Source: Acidobacteriota bacterium
Lineage (GTDB): Bacteria > Acidobacteriota > Terriglobia > Terriglobales > Acidobacteriaceae
DNA: 64,000 nucleotides
NCBI GenBank assembly: GCA_021780075.1
Contig: JAJXZL010000036.1
Span: 146,717 to 210,716, forward strand
Direction: 5' to 3'
The stretch's first letter is position 1. Each line of letters starts with the position of its first letter. Position numbers and translations under genes: made by a program. Below, piece by piece: positions 1-64,000 of the stretch. Below the pieces are notes generated by a model that worked only from the letters and a program-made list of their open reading frames with translations, did not search any database and had not been told where the DNA came from.

Positions 1-1083
1 CCTTTCGGCATCTATCGCATGCGGGAGCTTGTAAAGCCGCGGCGCCAGTATCTGCCCTCGGGGGTGAAGGTCATCATCTCCGGCATCGACCACATTGACC
101 CGGCGAAGAAATCCGTCACGCTCGCCAATCATGCGGTTCTGAAATATGACTACCTGATCATCGCCACAGGCGCGGACATTCATCCTGAGCAGACGGAAGG
201 CCTGATGGACGAAGAATGGGGCCGCAGCAAGTTCGACTTCTACACGCCGAATGGGGCTGATCGGCTGGCGCAGTTCCTGAAGACGTGGCAGGGCGGCAAG
301 CTGGTGCTGAATGTGGCCGAGATGCCCATTAAATGCCCGGTCGCTCCGCTTGAGTTTCTCTTTCTGGCCGATTCCTACTTTACCAAGCGCGGCATGCGCG
401 ACAAGGTGGAACTGCAGCTGGTGACGCCGCTGTCCGGCGCGTTCACCAAACCGACATCGAGCCGCGTCCTTGGCGAATTCCTCGAACGCAAGGGCATATC
501 GGTGGTTCCCGACTTTGGGTTGGCGCGTGTGGACAGCCAGGAAAAGAAGCTGGTGTCGTGGGATGAAAACGAGGTGAAATACGATGTGCTGGTCTCCATT
601 CCCACCAACATGGGCGATGCCTGCATTGAGCGCAGCGGGATTGGCAACGAGCTGAATTTCGTTCCGACTGACAAGAGCACTTTGCTGGCTGAGGGGATGC
701 AGGATGTGTTTGTGCTGGGCGATGCGACCAACCTGCCGAGTTCCAAGGCGGGATCGGTAGCGCATTTCCAGTCCGAGGTTCTGTTCCAGAACATCCTGGA
801 GCACATTGACGGGCGTCCACCGATGGCGCATTTTGATGGGCACGCCAACTGCTTTATCGAATCGGGCTTTGATAAGGGACTGCTGATCGACTTCAATTAC
901 ACGACCGAGCCGCTTCCTGGCGAGTTTCCCTTGCCCGGCATTGGCCCGTTCACACTTCTTGGCGAGAGCCGGATCAACCATTACGGAAAGCTCATGTTCC
1001 GCTGGGTGTATTGGAATCTTCTGTTGCGGGGCATGGAACTGCCCATCGAGTCCGAGATGTCGATGGCAGGAAAGCGGGTGTGA
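1..1083 (+). CDS. NAD(P)/FAD-dependent oxidoreductase, sulfide:quinone oxidoreductase-like (5' truncated by window)
   Basis: Frame open from base 1; LIIATGAD and VFVLGDATNLPSSKAGSVAHFQ flavoprotein motifs; C-terminal YWNLLLRG membrane-associating tail as in SQR-like proteins. Confidence 0.8.
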   Translation, partial: PFGIYRMRELVKPRRQYLPSGVKVIISGIDHIDPAKKSVTLANHAVLKYDYLIIATGADIHPEQTEGLMDEEWGRSKFDFYTPNGADRLAQFLKTWQGGKLVLNVAEMPIKCPVAPLEFLFLADSYFTKRGMRDKVELQLVTPLSGAFTKPTSSRVLGEFLERKGISVVPDFGLARVDSQEKKLVSWDENEVKYDVLVSIPTNMGDACIERSGIGNELNFVPTDKSTLLAEGMQDVFVLGDATNLPSSKAGSVAHFQSEVLFQNILEHIDGRPPMAHFDGHANCFIESGFDKGLLIDFNYTTEPLPGEFPLPGIGPFTLLGESRINHYGKLMFRWVYWNLLLRGMELPIESEMSMAGKRV

Positions 1084-1085
1084 CC

Positions 1086-1787
1086 ATGAGCGGCCCTATG
1101 ACGGAAGACCGAATCAGCGAACTGGATCGCAAGCTTGACTTCATCGTCGAAGAGATTTCTCACCTGCGGCGGGTTCGTAACAGCGCAGAGGACCTGGTTG
1201 CCGACCTGACGCTGGTGGGCAAAGGCGCGATGGGCTACGGGGCGGAAGCTCTGGGCTCAACGATGCTGAATCCCCAGGAAATTGCGCACATGCTCAAGAG
1301 CGTGCTGCAGGATGCGCGTCTGCTGACCCAGGCGATACAGCAACTGGAGAGCGCCGCCGACTTTCTGCAGGATGTGCAGCCCATCCTGCGCGATGTGTAT
1401 CAGCAGGCGGTCAGCGGGGCTTTATTCCTGGAAAAGAACGGCTATTTCAGGGCGGCGAATGCAGGAATCCGCATCACGGATGCGCTGATTCAGTCGCACT
1501 CCGCGGATGATTTGAAGCAGGTGGAGGCCAGCGTTCCCCAATTCACAAACTTCCTGCGCGAACTGACGCGACCCGAGGTGCTGGCGGCGCTGGAAGCCAT
1601 CATCCACGGATTTGGACGTGTACAGGCAACGATGGACGTCAACAAGTCGGTCTTTGAGATTGTGAGAGATCTGAACTCAAAGGATGCACGCCGCGGCATT
1701 GCGATCATCGTGGAATTTCTCAAGGTCGTCGGGGCAGAGAGCGTAGGAATCGGCGCACAAGCCCCCCAACAGAAAATGGAGAGGTGA
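1086..1787 (+). CDS. DUF1641 domain-containing protein
   Basis: ORF beginning MSGPMTEDRISELDRKLD..., helical protein with DUF1641-like core; overlaps/abuts upstream CDS and downstream tusE-like gene. Confidence 0.7.
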   Translation: MSGPMTEDRISELDRKLDFIVEEISHLRRVRNSAEDLVADLTLVGKGAMGYGAEALGSTMLNPQEIAHMLKSVLQDARLLTQAIQQLESAADFLQDVQPILRDVYQQAVSGALFLEKNGYFRAANAGIRITDALIQSHSADDLKQVEASVPQFTNFLRELTRPEVLAALEAIIHGFGRVQATMDVNKSVFEIVRDLNSKDARRGIAIIVEFLKVVGAESVGIGAQAPQQKMER

Positions 1788-1790
1788 TAC

Positions 1791-2108
1791 ATGGCAACAA
1801 TGACCATCGGCACAAAAACACTTGCATTGGATGCGGACGGAAATCTGGCCAACATGAATGACTGGAGCGAGGACGTTGCCCGCGAACTCGCAGTCCAGGA
1901 GGGCATAACCGAGCTGACACCGCAGCATTGGGCGGTCATTAACTTTATGCGGCAGGTTTTTGCCAAAGAGGGTGACTCGCCCTCGATTCGCCGCCTGACC
2001 AAAGAAAGCGGCATCGACACCAAGACGCTCTATCAGCTTTTCCCGAAAGGACCGGCCAAGAAAGCGGCAAAGATCGCCGGACTTCCGAAACCCAAGGGAT
2101 GCATCTGA
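1791..2108 (+). CDS. TusE/DsrC-family sulfur relay protein (single C-terminal Cys)
   Basis: 105 aa; LFPKGPAKKAAKIAGLPKPKGCI C-terminal arm typical of DsrC/TusE. Confidence 0.9.
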   Translation: MATMTIGTKTLALDADGNLANMNDWSEDVARELAVQEGITELTPQHWAVINFMRQVFAKEGDSPSIRRLTKESGIDTKTLYQLFPKGPAKKAAKIAGLPKPKGCI

Positions 2109-2122
2109 GACAGGAGGAAGAC

Positions 2123-2590
2123 ATGGCAGAAACAATTGAAAAAGTCTCCATCATCATTTCGCGCGGGTCGCTGGAGGGTGTGTATCCAGGGCTGATTATG
2201 GCCAACGGTGCACGCATGGAAGGCATTGAGGCCTCGTTATTCTTCACGTTCTTTGGCCTTGAAGCGGTTATCAAGAAGCGGATGGACGAACTGAAGGTGG
2301 CGACGGTTGGCAATCCCGCAATGCACATTCCCACCATGGTCGGAGCATTGCCGGGCATGTCCAGCTTTGCCACGCGCATGATGAAGAAGGAAATGGAGAA
2401 ACTCGACATTCCTCCGGTGGGCGAATTCCTCACGATGATTCATGATACGGGCGCGCCGATGTATGCCTGCCGCGCAACCGTGGACATGTTCCATCTGAAA
2501 AAGGATGATTTCTGTCCGGAAATTGACGGCGTCATCTCCGTGGGACAGTTCTATGAGATGGCTGCGGGTGGGCAGATCATCTTCACCTAG
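2123..2590 (+). CDS. DsrE2-like DsrE/DsrF/DrsH family protein
   Basis: MAETIEKVSIIISRGSLEGVYPGLIMANGARMEGIEASLFFTFFGL...YACRATVDMF; DsrE2-type fold motifs. Confidence 0.85.
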   Translation: MAETIEKVSIIISRGSLEGVYPGLIMANGARMEGIEASLFFTFFGLEAVIKKRMDELKVATVGNPAMHIPTMVGALPGMSSFATRMMKKEMEKLDIPPVGEFLTMIHDTGAPMYACRATVDMFHLKKDDFCPEIDGVISVGQFYEMAAGGQIIFT

Positions 2591-2790
2591 AGAGCGCAGT
2601 CTGTTGAAAAGCGTTTGCGGCGTTTTGTAACAGACAAGTCAGGAAGTCACAGACGCCATTCGGACCATCGGCTCCGCGTGCCGCGGCCGCCTGCAAGGCG
2701 ACCGCGGCGCATGTTGTGCATTGGCCGATACGAATGGAGCACCCCCCTCGTACATCGCGCTGAAGTCCGCTCCTGCCTCATAATCAACGT

Positions 2791-3699
2791 ATGTCCACCA
2801 CTCCCTGCGCGAGCGACGCGGGTCTCCCATACTTCATCGTTGATGTGTTTACTGACACCGCATTGGCCGGCAATCCGCTGGCCGTTGTGATCGACTCTGT
2901 TGGCCTTACCGCGGAGCGCATGCAGTCGATTGCGCAGGAGTTCAACCTGTCAGAGACCACATTCATTCAGCGCCGGCCCGCGGCTGTTGAACGCGCTGAG
3001 GGCGTGCGGGTACGCATCTTCACCACGCAGGAGGAGCTGCCTTTCGCCGGCCATCCCACGCTGGGCACGGCGAGCGTGCTGCGGCTGCACTGGCCTGAGG
3101 CTGTGCAGGCAAACACCGTGACGCTGGAGCTGAACGTGGGCCGCGTGCCGGTGCGATTTGAGGCAAATAGCCTTTTCGGAGAAATGACACAGCGCGATCC
3201 GGAGTTTGGCGCGGTATTGGACGCGGAGAAAGTGGCCCGGCTCATCGGGCTGGATGTGGAAGACCTGGACCCCGCACTGCCGCCGCAGGTGGTTTCCACC
3301 GGAACCGCTTTTGCCATAGTGCCGCTGCGCACTGCCGAGGCGCTGGCGCGGCTCAATGTAAAGCAGCAGGACGCCGCACAGTGGCTGCGTGGATACGGAG
3401 CACGGTGGTTCTACGTGCTTGGGCCTACCGGCCAGCAGGAGCCTGCGTGGCGGGCGCGTATGCAGTTCAACGGCGGCGAGGACCCGGCCACGGGATCGGC
3501 AGCAGGCTGCGCAATCAGCTATCTTGTGGCGCGCGGCGCCGTTGCTTCTGCCGAGCGCACCACGCTGCGGCAAGGCGTGGAGGTCGGGCGGCCAAGCAAT
3601 CTTTTTCTCTCAGCTCGCGCAGATTCTTCGAGGGTCTGGGATGTACGCGTGGCGGGTAGCACCGTTCCTGTTGCAACAGGACGCCTTTTCCTGCCTTAA
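2791..3699 (+). CDS. PhzF family phenazine biosynthesis-like isomerase
   Basis: PYFIVDVFTDTALAGNPLAVV...LPFAGHPTLGTA...GEDPATGSAAGC motifs. Confidence 0.92.
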   Translation: MSTTPCASDAGLPYFIVDVFTDTALAGNPLAVVIDSVGLTAERMQSIAQEFNLSETTFIQRRPAAVERAEGVRVRIFTTQEELPFAGHPTLGTASVLRLHWPEAVQANTVTLELNVGRVPVRFEANSLFGEMTQRDPEFGAVLDAEKVARLIGLDVEDLDPALPPQVVSTGTAFAIVPLRTAEALARLNVKQQDAAQWLRGYGARWFYVLGPTGQQEPAWRARMQFNGGEDPATGSAAGCAISYLVARGAVASAERTTLRQGVEVGRPSNLFLSARADSSRVWDVRVAGSTVPVATGRLFLP

Positions 3700-4156
3700 T
3701 GCACACACTTTCAACAGACTTTCATCAACGCAAGTGGCACAGTGTGTTCAATCTACCGGATTTCCACTTGTTACATAGGTATTTTCGAGCAAATTTTCGC
3801 CTGCTATTCTCTCTTCCCATGAGCCTCCAGTCCTCTTACTCTTGCCAAGCATTGAAACAATTGATTCGGCAATTTTGCCGGACCTATCCGCAAGTACCAA
3901 ACACAATTTGACCGCGAACGAAGGCGAACTTCTTTTGGCTTGATTCCGGAATTGTGCTGGTAGCGAGTTGGGTGTCCGCAGGGACACACGCGCATCAGCA
4001 GGCGATCCCGAGTCAGTTCAGCCAGACAAACGACTCCCTCACAGCGGCCGCCGGCCCTGGAACACGTCGCGCAAGCCTGCCATCAGAGCAGGCGCGGGAG
4101 ATGTGTGTCCGCAAGAACAGCCAACGAATTTGATTGAAGGAGCGAATTTTCAAATC

Positions 4157-4579
4157 ATGAGGCCCAAAAAAGTCATTCTTTGCGTAGACGACAACGAGCA
4201 GGATCTTTCCGTACTCAAGTTCATGCTGTCAACCAATGGATACCGTGTGCTCTCAGCCAACAGCGGCCAGGATGCGGTAAGTATTTTTGCAGAGAACGTT
4301 GTGGACCTGGTGCTGGCCGACTTTTCTATGCCGCAGATGAGCGGCGACCAGTTGGTGAGCCGACTCAAACAGATTGCATCCCACGTGCCGATGATTCTTC
4401 TGGGCGATCCGCAGAAGATGAATGGGCAGATTCACGGCGCAGACGCGTTGCTGGCCAAAAAGAACTGCTCCCCGCAGGAGTTGCTTGAGCGGGTGAAGAT
4501 CATGAGCGCCCGCAAGCGCGGCCCCCGCAAAGGCATGCACCGCCTGGCCCCGGATCACGAGCTGGCCGTGGCTTCATGA
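4157..4579 (+). CDS. Single-domain response regulator receiver protein
   Basis: ILCVDDNEQDLSVLKFMLS...DLVLADFSMPQMSGDQL; receiver domain. Confidence 0.85.
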   Translation: MRPKKVILCVDDNEQDLSVLKFMLSTNGYRVLSANSGQDAVSIFAENVVDLVLADFSMPQMSGDQLVSRLKQIASHVPMILLGDPQKMNGQIHGADALLAKKNCSPQELLERVKIMSARKRGPRKGMHRLAPDHELAVAS

Positions 4580-4627
4580 GCCAGGCAGAGATAGCAGATC
4601 GAGAGCCGGCGTAAGGCGGCATCCATT

Positions 4628-4653
4628 CAGGGGTCCAGAAGCCTGGACCCCTG
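4628..4653. terminator. Strong intergenic hairpin CAGGGGTCCAG-AAGC-CTGGACCCCTG
   Basis: 11-bp perfect stem, 4-nt loop; no long U-tract, so terminator or REP-like element. Confidence 0.5.
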
Positions 4654-4845
4654 CAAACCGTAACTCCGGCTCCCCCCTCGCAACTCTGCGAACTACGGGA
4701 TTTTCAATCCCCTGTCTCTCCTTTGAGATTGCTTAATACAAAATCCCTTGTCGTGCTCCCCTTGACGATTCAGAGCACGGATAGGCATACTCGCCAACTA
4801 TGGTCGGCTGGTAGGATTCTTTCCACCAGCGGAAGCAGGCTTCCT

Positions 4846-5886
4846 ATGGATCTCATACTGATTCGTCTTCTTTTTGTGGCTGTTCTGTCCGGAGCGTGTT
4901 ACTTTCTTCGCCCCTTCGGCATGCCGGCATGGGCGGCGGCTGCGGCCGGCGCGGCGGCGGCCGGCGCGGTCATTATTTTTGAGCAGCGCGTGCGCGCACT
5001 TAGCCTGCGGCGGCTCATTGGAGCTGTTGCAGGCAGCGTGCTGGGCATCTTTGGCGCGGCGTTGTTTTGCCTGGTTCTGCGCAGCGCACCCATCAGCGGC
5101 AGCACCTCGGCCGTGTTGCAGATTTTTGTGCTGCTGCTGATGACGTACGTGGGGCTGCTGGTGGGCGCCAACAAGGGCGACCTGCTGAACCCGGCGGCGC
5201 TGAGCATGATCTTCAGCAGCGAGCGGCCCACCCGCCGCACCGCCAAGGTGCTGGACACGAGCGTCATCATTGACGGGCGCATCGCGGACATCGCCGAAGC
5301 CGGCTTTATTGACGGCATGATGGTGGTGCCGGAATTCGTGCTGCGCGAGCTGCAGATCGTGGCCGACTCGACCGATGCGTCAAAACGGCAGCGCGGTCGT
5401 CGCGGCCTGGACATGCTGCAGAGGATGCAGTCAAATGCCAACATCCAGGTGCAGATCGTTCCCGACGACTTTCCTTCCATCCGCGAGGTGGACCTGAAGC
5501 TGCTGGAGCTGGCAAAGAAGTGGGAAGCCAAAGTGGTGACCAACGACTTCAACCTGAACAAGGTGGCCCACCTGCATCACGTTCAGGTACTCAACATCAA
5601 TGATCTGGCCAACGCTCTCAAGCCCGTGGTCCTGCCCGGCGAGCGCATGCACGTGCTCATCCTGAAAGAAGGCAAGGAGTTCAACCAGGGTGTGGGCTAT
5701 CTGGACGACGGCACCATGGTTGTGGTGGACCATGCCCGCAAGATGATCGGGAAGTCAGTGGATATTTCCGTCACGAGCGTGCTGCAGACGGCCAGCGGGA
5801 AGATGATCTTTGGGAAGATGGACGAGAACGGCAAGAGCGGCGACCCGCAGCGGCCCGCACCAGTCGAGATCACAAGCCAAGGATAA
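4846..5886 (+). CDS. PIN/TRAM domain membrane protein (YacL-like)
   Basis: N-terminal TM helices, VLDTSVIIDGRIADI PIN motif, C-terminal TRAM. Confidence 0.88.
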   Translation: MDLILIRLLFVAVLSGACYFLRPFGMPAWAAAAAGAAAAGAVIIFEQRVRALSLRRLIGAVAGSVLGIFGAALFCLVLRSAPISGSTSAVLQIFVLLLMTYVGLLVGANKGDLLNPAALSMIFSSERPTRRTAKVLDTSVIIDGRIADIAEAGFIDGMMVVPEFVLRELQIVADSTDASKRQRGRRGLDMLQRMQSNANIQVQIVPDDFPSIREVDLKLLELAKKWEAKVVTNDFNLNKVAHLHHVQVLNINDLANALKPVVLPGERMHVLILKEGKEFNQGVGYLDDGTMVVVDHARKMIGKSVDISVTSVLQTASGKMIFGKMDENGKSGDPQRPAPVEITSQG

Positions 5887-6092
5887 GGGCTTTCCGCCGG
5901 GTCATGCTGCACAACCCGCAGACCCGGTTCATCGTCCGGGGTTCCATTGCGAGAGCCGGGGCATGCGTCTATTCGGCCAGCCGGCCGCACGAATATTTTT
6001 ATTGACCCCTGGAAGCAGATTTCTGCAATGGGGCGATTGAGGTATACTGCCTCCGCAAAACTCAACAACCTATCTTGAGAATTGAGGCTCGC

Positions 6093-7433
6093 ATGCTTGC
6101 ACGTGGAATTGGCATGGCTGTGCTGATTTTTCTATTTTTCTGCCCTGGTTGGTCGGCGAATCTGATTGCTCAGCAGCCTGCGTCCAATCGTCAGATTGAC
6201 AGCATCGCTTTGCAGCGCGCGCACCTCATGCTGCATCAGGCCTACGATGAGATACGGAAGAACTACTATGACACCACCTTTCACGGTGTCGATCTGGACA
6301 AGTCCTATCAGCAATTCAACGCCAGACTTGACATCTCAAAGTCGGTCAACGAATCGTTCCGCGTGGTTGCGGCCTTCATGCTCAACCTGCACGACTCCCA
6401 CACATTCTTTATGCCGCCTACGCGAACAAACCGATCGACACCAGGCTTCTTCATGCAGCTGATCGGCGACAAATGCTTGATCACGCGCATTCGTCCCGGA
6501 ACCGATGCCTCCGCCAAGCTGCATGTGGGGGACCAGGTTCTGGCCCTCGACGGCTTCAAGATCACGCCTGAAGACTTTCACGATGTCGTGTACTTCATCC
6601 AGGTTCTCTCTCCCGCGCCGGCCGAGATGCTCGACCTCCAGAGTCCGGCTGGCGAGCGCAGACAGGAGACAGTCAACACCACGCTGCGGAAGGGCAAGCA
6701 GGTTGTCGACCTGACCGGAGGCGGAGAAGGCGGCGACTTCTGGCAACTCGTCCGCAACGACGAGGAGGATGAGCATCTGAGCCGCGCGCGTACCTTCGAA
6801 AGCGGAGATACCTTGTTTTGGCGGATGCCAAGTTTCGAAGTTCAGCCAGGCGATGTTGCACGGACCATCACAAAGGCTATAAAGCAGAAAAACCTGGTCA
6901 TCGATCTGCGTGACAACTCCGGCGGATATGTCGATACGCTCAAGGAGATGCTGGGCCATTTCTTCAACCACGAAGTCAAATTGGGAGACCGCGTCACGCG
7001 CAAGGAAACCAAGGCTGAGATGATCAAGCCCAGGACTCCGTACTATAGCGGCAACGTGATTGTCCTGGTCGATCACAATTCCGCCTCCGCGGCGGAACTC
7101 TTTGCTCGTGTCATTCAGCTTGAGCACCGGGGCAAGGTCATCGGCGACCGGTCCGCGGGGGCAGTGATGGAAGCCAATGACCTTGAGGAGTCCATCGGAA
7201 CCGACTATCAGGTCGATTACGGTCTCTCCATCACCGAAGCGAATATTGTCATGTCCGACGGCAAGAGCCTGGAAAACGCGGGAGTCGTCCCGGATGAGCT
7301 CATGGTTCCCACGGCCACCGACCTCGCCACAGCGAAGGATCCCGTCCTCGCCCATGCCGCCGAACTTGACAACGTCAAGCTCGATCCCTCAGCAGCCGGC
7401 AAGCTCTTCCCTTATGAGTGGCCCAGCCTCTAG
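6093..7433 (+). CDS. S41 family C-terminal processing peptidase
   Basis: PDZ-like region and NLVIDLRDNSGGYVDTLKEML...VIVLVDHNSASAAELFA catalytic region; signal peptide. Confidence 0.88.
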   Translation: MLARGIGMAVLIFLFFCPGWSANLIAQQPASNRQIDSIALQRAHLMLHQAYDEIRKNYYDTTFHGVDLDKSYQQFNARLDISKSVNESFRVVAAFMLNLHDSHTFFMPPTRTNRSTPGFFMQLIGDKCLITRIRPGTDASAKLHVGDQVLALDGFKITPEDFHDVVYFIQVLSPAPAEMLDLQSPAGERRQETVNTTLRKGKQVVDLTGGGEGGDFWQLVRNDEEDEHLSRARTFESGDTLFWRMPSFEVQPGDVARTITKAIKQKNLVIDLRDNSGGYVDTLKEMLGHFFNHEVKLGDRVTRKETKAEMIKPRTPYYSGNVIVLVDHNSASAAELFARVIQLEHRGKVIGDRSAGAVMEANDLEESIGTDYQVDYGLSITEANIVMSDGKSLENAGVVPDELMVPTATDLATAKDPVLAHAAELDNVKLDPSAAGKLFPYEWPSL

Positions 7434-7517
7434 CGCTCGCGATTCGCAGCCGGAGCTTTGGTTCCATTGCGCAGGGCTGGTAGAACTGGCGAAGGAGAGG
7501 GCTTGCTTTCCTAGCCC

Positions 7518-8018
7518 TCAGAATTGAGGGCTGGACGCATGGCGGTCCCGTTCATCCATCTCAGAGATGCGGTCATCTTCGCCGACGGGTCCGATCTCCT
7601 CTCTCCAGGCGACAATGCCGCCGGCCACGTTGGCAACCCTGAGGTAGCCCACCGCCTGGAGGAACTCCGCAATGGTTTGACTGCGCTGACCACTGCGGCA
7701 GAAGACCGCGATTTCGCGTTCGGGGTCGATCTCCGCGAGCCGGTCGGGAACGTCGTCCTGCGGAATGAGCGTGCCGCCGATATTGGCGATTTCATACTCG
7801 AACGGCTCGCGAACATCGAGGATGAAAATGTCCTCGCCCGCATCGAGCCGCCGCTTCAGTTCCCGCACGCTGAGCTGGGGGATTCCATTCTCCAATGCCG
7901 CCTGCATTTTGGGATCCGGCAGACTACCGTTGATTTTCCGGTGATCTGAAGACTGCGCGGCGGTGGACTGCTGGGCTTGAAGATTCTCAGTACTTGCGGA
8001 TGGACGGGTCAATTTCAT
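7518..8018 (-). CDS. Rhodanese-like domain protein
   Basis: FILDVREPFEYEIANIGG...IAVFCRSGQRSQT; near-copy of C-terminal domain of the upstream ThiF-rhodanese protein. Confidence 0.85.
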   Translation of the reverse strand: MKLTRPSASTENLQAQQSTAAQSSDHRKINGSLPDPKMQAALENGIPQLSVRELKRRLDAGEDIFILDVREPFEYEIANIGGTLIPQDDVPDRLAEIDPEREIAVFCRSGQRSQTIAEFLQAVGYLRVANVAGGIVAWREEIGPVGEDDRISEMDERDRHASSPQF

Positions 8019-9165
8019 CGCTCCAGGCCAGGATGCCACCGGCGAGATTGACGACCCTGGGATAACCGGACTGTTTAAGGAACTCCGCAATGCGCTGCGA
8101 GCGTGCGCCGCTGCGGCACTGGACAACCACCTCGCGCTCACGGTCGATCTCGGCCAGACGCTGCGGGATGTCGTTCTGCGGAATCAGAGTTCCGCCAATA
8201 TTGGCAATCTGATATTCATAGGGCTCACGCACATCGAGGATGAACACATCCTGACCCGCATCAAGCCGCTGCTTCAGCTCCTTCACGCTGAGCTGCGGAA
8301 TTCCGTTCTTCAATGACTTCTCCTCTTTGCTTTCCGGCATGATGCCGCAGAATTGCTGATAATCAATAAGTTTGGTGACGGTCGGATTTTGACCGCAGAC
8401 CGGGCACTCAGGATTCTTGCGCAGCTTCAGTTCGCGGAAGCGCATGCCCAGCGCATCCACCAGCAACAGGCGGCCAACGAGCGAGTCGCCCTTGCCGAGA
8501 ATCAGCTTGATGACTTCAGTTGCCTGGATCACGCCGACCAGGCCCGGCAGAATGCCCAGCACGCCACCCTCTGCGCAACTCGGCACAAGGCCCGGCGGCG
8601 GCGGCTCAGGATAGAGGCAGCGATAACAGGGGCCTGCCTCAGTGGCAAAGATGCTGGCCTGCCCCTCAAAGCGGAAGATGGACCCGTAGACGTTCGGCTT
8701 GTGCAGCAGCACGCAGGCATCATTGACCAGATAGCGAGTGGGGAAATTGTCGGTCCCGTCGGCAACGATGTCGTAGTCCTTCAGAATCTCAAGTGCGTTG
8801 GCGCTGGTGAGCATTGTTTCGTGCTTCACCACGTTCAGCGCGGGGTTCAGGGCCTTGAGCTTCTCTTCGGCGGAGTCCAGCTTTTTGCGACCGATATCTT
8901 TGGTTGAGTGGATAATCTGGCGCTGCAGATTGCTTGCATCCACCACGTCGAAGTCCACCAAGCCCAGTGTGCCTACGCCGGCCGCAGCAAGGTAGAAAGC
9001 CAGTGGCGAGCCCAGCCCGCCGGTACCCACGCAGAGCACTTTGGCCGCCTTGAGCTTGCGCTGGCCGTCCATGCCCACCTCGGGCAGAATCAGGTGCCGC
9101 GAGTAGCGGGAAAGATCGTCGGTAGTCAGTTCAGGCAGTGCGGTCGGTTCAGTAATGGCGGTCAT
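7987..9165 (-). CDS. moeZ-like: ThiF/MoeB-family adenylyltransferase fused to rhodanese (MoeZ-like)
   Basis: LSRYSRHLILPEVGMDGQRKLKAAKVLCVGTGGLGSPLAFYLAAAGVG...; C-terminal rhodanese VVVQCRSGARSQ. Confidence 0.92.
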   Translation of the reverse strand: MTAITEPTALPELTTDDLSRYSRHLILPEVGMDGQRKLKAAKVLCVGTGGLGSPLAFYLAAAGVGTLGLVDFDVVDASNLQRQIIHSTKDIGRKKLDSAEEKLKALNPALNVVKHETMLTSANALEILKDYDIVADGTDNFPTRYLVNDACVLLHKPNVYGSIFRFEGQASIFATEAGPCYRCLYPEPPPPGLVPSCAEGGVLGILPGLVGVIQATEVIKLILGKGDSLVGRLLLVDALGMRFRELKLRKNPECPVCGQNPTVTKLIDYQQFCGIMPESKEEKSLKNGIPQLSVKELKQRLDAGQDVFILDVREPYEYQIANIGGTLIPQNDIPQRLAEIDREREVVVQCRSGARSQRIAEFLKQSGYPRVVNLAGGILAWSDEIDPSIRKY

Positions 9166-9364
9166 TGTTCATTTCTCAATTTGATGCGTTTTATCTGGCA
9201 GGGAGATGCCACGCCGAAGGCGTTCTTGCCCGGACGGCAAGCCCCCTTTTATCGAGGAGAAGCCCGAATGCGTGTTCCTCCAGATTCCTTTACAGGTTAA
9301 CAAAAGCACGCAGGTTTCCTTGCTTTCGCGAATTCTGCTCGAACCGGGACACTCGCTAGAACGC

Positions 9365-9396
9365 AAAAAAGCGGCTTCGGCGATGCCGAAACCGCT
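9365..9396 (-). terminator. Rho-independent terminator (minus strand)
   Basis: On minus strand AGCGGTTTCGGCATCGCCGAAGCCGCTTTTTT. Confidence 0.85.
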
Positions 9397-9405
9397 CCCT
9401 GAGTC

Positions 9406-9544
9406 CCTGCCATCAAGTTGGAACAGTGCGACTTGAACCTCTATTGCGCGGGCTTTCAGAAGCCCGGATCTGCCTTGACCTATTCGTAGGAAGGATAACT
9501 TTGGCAGGGGTTAATGCCGAATAACTGGGAGTTAACGCTCGGCA
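9406..9544 (-). ncRNA. Candidate structured non-coding RNA upstream of terminator
   Basis: Long-range helix CCTGCCA/TGGCAGG plus AAGTT/AACTT (9497-9508 with 9406-9419), internal hairpin CGGGCTT...AAGCCCG (9449-9466), 5' hairpin TGCCGA/TCGGCA (9514-9544). Confidence 0.5.
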
Positions 9545-9555
9545 CTGTGGCGCAC

Positions 9556-11280
9556 CTACACGGAGACGGGATCTGCCTGGAGCTCTACCTTGGCGACTTC
9601 AGTCTCTCTGGCGCGACCGCTTTTCTCTGGATACAAGACACAATAGGTGCTGTAGCCTCCTGAGAGAATCCGCGCGCGCAGGCCATGTTGGGAAAGAATG
9701 CGGCAGGCGTAGTATGCCCGCTGGCCAACGCCGCAGGTTACCCAGATATCCTTGTGCCGCGGCAATTCGCTGAGTCTGCTCCGCAACTGGCCCAGAGGAA
9801 TATTGACGCATCCTGGAATGTATCCAGCGCGGAATTCATGTAGCTCCCGGACATCCAGAAGGAAAGCGCTGGTCGAATGCACGCAATCCCAGGGAGCAAA
9901 GGCCATGTCTCCTCGCAGCGCATTGCCCGCGATGAAGCCGGCAAGATTGACTGGATCTTTGGCGGCACCATACTGTGGCGCGTAGCATAGCTCCGCTTCC
10001 TCAAGGTCGTGCACTGTAGCCTTCATCTGCATCGCTGTGGCAATCACATCAATTCGACGTTCAGCGCCGGCGTCACCCACTGCTTGCGCGCCCAGCACGC
10101 GTCCATCGGACTTGCGATAGAGCAACTTCATGTGAATCGGATGGGCACCCGGGTAGTACGCGACATGATGATTGGGATGCAAATACACGGCTTGGTAGTC
10201 CTCGATTCCAGCGCGGCTTAGAGCCTTTTCAGTCGCGCCTGTGAGGGCTACTGTAAGGCCAAAGAAGCCGCACACGGCCGTGGCTAGTGCGCCTTCATAT
10301 TGCACATCTCTTCCGCAGATGGCATCCGCTGCGACGCGCCCCTGACGATTTGCCGGCCCTGCAAGGGGGATCAGTTCCCAGGCACCGGTGATGCGATTTC
10401 TTACCTCAACTGCATCTCCAACAGCCCAGATGCCTGGATCCGATGTGCGCATCTGTTCGTCAACGCGAATACCGCCCCGCTCGCCGAGTTCGAGTCCGGC
10501 ATTGCGCGCGAGTTGCGTCTGTGGGCGCACTCCAAGCGCAAGAACAACCATGTTCGCATCGAATGCCGCACCCGCCTGCGTGTGTACGCGCAGAGCGCCA
10601 TTATGATGCTGCTCAAAACCCGTCACTCCATCGCCGAGCCGCAGTTCGATGCCCTGCGCCTCCAGTCGCTGCTGTGCGTAGGCGGCCATTTCCTTGTCCA
10701 AAGGCGGCATCACCTGATCCGCAAGTTCGATCAGCGTGATGGCGATGCCGCGATGCGCAAGGTTCTCTGCGGTTTCAAGGCCAATAAATCCCGCGCCCAC
10801 CACTACGGCAGTGCGGGGATTGCGCGCATCGATCCAATCGCGCATATGGCGGCTGTCCGGAATAGTGCGCAAGGTGAAAATGCCCGGCAGGCGAATGCCA
10901 GGCCACGGCGGACAGATGGGCAAGGCGCCCGGCGACAACACCAGTGCGTCGTATGGCTCACGGTACTCACGGCCGGTTTCAAGGTTGCGCACCGTGATGA
11001 AGCGCTCTTCCCTGTGAATCGCCGTCACTTCGTTGCGCGTGCGCACATCTATGTTGAATCGCTCCTGAAACAATGCGGGAGTCGCCAGCAGGAGTTTGGA
11101 CTCATCGTGAATCACATTGCCGACATAGTAGGGGAGGCCGCAGTTAGCAAAGGAGACATGACTTCCTCGCTCGAGCACAACGATCTCGGCATTCTCATCA
11201 ACGCGCCGCAAGCGCGCCGCGCAGGTTGCGCCGCCCGCCACTCCGCCAACGATGACTACACGCTTCTTCGCAATATCCAT
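9556..11280 (-). CDS. CoA-disulfide reductase / NADH persulfide reductase with C-terminal rhodanese
   Basis: VVIVGGVAGGATCAARLRRVDENAEIVVLERGSHVSFANCGLPYYVG; C-terminal rhodanese IWVTCGVGQRAYYA. Confidence 0.92.
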   Translation of the reverse strand: MDIAKKRVVIVGGVAGGATCAARLRRVDENAEIVVLERGSHVSFANCGLPYYVGNVIHDESKLLLATPALFQERFNIDVRTRNEVTAIHREERFITVRNLETGREYREPYDALVLSPGALPICPPWPGIRLPGIFTLRTIPDSRHMRDWIDARNPRTAVVVGAGFIGLETAENLAHRGIAITLIELADQVMPPLDKEMAAYAQQRLEAQGIELRLGDGVTGFEQHHNGALRVHTQAGAAFDANMVVLALGVRPQTQLARNAGLELGERGGIRVDEQMRTSDPGIWAVGDAVEVRNRITGAWELIPLAGPANRQGRVAADAICGRDVQYEGALATAVCGFFGLTVALTGATEKALSRAGIEDYQAVYLHPNHHVAYYPGAHPIHMKLLYRKSDGRVLGAQAVGDAGAERRIDVIATAMQMKATVHDLEEAELCYAPQYGAAKDPVNLAGFIAGNALRGDMAFAPWDCVHSTSAFLLDVRELHEFRAGYIPGCVNIPLGQLRSRLSELPRHKDIWVTCGVGQRAYYACRILSQHGLRARILSGGYSTYCVLYPEKSGRARETEVAKVELQADPVSV

Positions 11281-11307
11281 ACCCCGGGCATCTCCTTTCT
11301 TTGATCC

Positions 11308-11658
11308 TTAGTGATGGCAGGTGCTCTCGCCCGTCACGAGGGTTCCGTCAAGATACTGCCGCACCAACACCGAAGCGGATTCCTCCGGTACTCCCGTGAG
11401 AACTTCGACAGAGGCCTCCTGCAAGAGCGTACGCGCGCGAGTGCCCATGTTGCCGGCGATCACGTGCGTTACTCCGCGCTCCATGAGCCACGGCGGCAAC
11501 AGCCCGGGCTGATGCTCCGGCGCAGGCACTTCAGCCGTAGCGATGACTTGGCGCGATACGGGGTCTATGTCGGTCAGAACGAATTTTTCGCAGTGCCCGA
11601 AATGCTGCTCCAGGCGATCTCCGGTAGTGGGAATTGCGATACGCATTGAAGTCATCAT
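11308..11658 (-). CDS. NifX/NafY-type dinitrogenase iron-molybdenum cofactor-binding domain protein
   Basis: MRIAIPTTGDRLEQHFGHCEKFVLTDID...HVIAGNMGTRARTLL. Confidence 0.85.
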   Translation of the reverse strand: MMTSMRIAIPTTGDRLEQHFGHCEKFVLTDIDPVSRQVIATAEVPAPEHQPGLLPPWLMERGVTHVIAGNMGTRARTLLQEASVEVLTGVPEESASVLVRQYLDGTLVTGESTCHH

Positions 11659-11751
11659 CCTTTCATGATGGGATCGATTGTGATGGGGCGTGGTGATTAC
11701 ACTGCTTCAGCATGGATTGCTTCATTTGAGTTTCAGTTGAACAGTGCGCTT

Positions 11752-11774
11752 TATAGGTGTAACTCGCACCTATA
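11752..11774. promoter_or_regulatory. Inverted repeat TATAGGTG-TAACTCG-CACCTATA (GGTG-N7-CACC class)
   Basis: Perfect 8-bp arms, 7-nt spacer, between divergent nifX-like and padR genes. Confidence 0.65.
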
Positions 11775-11899
11775 GTATATTCCAGGTTTATACCAATCGC
11801 AAGCTTGGGGAGGGGTGCAAGGGTGCACTTCGCATCGAATAGCGCGGTGTGATAGTGTTAGGCCGTTGGCAGGCCTCGAATTGCGGCCGGGAGGGTAGC

Positions 11900-12310
11900 A
11901 TGCGAAAGCGTTTCTGCGCACGGCATGGCAAAGATTATCCCTGCTCGTGCGGGATGGGGAACCTCTATCGTTTTGTGGAGCCGGTGGTCCTGCTGCTCTT
12001 GAAGATGAAGGGCACATCATACGGCTACGACCTTGCTGCGGATATGGAAGGGCATGCTTTAACGGACACCACCATCGAGAAAGGCGTCCTTTACCGCACG
12101 CTTCGCCGGTTGGAGTCGAACGGAAACGTCAAGTCCGAGTGGGAGTCAGAAGGGCACGGTCCTGCGCGCCGCATTTATAAACTCACACGGCAAGGCGAAG
12201 AGCATCTGGAAGAGTGGGCCGATGTGCTCGAGCACCTTTCCAAATCGATGACGCGCTTCGTGCGGGATGCGCGGAAGCCAGCAGGCAAAAAGGTCCGCGC
12301 CACGCGATAA
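11900..12310 (+). CDS. PadR family transcriptional regulator with Cys-rich N-terminus
   Basis: GTSYGYDLAADMEGHALTDTTIEKGVLYRTLRRLESNGNVKSEWE; N-terminus MRKRFCARHGKDYPCSCG. Confidence 0.88.
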   Translation: MRKRFCARHGKDYPCSCGMGNLYRFVEPVVLLLLKMKGTSYGYDLAADMEGHALTDTTIEKGVLYRTLRRLESNGNVKSEWESEGHGPARRIYKLTRQGEEHLEEWADVLEHLSKSMTRFVRDARKPAGKKVRATR

Positions 12311-12335
12311 GCCCAGTGCTCGCAGGCGTGCCTGG

Positions 12336-12896
12336 CTACAGGAAGATGGCCTGTTTTGACTCGCTCATCATCTGGATGAAAGATCCGACGCCGACGTAGT
12401 CGAGGTTCGGATAGTCAATCATCTCTTCTTCCTTGAGCCCCATTACGCCCAGCGACATCTCACATACGTGGATGCGCACGCCGAACTCGCCTGCCTCTTT
12501 CATGAGCTGTTCAAGCGACTTGACACCGTGCGACTTCATAACGGAGCGAATCATCTTGGGCCCTATGCCGCCCATCTGCATCTTGGAGAGGGGTAGCGAC
12601 CGCGAGCTGCGCGGCAGCATCCAGCCAAACATTTTGTCCAGCATCTTCTTGCGCGGCGCTTTCCTGGAATCGCGAAGAGCGGCGGTTGCCCAGAAGGTGA
12701 AGAACATGTCCACTTCGATGTCATAGGCCACGGCGCCGAGGGCGATGATAAAGGCCGCGATGGTTGTATCGAGGTTGCCGCTCATCACGCCGATCGAGAG
12801 CCTGTCGTTGCCGGCAGATTTCTCGAGTGCGTCAACGCGTTCTGTCAACCTTTCGATTGTCTCTTGAAGTTGGAAATCTATCGGTGCGGTGATCAT
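12336..12896 (-). CDS. DsrE2-like DsrE/DsrF/DrsH family protein
   Basis: LSIGVMSGNLDTTIAAFIIALGAVAYDIEVDMFFTFWATAALR...VRIHVCEMSLGVMG. Confidence 0.85.
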   Translation of the reverse strand: MITAPIDFQLQETIERLTERVDALEKSAGNDRLSIGVMSGNLDTTIAAFIIALGAVAYDIEVDMFFTFWATAALRDSRKAPRKKMLDKMFGWMLPRSSRSLPLSKMQMGGIGPKMIRSVMKSHGVKSLEQLMKEAGEFGVRIHVCEMSLGVMGLKEEEMIDYPNLDYVGVGSFIQMMSESKQAIFL

Positions 12897-12931
12897 GGTC
12901 GGGTTTCCTTTCAAAGCTACGGTCATCGTGG

Positions 12932-14110
12932 CTATGCTTCAGCGCCGACTGATGCGGCAGCCTTGGCCGGCGCATTGCGCCACGCAAAGAGCGCAAGCGC
13001 CAACGTGCGATAAAGCACATGAGCGAACTTGGTAAGCGGCAGCATGGCGACGAGGTCCATGGCTAATACAACGTGCGCGAAAAAGATGTCGTGGCCGAGC
13101 GTTGCGGGAGAAGGCAGATAGACAATCACCTCGCAGAAGAGGCCGGTAAGAACCGTTGCTGTGAGCAGGACTGGAAAAAACCAATCAGCGAAGCTGCTCT
13201 TTTTATATGGGTGCTCTTTTCCCTGTGCACGGCGCAGCAGGACAATGGACAGGCCATAAAGGCAGACGAGACCGCCAACGGCGCCAAGAATTCGCGTCAG
13301 ATACCAGGGCTGAACTACAGAGCCGATGGGTTTGAACATAAAGTCCAGAGTGGTAGCGAGCAGCATGGCCAGAAAGCCCCCCATGACGGAAGCGTGTACA
13401 AGCCACGGTCTCTGATGCCAGGGTTGCGCCGCAAGTTCTTGTGTGGTGGCGTCAGCATCGCATTGCCCGAAGCGGCGATGCGTGAGCGCATCCGACAGTG
13501 CGCTATAGACGGCACCGGGGATAGCGGCAATGCTAAGCGCATCGCCTTCTCTCACACGCTTCCGCCAGAAGCGCCACACCATGGACGCAATGCCAGAGGC
13601 GGCGCTGAGGCCGACGACGGAAAACAGCACCACGCCGATATTGTGAATCCATTCACCGGGCAGGAAATGAAAGAGCGGCAGGTCAGGACCACCGGCGTTC
13701 ATTCTGGTAAGGAGAAGCGCAGAAAAGATCGCCGAGAACAAGCCGAAGACAAACAAGTTGCCAAGCACAGAGCGATTGGCCAGGGCAGCCAGCCCGGTAA
13801 AGTCATAACGCGCGATGGCATAGCTGCGCGCAGCGGCCATGAATGCCGCCGGATCAGCCTGGCGCGGACAGGTCTGCGTACATTCACCGCATGCGTAACA
13901 GCGCCATAGCTCTTCGCTGGCCAGCAGATCCTGCTCCATGCCTACCTGGGCCATGCGGATCACGCGCCGTGGAAAGCCACCGGAGTCCTCCGCGAGGGGG
14001 CAGACAGCGGTACAGTTGCCGCAGTTGAAGCATGCACTGATGTCAAGCTTCCTGCCTGCTCCATGCTTTTTAATTTTCTGTAAAAGGGACGTATTCACAA
14101 CGCGTGCCAT
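12932..14110 (-). CDS. qmoC-like: QmoC-like protein (HdrC-type 4Fe-4S domain fused to HdrE-like membrane cytochrome domain)
   Basis: CFNCGNCTAVCPLAED and CYACGECTQTCPRQADP motifs followed by multiple TM helices. Confidence 0.85.
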   Translation of the reverse strand: MARVVNTSLLQKIKKHGAGRKLDISACFNCGNCTAVCPLAEDSGGFPRRVIRMAQVGMEQDLLASEELWRCYACGECTQTCPRQADPAAFMAAARSYAIARYDFTGLAALANRSVLGNLFVFGLFSAIFSALLLTRMNAGGPDLPLFHFLPGEWIHNIGVVLFSVVGLSAASGIASMVWRFWRKRVREGDALSIAAIPGAVYSALSDALTHRRFGQCDADATTQELAAQPWHQRPWLVHASVMGGFLAMLLATTLDFMFKPIGSVVQPWYLTRILGAVGGLVCLYGLSIVLLRRAQGKEHPYKKSSFADWFFPVLLTATVLTGLFCEVIVYLPSPATLGHDIFFAHVVLAMDLVAMLPLTKFAHVLYRTLALALFAWRNAPAKAAASVGAEA

Positions 14111-14129
14111 GCTGTTACCTCTCCCGGTG

Positions 14130-14447
14130 CTAGTGACTGGCCTCTGCCGCTTCTTGCTGGACGACCAGCGCATACAGCGGATAGTCGCCTTCCTCGCCGG
14201 CTTCAGCGACCTTGCCGTACTTGCGCATGCCCGTGACATGCCAAAGCGCTTCGCTGGAGGGAAGTTGCAGCGCCTCGGCAATCTGCGGAACAGTGGCAGG
14301 TTTTGCTTCAAGAAACTTAAGTATGGCCTTGCGTGCAGCGACCAGGTGCTTTTGCGCTTGTCGCTTTTGCTCGCTGATACCGCCGAGAGAGGCGCGCAGC
14401 TTTGCCAACGCCTGCTTTTGCTCGGGAGCGAGTGTTTTCATCGCCAT
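14130..14447 (-). CDS. Small winged-helix-like protein of unknown function within the Qmo/Hdr-like operon
   Basis: 105 aa; ATVPQIAEALQLPSSEALWHVTGMRKYGKVAEAGEEGDYPLYAL; located between qmoC-like and hdrA-like. Confidence 0.7.
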   Translation of the reverse strand: MAMKTLAPEQKQALAKLRASLGGISEQKRQAQKHLVAARKAILKFLEAKPATVPQIAEALQLPSSEALWHVTGMRKYGKVAEAGEEGDYPLYALVVQQEAAEASH

Positions 14448-14480
14448 GTTGTATTTCCTCTCTGGCCTGGTGGTGCGCCG

Positions 14481-16475
14481 CTAGTGAATGCTGACCAGTT
14501 CCGACGCGCAAGTCTGTCCTGGCATATCTGCAGCAATGCCCTCGACCATTGCCTCAAACTGATCAAGTCGCCAGCCGTTCACATCAATCGCGCGATGTGG
14601 ACAGACAGCCACGCAGGCTCCGCAGCCGACGCAGAGGCCGGCATTGACCTGCGCGCGCGTTATCATTTCGCCGTCTACTTCAATCTCCACGATGCTCAGT
14701 GCGCCCTCATACGCGCATTGCGTAACGCACTGCGCTTCTCCGCAGCAGCGAGACAGGTCCACCTCTGCCACATACGGATTGAGCTCAACATCTTCCCTGG
14801 CAAACATTGCCGCGGCCTTCACAGCGGCCGCTCCGGCGGCGGACAGAGTTTCGGAGATATTCATCGGGCCCTGCACGGTGCCAGCCAACAGAACTCCGTT
14901 CACCGCAAGTTCGACAGGGCGGAGTTTCGGATGCACTTCCTGCAGGAAACCGTCTTCACCGGTGGCCAGCTTCATCTGGTCAATCAGGTCTTCGATCTGG
15001 CCAGGCATCATGCCTGTTCCCAGCACCACCATGTCCACGGGGACTTCCAGTTCCTGGCCCCAGGTGAGGGCATCCTTCACCGCGACTGAGAGAGCGCCGC
15101 TCTGTGCATGGCCTGAGGGTGTGATGTGCACAGTGGGCGGCTCTTCGCCGTTGTAACGGAAGAAAACAACTCCCGATTTGCTTGCCTCGGCGTAGTAGTC
15201 TTCCTCGCCTCGCCCATATGTGCGTATGTCCTGATTGAAGTCAAAGACGCCGACATGCGGAAAGCGCCTGCGCACAGCCAACGCCTGCTGAAGAATCGTC
15301 GTACAGCAAGTACGCGAGCAGTATGTGTTGAGTCGCCCGTCGGCCCCTGGCTCATGTACCCCATCCAATTGCCGGCTGCCGACGCAGTGCAGAAATGCGA
15401 CATTGCGAATCGTTTGATTCCGATGCGTCAGCTTCTTTGCATCCTGACTGGTACTCTGCATGAGCTGAATGAACTCTGGCAGAGTGACAACGCAGGGTTC
15501 GGTGCGATAAAGAAATTCGCCATCGCGTGGAACGTATGGACGAAAGCCTGTGGCCATAATGATGGCGCCCACCGTGGCTTCGATCCTCGGCGGCCTTGTC
15601 ATGGATGGCTGAAGAGATTCCGCGGCAATTTTGAAGTTCCCGATAAAACCCGCGACCTCAGTGATTTTCCAGCCCAGCAGAACTTCGATGTTGGGATCGT
15701 GATGAACACGCCGGGACAACTCAGCGACCAGTTCGGCGGCGGGGCGCTCGCTCGGGTAGACATGGCTCCATTGGTTCAGGCGACCACCTAACTGCTCCGC
15801 GGTCTCCACCAGCAGTACCTTGATGCCGCGCGCGGCAAGGTCGGCTGCGGCCTTCATGCCGGCAATGCCGCCGCCAATCACCAATGCCCGACGATGGTTG
15901 GGCAGCTTGATTTGCTCGAGCGGTTGCGCATAGCGCAACTTGCCAACCGCGCCTGCAATCATGCGGATTGCCTTTGCCGTTGCGCCCTCGGGATCGTGCT
16001 TGTGCGCCCATGATGCCTGCTCGCGAATATTGACGTGCTCGTACAGATATGGATTCATGCCGCCGCGCGAGACGGCCCCACGAAAAGTCTGCTCGTGCAG
16101 AAACGGCGTGCAGGAGGCCACGACGACGCGATCAAGATTCTCTTCCAGAATGTCGTTGCTGATCATGTGCTGGCCAGGGTCAGAGCACACGAAGGTATGA
16201 ACCTTGGCGGTGGCCACGCCGGGAATCATGCGCACCGTCTCCGCTACACGCTCCACATCCACCACATCAGAGATGTTGCCGCCGCAGCGACAGATATAGA
16301 CGCCGATACGCAGTTCCTGCTTCGCGTTTTCCGGCTGGAGAATGCTCTCCGACTGCAGCTGCGCGAGAGTAATCTGCTGCTGTGTGAGTGCCTCATCGCT
16401 ATGTGCGGGCTCGCCGCAGGCCAACTCCTCGTGCTTGCCTGTGCGCGCCTTATCAAATTCGTTCTTGTTGCTCAT
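14481..16475 (-). CDS. hdrA-like: HdrA-like FAD/Fe-S oxidoreductase subunit
   Basis: YICRCGGNISDVVDVERV...ALVIGGGIAGMKAAADLAARGIKVLLVE...CVGCGACVAVCPHRAID. Confidence 0.9.
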   Translation of the reverse strand: MSNKNEFDKARTGKHEELACGEPAHSDEALTQQQITLAQLQSESILQPENAKQELRIGVYICRCGGNISDVVDVERVAETVRMIPGVATAKVHTFVCSDPGQHMISNDILEENLDRVVVASCTPFLHEQTFRGAVSRGGMNPYLYEHVNIREQASWAHKHDPEGATAKAIRMIAGAVGKLRYAQPLEQIKLPNHRRALVIGGGIAGMKAAADLAARGIKVLLVETAEQLGGRLNQWSHVYPSERPAAELVAELSRRVHHDPNIEVLLGWKITEVAGFIGNFKIAAESLQPSMTRPPRIEATVGAIIMATGFRPYVPRDGEFLYRTEPCVVTLPEFIQLMQSTSQDAKKLTHRNQTIRNVAFLHCVGSRQLDGVHEPGADGRLNTYCSRTCCTTILQQALAVRRRFPHVGVFDFNQDIRTYGRGEEDYYAEASKSGVVFFRYNGEEPPTVHITPSGHAQSGALSVAVKDALTWGQELEVPVDMVVLGTGMMPGQIEDLIDQMKLATGEDGFLQEVHPKLRPVELAVNGVLLAGTVQGPMNISETLSAAGAAAVKAAAMFAREDVELNPYVAEVDLSRCCGEAQCVTQCAYEGALSIVEIEVDGEMITRAQVNAGLCVGCGACVAVCPHRAIDVNGWRLDQFEAMVEGIAADMPGQTCASELVSIH

Positions 16476-16512
16476 GGCATCCCTCTTGAGAGTCATCGCC
16501 TGGATTCGCTCC

Positions 16513-17826
16513 TCATCCCACGAGGACGGCAGATCGCTTCTGGTAAAGGTATTGACTGGCTTGCATGGCGGCGGCGCCGGCCTCTGCAATGGTGTCGACA
16601 ATGTCCTTGGGGCCCGCCGCCGTGCCTGCGACAAAGATGCCCGGCACCGTAGTCGCCGCGGGCGCAGTGAGTGCCGGTGTAGCCACAAAGCCATCACTGG
16701 CGCACGCCACCGGTGTCACGTCAGAGGGCTGCCAGCCGGGGATCATGCCCTGCGCCAGAACCACAAGATCGTGGCGACGCTCCTGCATCGGATTGCCGGC
16801 ATCCTCGGTGGTTTCGACGTGCAGTGAAAGGTCGCCATCCTCCACGGGATGAATGCGCGCCACTTTGCCGCGTACGAAGTTGATTCCCATCGCCTTCGCA
16901 TTCTGGAAAAACTGCTCGTACCCTTTGCCGAAGGCGCGAATGTCCATGTAGTAGATCGTGATGTCTGCCAATGGCAGCGCACCGGAGAGCAGCATGGCCT
17001 GCTTGATCGCATACATGCAGCAGACGCGCGAGCAGTAGGAGACGCCGATGGATTCATCGCGCGATCCCGCGCATTGCACAAAGGCAATCGAACCGGGCAT
17101 CTTGCCGTCAGAGGGTCGCAGCACGCGGCCATACGGTCCGTGCGGCGCCAGCAACCGCTCCAACGTGAGCGGCGAAATGATGTTTTGGCTGTGCTGCGCG
17201 TTGTACTGCGGCTTGACCGTGATTGCGTTGAGGTTGAAGCCGGAAGCAACAATGACGGCGTCAGTGTGAATCGTCAGGTGACGCGGCTGCTGATCGTATT
17301 CAATCGCTCCTGTTGGGCAGACACGAGCGCACGCGCCGCATGTTCCGCAGACTTCAGCGTTCAACACAGCCTTCTGCGGAATGGCGTTGGTAAAGGGCAC
17401 GGCGATGGCGCGAACCGCTCCCAGACCTTCTTCAAACGGGTCAGGATATTCCGTATCGCAGGCGTATTCGCACAGACGGCAGCCAATGCACTTATCGAAG
17501 TTCACATACGTTGGCTTCTGCAGCAGGCGCACGCGGTGCACACCGTCTCTTGTATCAATGCCCTCGACCTCAGTGTTGGTAAGGATTGTGATATTCGGAT
17601 GATGCGCGGCAGCGGACATCTTGGGCGTTGTAATGCAACTTGCGCAGTCAAGCGTGGGATAGACCTTGCTGAGCGCGATCATGTGGCCGCCAATGCTGGC
17701 CTGGCGTTCAACAAGAAGAACCTGCAGGTCCTGGTCAGCAAGATCAAGGGCAGACTGCAGGCCCGCAATTCCACCGCCAATAATGAGCGCGTCTGGCGTG
17801 AAGTCTGAGGTGATGTGCGTGTTCAT
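16513..17826 (-). CDS. qmoA-like: QmoA/HdrA-like FAD/Fe-S oxidoreductase
   Basis: ALIIGGGIAGLQSALDLADQDLQVLLVERQASIGGHM...CIGCRLCEYACDTEYPDPFEEGLGAVRAIAVPFTNAIPQKAV...CGTCGACARVCPTGAI. Confidence 0.9.
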   Translation of the reverse strand: MNTHITSDFTPDALIIGGGIAGLQSALDLADQDLQVLLVERQASIGGHMIALSKVYPTLDCASCITTPKMSAAAHHPNITILTNTEVEGIDTRDGVHRVRLLQKPTYVNFDKCIGCRLCEYACDTEYPDPFEEGLGAVRAIAVPFTNAIPQKAVLNAEVCGTCGACARVCPTGAIEYDQQPRHLTIHTDAVIVASGFNLNAITVKPQYNAQHSQNIISPLTLERLLAPHGPYGRVLRPSDGKMPGSIAFVQCAGSRDESIGVSYCSRVCCMYAIKQAMLLSGALPLADITIYYMDIRAFGKGYEQFFQNAKAMGINFVRGKVARIHPVEDGDLSLHVETTEDAGNPMQERRHDLVVLAQGMIPGWQPSDVTPVACASDGFVATPALTAPAATTVPGIFVAGTAAGPKDIVDTIAEAGAAAMQASQYLYQKRSAVLVG

Positions 17827-18323
17827 TACAGACCCCCCTGCAGAGCGGGCGCGAGGTCCAGGGCGCGCACGGAGCCCTGCAGGCGATTCAGTGATTCGCG
17901 CCGCAACTGCCCAGCCAATTTGCGATCAACCCGACCAAGCCGATACAGATTGTCGCTCATGAGCGCAATTTCCTTGAGGAACGCCTTGATGCAGACCGTA
18001 CAGATGGCCGTCAGGCGGATCCGTTCGATGCCCAGTCCCCCAGCGTTCATGTGCGAAGTGAGTTGGTCGATGCGTGCGGCCAGTTGCTCATACGCACCGT
18101 GATACGGGCAGTCCGATCCGCAGGCGGCAATCAGGACGCCATCGATTCCCTTCCCGTAGCAGTCAAGATAGAAGTCTTCAGGAAAGAGCACCGGCGAAGG
18201 CACGCGCAGGATGTATACGTTAGACGGATACTCCTGGTGGGCCTTGCCGACTGCGTCGGCCCCCGGATAGGCACATTTCTCGGTGGCCAGCACCAGAATC
18301 TTTGGAACAAACGCCTCGCTCAT
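17826..18323 (-). CDS. mvhD-like: MvhD/FlpD-like hydrogenase delta subunit family protein
   Basis: ATEKCAYPGADAVGKAHQEYPSNVYILRVPSP...AACGSDCPYHGAYEQL...TAICTVCIKAF. Confidence 0.88.
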   Translation of the reverse strand: MSEAFVPKILVLATEKCAYPGADAVGKAHQEYPSNVYILRVPSPVLFPEDFYLDCYGKGIDGVLIAACGSDCPYHGAYEQLAARIDQLTSHMNAGGLGIERIRLTAICTVCIKAFLKEIALMSDNLYRLGRVDRKLAGQLRRESLNRLQGSVRALDLAPALQGGL

Positions 18324-18415
18324 CCTGCACCTCGCATCTGCATCGCCGTAGTTGGCGATGGGTTTCCGCCGGTCCTGGCGGACCGGCAGTCTTCTTTCCA
18401 CTTCCGGGAACGAAC

Positions 18416-18667
18416 TTATTTCTTGCGGCACACGAGAATGCGGTCGTGTCCTTCAGCTTCAACGATGCCCAGAAACTCGTGACCCACTTTGCCGGCCCAT
18501 GCGGTGATGTCCTTGCGCGAGCCCTTGTCGTTGGATTTGATTTCGATGATCTGACCCACTTTCACTTGGCCGATGCCCTTCTTGGCTTCAAGCAGGGGGC
18601 CCGGGCATGCTGTTCCCCGTGCATCGATGATTTTGTCGGCTGTAATTGTGGCAACTGCTGCACTCAT
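18416..18667 (-). CDS. tusA-like: TusA family sulfurtransferase
   Basis: IIDARGTACPGPLLEAKKGIGQVKVGQIIEIKSND; CPxP motif. Confidence 0.93.
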   Translation of the reverse strand: MSAAVATITADKIIDARGTACPGPLLEAKKGIGQVKVGQIIEIKSNDKGSRKDITAWAGKVGHEFLGIVEAEGHDRILVCRKK

Positions 18668-18709
18668 GGAATTTCTCCCCATTACTGTGTGCGACCCTGC
18701 GGATCGAGG

Positions 18710-28710: not shown

Positions 28711-31182
28711 CTACTGGCGGAGATCGACGAGGGTAGCGCCCTGGCCGCCTTCGTTTTGCGGGGCTTCTTCGATGCCCGCGACGTGAGGGTGGGACTTGAG
28801 GAAGTCGCGGACGCCGCGGCGGAGTATGCCTGCGCCGTGGCCGTGGATGACGCGGACGCGCGGCAGGCCGGCGAGAAAGGCGCGGTCGAGGTACTTTTCG
28901 AGCTCCTCGGTGGCCTCGTCCACGGTGCGGCCGATAAGATTGATCTCCATACGCATGTCGTCTGTGTTGGCGCTGGTGACGGAGACGTGGACGCCTTTCT
29001 GCTTGCGCGCGGCGGCGAGGGGGTCGTGTTTTTCGCGCCGGGAATCTTCTCCTGAAGGCGAAGGCGCAGAGCACTCGTCGCGCCGTACACGCATCTTGAT
29101 GGGGCCGAGGGCGACCTCGAAGATATCCTTCTCGACCTCGCGCTGCACGACGGCGATTTTGTTCATGGACTTGAGGAGCACGCGATCGCCGGGGGCGATG
29201 TGGCGCAACACATGCGGCTGCGCATTCTGGTCGCCCTGATCGGCACCGGTGCGATGCGCGACTACGGTCTGGTTGAAGCTTTCCTGAAACTCGCGGCGCA
29301 GGCGCTGGATGCGGCGTTCGGCTTCCTTCGACAACTTCTGTTGCGCGGCGCGGTCCTCCACAGCGCGAACGTTCTCACGCATCTGGAACTCGAAATCCTT
29401 CAGCAGCGAGGCCAGCTTGGCTTCCAGTTCGCGCGTGCGATTGCGCAGCTCGACATCGCCTTCCCGCGCGAGACGGGCGCGCTCCTGATTGAGCGCATAT
29501 TGCTGCTCGCGGGCGGCCTTCTTTTCAGCTTCAAGCGCGGCAAGCTCGTTGTGGAGTTTGTCGAGAAAGCGGGCGATATCCACCTGCTGCGAGCCGAGGC
29601 GCTGGCGCGCGGCGACGATGATGCCCGCGTTGAGGCCCAGGCGCTCGGCGGTCTGGATGCCTGCCGACGCGCCCGGCACGCCCAGGCGCAGTTGATAGTT
29701 GGGAACCAGCGTGACTTCATCCACTCCCGCGGCAGCGTTGAGCACTCCCGCAGTGTTGGCCGCGTAGACCTTGAGCGAAGTGTGGTGCGTGGAGATGAGC
29801 GACCATGCGCTCGCCGCAAGAAAGAAATCGGCAACCGCAACGGCCAGCGCGGAGCCCTCCTCAGGGTCGGTCGCTGAACCCAGCTCATCCAGCAGCACCA
29901 GCGAACTGGCGCCCGCAAGCCGCGACAGCCGATTCAGATTGACGATGTGCGCGGAGAAGGTTGAGAGCTCGGCCTCAATCGACTGCGCGTCTCCGATGTC
30001 GGCCAGGAAGGCGGTGAACACGGGAAAGCTGGCCGCCGTTGCGGGCACGGGCATGCCGGCCTGCGCCATCATGGCCAGCAGCGCCGTGGTCTTGAGCGTG
30101 ACGGTTTTGCCGCCGGTGTTGGGGCCGCTGATGATGAGCTGGCGCGCTGCAGCGGTGAGCTCAAGCGTGAGCGGGACAACGCGGCCTCCGGTTGTGCGCA
30201 GATGCTTCTCAAGTAGCGGATGGCGCGCGGCCTCGAGGCGCAGCAGAGCGGGCGAAATGGCCGGAGCCACGCAATCGTAGTCGCGGGCAAAGCGTGCGCG
30301 GGCCTGCAGGCTGTCCACCAGCACAAGGACGCGTGCACCCTCGACAAGCGCATGCGCGTAGCCGCCTACCTGGCGGGTGAGCGCGACGAAGATGCGGTGA
30401 ATCTCAGCTTGCTCTTCTTCGATGAGCCGGACGAGCTCGTTGTTCTGCTCGATGGTTTCCAGCGGCTCCACGTAGACGGTCTGGCCGGAGGAGCTGGCGC
30501 CGTGCACCACGCCTGACACGCGCCGCTTGAGTTCGCTGCGGACGGGAATGACGAAGCGGTCGCCGCGAATCGTAATCAAATCGTCCTGCGTGGCGCCGTC
30601 GGTGGAAAGCTTGCGCAACGCGGCGCGGAGGCTTTCTTCAATCAGCCGCTGCTGTCGCTCCTGGTCGCGGCGGATGCGGCCGAGTTCCGGCGACGCATCG
30701 TCAGCCAGCGAGCCGTCTGGCTGAATCTTGCGCTCGATGGACTCAGCGAGTGGACGCAGGCTGGTAGTGAGGGCAGCGGAACGTGCGGCGAGTCCGGGCA
30801 GCTTGCCGACCAGGCGCACGGGCGGCGACTGCAGCAGCGATTGCCAGGAAGCAATGTCATTGGCCAGACGGGCCACGGCTTGCAGCTCCGCTGCTTCGAG
30901 GGCTGCATCGGGAATCTGCGCCTTGGCGGCGAGCTGGGTGGGATCAAAAAGTCCGCCGAGGGGGATGGAGATTTGCTCGCCGAGGATGAGGCGGACCTCG
31001 CCGGTGAGCTGGTGCTGCCCGGCGATCCATTCCTCATCGCTTGAGGGGCGGAGTGCGAGGATCGCCGCGCGGCCCACAGGCGATGAGGCAAAGCCTGCAA
31101 TGAGGCCGAGCAGCGGCTCCCACTCCAGGGCGGCCAGGTCGGCGTTCTCCACCGGCGACGGAATGGAATCGTATGGCGGCAT
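28711..31182 (-). CDS. mutS2: MutS2 endonuclease with C-terminal Smr domain
   Basis: LIISGPNTGGKTVTLKTTALLAMMAQAGMPVPA; LLDELGSATDPEEGSALA; Smr VRVIHGHGAGILRRGVRDFLKSHPHV. Confidence 0.95.
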   Translation of the reverse strand: MPPYDSIPSPVENADLAALEWEPLLGLIAGFASSPVGRAAILALRPSSDEEWIAGQHQLTGEVRLILGEQISIPLGGLFDPTQLAAKAQIPDAALEAAELQAVARLANDIASWQSLLQSPPVRLVGKLPGLAARSAALTTSLRPLAESIERKIQPDGSLADDASPELGRIRRDQERQQRLIEESLRAALRKLSTDGATQDDLITIRGDRFVIPVRSELKRRVSGVVHGASSSGQTVYVEPLETIEQNNELVRLIEEEQAEIHRIFVALTRQVGGYAHALVEGARVLVLVDSLQARARFARDYDCVAPAISPALLRLEAARHPLLEKHLRTTGGRVVPLTLELTAAARQLIISGPNTGGKTVTLKTTALLAMMAQAGMPVPATAASFPVFTAFLADIGDAQSIEAELSTFSAHIVNLNRLSRLAGASSLVLLDELGSATDPEEGSALAVAVADFFLAASAWSLISTHHTSLKVYAANTAGVLNAAAGVDEVTLVPNYQLRLGVPGASAGIQTAERLGLNAGIIVAARQRLGSQQVDIARFLDKLHNELAALEAEKKAAREQQYALNQERARLAREGDVELRNRTRELEAKLASLLKDFEFQMRENVRAVEDRAAQQKLSKEAERRIQRLRREFQESFNQTVVAHRTGADQGDQNAQPHVLRHIAPGDRVLLKSMNKIAVVQREVEKDIFEVALGPIKMRVRRDECSAPSPSGEDSRREKHDPLAAARKQKGVHVSVTSANTDDMRMEINLIGRTVDEATEELEKYLDRAFLAGLPRVRVIHGHGAGILRRGVRDFLKSHPHVAGIEEAPQNEGGQGATLVDLRQ

Positions 31183-31252
31183 ATGAAGAAGCTATCTTAT
31201 TGCCTCGTCGGCACTTCAAGCACCGGCACTACAGCATCTCGGAATGCGAAAA

Positions 31253-31552
31253 TCATGCCGAAGCAGTGGGCACCGTGGGCTTGGCGGCGGGCTCAGCCGC
31301 GGCAGGCTTGGCTTCCGCAGCAGGCGCGGGCGTGGCAGCAGAGGAACTATCACTCGAGGAAGCTGGCGCGCTCTTACTGGCGTAGTCGTTGACATACCAG
31401 CCAGCGCCCTTGAACTGCAGGGCGGGGGCCGTGAGAGGCCGCTCGAGCGCACCTTTGCAGAGGGGGCACTCAAGCTCCGGCTCGGCACTGAAGTTTTGGA
31501 TTTTCTCAAATCGATGGCCGCACTGGGTGCAGCGGTATGCATATAAGGGCAA
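31253..31552 (-). CDS. FmdB family zinc ribbon protein with Ala/Ser-rich tail
   Basis: MPLYAYRCTQCGHRFEKIQNFS...CPLCKG. Confidence 0.9.
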   Translation of the reverse strand: MPLYAYRCTQCGHRFEKIQNFSAEPELECPLCKGALERPLTAPALQFKGAGWYVNDYASKSAPASSSDSSSAATPAPAAEAKPAAAEPAAKPTVPTASA

Positions 31553-31651
31553 GTCTTCACCCCTCCAATGGAGAATCTAGCGATATATCTATTGTACCGG
31601 CAGAGCGGCAATTCCCTGCAAAATTACGCCGCCCTGCCGATTGGATGCTTT

Positions 31652-32197
31652 CTAGTGAACTGCGAACAGCACAGATGCCGAGTGGTTTTCCCATTCAAGA
31701 GTTATCTTGCCGGTGGTGCCGCCGAGGCCTGTGACCGTGTAGGTCAGATTCTCGACCATTTTGAGAGGCTTGCTCATGTTCATCTTCACGCGGCCAAGAT
31801 CTTGCGTACTGTCATACGCAAGGCCCCACTCGCCGGTCTTCTTGTTGATGATCAATTCCCACTGGTCGGGATTGGAGATGTCAACAAAGAGCGTATAGGC
31901 GCCCTTGGGCACCATCAGATCGCCGATTTTCAGGTCGGCGTCTGTGTGCAGAGTCGTGGCTGCGTTGGCACCCGCACGCCAGATGGGATAGTGAGGATCG
32001 TGGCTGATGAGGCCGTCTTTGGTGAAGATCTGGCCCGCACGGCCTTTGACCCTGGGCGAGGAATAGGTAATGGAAATGGCCTTGCCGGCAATGGTTGCCG
32101 ACGCAGTGGCCGATGGACTGGCAGGCGCCTTGGGCTGAGCCGACATGGTAAGAGAGGCGGCAAAGAGCGCGCCCGCGCAGATCAAAACAAGTTTCAT
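31652..32197 (-). CDS. DUF2911 domain-containing secreted protein
   Basis: ISITYSSPRVKGRAGQIF...PYPIWRAGANAATTLHTDADLKIGDLMVPKGAYTLFV-type sequence. Confidence 0.85.
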   Translation of the reverse strand: MKLVLICAGALFAASLTMSAQPKAPASPSATASATIAGKAISITYSSPRVKGRAGQIFTKDGLISHDPHYPIWRAGANAATTLHTDADLKIGDLMVPKGAYTLFVDISNPDQWELIINKKTGEWGLAYDSTQDLGRVKMNMSKPLKMVENLTYTVTGLGGTTGKITLEWENHSASVLFAVH

Positions 32198-32323
32198 CGT
32201 GGTCCTCCTCCGGGCAGAGCCCGTGCTTCTGATGGTCATAATCGACGCGATGATTGTCGCACGCGCGCCGCAATTCGGGAAGCGAGGGCGACAACCCTGT
32301 TATGATGCGGCGCAAGGAAGCAC

Positions 32324-33226
32324 ATGCAGGAACAAGGGAATCAACAGAGGCCGGGGACGCGGTTTCGCACCGCGGTCAAGGAAGAAAAACCGCTGCAGGT
32401 GGCAGGCGCCATCAACGCCTACACGGCACGGATGGCCGAGGCCACTGGCTTTCGCGCTTTGTATCTCTCGGGCGGCGGTGTCGCTGCCAACTCGCTGGGC
32501 GTACCGGACCTGGGTATCAGCACGATGGAAGACGTGCTGACCGATGTGCGCCGCATCACCGACGCCACCGCACTGCCGCTGCTGGTGGATATCGACACCG
32601 GCTGGGGTGGCGCCTTCAACATTGCACGGACGATCCGGTCAATGATCAAGGCAGGCGCAGCGGCGGTGCACATGGAAGACCAGGTAGGCGCCAAACGCTG
32701 CGGCCACCGCCCGGGCAAGGAACTGGTGCCCGCCGAAGAGATGGTGGACCGCATCAAGGCCGCGGTGGATGCGCGGACGGATGCCGAGTTTGTGCTGATG
32801 GCGCGCACCGACGCGCTGGCCAACGAAGGGCTTGATGCAGCGATTGAGCGTGCGCAGGCGTATGTGGCAGCGGGCGCGGACATGATTTTTGCCGAGGCGG
32901 TGACAAAACTGCCGATGTATACGAAGTTTCGCAAAGCGGTGGGCGTGCCCATCCTGGCCAACATTACGGAGTTTGGCCAGACGCCGCTTTTCACGCGCGA
33001 TGAGCTGGCGGCGGCGGGCGTGGACATCATCCTCTACTGCTGCGGGGCGTACCGCGCGATGAATGCGGCGGCGCTGAAGGTGTATGAGGCGATTCGCGCA
33101 GAGGGCACGCAGCGCAATGTGGTTCCGCTGATGCAGACGCGCGCTGATCTCTACAAGTATCTCGACTACCACGCCTATGAAACAAAGCTGGACGATCTGT
33201 TTGCCAAAGGCAAAGGCACGAAGTAG
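32324..33226 (+). CDS. prpB: Methylisocitrate lyase
   Basis: [28 protein letters not shown]...[21 protein letters not shown]. Confidence 0.95.
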
Positions 33227-33274
33227 GCAGTTCGCCCTTCATCCATGCGCATGCAGCGCCGGGGAGGGAATCCG

Positions 33275-34441
33275 ATGAATACAGAAGAAGCAAGCGCAAC
33301 GCCAGCAGGGTTCAAGCCCAAGAAGTCCGTTGCGCTGTCCGGTACAGCGGCGGGCAACACGGCGCTGTGCACTGTGGGCCGCAGCGGCAATGATTTGCAT
33401 TATCGCGGGTATGACATTCATGATCTCGCGACGCGTTGCGAGTTTGAAGAAGTAGCGTATCTGCTGGTGCATGGCAAGCTGCCCAACACGGCAGATCTTG
33501 CCGCATACAAGGCACGCCTGTGCACCCTGCGCGGCCTGCCCGCAGAGGTGAAGAAGGCTCTGGAGCTGCTGCCTGCGACGACGCATCCCATGGATGTACT
33601 TCGCACCGGCGTCTCTGTGCTGGGTTGTCTGCGGCCGGAAGGCGCAAGCCACGACGACGCGGGAGCGCGGGCGATTGCCGATGTGCTGTTGGCTTCGCTG
33701 GGCTCGATGCTGCTGTACTGGTATCACTTTGCGCACAACGGAAAGCGCATTGAAGTGGAGACAGACGATGACTCCATTGCAGCGCACTTTCTGCACCTGC
33801 TGCATGGCGCGAAGCCGAGCGCGGCGTGGACTGCGGCGATGCAGTTGTCGCTGATTCTGTATGCAGAGCATGAGTTCAATGCGTCCACATTTACGGCGCG
33901 CGTGATTGCGGGAACCGGCTCGGATTTGTACTCGTGCATCACCGGAGCCATCGGCGCGCTGAAGGGGCCGAAGCATGGCGGAGCGAATGAAGTGGCGCTG
34001 GAGATTCAGGAACGTTATGCGAGCGCGGATGAGGCGGAGGCGGATATTCGGCGGCGCGTGGCCAATCGCGAAGTCATCATCGGCTTCGGCCATCCGGTGT
34101 ATACAATCAGCGACCCGCGCAACGAGATCATCAAAAAAACAGCGCGCGGCCTGTCTGCTACGGAAAAGGGCCTGCTGCTCTATTCCGTTGCCGAGCGCAT
34201 TGAGAGCGTGATGAGCGACGCCAAGCGCATGTTTCCCAATCTCGATTGGTTCAGTGCGGTGGCATATCACCAGATGGGCATTCCGACGAATATGTTTACG
34301 CCGCTGTTTGTCCTGTCGCGCACGGCGGGCTGGAGCGCGCACGTCATCGAACAGCGCCAGGACGGCAAGATTATTCGCCCCTCGGCGAATTACACGGGGC
34401 CGGAGAATCTGGAGTTTGTGCCGATGGAGAAGCGGAGTTAA
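33275..34441 (+). CDS. prpC: 2-methylcitrate synthase
   Basis: Citrate synthase fold; [55 protein letters not shown]. Confidence 0.95.
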
Positions 34442-34457
34442 CAGACGAGTTTTTCTT

Positions 34458-34481
34458 CCCATGTTTCTGACGAGACATGGG
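34458..34481. repeat. Palindromic intergenic element CCCATGTTTCTGACGAGACATGGG
   Basis: Inverted repeat in prpC-prpD spacer. Confidence 0.6.
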
Positions 34482-34507
34482 CAGCCATATCGTTGAGATC
34501 GTAGTTT

Positions 34508-34534
34508 CCCAGGTCTCAGAAACGAGACCTGGGG
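34508..34534. repeat. Palindromic intergenic element CCCAGGTCTCAGAAACGAGACCTGGGG
   Basis: Inverted repeat related to the preceding one in prpC-prpD spacer. Confidence 0.65.
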
Positions 34535-34560
34535 CACCCGTGCAGTAAAAAGGAGAGTGT

Positions 34561-36009
34561 GTGTCGTCGCACATCAGCAATGAGCGCCCCGCGCCAGACA
34601 AGGTACTTACCGACATCGCCGACTATGCGCTGCGTTACGAGGTCAGCAGCGAGCTGGCGTACACCACGGCGCGCTATTGCCTGCTGGATACGCTGGGCTG
34701 CGGACTGGAGGCGCTTGAGTATCCCGCGTGCACCAAACTGCTGGGGCCGATTGTGCCGGGCACCGTGGTGCCGCATGGCGCGCGCGTGCCGGGCACGAGT
34801 TATCAGCTTGATCCGGTGCAGGCCGCGTTCAACATTGGCGCGATGATTCGCTGGCTGGACTTTAACGACACGTGGCTGGCCGCAGAGTGGGGACATCCCT
34901 CCGACAATCTCGGCGGCATTCTGGCAACGGCAGACTGGCTTTCGCGCACGGGTCTTGCAGATGGCAGAGCCCCTTTGCAGATGCGTCAGGTTTTGACAGC
35001 GATGATCAAGGCGCACGAAATTCAGGGCTGCATCGCGCTTGAAAATTCATTCAACAAGGTTGGCCTCGATCACGTTGTGCTGGTGAAGGTGGCGTCGACG
35101 GCGGTGGTGTGCCAGTTGCTCGGCCTCACGAGCGAGCAGACGATCAATGCGATTTCGCTTGCGTGGGTCGATGGCCAGAGCCTGCGCACCTATCGCCACG
35201 CGCCCAACACCGGCTCGCGCAAAAGCTGGGCCGCGGGCGACGCGACGAGCCGCGCGGTGCGGCTGGCGCTGATGGCGCGCGCGGGAGAGATGGGATATCC
35301 CTCGGCGCTGACGGCGAAGACGTGGGGATTTTATGACGTGTCATTCCGCGGGCAGGAGTTCAAGTTTCAGCGTCCCTACGGCAACTACGTGATGGAGAAC
35401 GTGCTGTTCAAGATCAGCTTTCCGGCGGAGTTTCATGCGCAGACAGCGGTGGAGGCGGCGATGACGCTGCACGGGCGGCTGAAGCAGATGGGCAGGACGG
35501 CAGAAGAAATTCGCGCAATCACGATTCGCACGCACGAGGCTTGCCTGCGCATCATCGACAAGAAGGGTCCGCTAGCCAACCCGGCGGATCGCGATCACTG
35601 CGTTCAGTACATGATTGCGATTCCGTTGCTGCTTGGCCGGCTCACCGCCGCCGATTATGAAGACGCTATCGCTGCCGACCCGCGCATTGACGGACTGCGC
35701 GCCAAGGTGACGTGCGTTGAGGAGCCACGCTTCACGGCCGATTATCACGATCCGGAGAAACGGTCGATTGCCAACTCCCTGCACGTGGAACTTAACGACG
35801 GCACGGTGCTGGAGGAGACGGTGGAGTATCCCATCGGCCACAAGCGCAGGCGCGAGGAGGGCATGCCGTTGCTGATTGAGAAATTCAAGACCAACCTGCG
35901 CCGCCGCTACACCGAGGCGCAGCAGCAGCGCATTCTGGATGTCTCGCTCGATCACGCAAGGCTCGCATCCATGCCTGTGAACGAGTACGTGGACTTGTAC
36001 GTGCTTTAG
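34561..36009 (+). CDS. prpD: 2-methylcitrate dehydratase (MmgE/PrpD family)
   Basis: GTG start; [37 protein letters not shown]; MmgE/PrpD motifs. Confidence 0.95.
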
Positions 36010-36074
36010 TCACACGCGCCTTGTCGGCAACCCGCCGCGCGTGATTGACTGGTTGCCGAAGGAAAACCCTACGC

Positions 36075-37562
<1,488 letters not shown>

Positions 37563-37579
37563 GCCAACGGGAGCGAAGC

Positions 37580-39133
37580 ATGCGCAGGGAAGAGATGATG
37601 CGGAAGATCCGGGAGCGCAAGGAACCCTGGGACATTGCCGTGATTGGCGGCGGAGCCACCGGCATGGGCGTGGCCGTGGACGCCGCCGCACGCGGCCTGG
37701 ATGTGGTGCTGGTGGAGGCGCACGACTTTGGCAAAGGCACCAGCAGCCGCAGCACCAAGCTGGTGCACGGCGGCGTGCGCTATCTGGAGCAGGGCAATGT
37801 GCCACTGGTGATGTCTGCGCTGAAGGAGCGCGGCCTGCTACGCCAGAATGCGCCGCACCTGGTGCATGACCTGGCCTTCGTGGTGCCGAATTATTCGTGG
37901 TGGGAGGCGCCTTTCTACGGCATCGGCCTCAAGCTCTATGACCTGCTGGCTGGCAAGTACGGCTTTGGCGCGTCGAAGCTGCTGACGAAAGAAGAAACGC
38001 TGGAGCGGTTGCCCGGGCTGGAGCCCGAAGAACTGCGCGGCGGCGTGGTCTATTACGACGGACAGTTTGACGATGCGCGTTTGCTGATCCATCTGGCGAT
38101 GACGGCGGCGGACCATGGCGGCACGCTGGTGAACTACTGCCCAGCTACCGGCCTGCTGCGCGACAACGAGGGCTATGTGAACGGCCTGACCGCGCGCGAT
38201 GCAGAGACTGGCGAAGAGCTGACGATTCCTGCGCGCATCGTGGTGAACGCGACCGGAGTTTTTACCGATTCCATTCGTCGCATGGCCGACCCTGCCGTTG
38301 AGCCGCTCATGGTGACAAGCCAGGGCATTCATCTGGTGTTTGACCGCTCGTTTCTCAAGGGCGACACGGCGCTCATGGTTCCGCGCACCAGCGATGGCCG
38401 CGTGCTGTTTGTGATTCCGTGGCATGGGCATGCCGTGGCAGGCACCACGGATACGCCGGTGGACGAGCCCAGCCTGGAGCCGCGTCCGCTCGACGAAGAA
38501 ATTGAATTCATCCTTGAAACGGCAGGCCGCTACCTGAGCCGCCCGCCCAGCCGCGCCGACGTGCTGGCCGTTTACGTGGGCCTGCGCCCGCTGGTCAAGG
38601 GCGACGGCAAGACCTCCGCGCTTTCGCGCGATCACGTCATCCACGTGGACACGTCGGGCCTGCTCACCATCACCGGCGGCAAGTGGACCACGTATCGCCA
38701 CATGGCCGAGGATTGCGTGGACCACGCCATCACGCTGGGCAAACTGCGCGACGAGCCTTGCACCACGAAGAATTTGCGCATCCATGGCTATCTGCGCGAA
38801 GCAGAGGCGCTGGGCCATCTGGAGGTCTACGGCTCCGATGCAGACGCGATTCGCACGCTGGCGCAAAGCCCGGCGCTGGCCGCGCGACTGCATCCTGATT
38901 TGCCCTACATTGCGGCGGAAGTAGTGTGGGCCGCACGGGCGGAGATGGCGCGCACCGTTGAAGATGTGCTGGCCCGGCACACGCGCGCGCTGTTCCTCAA
39001 CGCAAACGCGGCCATCGCCATGGCAGAGCCGGTGGCGGTGTTGCTGGCTACCGAGCTGGGCCGAGATGAAGCATGGATCGACGCGCAGGTGAAAGAGTTT
39101 CGCGCGCTCGCGGAGCAGTACAGGGTGGTGTAA
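37580..39133 (+). CDS. glpD: Glycerol-3-phosphate dehydrogenase
   Basis: IAVIGGGATGMGVAVDAAARGLDVVLVEAHDFGKGTSSRSTKLVHGGVRYLEQGN. Confidence 0.96.
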   Translation: MRREEMMRKIRERKEPWDIAVIGGGATGMGVAVDAAARGLDVVLVEAHDFGKGTSSRSTKLVHGGVRYLEQGNVPLVMSALKERGLLRQNAPHLVHDLAFVVPNYSWWEAPFYGIGLKLYDLLAGKYGFGASKLLTKEETLERLPGLEPEELRGGVVYYDGQFDDARLLIHLAMTAADHGGTLVNYCPATGLLRDNEGYVNGLTARDAETGEELTIPARIVVNATGVFTDSIRRMADPAVEPLMVTSQGIHLVFDRSFLKGDTALMVPRTSDGRVLFVIPWHGHAVAGTTDTPVDEPSLEPRPLDEEIEFILETAGRYLSRPPSRADVLAVYVGLRPLVKGDGKTSALSRDHVIHVDTSGLLTITGGKWTTYRHMAEDCVDHAITLGKLRDEPCTTKNLRIHGYLREAEALGHLEVYGSDADAIRTLAQSPALAARLHPDLPYIAAEVVWAARAEMARTVEDVLARHTRALFLNANAAIAMAEPVAVLLATELGRDEAWIDAQVKEFRALAEQYRVV

Positions 39134-39165
39134 GCAGTTTGATTGGCAACACCGGGAGGTCACGC

Positions 39166-39426
39166 ATGACAACGCAATGCACCCACGTTGCGGAGCATTT
39201 GAAGAAGGTGAAACCGCGCACCAAAGGCTGCGAGGAGTGCCTGAAGACCGGCGACACGTGGCTGCACCTGCGCATGTGCCTGGAATGCGGCCACGTGGGC
39301 TGCTGCGACTCGTCGAAGAATCGCCACGCCCGTGCGCATTTTCACGCGACGCAGCATCCACTTATCCAATCTGCTGAGCGCGGTGAAGACTGGCGCTGGT
39401 GCTACATCGACGAGGTGTATTTGTAG
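39166..39426 (+). CDS. UBP-type zinc finger domain protein
   Basis: CTHV...CEECLKTGDTWLHLRMCLECGHVGCCDSSKNRHARAHFHATQHPLIQS. Confidence 0.92.
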   Translation: MTTQCTHVAEHLKKVKPRTKGCEECLKTGDTWLHLRMCLECGHVGCCDSSKNRHARAHFHATQHPLIQSAERGEDWRWCYIDEVYL

Positions 39427-39428
39427 CC

Positions 39429-41138
39429 CTACGCCAGCTCAACCACGATCTGTTTTGTTTCCGCATCGAGCTTCACGATTTTGAAGCTGCGAATCTGCCC
39501 GGCGCTCAGCGGCTCTGGCCTGTTTGAAGCGGCGGGCGCATTGCCTTTCCAGCGTGCGGTCAGCATCGACGACAAGCTGGACAGGTCGGCCTTGGCTTCA
39601 GTTTTTGCTTCGGGAGCGACAGCGGCATTTGAACCGATGCGGCACACGGAGCGGATGCCCTCGCCAAGTTCGATTGTGGCGCGGCCCGCAGATTCTTCCA
39701 CCACGCGGCCTGAGACCACGTCGCCCGCCTTGTGCTCGGCAATGTACTCGTCGATGCTGGTGGGGACAAGCTGCTTCATGCTGAGCTTGATCTGCCGCTT
39801 CTCCGTGTCGATGGCCAGCACCTGCGCCTTGACCACCTGGCCCGTGCGCAGCACGTCAGAGGGATGATTGATGCGCTTGTCGGCGCTGATTTCGCTGATG
39901 TGAACCAGCCCCTCGATGCCCTCGGCCAACTGCACAAAAGCGCCGAATTTCATTAGATTGGTGACCGGTCCCTCGATCTGCGCGCCGACGGGAAATTTCT
40001 GCTGAATCTCTGCCCACGGATCGCCGAGCGTCTGTTTGAGGCCGAGCGAGATGCGGCGCTCCTCGGGCTTGATGCCGAGAATCACGGCGTCCACGGTGTC
40101 GCCGGGCTTGAGCACGTCACTGGGGTGGCGCACCTTTTTGCCCCACGACATCTCAGAAATGTGAATCAGCCCCTCGACGCCCGCCTCCATCTCAACGAAG
40201 GCGCCGAAGTCGGTGATGCGCGTGACGGTGCCGGTGACGCGCTGGCCCGCCTGATATTTGTCGGCGGCGGCCACCCACGGCTCAGCCTGCAGTTGCTTGA
40301 GGCCAAGGGAAATCTTTTTTGTCTCCGGGTCAATCTTGAGAATGCGGACCTGCAGTTCCTGGCCTACGCTGAGCACGTCTTCCGGCTTGCTGACGCGGCC
40401 CCAGGCGATGTCGCTCACATGCAGCAGACCGTCCACGCCGCCGAGGTCAATAAACGCGCCATAAGGAACGAGGCTGCGGACAGTGCCCGAGAGCGTGTCG
40501 CCTTCCTTCATGGCGGCGCGGCGGCCTTCTACCAGGCCGCGGGCCTGCTCTTCGAGAACCACGCGACGGTCCACGACCACGTCTTCATCGGTGACGTCCA
40601 GCTTGGTGATGCGGCAGGTAATCTCAGTGCCGACCAGCTTTTCCAGCTCCGCTGCGTCGCGTGTTCCGCTGCGCGATGCGGGCATGAAGGCGCGTACGCC
40701 GATATCGACGCTGACGCCGCCCTTGACCACGGCGGTGACGGTGCCCACCACGGCCAGCTTCTCAGCATAGGCTGCCTCAAGCGCCGACCAGTCGCGGGGC
40801 TGCGCCACCTTGAAGCGCGAGAGCTCGTAGTAGCCTTCCTCGTTGCGGCCCTTCACGGAGACGGGGAGCGAGTCGCCCGGCTTCACGCCCTCGGCGTTGC
40901 GCTCGAAGGCCGTGCGCGGCAGCACGCCTTCTGTCTTATAGCCGATATCCAGAAACACCTGCTCGGCACTGAGGGAAACGACCGTGCCCTCCAACTGCTT
41001 TGCGCCGCTCGCGGGCTTGTGCGTGTGGCTGCGCTCGAACTCCTTGAGCAACGCGCCAAAGTCTTCGGCGGGCTCTGCGTTGGGCTCGGGGGTTTCTGCG
41101 GGGGTGGGCTGGGATTCTGGAGCGTTCTCGTTGGTCAT
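39429..41138 (-). CDS. rpsA: 30S ribosomal protein S1-like, multiple S1 domains
   Basis: Repeated S1 motifs GAFVEMEAGVEGLIHISEMSWGKKVRHPSDVLK; GAFVQLAEGIEGLVHISEIS. Confidence 0.93.
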   Translation of the reverse strand: MTNENAPESQPTPAETPEPNAEPAEDFGALLKEFERSHTHKPASGAKQLEGTVVSLSAEQVFLDIGYKTEGVLPRTAFERNAEGVKPGDSLPVSVKGRNEEGYYELSRFKVAQPRDWSALEAAYAEKLAVVGTVTAVVKGGVSVDIGVRAFMPASRSGTRDAAELEKLVGTEITCRITKLDVTDEDVVVDRRVVLEEQARGLVEGRRAAMKEGDTLSGTVRSLVPYGAFIDLGGVDGLLHVSDIAWGRVSKPEDVLSVGQELQVRILKIDPETKKISLGLKQLQAEPWVAAADKYQAGQRVTGTVTRITDFGAFVEMEAGVEGLIHISEMSWGKKVRHPSDVLKPGDTVDAVILGIKPEERRISLGLKQTLGDPWAEIQQKFPVGAQIEGPVTNLMKFGAFVQLAEGIEGLVHISEISADKRINHPSDVLRTGQVVKAQVLAIDTEKRQIKLSMKQLVPTSIDEYIAEHKAGDVVSGRVVEESAGRATIELGEGIRSVCRIGSNAAVAPEAKTEAKADLSSLSSMLTARWKGNAPAASNRPEPLSAGQIRSFKIVKLDAETKQIVVELA

Positions 41139-41207
41139 GGCGTGTACCCTTCCATTCTCCCATGATTCAACGGAACACGTTCGAAGCCAGCCCGAACCGC
41201 CTCTGGC

Positions 41208-42968
41208 TTATGGAAACTCCGTGACCCGCGGCGTTGTGCGCGGGTTGATTGAGGTGGGCCCGCCCTTGTCGTCGATGACATTGGAGATTTCGCCCTTGTC
41301 GTCCAAGGCCACGGTGATCATGTGGTGGAAGCGAACATCCGGCTTGCGCGGCACCTCAATGGCGCGGGTGAGCGTGACGTTGGGGTGGCGGAAGACCGAG
41401 TAAATGCCCAGTCCCCAGGCCTCGTGGCTGGTGACCGTATCGGCCACCTTGTAGGAGGCCCAGCCATTCACGCCGGGCGCGCTGGTGTAGCTCGCCTGGT
41501 CCGGTGGATCGTAGGGAATCTCCGATTGATAGAAGTATGTGCGCCCCGCGTTGCCGTTCCACAGCACCTGGAACTGCTGATGGTGCTCCACAAACAGGCC
41601 GTAGATGGTGACGCGATCTCCGTTGACCACGAGGCCGTTGTCGCTGGTGTTGCTGGTCCAGCCCACTCCTGCGCCATGGTCGGCGCGCCATATCCAGGTG
41701 TGGTCCACGATAGTGTCATTGCTGTTGATGCGCAGATTCACCTGCGTGCGGCCCACGCCTGCTCCGCCGACGCGGAAGAAGACGTCGTGCAGCGCGATGG
41801 GGTTCTTCGCGTGGCTGGCGCTGCTCGTCTGCGGTCCCACTTCCAGCAACACGGGAGATTTCTCCGGCGCCGCGTCGAACAGCAATCCCGCAATCTCAAT
41901 GCCGTCCGCATCTGCTGTTGTCATGGCGGCGGTGCCCTGGGTAGGCCGCAGCGTGGCGAAGCCCAGCCCCATCACCACGGTGTTGGGGCGCGTGACGCGG
42001 ATAGGCTCGGCGAGGTCGTAGATGCCGGGGGTGAACAGCAGATGCTTGCCCCGCGCCAACTGCGCATTGATGCTGGCGGCGGTATCCACATCGGGCCGCG
42101 CAATGTAGAAGCGGTTGAGCGCGATGGACCGTCCCGGCGTCGAACCGCCGCGCCAGGTGATGCCCGCTGAATCGGTCTGCAGGGCGGGAACGCGCACGCT
42201 CCAGTTCCCTTTTGCATCGACTTCGAGAAATGGCTTTTCGCGCACGATGGGCGTCTGGGCGACTTTGGTATAGGGCGGTGCGGGCCACTCGCCCGCAGGC
42301 GGGTGAGGCACGCCGACAAAAACCATGTTCCAGTTGGAGCCGGTCCAACTGCCCCAATCACTGTTGCGCGAGATCCACTGCTGCTGCGTGCCGGAGTCCA
42401 CATTGCCGTCCACCAGCGTGTCAGACATCCATCCGCCGCTGGCCCAGCCGCGGTGCTGGTGCAGCACCATGTTGCCGCGCACGTGCATACGGCGGAACGG
42501 CACCGCCTGCGAGACCGCCCACTGCATGGTTCCGCCCGCGGGCGTTACGGAGAAGCCTTCGGCCGCTCGCCAGAAGGTGGTGGTGGCGTTGTTGTTTCGG
42601 GCGCTTGCGTCCGAACGCACGTTGCCCGTGATCTGCACGTCGTCGGGCGTTGCGCCGAGCCCCAGCACCTGCGTGTAGAAGCCCACCGGCACGTCCAGAT
42701 GGTACTTGCCGGGCAGGAACAGCACGGCATAGCGCGCGGGGCCGAATTCGCTGTGCTGCTCCACGGCGTAGATCTTGTCAATCTGCACCTGCATCGCGGC
42801 CTGCTGCATTCCTGGGTCGAAGACCAGCACATTAGGGCCAAAATTCGGCTTTGCCGACGGCTTGGGCCCGCCAGCCGCATTGGCTGCCGCAACTGAAGCC
42901 ACCACAAAACACATCAATAGCCTTGCAGCCCCATAACAAGTTCTGACAATGATTTGATTGCTTTGCAT
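41208..42968 (-). CDS. Secreted parallel beta-helix protein (GH55-like/pectate-lyase-like fold)
   Basis: Signal peptide; FGPNVLVFDPGM...FLPGKYHLDVPVGFYTQVLGLG...LLFTPGIYDLAEPIRVTRPNTVVMGLG. Confidence 0.65.
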   Translation of the reverse strand: MQSNQIIVRTCYGAARLLMCFVVASVAAANAAGGPKPSAKPNFGPNVLVFDPGMQQAAMQVQIDKIYAVEQHSEFGPARYAVLFLPGKYHLDVPVGFYTQVLGLGATPDDVQITGNVRSDASARNNNATTTFWRAAEGFSVTPAGGTMQWAVSQAVPFRRMHVRGNMVLHQHRGWASGGWMSDTLVDGNVDSGTQQQWISRNSDWGSWTGSNWNMVFVGVPHPPAGEWPAPPYTKVAQTPIVREKPFLEVDAKGNWSVRVPALQTDSAGITWRGGSTPGRSIALNRFYIARPDVDTAASINAQLARGKHLLFTPGIYDLAEPIRVTRPNTVVMGLGFATLRPTQGTAAMTTADADGIEIAGLLFDAAPEKSPVLLEVGPQTSSASHAKNPIALHDVFFRVGGAGVGRTQVNLRINSNDTIVDHTWIWRADHGAGVGWTSNTSDNGLVVNGDRVTIYGLFVEHHQQFQVLWNGNAGRTYFYQSEIPYDPPDQASYTSAPGVNGWASYKVADTVTSHEAWGLGIYSVFRHPNVTLTRAIEVPRKPDVRFHHMITVALDDKGEISNVIDDKGGPTSINPRTTPRVTEFP

Positions 42969-43092
42969 ACGATTTCACCCTGTCCCGCCTGCCTTTGCAG
43001 CAGTCTTTTTTTGTGTGTTGTTACCCGGTTCGTATGGTATGCCTGCGCAGGCGGGACGGCAAAGGCAGGGGCATTTCCGCTACGCTGGTTAT

Positions 43093-43380
43093 ATGAATGT
43101 GTTTGACGAGAAACGAACCGAGCTGCAGCGGCACGAGTTCATGATGGGGATTGAACGGGGCAGGCTGGCGGTGGCGCTGGACATGCTGACCGATTCGCTG
43201 ATCCTGGTGGGCCAGCATGGGGTTTACTGCGCGTCCAACCGCAATCCGTCGGTACCGGCGCTCGATTTGCAGGCCGTTCTGGGTGGCATGGAGGGCGCCA
43301 AAGCCCTGATCCAGTCTGTGATGGAGGAGTTACGCGCCCAGCGGGAGAACACACGCGCACAAGGCCCCTCAGCCGGCTGA
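43093..43380 (+). CDS. Hypothetical protein
   Basis: 95 aa ORF MNVFDEKRTELQRHEFMMGIERGRLAVALDMLTDS. Confidence 0.55.
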   Translation: MNVFDEKRTELQRHEFMMGIERGRLAVALDMLTDSLILVGQHGVYCASNRNPSVPALDLQAVLGGMEGAKALIQSVMEELRAQRENTRAQGPSAG

Positions 43381-43420
43381 AGGCACCGCGGAACTGCAAA
43401 ATACGATATGCTGAAAGAGC

Positions 43421-43497
43421 GCGCCCGTAGCTCAGCTGGATAGAGCGAACGCCTCCGGAGCGTTAGGTCGGGAGTTCGAATCTCTCCGGGCGCACCA
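43421..43497 (+). tRNA. tRNA-Arg (anticodon CCG)
   Basis: GCGCCCGTAGCTCAGCTGGATAGAGCGAACGCCTCCGGAGCGTTAGGTCGGGAGTTCGAATCTCTCCGGGCGCACCA; cloverleaf with encoded CCA. Confidence 0.97.
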
Positions 43498-43648
43498 TAC
43501 TTTCTGCAAGGGTTCACGCGCAAACAGCAAGGCGCACTGGCCGACGCCCCCATCGGCGCGGCAATGTCTGCCGCCGTCCACTCGCAGGCGGGTAGACTCA
43601 ACGTAAGCCCCCGCTTCAACAGGAGCGAAGGGGCCACGTAAGGAGTTC

Positions 43649-44464
43649 ATGCCACTCAATTTTGCTTTTACGACTGTCCAGGTTCTCTGGACGCTTACGT
43701 TTGCGGCGCACCTGGTACTGCTGGTGGTCCTGATAGGCCGGGACCGCGCGCGCCGTTTTCCATTCTTCACCGCCGCCATTGCCCTTGCGGCGCTGCGCCT
43801 TCTTTCAAGCCGCCTGCTCTACGGCCGCCTGCCGCAACTGACCATGAGCGAAATCTTTATCGCTTTGGCCGACGTGGCGGCTGTGGTGGCCCTATTGGTG
43901 GTGGGCGACATCGCCCGGCGAGCCTTTCGCACCGTGCAACAGCGCACACTGATCGTCTGGACCGTCGTACTGATGGTTCTTGGTGGACTTGTGCTGGGCT
44001 TCTGGGGTCCGTGGCCGGCCTGGAAGACACTGACCGCGGGCTCACTGCTTTCAACGCTGCAGTTGATGCAGTTGATGGCGCAGAAGACCGCGCTGCTGGT
44101 GGATGTGCTGACCATTGCCCTGGGCGTGCTGGTGCTCCTGTTTGGCCGCCGCTACGGGGCGGGATGGCGCAGCCACGCGCAACAGCTCCTCATTGGACTC
44201 TCCACCGCGTCGCTCAGCCAGATGGCGGTACAGACGATCTGGGGGATCATCGCAAAAACCGCCGTTCCCCACTCCATGGAGGAGTATGAGCACATCCTGG
44301 GCTTACGGGAAAAGCTGCTGAACGGCAGTAACGCAGTCTACTTGCTGGTGCTGATCTGGTGGATCATCTGCCTGTGGATCAACGAGCCTGGCGAAAAGCA
44401 GGAAGCAGCCTCAACCGGCGAAAACATGCCCGCCGGCGAGCTGCCCGAAGACACCCAGAAGTAG
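43649..44464 (+). CDS. Hypothetical multi-TM membrane protein
   Basis: 271 aa with about 6-7 hydrophobic segments. Confidence 0.75.
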   Translation: MPLNFAFTTVQVLWTLTFAAHLVLLVVLIGRDRARRFPFFTAAIALAALRLLSSRLLYGRLPQLTMSEIFIALADVAAVVALLVVGDIARRAFRTVQQRTLIVWTVVLMVLGGLVLGFWGPWPAWKTLTAGSLLSTLQLMQLMAQKTALLVDVLTIALGVLVLLFGRRYGAGWRSHAQQLLIGLSTASLSQMAVQTIWGIIAKTAVPHSMEEYEHILGLREKLLNGSNAVYLLVLIWWIICLWINEPGEKQEAASTGENMPAGELPEDTQK

Positions 44465-44502
44465 CGAGCAAACACTTTATTCCAAAATGAGTGCATGCGT
44501 CC

Positions 44503-44537
44503 GGCGGGGATGGAGTCAATCCATCCCCGCCTTTGTT
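44503..44537. terminator. Convergent (probably bidirectional) terminator
   Basis: GGCGGGGATGGA-GTCAA-TCCATCCCCGCC-TTTGTTT between convergent CDSs. Confidence 0.8.
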
Positions 44538-44556
44538 TGCGGCCCTTGCACAGGGC

Positions 44557-46023
44557 TCAAACCGCAAAGTCGATGAATCCGCGCTCCGGGTCGGTGGCGA
44601 TCAGCGTCACCGTGAGCCGGTCGCCCACATCCAGCCCCTTGCCTCCGCGAACCAGCATCCCTTCCACGTGCGGATCGAATGTCCGCACAAAGGTGCCGTA
44701 GTTGTTCACGCCGGTGACGACAGCGCGAAAGCTCTGGCCGATGCGCGGGTGCAGCACCACCGCTGCGATGCGCTTCTGCATCTCGCGCTCCACCTTGCGG
44801 GCTGCGTTTTCCATTTCCGTGCAGCGCTCGGCAATTGCGCTCAGATCGCCCTCGGAGTAGGGTTGCTGCGCGCGCGCCAACCACGCCTTGAGCAGCCTCT
44901 GCGTCACCATGTCAGGAAACCGCCTGTTCGGCGCGGTCGAGTGCGTGTAGTCCTGCACGGCCAGACCGAAATGCCCCGGCGAAACCTCGTCGGGCTTCAC
45001 CAGTACGTACTCGCCCGGCCCCATCAGCTTGACCACGGCCAGCGACAGGTCGGGAAAGCGATCGGGATCCTTCTGCTTCTGCGCCAGCAGAAAGTCGTTG
45101 AGCGCCTTCGAGTCCGGTGTAGCCGGCAGCGTTCCCCCCAGCTTTGCCGCCACCTCGACGATGCGATCCCACCGCTTGGGCGTGCGCACAACACGCCGGA
45201 TAGAGGCCACGTTGGACGTGTCGAAGATTCTGGCGATCACGCCGTTGGCCGCCACCATAAATTCTTCAATCAGCGACGTGGCGCGATTCTTCTCCAACCG
45301 GGCTATCTCGACCGCTTCCTCCGCCAGCATGATGGGCCGTGTCTCAATCGTTTCCAGGTCGAGCGCTCCATGCTGATAGCGGCTGTCAAGCATGCGCTGC
45401 GCCGCTTCATCCTGCAACTTGAGTTGGGCGGCGAGTTCAGCGCTGGCGGCTACCTTTGGCGGTGCCGGGCCCGTGCCCGCCAGCCACGCGCCCACCGAGG
45501 GGTACGCCAGTTGCATGCGATTATGCACCAGCGCGCGGAAGGCTTTGCCCTCGGACACGACGCCGTCTTCGTCCACTTTGAATTCGACGACCAGCGCCAT
45601 GCGGTCCTCGCCTTCATTCAAGGACGTGATGCCCTCTGACAGCTCCGTGGGAAGCATGGGAAAGACCTTGACGCCGGTGTAAACCGAGGTGGTCTCGCTG
45701 CGCGCGTGGCCGTCAATGACCGTGCCCCGGGTGACGCGCGCATCCACATCCGCAACGCCAATCAGCACGCGAATGCGGCCGTCGGGCAGTCGCTCGGCCC
45801 ACTCAATCTGGTCCAGATCCTTTGACGTGTCATTGTCAATCGAGGACCAAAGCAGCGCGCGCAGGTCCACAGTGCCGGGCACCGCGGCAATGTCGGGATG
45901 CGCCTGAATGGCCGCGAGCTCCGTGTCGGTTCCCACGGGAAACTCCGGCTGAAAACCGTGCTCAATCATGGTTGCATGAGCAGCCGCCACGAGGTTGAAG
46001 TGAAAGGGATGAGCGGTGTGCAT
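44557..46023 (-). CDS. RNB-domain ribonuclease (RNase II/R-like)
   Basis: DNDTSKDLDQIEWAERLPDGRIRVLIGVADVDARV; YTHSTAPNRRFPDMVTQRLL; C-terminal S1-like. Confidence 0.92.
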   Translation of the reverse strand: MHTAHPFHFNLVAAAHATMIEHGFQPEFPVGTDTELAAIQAHPDIAAVPGTVDLRALLWSSIDNDTSKDLDQIEWAERLPDGRIRVLIGVADVDARVTRGTVIDGHARSETTSVYTGVKVFPMLPTELSEGITSLNEGEDRMALVVEFKVDEDGVVSEGKAFRALVHNRMQLAYPSVGAWLAGTGPAPPKVAASAELAAQLKLQDEAAQRMLDSRYQHGALDLETIETRPIMLAEEAVEIARLEKNRATSLIEEFMVAANGVIARIFDTSNVASIRRVVRTPKRWDRIVEVAAKLGGTLPATPDSKALNDFLLAQKQKDPDRFPDLSLAVVKLMGPGEYVLVKPDEVSPGHFGLAVQDYTHSTAPNRRFPDMVTQRLLKAWLARAQQPYSEGDLSAIAERCTEMENAARKVEREMQKRIAAVVLHPRIGQSFRAVVTGVNNYGTFVRTFDPHVEGMLVRGGKGLDVGDRLTVTLIATDPERGFIDFAV

Positions 46024-46143
46024 CGCGAATCGAACTCCTCAAAAGCGAAGAGCCAGCCTACCACGCCGGGCAGATGTTGGGCAGACGCAAAGAGGCGGCC
46101 AACTCTCTGGCCGCCTCCTGCTCCGCCATGCGCCGTGTTCAGG

Positions 46144-47640
46144 CTATTGGATACCCAGGTCAGAGAGCACCTTGGGTTTCGACTCATCCACAGACAGCAG
46201 GTTGTGGCAGACCGCACAATCCTGCGGAATGGAGGCACCATCCTTGGCCGTATGGTCGCCGTCGTGACAGCGGAAGCAGCCCGGATAGCTCATATGTCCG
46301 ATGTGATTGGGATGCGTTCCCCAGGTCACCTTCATATCCGGAAACACGTTCTCACTGTAGAGGGTCACGAGTTGTTTACCCGCGGCCTGCACCAGGTCGG
46401 CCTTCGTGGCCAGCACTTCAGGGTTGCTGCTGCGATAGAAGGCCTCAAGCTGCGCGGGAATTTTTGCATTCGCGTCAGCCTGGCTGGCATAACTGGCCTT
46501 CAGCAGCACCAGGCCTTCCTTGTGGATCCAGGGCAGCGACGGGCTCACCGCACCAACGGCCATGGCCTGATTGATTGCCTCCTCGGCGGTCACAAAGGTG
46601 TGCGCGGCGCGGTTGTGGCAATCGATGCAGTCCATCAACCGACGCTGGCCCTGCGGAACGGCACCATTCAGCGAGGATGCTGCGAACACGGTCTCAGAAC
46701 CGTCTGCGTTTTGCTTCGCTACCCATGGGATGTTCGTCCGGCTGGTATCGGTTGCGATGTATTCGATGTGGCCCAGATGTACGCCGTGAATGCCGGTCAG
46801 ATGCGAGAGGCCATCGAGCCCGCCCAGGTGGAGCACGATCACGCTCTGCGTTTCTGTGTTCTGCTCGTCGTCGGCAAAGGCGGACTTGACCAGCAGCTTC
46901 TCTCCCACAAACTTGGCGGGCGTGTGGCATCCCTCGCAGATTATGCGCGCCGGACGCAGATTCATTACGGGCGAAGGAATCGGCGTGGGATACCGTTTGA
47001 ACGCGACCTCCACCAACTGCTTGGTGCCGTCCACCTTGGCGGCAAAGTACGACTCCGCGCCCGAGCCGATGTGGCAGTCAACGCAGGTCACATGCGAGTG
47101 CGGAGAGATCTTGTAGGCCGTGTACTCCGGCTGCATCACATGGCAGGAAGCCCCGCAGAACTGCGGCGAATCCATGTAGGCCGCTCCGCGATAACTCGCC
47201 ATGGACACCACCACGAAGTTGATGATGGTGGCGACCAGCACGATATCGACGCCGTGGCGGAAAATCCGGTCGTTGAAATCAACCTTGGGATAGACCGCGG
47301 GAATCTTACCGGCCTTCTGCAACGCCCTGTGGCGCACATAGATGCCTACAGGAATCAGCGCCAGTCCCAGCACGAACAAGGCGGGCAGGATCAGATTAAA
47401 AATGATTCCCAGATATGGATTATTATTGGGCCGGGCAAACACCTCCATCAGCCAATTGCCGATCATGGTCACGCCAGCAGCGGTCGTGATGGCGCCGCCG
47501 GCCAGGCTGATGGGATTGTTGCCGAAAAATAGTGCAGGCCGTACCCAGTGCTCGCGGAACCTCAAACTCAGGAATATTGGCACGTCGCCCTCAGGTCGTG
47601 AGTAAGTGGCCCGCCGAGAACGGCGGGCCGAAGAAAGCAT
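46144..47640 (-). CDS. NapC/NirT-family multiheme c-type cytochrome (membrane quinol dehydrogenase-like)
   Basis: TM segments then FCGASCHVMQPEYTAYKISPHSHVTCVDCHIGSGAESYFAAKVDGTKQL; five CXXCH plus one CXXXCH. Confidence 0.88.
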   Translation of the reverse strand: MLSSARRSRRATYSRPEGDVPIFLSLRFREHWVRPALFFGNNPISLAGGAITTAAGVTMIGNWLMEVFARPNNNPYLGIIFNLILPALFVLGLALIPVGIYVRHRALQKAGKIPAVYPKVDFNDRIFRHGVDIVLVATIINFVVVSMASYRGAAYMDSPQFCGASCHVMQPEYTAYKISPHSHVTCVDCHIGSGAESYFAAKVDGTKQLVEVAFKRYPTPIPSPVMNLRPARIICEGCHTPAKFVGEKLLVKSAFADDEQNTETQSVIVLHLGGLDGLSHLTGIHGVHLGHIEYIATDTSRTNIPWVAKQNADGSETVFAASSLNGAVPQGQRRLMDCIDCHNRAAHTFVTAEEAINQAMAVGAVSPSLPWIHKEGLVLLKASYASQADANAKIPAQLEAFYRSSNPEVLATKADLVQAAGKQLVTLYSENVFPDMKVTWGTHPNHIGHMSYPGCFRCHDGDHTAKDGASIPQDCAVCHNLLSVDESKPKVLSDLGIQ

Positions 47641-47641
47641 C

Positions 47642-47962
47642 CTACTTCAAGCCGCGGAAATAGACCACCGCATCCTTGATCTGTGCATCGGTCAGCTTAC
47701 CCTTGAAAGCCGGCATCTTGGCCTTGCCATCTGTGGTGGCCTTGATCATCTCGGCCTCAGTCAGCTTCTTCATTTCAGGACTGGCGAGCGGCACCACCTT
47801 CATCATCTTGGCCGCCGGTGTGTCCGCCGCGCCCTTGGCGCCATGGCACATCTGGCACTTCGCCTTATACGTCGCCTCGCCCGAAGATTGGGCGAAGCTC
47901 ATGGAACCGGCCAGACATACTGCAGCAGCCAGCACCGCCAGGGATCGAATCGTTTTCGTCAT
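47642..47962 (-). CDS. Small periplasmic cytochrome c (monoheme)
   Basis: Signal peptide; YKAKCQMCHGAKGAADTPAAKMM. Confidence 0.93.
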   Translation of the reverse strand: MTKTIRSLAVLAAAVCLAGSMSFAQSSGEATYKAKCQMCHGAKGAADTPAAKMMKVVPLASPEMKKLTEAEMIKATTDGKAKMPAFKGKLTDAQIKDAVVYFRGLK

Positions 47963-48156
47963 TGCATGACTCCTTCGAAATCTTCCACGGCCAGGTTGCC
48001 TACGGGCGTTCCCGCCATGAAACTTCCACTACACAGTTGAACCCCAACGGCGCAGATGAGTCGCCGGGATTGGATTTTTAAAGTACAGGTGACCTGTCAC
48101 GCGGGACCGGCGCAATCCCCCATCGCGCACGGGAACTGGGCCGGTCATGCCTCGCA

Positions 48157-48480
48157 CTATTTCAAAAATGTGCGAAAGTAGGATACCGCGCTGTTGATCT
48201 GCACGTCGGTCAGCTTGCCCTTGTACGGTTGCATTTTGCCCATGCCGTTGCGAACGGCCTCAACCATCTTCGCCTCGGTGAATCCCTTCACCTCAGGATC
48301 GGTAATCGGCTTCACCTTCATTGCTTTGGCCGCCGGGGTTTCTGCTAATCCCTTTGCGCCATGGCACATCTGGCACTTGGACTTGTACAGCGCTTCGCCG
48401 GAAGACTGGGCAAAGCCCACAGCGCCTGCCAAAAGGATGGTTGCTACCAGCGCTACATGGAATCGAATCTTCTTGCTCAT
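48157..48480 (-). CDS. Small periplasmic cytochrome c (monoheme), paralogue of 47642-47962
   Basis: YKSKCQMCHGAKGLAETPAAKAMKV. Confidence 0.93.
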   Translation of the reverse strand: MSKKIRFHVALVATILLAGAVGFAQSSGEALYKSKCQMCHGAKGLAETPAAKAMKVKPITDPEVKGFTEAKMVEAVRNGMGKMQPYKGKLTDVQINSAVSYFRTFLK

Positions 48481-48610
48481 GGTGATGCTCCTGAATAATC
48501 TCCGCGCCCTTCGGACGCCCGCAGGCGCTTCAGGACGTGTCCGGCGGCCCCAAGAAAATCCTTGTTGGCGCCGGTTGCTCCGGATCGACATTCCTTGTCC
48601 TCGAACGATT

Positions 48611-48637
48611 TCACCCCTTCTTCAAAAGAAGGGGTGA
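48611..48637. terminator. Perfect 12-bp hairpin TCACCCCTTCTT-CAA-AAGAAGGGGTGA between porin and cytochrome genes
   Basis: Long perfect stem, short loop, within intra-cluster spacer; no U-tract. Confidence 0.5.
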
Positions 48638-48697
48638 GATCGTAAAACCCCCGAATTCCGTTCGCCACTAAAATCTTCAGCGTGGCGGCGGTCTCGG

Positions 48698-51307
48698 TTA
48701 GAACTCGTAATGCACTGCAAGAGTCACATTATTCGCATGGAAGTTCCGCGGCGCGGTCAGTCCGGAAGGCGATTCCGTAAGACCGGTCGGGCCAGTTAAA
48801 GTTGAGGATGTGCATGGAACAACCGTTGCCGTATACGACACTGAAGTGCTGCAGTACGGCGAGCCGGAAGGACCGCCCTCGCCGTAGCCGTAGAAGTTGT
48901 ATTCCGCTCTCCAAGTCAATCCCGGATGAATCGTCCATGCGAGATTCAAATAGGGGGACTGATACGTAGACGCCAGAGAGCCAAGTACGCCTCGCGCGTC
49001 GTTGAAGAACTGGCTGCCGTTCACCGAGCTGATGCGATAGCCAATATTGGAGTGAACGGATTTGACAGGAGACAGACTGAGAGCCACCGATCCATATTGC
49101 GTGGGGGCATCCATGAAGTCCCTGGCGATAAAGTCCACGAGATTGGTCGTTCCTCTGCCGAATACGCCAGGGCAGATATTCGGTGCGCCGCTGCTTGTGA
49201 GGGTGGCAGTCCCCGGATACCCAGGACCTGCAGCGCCGCTCGTGTAGCAGATGTTGGTTGCTGTGTACACATCGCTAAAGGAGTAATTGAAATCGAGCCC
49301 ATAGCGATCATTCGGGAACAGCGCCGCGCCCAGGCTTGCAACCCGGCTGTGATCCACGTGATCGATCGGCATGATGTACGCAGCAGCGCCCGATGCAACA
49401 TCTGCCTGGTTGTTGTTGGTGTTGTTGTGGCGTTCCAGGTCGTTGAATGCGCCTGACAACGTCGCCCAGGGCCTCGGCCTGTACCTGGTATGCACTCTGT
49501 AGTGCCTCGTCTGGCGCGGAGTAAGCGGGGTGAACGCGTTGTCGTTGTAGAGCACCTCGGCCGTACCATTGAGATCCCAGTTGTTCGTGGGCCGCAGAGC
49601 GGCGTTGAAGATGCCGCCGCTTTCATTGATTGTGACGGTGCCGTGGAATGGGTCAGTCGACGTATCCACTGTACCGGTGTGCGGCACGCCCTCACCGATT
49701 TTGTGCGTACCGTAGCGATAGGTGAGCGCGAACGTTGCACGTGACGCAGCATCCCAGGTCGCCGTGAGGTTATTGGTCAGGAATGACTGGCCAAAGTAGT
49801 TATAGGTGAGAACACCGTTGATGCCATGCGGAAGTGACTGGGCATGTCCAACGGTCAGCGGTCCGGAGTAATTGATGGTTTCATTCGGCGCACCCGGCGT
49901 AGACCAGGTAGTTGCCTGCGGAAGGTCGGAATATCCCGGTTGCTGGACGCTGGAGTAGTTCACCTGGTCAGTGAGGCTGAAGGCTTTGGCTAACTGCCAG
50001 ACGATCCCGTAATCGGCAGCGACCACCGCCCGATGCCCCTTGCCGAAGCCGTTATATTGAAGCGCGCGTATGGCTCCGGTCTTGCCCGTCATCAGCCCCT
50101 GAAAATTCTCAGAGTAGTTGGGCATGTCCATGTTCGCGAGGGTATAGCGAAAATCGCCATTCATCGAGACGTTCTTGATGCTTGAGCTTTGCAGCCGCAA
50201 GATCTCGGTCGGAAAGAGAACCCGCGTCGGCTGTGTGCGCATATAGCTGGTCATGACGGAGCACGCCGGGTTGATGACCGGCATGCCGCCCGGAGTCTGC
50301 GGAGCCGAGAGCAGCGGAAGACCGCCCATGCTGGCTGCGTTGCAGGCACCGAGGCCGTAGGGATTCTGGCTGTCCCAGCCGCCAAGATACACGGGCGTTC
50401 CATCCGCCTCCTGCACCATAAAGCTGTTCGGGTTCAGCGTGAAATAGGAGTCCGCTTTGTAATGGGTGATCTGCTCTTCAAACGTGAGCTTGGTGCCGTC
50501 TACAGGCTTCCAATCGAGCGCGCCCAGGAAAAAGTCATTGCTGTTGCGCTGAAATTGCTGGAGCACTGTGTCGTAACTGAAGACTCCGTAACCTCCCGGG
50601 CTAAGCGTCGGGCCCTGGAAGATATTCTGCGAGTATCCGAAACGATAAGTCACCTTCGAGAGCGGATAGATTGTCAGGTTGGTGTCCGTCATGCGGCGCA
50701 CCGTGTTGAACAGCACAGGCGATTGGTTGAGCTCCGGCCATGCGAGCGCACCCGTGGGCGAGCCGGTGGGCCCGATTGGAATCGACTTGCCGGGAACAAT
50801 ATTCGGATTGCCCAGCAGGTCGTAGTCGAAGTACTGGCGGTCGCGCCGGAAGAGTCCCGAGAACTCGTAGACCTTATCCTTGGAGACATCCAGCTTGGCA
50901 AAGTTGTTGGGATCGCCGCCGAATCCGTTGCCGATGGCACTGAGGTCATCGACAAGGGTGTGCTTTTTGCCCGGCAGCGCATGCATTGCAAAGGTTTGGC
51001 CAAGCACGCGGGGCCCGGATTGCATGTTGACCAGCGTGCTGTACATGGCTGGACTACCCGAGAGACCTACCATGTGCCCACCGAGGTCCACTGTCTGATG
51101 GGATGAATACCCATCCGGGGTTGTCATCGGTGTCGTCTGCGTTGGAATTTGGGCAGCCGATGTGCCCGTCATGATGATAAGTAAAATGGCTACTGCAATG
51201 CTCCCGGAGATCCACTGGATCTTTGCGAGAGAGGGCTGTTGATTGGACAGCCAAGAAAACCAGCCTAACCTCTTCATATGAAGCCTCGCTCGAAAAATGT
51301 TGCTCAC
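48698..51307 (-). CDS. MtrB/PioB-like outer-membrane beta-barrel associated with decaheme cytochrome
   Basis: 869 aa; signal anchor; NGFGGDPNNFAKLDVSKDKVYEFSGLFRRDRQYFDYDLLGNPNI; alternating beta-strands, C-terminal FHANNVTLAVHYEF (terminal F); adjacent to decaheme cytochrome gene. Confidence 0.78.
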   Translation of the reverse strand: MSNIFRARLHMKRLGWFSWLSNQQPSLAKIQWISGSIAVAILLIIMTGTSAAQIPTQTTPMTTPDGYSSHQTVDLGGHMVGLSGSPAMYSTLVNMQSGPRVLGQTFAMHALPGKKHTLVDDLSAIGNGFGGDPNNFAKLDVSKDKVYEFSGLFRRDRQYFDYDLLGNPNIVPGKSIPIGPTGSPTGALAWPELNQSPVLFNTVRRMTDTNLTIYPLSKVTYRFGYSQNIFQGPTLSPGGYGVFSYDTVLQQFQRNSNDFFLGALDWKPVDGTKLTFEEQITHYKADSYFTLNPNSFMVQEADGTPVYLGGWDSQNPYGLGACNAASMGGLPLLSAPQTPGGMPVINPACSVMTSYMRTQPTRVLFPTEILRLQSSSIKNVSMNGDFRYTLANMDMPNYSENFQGLMTGKTGAIRALQYNGFGKGHRAVVAADYGIVWQLAKAFSLTDQVNYSSVQQPGYSDLPQATTWSTPGAPNETINYSGPLTVGHAQSLPHGINGVLTYNYFGQSFLTNNLTATWDAASRATFALTYRYGTHKIGEGVPHTGTVDTSTDPFHGTVTINESGGIFNAALRPTNNWDLNGTAEVLYNDNAFTPLTPRQTRHYRVHTRYRPRPWATLSGAFNDLERHNNTNNNQADVASGAAAYIMPIDHVDHSRVASLGAALFPNDRYGLDFNYSFSDVYTATNICYTSGAAGPGYPGTATLTSSGAPNICPGVFGRGTTNLVDFIARDFMDAPTQYGSVALSLSPVKSVHSNIGYRISSVNGSQFFNDARGVLGSLASTYQSPYLNLAWTIHPGLTWRAEYNFYGYGEGGPSGSPYCSTSVSYTATVVPCTSSTLTGPTGLTESPSGLTAPRNFHANNVTLAVHYEF

Positions 51308-51390
51308 ATCGAATTCCTGAACCCGTGTGCGGAGTTAATTCAAAAACTCGGCCGCGCCGTCCATTGACAGGAGAGGCGCGGCGCAGCGCA

Positions 51391-52335
51391 TCACCTGACG
51401 AATGCCTGACTGAGGTTCGATCCGTGAATCATCGTGTGGCAGGCGATACACGGTGTCGAACTCGCCGATCCCTGGCCCATCCCGTGAACCGCGCCTTCAG
51501 CAACGGGGCTGTGGCACTGGTTGCACAACGTGGTAATGCTCGGCATGTTCAGCAGTCGGGCGTTCTGAGAACCGTGCGGCGTATGGCATGCCATGCATCC
51601 CTCTGCCTTGACTGCGGCGTGCTCAAACACGAACGGTCCGCGCGTCTCCATGTGGCACTTGGTGCAGATCATGTTCTGATCAGCCGTGTTTCTCAGGTTG
51701 TTATTCTGGAAGGTTCCGTGAACATCGTGACAGTCGTTGCACTGGATCAGGCCTTCGTTTACCCGGTGGTGAAACGGCATATCGAACGATGGCTTCACGT
51801 CGGTGTGGCACTGATAGCAGAGCTTCGGCTGCGATGCCTTCAGCAGGTGCGCCTGATCTGTACTGGCGTGCACGCTGTGGCAGCCGATGCAACTCACCCC
51901 TCCCTTGGCATGAGGCGAGCGCAGGAAGTCAGGATGCGTGCCCGCGTGGCAGGTCAGGCATTTGGCATCCACGTCCTTTGCCGTAGCCTTGGCGGGATTG
52001 AAGATTTTGCTTGCGTCACCGCCGCCATCCACGTGCGCCTTGCCCGGACCATGACAGCCCTCGCAGGTAACACCGGATTTGCCGTGCATCATGGCAATTT
52101 TGTTGTGCGGATTATTGGCAAACCCCTTTGCCACTTCCTCGTGGCAGGTTGCGCAGGTGTCCTGGCCCACATAGTCGCTGGGGGCCGCTTGTTTGGCCTG
52201 CACATTGGCCTGCTTTGCTCCGCTTGCTGGAGCAGCTATTGCAGTGGCGCAAAGCATGCTCGCGCCCAACAGCAACATCAAACAGACTCGCAGTCCCGGC
52301 AACTTTCCCGGAGCCGCACTTTTTAGCAATCGCAT
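51391..52335 (-). CDS. MtrA/DmsE-like decaheme c-type cytochrome
   Basis: Ten CXXCH motifs (CATCH, CEGCH, CLTCH, CIGCH, CYQCH, CNDCH, CTKCH, CMACH, CNQCH, CIACH), signal peptide. Confidence 0.93.
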   Translation of the reverse strand: MRLLKSAAPGKLPGLRVCLMLLLGASMLCATAIAAPASGAKQANVQAKQAAPSDYVGQDTCATCHEEVAKGFANNPHNKIAMMHGKSGVTCEGCHGPGKAHVDGGGDASKIFNPAKATAKDVDAKCLTCHAGTHPDFLRSPHAKGGVSCIGCHSVHASTDQAHLLKASQPKLCYQCHTDVKPSFDMPFHHRVNEGLIQCNDCHDVHGTFQNNNLRNTADQNMICTKCHMETRGPFVFEHAAVKAEGCMACHTPHGSQNARLLNMPSITTLCNQCHSPVAEGAVHGMGQGSASSTPCIACHTMIHGSNLSQAFVR

Positions 52336-52537
52336 TACTGGCCTTTCACTATGCATCAAATACCACCTCGGTAGCTCTCATCGCAGTCTGCCTAACAGCC
52401 GAACCCTAACTGGGCTTCACATGGCGGCTCTCTAGGGCCAATGCGTCTGCGTAGTTATCGGTTCGCCCGCCTTACAGTGCCGTTGTGCGGAGCATCACCT
52501 CATGCGCAGCATCCTACGACGACGCTTGCAAGAGCAC

Positions 52538-52553
52538 GGTGACGTTCATCACA
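52538..52553. promoter_or_regulatory. CRP-like site GGTGA-CGTTCA-TCACA
   Basis: GTGA-N6-TCAC about 200 bp upstream of decaheme cytochrome start. Confidence 0.5.
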
Positions 52554-53152
52554 CACTGTAAAAACACTGATTTTTGTTGGTGATTTTCAGGCGGAATCGT
52601 GCGCGATCTTTGCTCTAATATCCCGCGAAGTAAAATAGAAAACTGCATATCAGCGCGTATCTTCTCGCAACGCTGATCTCCCGCGAGAGCGCGCAAAACA
52701 GGCCGCTGAGCCAGCTCCGCGCGTAACACTCTAACTACAGTTTTGCCATGACAATCGAGCGCATAGATTCACCCTGCTAGTGCATATCATGCGGCCGGAA
52801 GATACAGGCCGTCTTCCAGAGTCATCGTGGCCAGCAGGAAACATTCTTCATGCGTCGTGTCATCGATTGTGTATGGAGTTAGGACATCGCGGCGCCGGAT
52901 TCAAATCTGGGCCTGTCCGCACTACACGCGTGGATGACGTACCGCACGAAAGTTCGGCCAGAGTGGGGCCCCGCGAATGTGTCTTCGTCCGTGGGACGGG
53001 GCCCATTTCCGTTATCGCTTCGTCCATCGTCGCTGCCAGACGCCCGATATGCATCGCTCCTCGCTCCTCGATATGAGAAGAATTGGCTCCCGTCGGCCAC
53101 TCCCGGGTTGTGTGAACAGGCCCAGGTCAACAGAAAAGGCGAACTAAAGAGA

Positions 53153-53168
53153 CGTGAGGCCCATCACA
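53153..53168. promoter_or_regulatory. CRP-like site CGTGA-GGCCCA-TCACA
   Basis: GTGA-N6-TCAC about 155 bp upstream of Crp/Fnr-family regulator start. Confidence 0.5.
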
Positions 53169-53321
53169 TCTTAGACTGTGGTATTTGCGGGAGACTCTGA
53201 ACAGGCGAAAATCTCTTTCCCGGAGACCGAAGAGTTTTCACCTCGGATGCCACCTCCGAGTCACCGGAAGGAAGCTGAAGGAGTGTGAAGGCCTTTCATC
53301 GGCGGAAGACGGGGCAAGAAG

Positions 53322-54074
53322 ATGGCGAATACTGGGATTTCCGTAGGAATGCAGAGACGGCAGAAGCAGCAGGCAAGGCAGGCACCGGTTGGGTGCGCAG
53401 CCTGCTCCAACCGCCGCCCTGGCTGGTTTTGCTCTCTGGGCAGTGCGGTTCTTGCCGACCTTGAACTCGCCACAAGCACAATCTCTCTGCCGGCGCAGGC
53501 TTCGCTGTTCACGCAGGGCGAGGATGCCCGTTGCCTTTATCTGATATGCAGTGGATATCTCAAGCTCACCGCTGGTCATCCCCAGGATCGCCAGATGATT
53601 GTGCGCGTGGCTGGTCCCGGCTCCATGTTGGGGCTTTATGCCGTTCTGTCCCATGGGGTTTATGAGGTATCTGCAGAATCGCTGACCACCGCTCAACTGC
53701 GACCAGTGGAACGGGACAGGTTTCTCAATTTCCTGCGCAGCCACAAGGAAGCGCAGATGCGCGCCGTGCAGTGCATCTGCCAGGAGTACCGCTTCGCTTT
53801 GCAGGACGCCTGCCGCATCTCGCTGGCGGAAACCGTGGCGGCCCGGCTGGGACGACTGCTGCTCGAACTGGGTCACCAGATTGGAGAGCATCTGAGCGGC
53901 GGCGAGTTCCGCTTTCCGCTGCTGCTGACCCACGAAGAAATGGCGTCCATGGCCTGTACCACGCGCGAAACCGTCACCCGCACCCTCGGCCAGTTCCGCA
54001 AAGAGGGCTGGATCTCGGTGGAGGGATCGGTCATTACCCTGCACCACCCCGACCGGTTGCAGGCCATCGCTTAG
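53322..54074 (+). CDS. Crp/Fnr family transcriptional regulator with N-terminal cysteines
   Basis: VGCAACSNRRPGWFCSL N-terminus; cNMP-like domain; LTHEEMASMACTTRETVTRTLGQFRKEGWI HTH. Confidence 0.92.
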   Translation: MANTGISVGMQRRQKQQARQAPVGCAACSNRRPGWFCSLGSAVLADLELATSTISLPAQASLFTQGEDARCLYLICSGYLKLTAGHPQDRQMIVRVAGPGSMLGLYAVLSHGVYEVSAESLTTAQLRPVERDRFLNFLRSHKEAQMRAVQCICQEYRFALQDACRISLAETVAARLGRLLLELGHQIGEHLSGGEFRFPLLLTHEEMASMACTTRETVTRTLGQFRKEGWISVEGSVITLHHPDRLQAIA

Positions 54075-54181
54075 GGTTGGCTCGCGTGTTTCCCGGCATC
54101 TCCTCCATCTTTTAACGCTCTCTTCCGGCCCCCTCCCTGCGTCCAAGAGATATCATCAAGCTGTAGGAGTTCGTGCCAAGT

Positions 54182-54751
54182 ATGACCCGTTTTGCATTTT
54201 GGCTTTCTGCATTATTTTTTTCCTGCGCTGCGTTTGCCCAGAATCCCGCACCGGCTTCGGCTCCCATCGAGCCGGCGGTGACCTCTGCCATCACCCCTGA
54301 GGTCGCTACGTTCCAGAAGATCGAGGACACATGGTCTAGCGCGGTAAACATGCACGACCAGTACAGTCTGGAACTGGTGCTTTCGCCCCTGTTTGTGGAC
54401 GTCTCCGCAGCGGGCGACATCACCACCCGCAATCAGCAGTTGGCAAATCTGATTTCCGGCGACGACAAGGTCATCCACCTGGAACAGCGCGTGATTACCG
54501 TGCGCATGCTGGGCGATATCGCCGTGGCCAACGGAACGTACACGCTGCATCACAAGGCAGGCTCCGGGCAAGTAGATGAAAAAGGGGTTTTTACGCACGT
54601 CTTTGAGCGCATGCGCGGCGGCTGGTTGTGCATCAACTCGCAGCGCACTCTGCTGCCGGACGACCCGAAAGTCAAGGCCAAGAAGCAATCCGGATCCGAT
54701 CTGCCCTTCCACATCCCCCTGTTTTCAAGAAGCGACAAGAAAGACCAGTAG
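54182..54751 (+). CDS. Secreted SnoaL/NTF2-like (DUF4440-type) protein
   Basis: Signal peptide; FQKIEDTWSSAVNMHDQYSLELVLSPLFVDVSAAGDI. Confidence 0.65.
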   Translation: MTRFAFWLSALFFSCAAFAQNPAPASAPIEPAVTSAITPEVATFQKIEDTWSSAVNMHDQYSLELVLSPLFVDVSAAGDITTRNQQLANLISGDDKVIHLEQRVITVRMLGDIAVANGTYTLHHKAGSGQVDEKGVFTHVFERMRGGWLCINSQRTLLPDDPKVKAKKQSGSDLPFHIPLFSRSDKKDQ

Positions 54752-54777
54752 CGCTGGCTGCGGCGGAAATGCCCAGG

Positions 54778-56817
54778 CTAGCCCGCCCGTCGCGCGCCCT
54801 GCACCCGAATTGACACATGCACCAGGCTCAGAGCGGCTGGCGTGACGCCGGGAATCCGGCTGGCCTGCCCGATGGTGACCGGGCGCACCCGCTCAAGGGT
54901 TTCGCGCATCTCGCGCGAAAGGCCGCTGATGGCGCCATACTCGATCCACTCCGGAATAGCCACCGCCTCGGCGGCCTTCAGCTTTTCAATCGACTTCCTC
55001 TGCTGCTCCAGATAGCCGGCAAATTTAATTTCCGTTTCCACGGCGCGCGCCTCATTGCGATGCGCCGCAGGCAGCGAACCGCCGTGTTCGACGGCAGAGG
55101 CCATCTCTGCCAGCAAAGGTTCGGTGGCGAGCGCTTCGCGCATGGCCGTAAGCACGGGCTCAATGGACACTTCAGGACGCTTGAGTAACTGCGCCCATGT
55201 CAGCCCAGCGGTTGCAGTCAGCGCGCCGAATCCAGCCGCTGCCAGCCGGTCGCCATCCACTTTGCCCGTGGCCAGCAGGCGGTCCAGCGCCGCCAGCCGT
55301 GCCTGCTTCTGCTCGTACCCGGCCCAGGCCTCGTCGCCGATGAGCCCCAGGCGCCGCCCATGCGGCGTCAGCCGCCGGTCGGCGTTGTCGATGCGCAGGT
55401 GCAGCCGGAACTCCGCGCGCGAGGTGAACATGCGATACGGCTCGTTGGTGCCCTTGGAGATCAGATCATCGATCAGGATTCCGGTATAGCCTTCCGTGCG
55501 GTCCATGGTGAAGGGTGGCTGACCCTTGAGCCACAGGGCGGCGTTGATGCCCGCCATGATGCCCTGGCAGGCGGCTTCTTCATACCCGCTCGTCCCGTTG
55601 ATCTGCCCGGCTAGGTACAGGCCCTCCATGCTCTTCACGCGCAGGGTGCGGTCCAGCTCGGTCGCGTCCACGCTGTCGTACTCGATGGCGTAGCCGGGGC
55701 GCAGCATCTCGGCATTCTCCAGCCCGGGAATCGAGTGCACAATCTGCCACTGCACCTCCATCGGCAGCGAGGTGGACATGCCGTTGACGTAGACCTCGTG
55801 CGTATTCAGCCCTTCCGGTTCCAGGAAGAACTGGTGCTGGGTCTTGTCAGGGAACTTGACGATCTTGTCCTCAATGGACGGGCAATAGCGTGGCCCGATG
55901 CCCTCGATGCGCCCCGAGTACATCGCCGACCTATGCACATTCTCGCGAATCAGGCGCAGCGTCTCCGGCGTGGTAAAGGCGATGTGGCAGCTTACCTGCG
56001 GCTGCACAATCTTCTTCGTTCTAAAGCTGAAGGGCGTGGGGTCCGCGTCGCCCGGCTGCTCCTCGAATGCCTCCCAGCGGATCGTCCTGCCGTCGAGCCG
56101 CGGCGGCGTTCCGGTCTTCAGTCTGCACGTCCGAAGCCCCAGCGCTCGCAGCGCCTCGCCCAGCAGGACGCTGGCTGGTTCGCCGCTGCGGCCGGCAGGA
56201 TAGCGCTCCTCGCCGCAGTGAATCAGCCCGTTCAAAAATGTTCCCGTGGTGATGATGGTCGCCCCAGCCATGAGGCGGCGGCCATCGCGCAGCTTCAGGC
56301 CAAGGACGCGGCGGCGCAGGCGCATGGGGCGCGGAAGATCGTTGGCGAGACTGTCGGGCCAATTCCCTTCCGCAGTTTCAGAATCGAGAGCCGGGACATC
56401 AGGACTTCCAGAGAGACCAGCGTCTTCAAAAACGAGATCGACCACCTCGGCCTGGCGGATGTGCAGGTCTTTCTGCGCCTCAAGCACCTCACGCATCTTT
56501 ACGCGATAAAGCTGCTTGTCGCACTGCGCCCGCGGACTCCACACCGCTGGCCCGCGCGACGTATTCAGCAGGCGGAACTGGATGCCCACGGCATCGGCCA
56601 CTTCGCCCATCACGCCGCCCAGCGCGTCCACCTCGCGCACCAGGTGCCCCTTGGCCACGCCGCCGATGGCCGGATTGCAGCTCATCTGGGCAATCAGGTC
56701 CAGATTCATCGTGATCAGCGCGGTCTTCAGCCCCATGCGCGCCGCGGCCATCGCCGCCTCACAGCCGGCGTGGCCCGCGCCCACCACGGCGACGTCATAT
56801 TGTTCGGTAAATGCCAT
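54778..56817 (-). CDS. mnmG: tRNA uridine-5-carboxymethylaminomethyl modification enzyme MnmG
   Basis: [62 protein letters not shown]. Confidence 0.97.
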
Positions 56818-56949
56818 TCTTCTCTATTCTACGGATTGTGCGCTTCGACCGCACCCGGAACCCGCCCAGATAACCGCGAAGGCTATTCGCCGGTGCTACG
56901 ATGCCCACAACGCACGCCGTTCCGTCCAACCCTCAGGAGGAATCGCCGC

Positions 56950-57252
56950 ATGGGCCTATCAAATTTCCCCACCCAGCCGGAGGCAGGTCCCGCCAATGCC
57001 ACGCCATCCGCGCAGTCGCCCGAAGAGCTGAAGGAAGAAAGCCGCAAGATTCGCCGCCTGCAGATCATGATGAACATGGTGATGCAGGTCATCGCGCAAG
57101 ACCTCACTCTACCCGTGGAGGAAGCCTCAGAGATGGTGGCCGACACGCGCCGCGCAGCGCTGGCCATGTTTCCTGACAAGGAGCTGGCCTTCAACCTGAT
57201 CTACTGGCCGCGCCTGCAGCGGCTCATGCGCGAGCGCTACCGCATGCAGTAA
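56950..57252 (+). CDS. Hypothetical protein (100 aa)
   Basis: MGLSNFPTQPEAGPANATPSAQSPEELKEESRKIRRLQIMMNMVMQVIAQD. Confidence 0.65.
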   Translation: MGLSNFPTQPEAGPANATPSAQSPEELKEESRKIRRLQIMMNMVMQVIAQDLTLPVEEASEMVADTRRAALAMFPDKELAFNLIYWPRLQRLMRERYRMQ

Positions 57253-57440
57253 AGCCGCTGATGCTGCAGCTCACGTCGTGGATGAGATGGCCGAACCATA
57301 AAAGGCGAACGGCGCCCCGCCGGTCTTCGCTGGACGAAGGCTGGCGTGGATGCTCCTTGTGAACTCTACAGAAATCGCATCCGGGCGCCTATCGCTGTTG
57401 TTTTGAGGCTGTATTACGAAAGGGGACTCCCGCCCATACG

Positions 57441-57947
57441 CTACTTCACTTGCTCCTCGGTATGCTCGGCAGCCTTCTGGCCCTTCTTTTGCAGTCGCCC
57501 CTCTTCGCGGGACACATCTGCTACAGCTACGCCGTCCTTTGTGCCCACCTGATAAATGCGCGCGAGAAACTCCTTACTTCCATACCGGTTAAAAATCAAC
57601 TCGGAATGCCGGGGAGTGTGCGAGTCTTCTGATTCTCTGACTAGAAATTCCGTGGAGGTACGGCCGTCGGCGCTGGTCGCTCTCATGAATTCCAGATTGG
57701 AATCCGACAGCATGCGGAAGATATAGCGTCCCGGCGGCAAGGTGGTGTTGCCCAGGATAAAAGAGTGGTGAACATTCGCTTCGATCTGGTCCGTGATTTG
57801 GGCCTGCGCGGTGGAAGCAGCGAAGACCAGCAGCAACAAGACAAACACGGACGAGGAAAAAACAGCAATTCGACGCATTGCAAACCCTCCTGCCCCTTGC
57901 GATGCTGTCCTGCAAACGCGGGTTGCCGGGCTTGGCGCTGGATTCAC
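57441..57947 (-). CDS. Small secreted hypothetical protein, same family as 28046-28477
   Basis: Signal peptide AASTAQAQ; VHHSFILGNTTLPPGRYIFRML. Confidence 0.7.
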   Translation of the reverse strand: MNPAPSPATRVCRTASQGAGGFAMRRIAVFSSSVFVLLLLVFAASTAQAQITDQIEANVHHSFILGNTTLPPGRYIFRMLSDSNLEFMRATSADGRTSTEFLVRESEDSHTPRHSELIFNRYGSKEFLARIYQVGTKDGVAVADVSREEGRLQKKGQKAAEHTEEQVK

Positions 57948-58012
57948 TGGCAGCGTGCAGGGATACCCGCCTGCTGGACGGCAACGGCTGTCGCAGCGAA
58001 AAGGCGCGGTCG

Positions 58013-58783
58013 TTACTTGTTCTCGTTGCCCGTCAGGCGGAAGGTGATGGTTCCCCAGAAGAGCCGCGCGCGCATCTGCACGGGCAGGTGGCGGTCATCG
58101 TCGGTATACCAGATCCAGATGTTGCCGCGGTTCTTGACCACGCCGGCCGCTGCCGTGGGCTGCACCCGAATGGTCTTGAAGGTGCCCAGCGGCGTCTTGA
58201 TCTCTTCGCGGCCTTCCACCTTGATGGTCACCGGCACGTTGTGCATGGCATCCACCAGCGGAATCATGAAGCTCTGCCCCAGCTCGAGCGGCTGAGACGC
58301 GGTGTAAAACACGCCCGTCAGCAGGTCTGTCATGCAGCCGGGGATGGCCGACTCCACATGCTTGCTTTGCCCGGTGACAAGGTTCTTCTCGTCGAGGATG
58401 GATTTGGACTGCGGGTAAACCATCTGCAGCGTGGAGTTCACCTGCCGGCGACCCTCCACCGTCTGCTTGCTGAACTCGTAGGTGCAGCCCCTGGCGCGGT
58501 CAATGTTCGACTGGAAATGGTCGCTGACGTGGAACAGCAGGTTGATCGCCCCGATCGTGTCTGCGCTGGCCGTGATGCGCTCGCGGTCGCCCACCTGCTC
58601 AAAGTGCACCACGGCGATTCCAGCAGGAAACACGCGCCAGTCCACGGAGTAGGTAAGCGTCTGCTTCTGGGGAAAGTTGAAGCCGGGGCGCGGGGGCGCA
58701 AGCTGCGGAAACTGTTGCGCCTGAGCCACGGCGGCAAGAGCGAGGGCGCAAAAAAACATCTTCACCGTCGTGCGCTTCTTCAC
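58013..58783 (-). CDS. DUF3108 domain-containing protein
   Basis: LTYSVDWRVFPAGIAVVHFE...IKTPLGTFKTIRVQPTAAAGVVKNRGNIWIWYTDDDRHLPVQM. Confidence 0.85.
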   Translation of the reverse strand: MKKRTTVKMFFCALALAAVAQAQQFPQLAPPRPGFNFPQKQTLTYSVDWRVFPAGIAVVHFEQVGDRERITASADTIGAINLLFHVSDHFQSNIDRARGCTYEFSKQTVEGRRQVNSTLQMVYPQSKSILDEKNLVTGQSKHVESAIPGCMTDLLTGVFYTASQPLELGQSFMIPLVDAMHNVPVTIKVEGREEIKTPLGTFKTIRVQPTAAAGVVKNRGNIWIWYTDDDRHLPVQMRARLFWGTITFRLTGNENK

Positions 58784-58832
58784 CGTGTGGCCTGGCTCCT
58801 TTTATTTCTTAACGATTGGGGTGCTGGAACGC

Positions 58833-59495
58833 TCAGCGCGGCCCATGCACAAGTGCGTTCAGAGCCGGCCGCAGTAAGAGCAGGCAGAGATAGAGCAGCG
58901 CGGCTCCTATAAGAGCATTGTACTCGCGGTGCCTGAGGTAAAGCGCCGGCGCAAAGCTGCCCGAGGCGCTTTCTTCACCGGCGCCCGGTTCGCGGCCAGC
59001 GCCGGCGGGCGGGCGGGCCGCCGTCAGCCGCGGAATCAGTCTTGGCACCCGCTTGCAATACGCGTCGAAATCAGGGAACGTCGCCCGCAAAAAGCGCTCC
59101 TCTGAAGCGATCACCGGCACATAAATCATCAGGAACCCCACGGCCAGCACCAGCGCCACGGGCCAACTGCGCAGCGCCACGGCAAAACCCGCAGCCATGA
59201 GCATCGAGCCCAGATAGAGCGGATTGCGCGTGTGAGCGTAGGGGCCGGTCTGCGTCAGCTCGCGGTTTTTCTTCACGTAGCCGGCGGCGTAGCCCCTCAA
59301 CCACAGGCCCGGCAACACAAGCGCCAGGCTCCAGGCCACCGCGGCAGGCCGGGGAGCGCGGCGCCACAGCTCAAAAATGTACAGCGCGGCCGTAAGAAAC
59401 CCGAGCGGCACGCGAATGCGCCGGGCAACACGCTGCCAGCGCGCGATCCAGTCCATCGACTGGCCTTCGGGGGACGGGTTTTCCGGATGATTCAT
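58833..59495 (-). CDS. Isoprenylcysteine carboxyl methyltransferase family membrane protein
   Basis: LTQTGPYAHTRNPLYLGSMLMAAGFAV motif. Confidence 0.85.
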   Translation of the reverse strand: MNHPENPSPEGQSMDWIARWQRVARRIRVPLGFLTAALYIFELWRRAPRPAAVAWSLALVLPGLWLRGYAAGYVKKNRELTQTGPYAHTRNPLYLGSMLMAAGFAVALRSWPVALVLAVGFLMIYVPVIASEERFLRATFPDFDAYCKRVPRLIPRLTAARPPAGAGREPGAGEESASGSFAPALYLRHREYNALIGAALLYLCLLLLRPALNALVHGPR

Positions 59496-60571
59496 GGGGC
59501 CGTATCAGAATAAAGCAGTTCATCGGCGGCTCGCAGCACGTCTTCCGGCTGGATGGTCAGCAGTCCGGCTTCAGGCGCTTCGTAGCGCGTGTGGTCGCGG
59601 CGGCTTTTGGGGCTGCGCAGCACCTTGAACCGGGTTCCGAACGGCCCATTGCGGCTGGGGTCCGTGGGCCCGTAAATGCCTACCACCGGGCGGCCAAGGG
59701 CGCAGGCCAGGTGCAGCGGGCCGGTGTCTCCTGCAATCGCCAGCCGGATGCGCCGGGTAAGCGCGATCAACTGGTTCAGGTTGCCCACAAGTGGAGTGAC
59801 CGCTCCGCCGGTTTGCTTTACCATCGCGTCGGCCAGCGGCTCCTCGCCCGGGCCGGCGTTCACCAGCACGCGGCATCCGCGCTCGATAAGTCCCTGGGCT
59901 ACTGCGGCGTAGCGCTCCACCGGCCAGCGCTTGGCGCCCCATCCCGCACCGGGATTGATGAGCACGGCGGGCTGTGTTGCGGCTGGAAAAAGAAGCGTAT
60001 CGGCCCATGCCTCTGAGGCGGGATCCACGGGCAGCCAGGGTTGCTCGGGCTTCAGCTCGTCCCCGGCAATGGCCTCGGCCAGTTCAACATCCTGTTCGAT
60101 GACGTGCGCGCCCTGGGTGACCACCCTCTCCGTGAAGAACAGGCGTGCTGCCCGCTCGCGGGGCTTATCCTCTCCGATGACGCGGCGGCATCCGGCCATC
60201 CGGCCGATCATGGCCGAGCGCAGAGCTCCCTGCAGGTCAATCACGGTATCGTAATCGCCAGCCCGCAGCGAGTGCCGCAAGGCGGCAATCACATCGCGCG
60301 TGTGGCTGGCCAGCAGATTGCGCCGCCAGTCCTTGGTGGCTGCCAGATGAAGCTGGTCCACGAGCGGCTGAAGGGGAGCGGGTTGGCCGGTGTCGCGCCT
60401 GGTGCTGCCGGGGGCGGCCAGAAGCGCATGCCAGCGCGGCTCCACCACCCAGTCAATTACCCATTCGGGATGCGCCTTGCGCAGCGCCGTCACCGCAGGC
60501 AGCGCATGCAGGATGTCGCCCATGGCTCCCAGGCGCACCACAAGCAAGCGAAACTTGGACCGCGTGTGCAA
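59492..60571 (-). CDS. waaC-like: Glycosyltransferase family 9 (lipopolysaccharide heptosyltransferase I-like)
   Basis: LLVVRLGAMGDILHALPAVTALRKAHPEWVIDWVVEPRW; LAIAGDTGPLHLACALGRPVVGIYGPTDPSRNGPFG. Confidence 0.88.
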   Translation of the reverse strand: MHTRSKFRLLVVRLGAMGDILHALPAVTALRKAHPEWVIDWVVEPRWHALLAAPGSTRRDTGQPAPLQPLVDQLHLAATKDWRRNLLASHTRDVIAALRHSLRAGDYDTVIDLQGALRSAMIGRMAGCRRVIGEDKPRERAARLFFTERVVTQGAHVIEQDVELAEAIAGDELKPEQPWLPVDPASEAWADTLLFPAATQPAVLINPGAGWGAKRWPVERYAAVAQGLIERGCRVLVNAGPGEEPLADAMVKQTGGAVTPLVGNLNQLIALTRRIRLAIAGDTGPLHLACALGRPVVGIYGPTDPSRNGPFGTRFKVLRSPKSRRDHTRYEAPEAGLLTIQPEDVLRAADELLYSDTAP

Positions 60572-60595
60572 GCTCTGATTTTCTCACAGCGGCAG

Positions 60596-61585
60596 TTAGG
60601 CCGGACCGGTCTTGAGCCGTGCCATCAGCCAGCCCAGCGCAGCTGCCTCATCCTCGATTTCGATGCGCAGCTGCGCGGTTTTCAGCGGCACGGAAGCCGG
60701 AAACGCTGCCGTCAAGGCGGCCAGCCGAATGTAATCCTTCTCCGTGGTCAGGAAGGCACCGGCTCGAACAGCACGGGCGGCGTCCACCACTTGCTGCAAA
60801 TCGTCGCGGGTGTAGTGGTGGTGATCATTAAAGACGATGCGGGTGGCCACATGCAGACCAGCAGACGCGAGCCCCCGAAAGAACTGCTCCGGGCGTGCAA
60901 TGCCGCAGAAGGCCGCCACCGGGCCATCGATCGCCGGAACTTCCATATGCCTGCGCAGCCGCCAGACCGGACCCTGCCACCCCCACGCGCGCAGAGCCTC
61001 TTCCAGCACCGGGTCATCTGCCGGTATGCCGATCACATCTGCCCGCTTTGCCGCCTGCAAGGCCTCGCGCAGGTTGCCTGCGGGCAGCAGGTCGTCCAGC
61101 CAGTCCTCCCGATTCAGCAGCAGGATGTCCGCGTCGCGATGGAGCTGGCGATGCTGAAAACCGTCGTCCAGCAGATGAACCTTCTGCCGGTTATCGTCTC
61201 CGCTCCGTTCCGCCTCCGCCAGCACGCCGGCGTCATAGCGCTCCTCGGCAACAAACACCGGCACGCCCGCCTCACGCGCAATCACCAGAGGCTCATCGCC
61301 AAACGATTCTGCCGTCCCGGACGGGTTAACCCTCTCCGCCGCATTGCTCTGGCGGCCATAGCCGCGCGACAGCACGTCTACATGAAAGCCCTCGCCGCCA
61401 AGCAGTCGCGCCAGTTCGATGGCCAGCGGCGTCTTGCCCGCTCCTCCCGTTGAAAGATTGCCGATGCTCACGACGGGCCAGCCCAGACGCCGAACCGCCT
61501 TCCAGCCTCGCTCGATGCTCAGGTTGTTCACTGCCACCCCCGCCGCATACAGCGGCACCAGCGGGGCAAACCAGGGGCGCTTCAT
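60596..61585 (-). CDS. lpxK: Tetraacyldisaccharide 4'-kinase
   Basis: PVVSIGNLSTGGAGKTPLAIELARLLGGEGFHVDVLSRGYGR; LLDDGFQHRQLHRDADILLLN. Confidence 0.95.
   Translation of the reverse strand: MKRPWFAPLVPLYAAGVAVNNLSIERGWKAVRRLGWPVVSIGNLSTGGAGKTPLAIELARLLGGEGFHVDVLSRGYGRQSNAAERVNPSGTAESFGDEPLVIAREAGVPVFVAEERYDAGVLAEAERSGDDNRQKVHLLDDGFQHRQLHRDADILLLNREDWLDDLLPAGNLREALQAAKRADVIGIPADDPVLEEALRAWGWQGPVWRLRRHMEVPAIDGPVAAFCGIARPEQFFRGLASAGLHVATRIVFNDHHHYTRDDLQQVVDAARAVRAGAFLTTEKDYIRLAALTAAFPASVPLKTAQLRIEIEDEAAALGWLMARLKTGPA

Positions 61586-64000: not shown

Follow-up and report, generated by a model that had tools for sequence, protein, structure and literature searches.

The 64-kb window analysed here, a stretch of contig C33 in a 99.5% complete genome of 3.88 Mb whose nearest relatives are Acidobacteriaceae MAGs, probably encodes a trans-envelope, redox-regulated pathway for respiration outward to an extracellular acceptor, by way of an ImcH-type protein and an MtrAB-type conduit. 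Positions 46144-52335 of its minus strand hold, in order from 52335 downward, the genes of a decaheme cytochrome, an outer-membrane barrel, two monoheme cytochromes c and a hexaheme membrane cytochrome, all co-directional and all at the coordinates originally predicted for a five-gene block. The predicted total of 18 hemes stands, with seventeen canonical heme motifs and one (CX3CH) that is not. The genes and sites assigned to the system are:

51391..52335, minus strand: periplasmic decaheme cytochrome c of the MtrA/DmsE family, with ten CXXCH motifs and an N-terminal hydrophobic signal segment (TIGR03508, MtrA alignment)
48698..51307, minus strand: MtrB-like outer-membrane barrel, 869 aa, C-terminal Phe (structure model and relatives)
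48157..48480, minus strand: periplasmic monoheme class-I cytochrome c (PF13442, 5.5e-13)
47642..47962, minus strand: second periplasmic monoheme class-I cytochrome c (PF13442, 1e-14)
46144..47640, minus strand: predicted ImcH-type inner-membrane hexaheme quinol oxidase (PF03264, 1.6e-12; CX3CH and five CX2CH)
52538..52553, minus strand: predicted site, Crp/Fnr-type palindrome TGTGATGAACGTCACC, 203 bp upstream of the decaheme ATG
53153..53168, minus strand: predicted site, Crp/Fnr-type palindrome TGTGATGGGCCTCACG, 154 bp upstream of the regulator gene
53322..54074, plus strand: Crp/Fnr-family regulator with N-terminal Cys25-x2-Cys28-x8-Cys37 (PF13545/PF00027)

The decaheme protein is of the MtrA/DmsE type, as had been predicted: it possesses ten CXXCH motifs, reaches 259 bits with TIGR03508, where the cut-off is 192, and aligns throughout with MtrA (6r2q_A, E = 3.5e-35), all ten heme motifs included. 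These ten motifs are invariant among 19 homologues, and a 19-sequence profile matches MtrA of 6R2Q with an E-value of 7.5e-56. Named references for MtrA, PioA and DmsE were sought among plasmids, with distant matches only.

The 869-aa barrel protein had no match in Pfam and NCBIfam scans, PF11854 (MtrB_PioB) included, and a search for PF11854 across the whole genome was likewise without a match; its homology therefore rests on structure and relatives. An AlphaFold2 model built from 22 homologues, of moderate confidence (mean pLDDT 70.6), has about 26 long strands. The barrel prediction did not fail: the top match of the model in a Foldseek search of the PDB is MtrB (6r2q_B, E = 2.1e-13), several orders of magnitude better than the runners-up, which are TonB-dependent receptors with E-values near 1e-8. 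The TM-score against 6r2q_B is moderate (0.51 by query length/0.66; rmsd 9.6), and a profile of the 22 barrels searched against PDB sequences gave chance matches only and did not reach MtrB. A full-length hhalign alignment links the barrel family to another acidobacterial barrel family, of 660-710 aa (probability 100%, E = 1.3e-62), the clusters of which carry MtrC/MtrF-domain decahemes, MtrA and ImcH; at the three loci of this shorter family that were examined, the MtrC/MtrF-domain decaheme (PF22113, 154-170 bits) is encoded in the same cluster. The C-terminal residue of the barrel is Phe, almost invariant among its homologues, and a C-terminal Phe is usual in outer-membrane barrels. The model and the homologues support the presence in the block of a predicted MtrAB-type outer-membrane conduit, in which the decaheme would be seated within the barrel and span the outer membrane.

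The hexaheme protein was predicted to be a six-heme inner-membrane cytochrome of NapC/NirT type; the former description holds, and the simple NapC/NirT assignment gives way to an ImcH signature. The family is described as having three membrane segments, an atypical CX3CH motif and five to nine CX2CH motifs (Zhong and Shi, PMC6295460), and Geothrix fermentans and Acidobacterium capsulatum are listed among its carriers (PMC6295460). In 13 of 13 aligned relatives the N-terminus keeps about three hydrophobic segments, a CX3CH motif follows them directly, and five CX2CH motifs are kept as well; hydropathy of 13 homologues also indicates about three N-terminal membrane segments, of which the first is weak in the window copy. 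Homologues start some 20-25 residues later, and the PF03264 match covers only about 90 residues. By the published family description and a G. fermentans counterpart with 46% identity (L130), the protein fits ImcH, to which it may be assigned. CymA, a tetraheme NapC/NrfH-type protein with one membrane helix, was rejected as an identification because six hemes and several membrane segments are found here. An ImcH homologue in another cluster (L043:12309-13838), which also contains MtrAB and a CbcL-like gene, has seven heme motifs (six CX2CH and one CX3CH), the heme count of Geobacter.

Both of the small proteins predicted to be monoheme carriers match Cytochrome_CBB3/Cytochrom_C. The reading frame of the upstream one can also be read from 48591; its signal peptide begins at the ATG at 48480, which is probably the true start. 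A hairpin with a perfect 12-bp stem and a 3-nt loop (48611-48637, RNA fold z -5.2) lies between the barrel gene and this monoheme gene. It is strong, yet absent as a conserved feature in most relatives, and is perhaps a local attenuator or an mRNA processing site.

Linkage of these genes is conserved well beyond the window. The decaheme gene adjoins the barrel gene in 27 of 28 loci that were chosen solely for encoding the barrel, which argues that the block is not a product of chance. In 38 locus records, among which at least two pairs resemble one contig fetched twice, the genes for the decaheme, the barrel and ImcH all run in one direction inside a span of 7 kb. Relatives of the barrel occur in 140 of 250 genomes of the class, and relatives of ImcH in 111 of the 250. 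Within the family to which the window belongs, ImcH is found in 21 of 26 barrel-positive genomes and the barrel in 21 of 24 ImcH-positive genomes (the other three being counted as without a barrel), a co-occurrence with a Fisher p of about 7e-6 over the genomes listed, which are fewer than a full census. Three Acidobacteriota clusters, two of them titled Acidobacterium sp. (L097, L098 and L099), have an ImcH-type gene beside MtrAB as well as a gene for an 11-heme protein; according to a scan, the L098 cluster encodes a 13-heme CbcL-like protein with cytochrome b561, and 13-heme genes of similar size are present in the L097 and L099 clusters.

The Crp/Fnr-type regulator gene, which the original prediction did not include, is transcribed divergently from the operon. 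In 20 more locus records a divergent orthologue, mostly 81-91% identical, adjoins the decaheme gene. Cys25, Cys28, Cys37, Cys76, Cys151, Cys153 and Cys164 of the regulator are invariant in the aligned set. Its N-terminal cysteines are possibly an Fe-S or redox sensor, and suggest that oxygen or redox state may be what it senses; a point against this is their spacing, which is x2, x8 and differs from the x2, x5 of Escherichia coli FNR. The 21 intergenic regions together contain 38 TGTGA-N6-TCACA sites, counted with no more than one mismatch, where dinucleotide shuffles would lead one to expect 0.46, a ratio that overstates independence because the 21 sequences are related. The usual intergenic pattern is one TGTGA-N6-TCAC site near each of the two divergent genes. 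The regulator and the two conserved TGTGA-N6-TCAC sites belong to the conduit system, and the gene set is probably redox-regulated.

The analysis establishes which genes are present and to which families they belong, the MtrB-like model of the barrel, the conservation of the linkage, and the regulator with its sites; how the complex would assemble, the order and outward direction in which electrons would flow, the acceptor and the signal of the regulator are inferred. ImcH in the inner membrane would oxidise (mena)quinol, and its hemes would hand electrons to the two periplasmic monoheme cytochromes c, which would pass them to the MtrA-type decaheme in the MtrB-like barrel and so to an acceptor outside the cell. 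A high-potential acceptor would be reduced either directly or through a cytochrome encoded elsewhere; under low oxygen, this acceptor would most likely be the Fe(III) of acidic soil, or possibly humics. The Crp/Fnr-type regulator would sense oxygen or redox state and control both itself and the operon through the paired TGTGA-N6-TCAC sites.

Direction and substrate had both been left open by the original prediction; the ImcH-type partner makes direction less so, and the acceptor may be proposed as above. Outward flow is favoured because ImcH has so far been implicated in quinol oxidation only (PMC6295460) and because Geobacter ImcH is required for acceptors above about -0.1 V (PMC6148476), a threshold that would suit Fe(III) at acidic pH. 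Fe(III) reduction under low oxygen is reported for the related Acidobacteriaceae Acidobacterium capsulatum and Acidicapsa species (PMC8790237). A fuller version of the outward reading, which we advance tentatively and at less than even confidence, is a previously unrecognised hybrid pathway in which MtrAB of the Shewanella type is fed by a Geobacter-type ImcH, with a single redox-sensing regulator of the Crp/Fnr type in control. Such a pathway would need no MtrC-type surface cytochrome and would explain Fe(III)/humic reduction by the abundant Acidobacteriaceae of acidic soils.

The lack of an MtrC/OmcA-type surface cytochrome in the cluster counts against outward respiration. Such a cytochrome had been predicted to be missing from the window, and no open reading frame outside the block has more than one heme motif in these 64 kb. 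Without MtrC, contact with soluble or chelated acceptors or with shuttles would fall to the tip of the barrel-decaheme unit itself, unless it used a surface cytochrome encoded elsewhere. A search of the genome for surface cytochromes, as proposed with the prediction, did find four other multiheme proteins; the weak PF22113 matches outside the window are multiheme proteins other than MtrC/OmcA-type surface decahemes. Contig C28 (L072:7106-8464) encodes an 11-heme cytochrome with a C-terminal membrane anchor, 60-68% identical to the product of the 11-heme gene within the MtrAB-ImcH cluster of Acidobacterium/Granulicella MAGs and likely an unlinked member of the same pathway. A nonaheme protein with an N-terminal lipobox (LMSC), encoded on contig C43 (L073:8025-9689), comes from a 9-heme family without known structure and is the best candidate, though a candidate only, for a surface lipoprotein cytochrome; it was left out of the parts of the system because its family occurs patchily (in 12 of the 250 genomes, two of these without the barrel) and its structure model has a pLDDT of 44. 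On contig C49 (L074:8676-11010), a cytochrome b/b6-like gene is followed by that of a nonaheme cytochrome, a pair that is possibly a multiheme variant of the bc complex, and homologues of this nonaheme protein adjoin the conduit in L043, L045 and L118. Contig C14 encodes another nonaheme protein.

Electrons could also travel the other way. The monoheme cytochrome c partners and the four matches to the COX1 family (heme-copper oxidases) in the genome would suit inward flow to oxygen, and MtrA-type conduits are reversible in principle. The gene set parallels mtoAB-cymA-mtoD of Sideroxydans (decaheme, barrel, monoheme c and NapC-type quinone enzyme; PMC10654088), so that a conduit like Mto or Pio might draw electrons from external Fe(II) and send them by way of MtrB/MtrA and monoheme c to terminal oxidases or the quinone pool. 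This is nevertheless unlikely, as the quinone enzyme is of the ImcH type implicated in quinol oxidation only (PMC6295460) and not a tetraheme CymA, no RuBisCO match was found in the genome, and the conserved cysteines of the Crp/Fnr-type regulator suggest redox or low-oxygen control. The retention of several terminal oxidases would accord as well with an overflow or detoxification valve, which would keep the redox balance but not support growth by discharging surplus quinol electrons onto Fe(III), onto humics or onto toxic oxyanions (selenite, for instance); Fe(III) reduction by Acidobacteriaceae has been reported in micro-aerobic, carbon-rich conditions (PMC8790237), and the missing surface cytochrome of the cluster fits a valve too. 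However, between quinol and the outer membrane the chain is conserved as a whole and dedicated, resistance genes were not seen nearby, and a mere valve is quite improbable.

It would be most surprising if the block served extracellular respiration of the DMSO/TMAO type, with DmsEF working alongside DmsAB and the decaheme being DmsE proper. The highest-ranking family name of the decaheme is indeed 'DmsE family' (TIGR03508), which we take to be a broad subfamily that includes MtrA-type proteins. A DMSO reductase partner encoded elsewhere, which had been named as a finding that would overturn the prediction, did not come to light: DmsAB was not found in the genome, where the two molybdopterin matches are NuoG and a solitary CISM protein. 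The latter has a DmsA score of 273, far below the cut-off of 778, and no DmsB/DmsC-like genes were seen beside it.

Decaheme-barrel genes are already known in Acidobacteriota; the pairing with ImcH and the regulator with its operators are new. Homologues of mtrA and mtrB in this phylum were listed by Lipson et al. 2013 (PMC3669403), by Eichorst et al. 2018 (PMC5900883) and in a 2023 survey (PMC10654088), and a likely porin-cytochrome complex in Holophaga was reported in 2020. Eichorst et al. judged acidobacterial genomes to be without complete mtr/omc operons (PMC5900883), and neither their study nor that of Lipson et al. contains an ImcH linkage or a regulator. No report of mtrAB-imcH linkage, of a dedicated regulator or of operators was found in the literature searched, the coverage of which was incomplete. 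Acidic soils and peat harbour Acidobacteriota in abundance, and certain isolates there are Fe(III) reducers; with a conserved and apparently self-contained set of quinol oxidase, carriers, decaheme, barrel and regulator, iron reduction by Acidobacteriaceae becomes a specific, testable genetic hypothesis.

Like MtrCAB/MtrDEF of Shewanella (PDB 6R2Q), the locus has adjacent genes for a decaheme and a large outer-membrane barrel. It differs in that no MtrC is encoded in the cluster, the barrel is longer (869 aa) and unrecognised by PF11854, an ImcH-type partner replaces CymA, and two monoheme carriers and a Crp/Fnr-type regulator of its own are present. The MtoAB-CymA-MtoD system of Sideroxydans and PioABC of Rhodopseudomonas also combine a decaheme and a barrel in an operon without MtrC, with a small carrier alongside (MtoD or PioC). 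Here, by contrast with both, the partner is an ImcH-type hexaheme protein instead of a tetraheme CymA, in a genome without a RuBisCO match, and as read from the sequence the block includes no HiPIP corresponding to PioC. The hexaheme protein resembles ImcH of Geobacter and Geothrix in its approximately three membrane segments, adjoining CX3CH, subsequent CX2CH motifs and length of about 480-500 aa; it has five CX2CH motifs where that of Geobacter has six. Published ImcH loci differ from this one in their surroundings, as mtrAB/mtoAB were never found adjacent to imcH in the published survey (PMC6295460). Further parallels are acidobacterial clusters of the Bryobacter/Solibacter type (L048, L056 and L137), which share the homologous decaheme, barrel and ImcH; two additional components of theirs, a decaheme with MtrC/MtrF domains and a tetraheme cytochrome c chain, are absent from the window. 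Together, the locus and its relatives show that extracellular respiration is built from modules of the inner and the outer membrane that recombine with each other.
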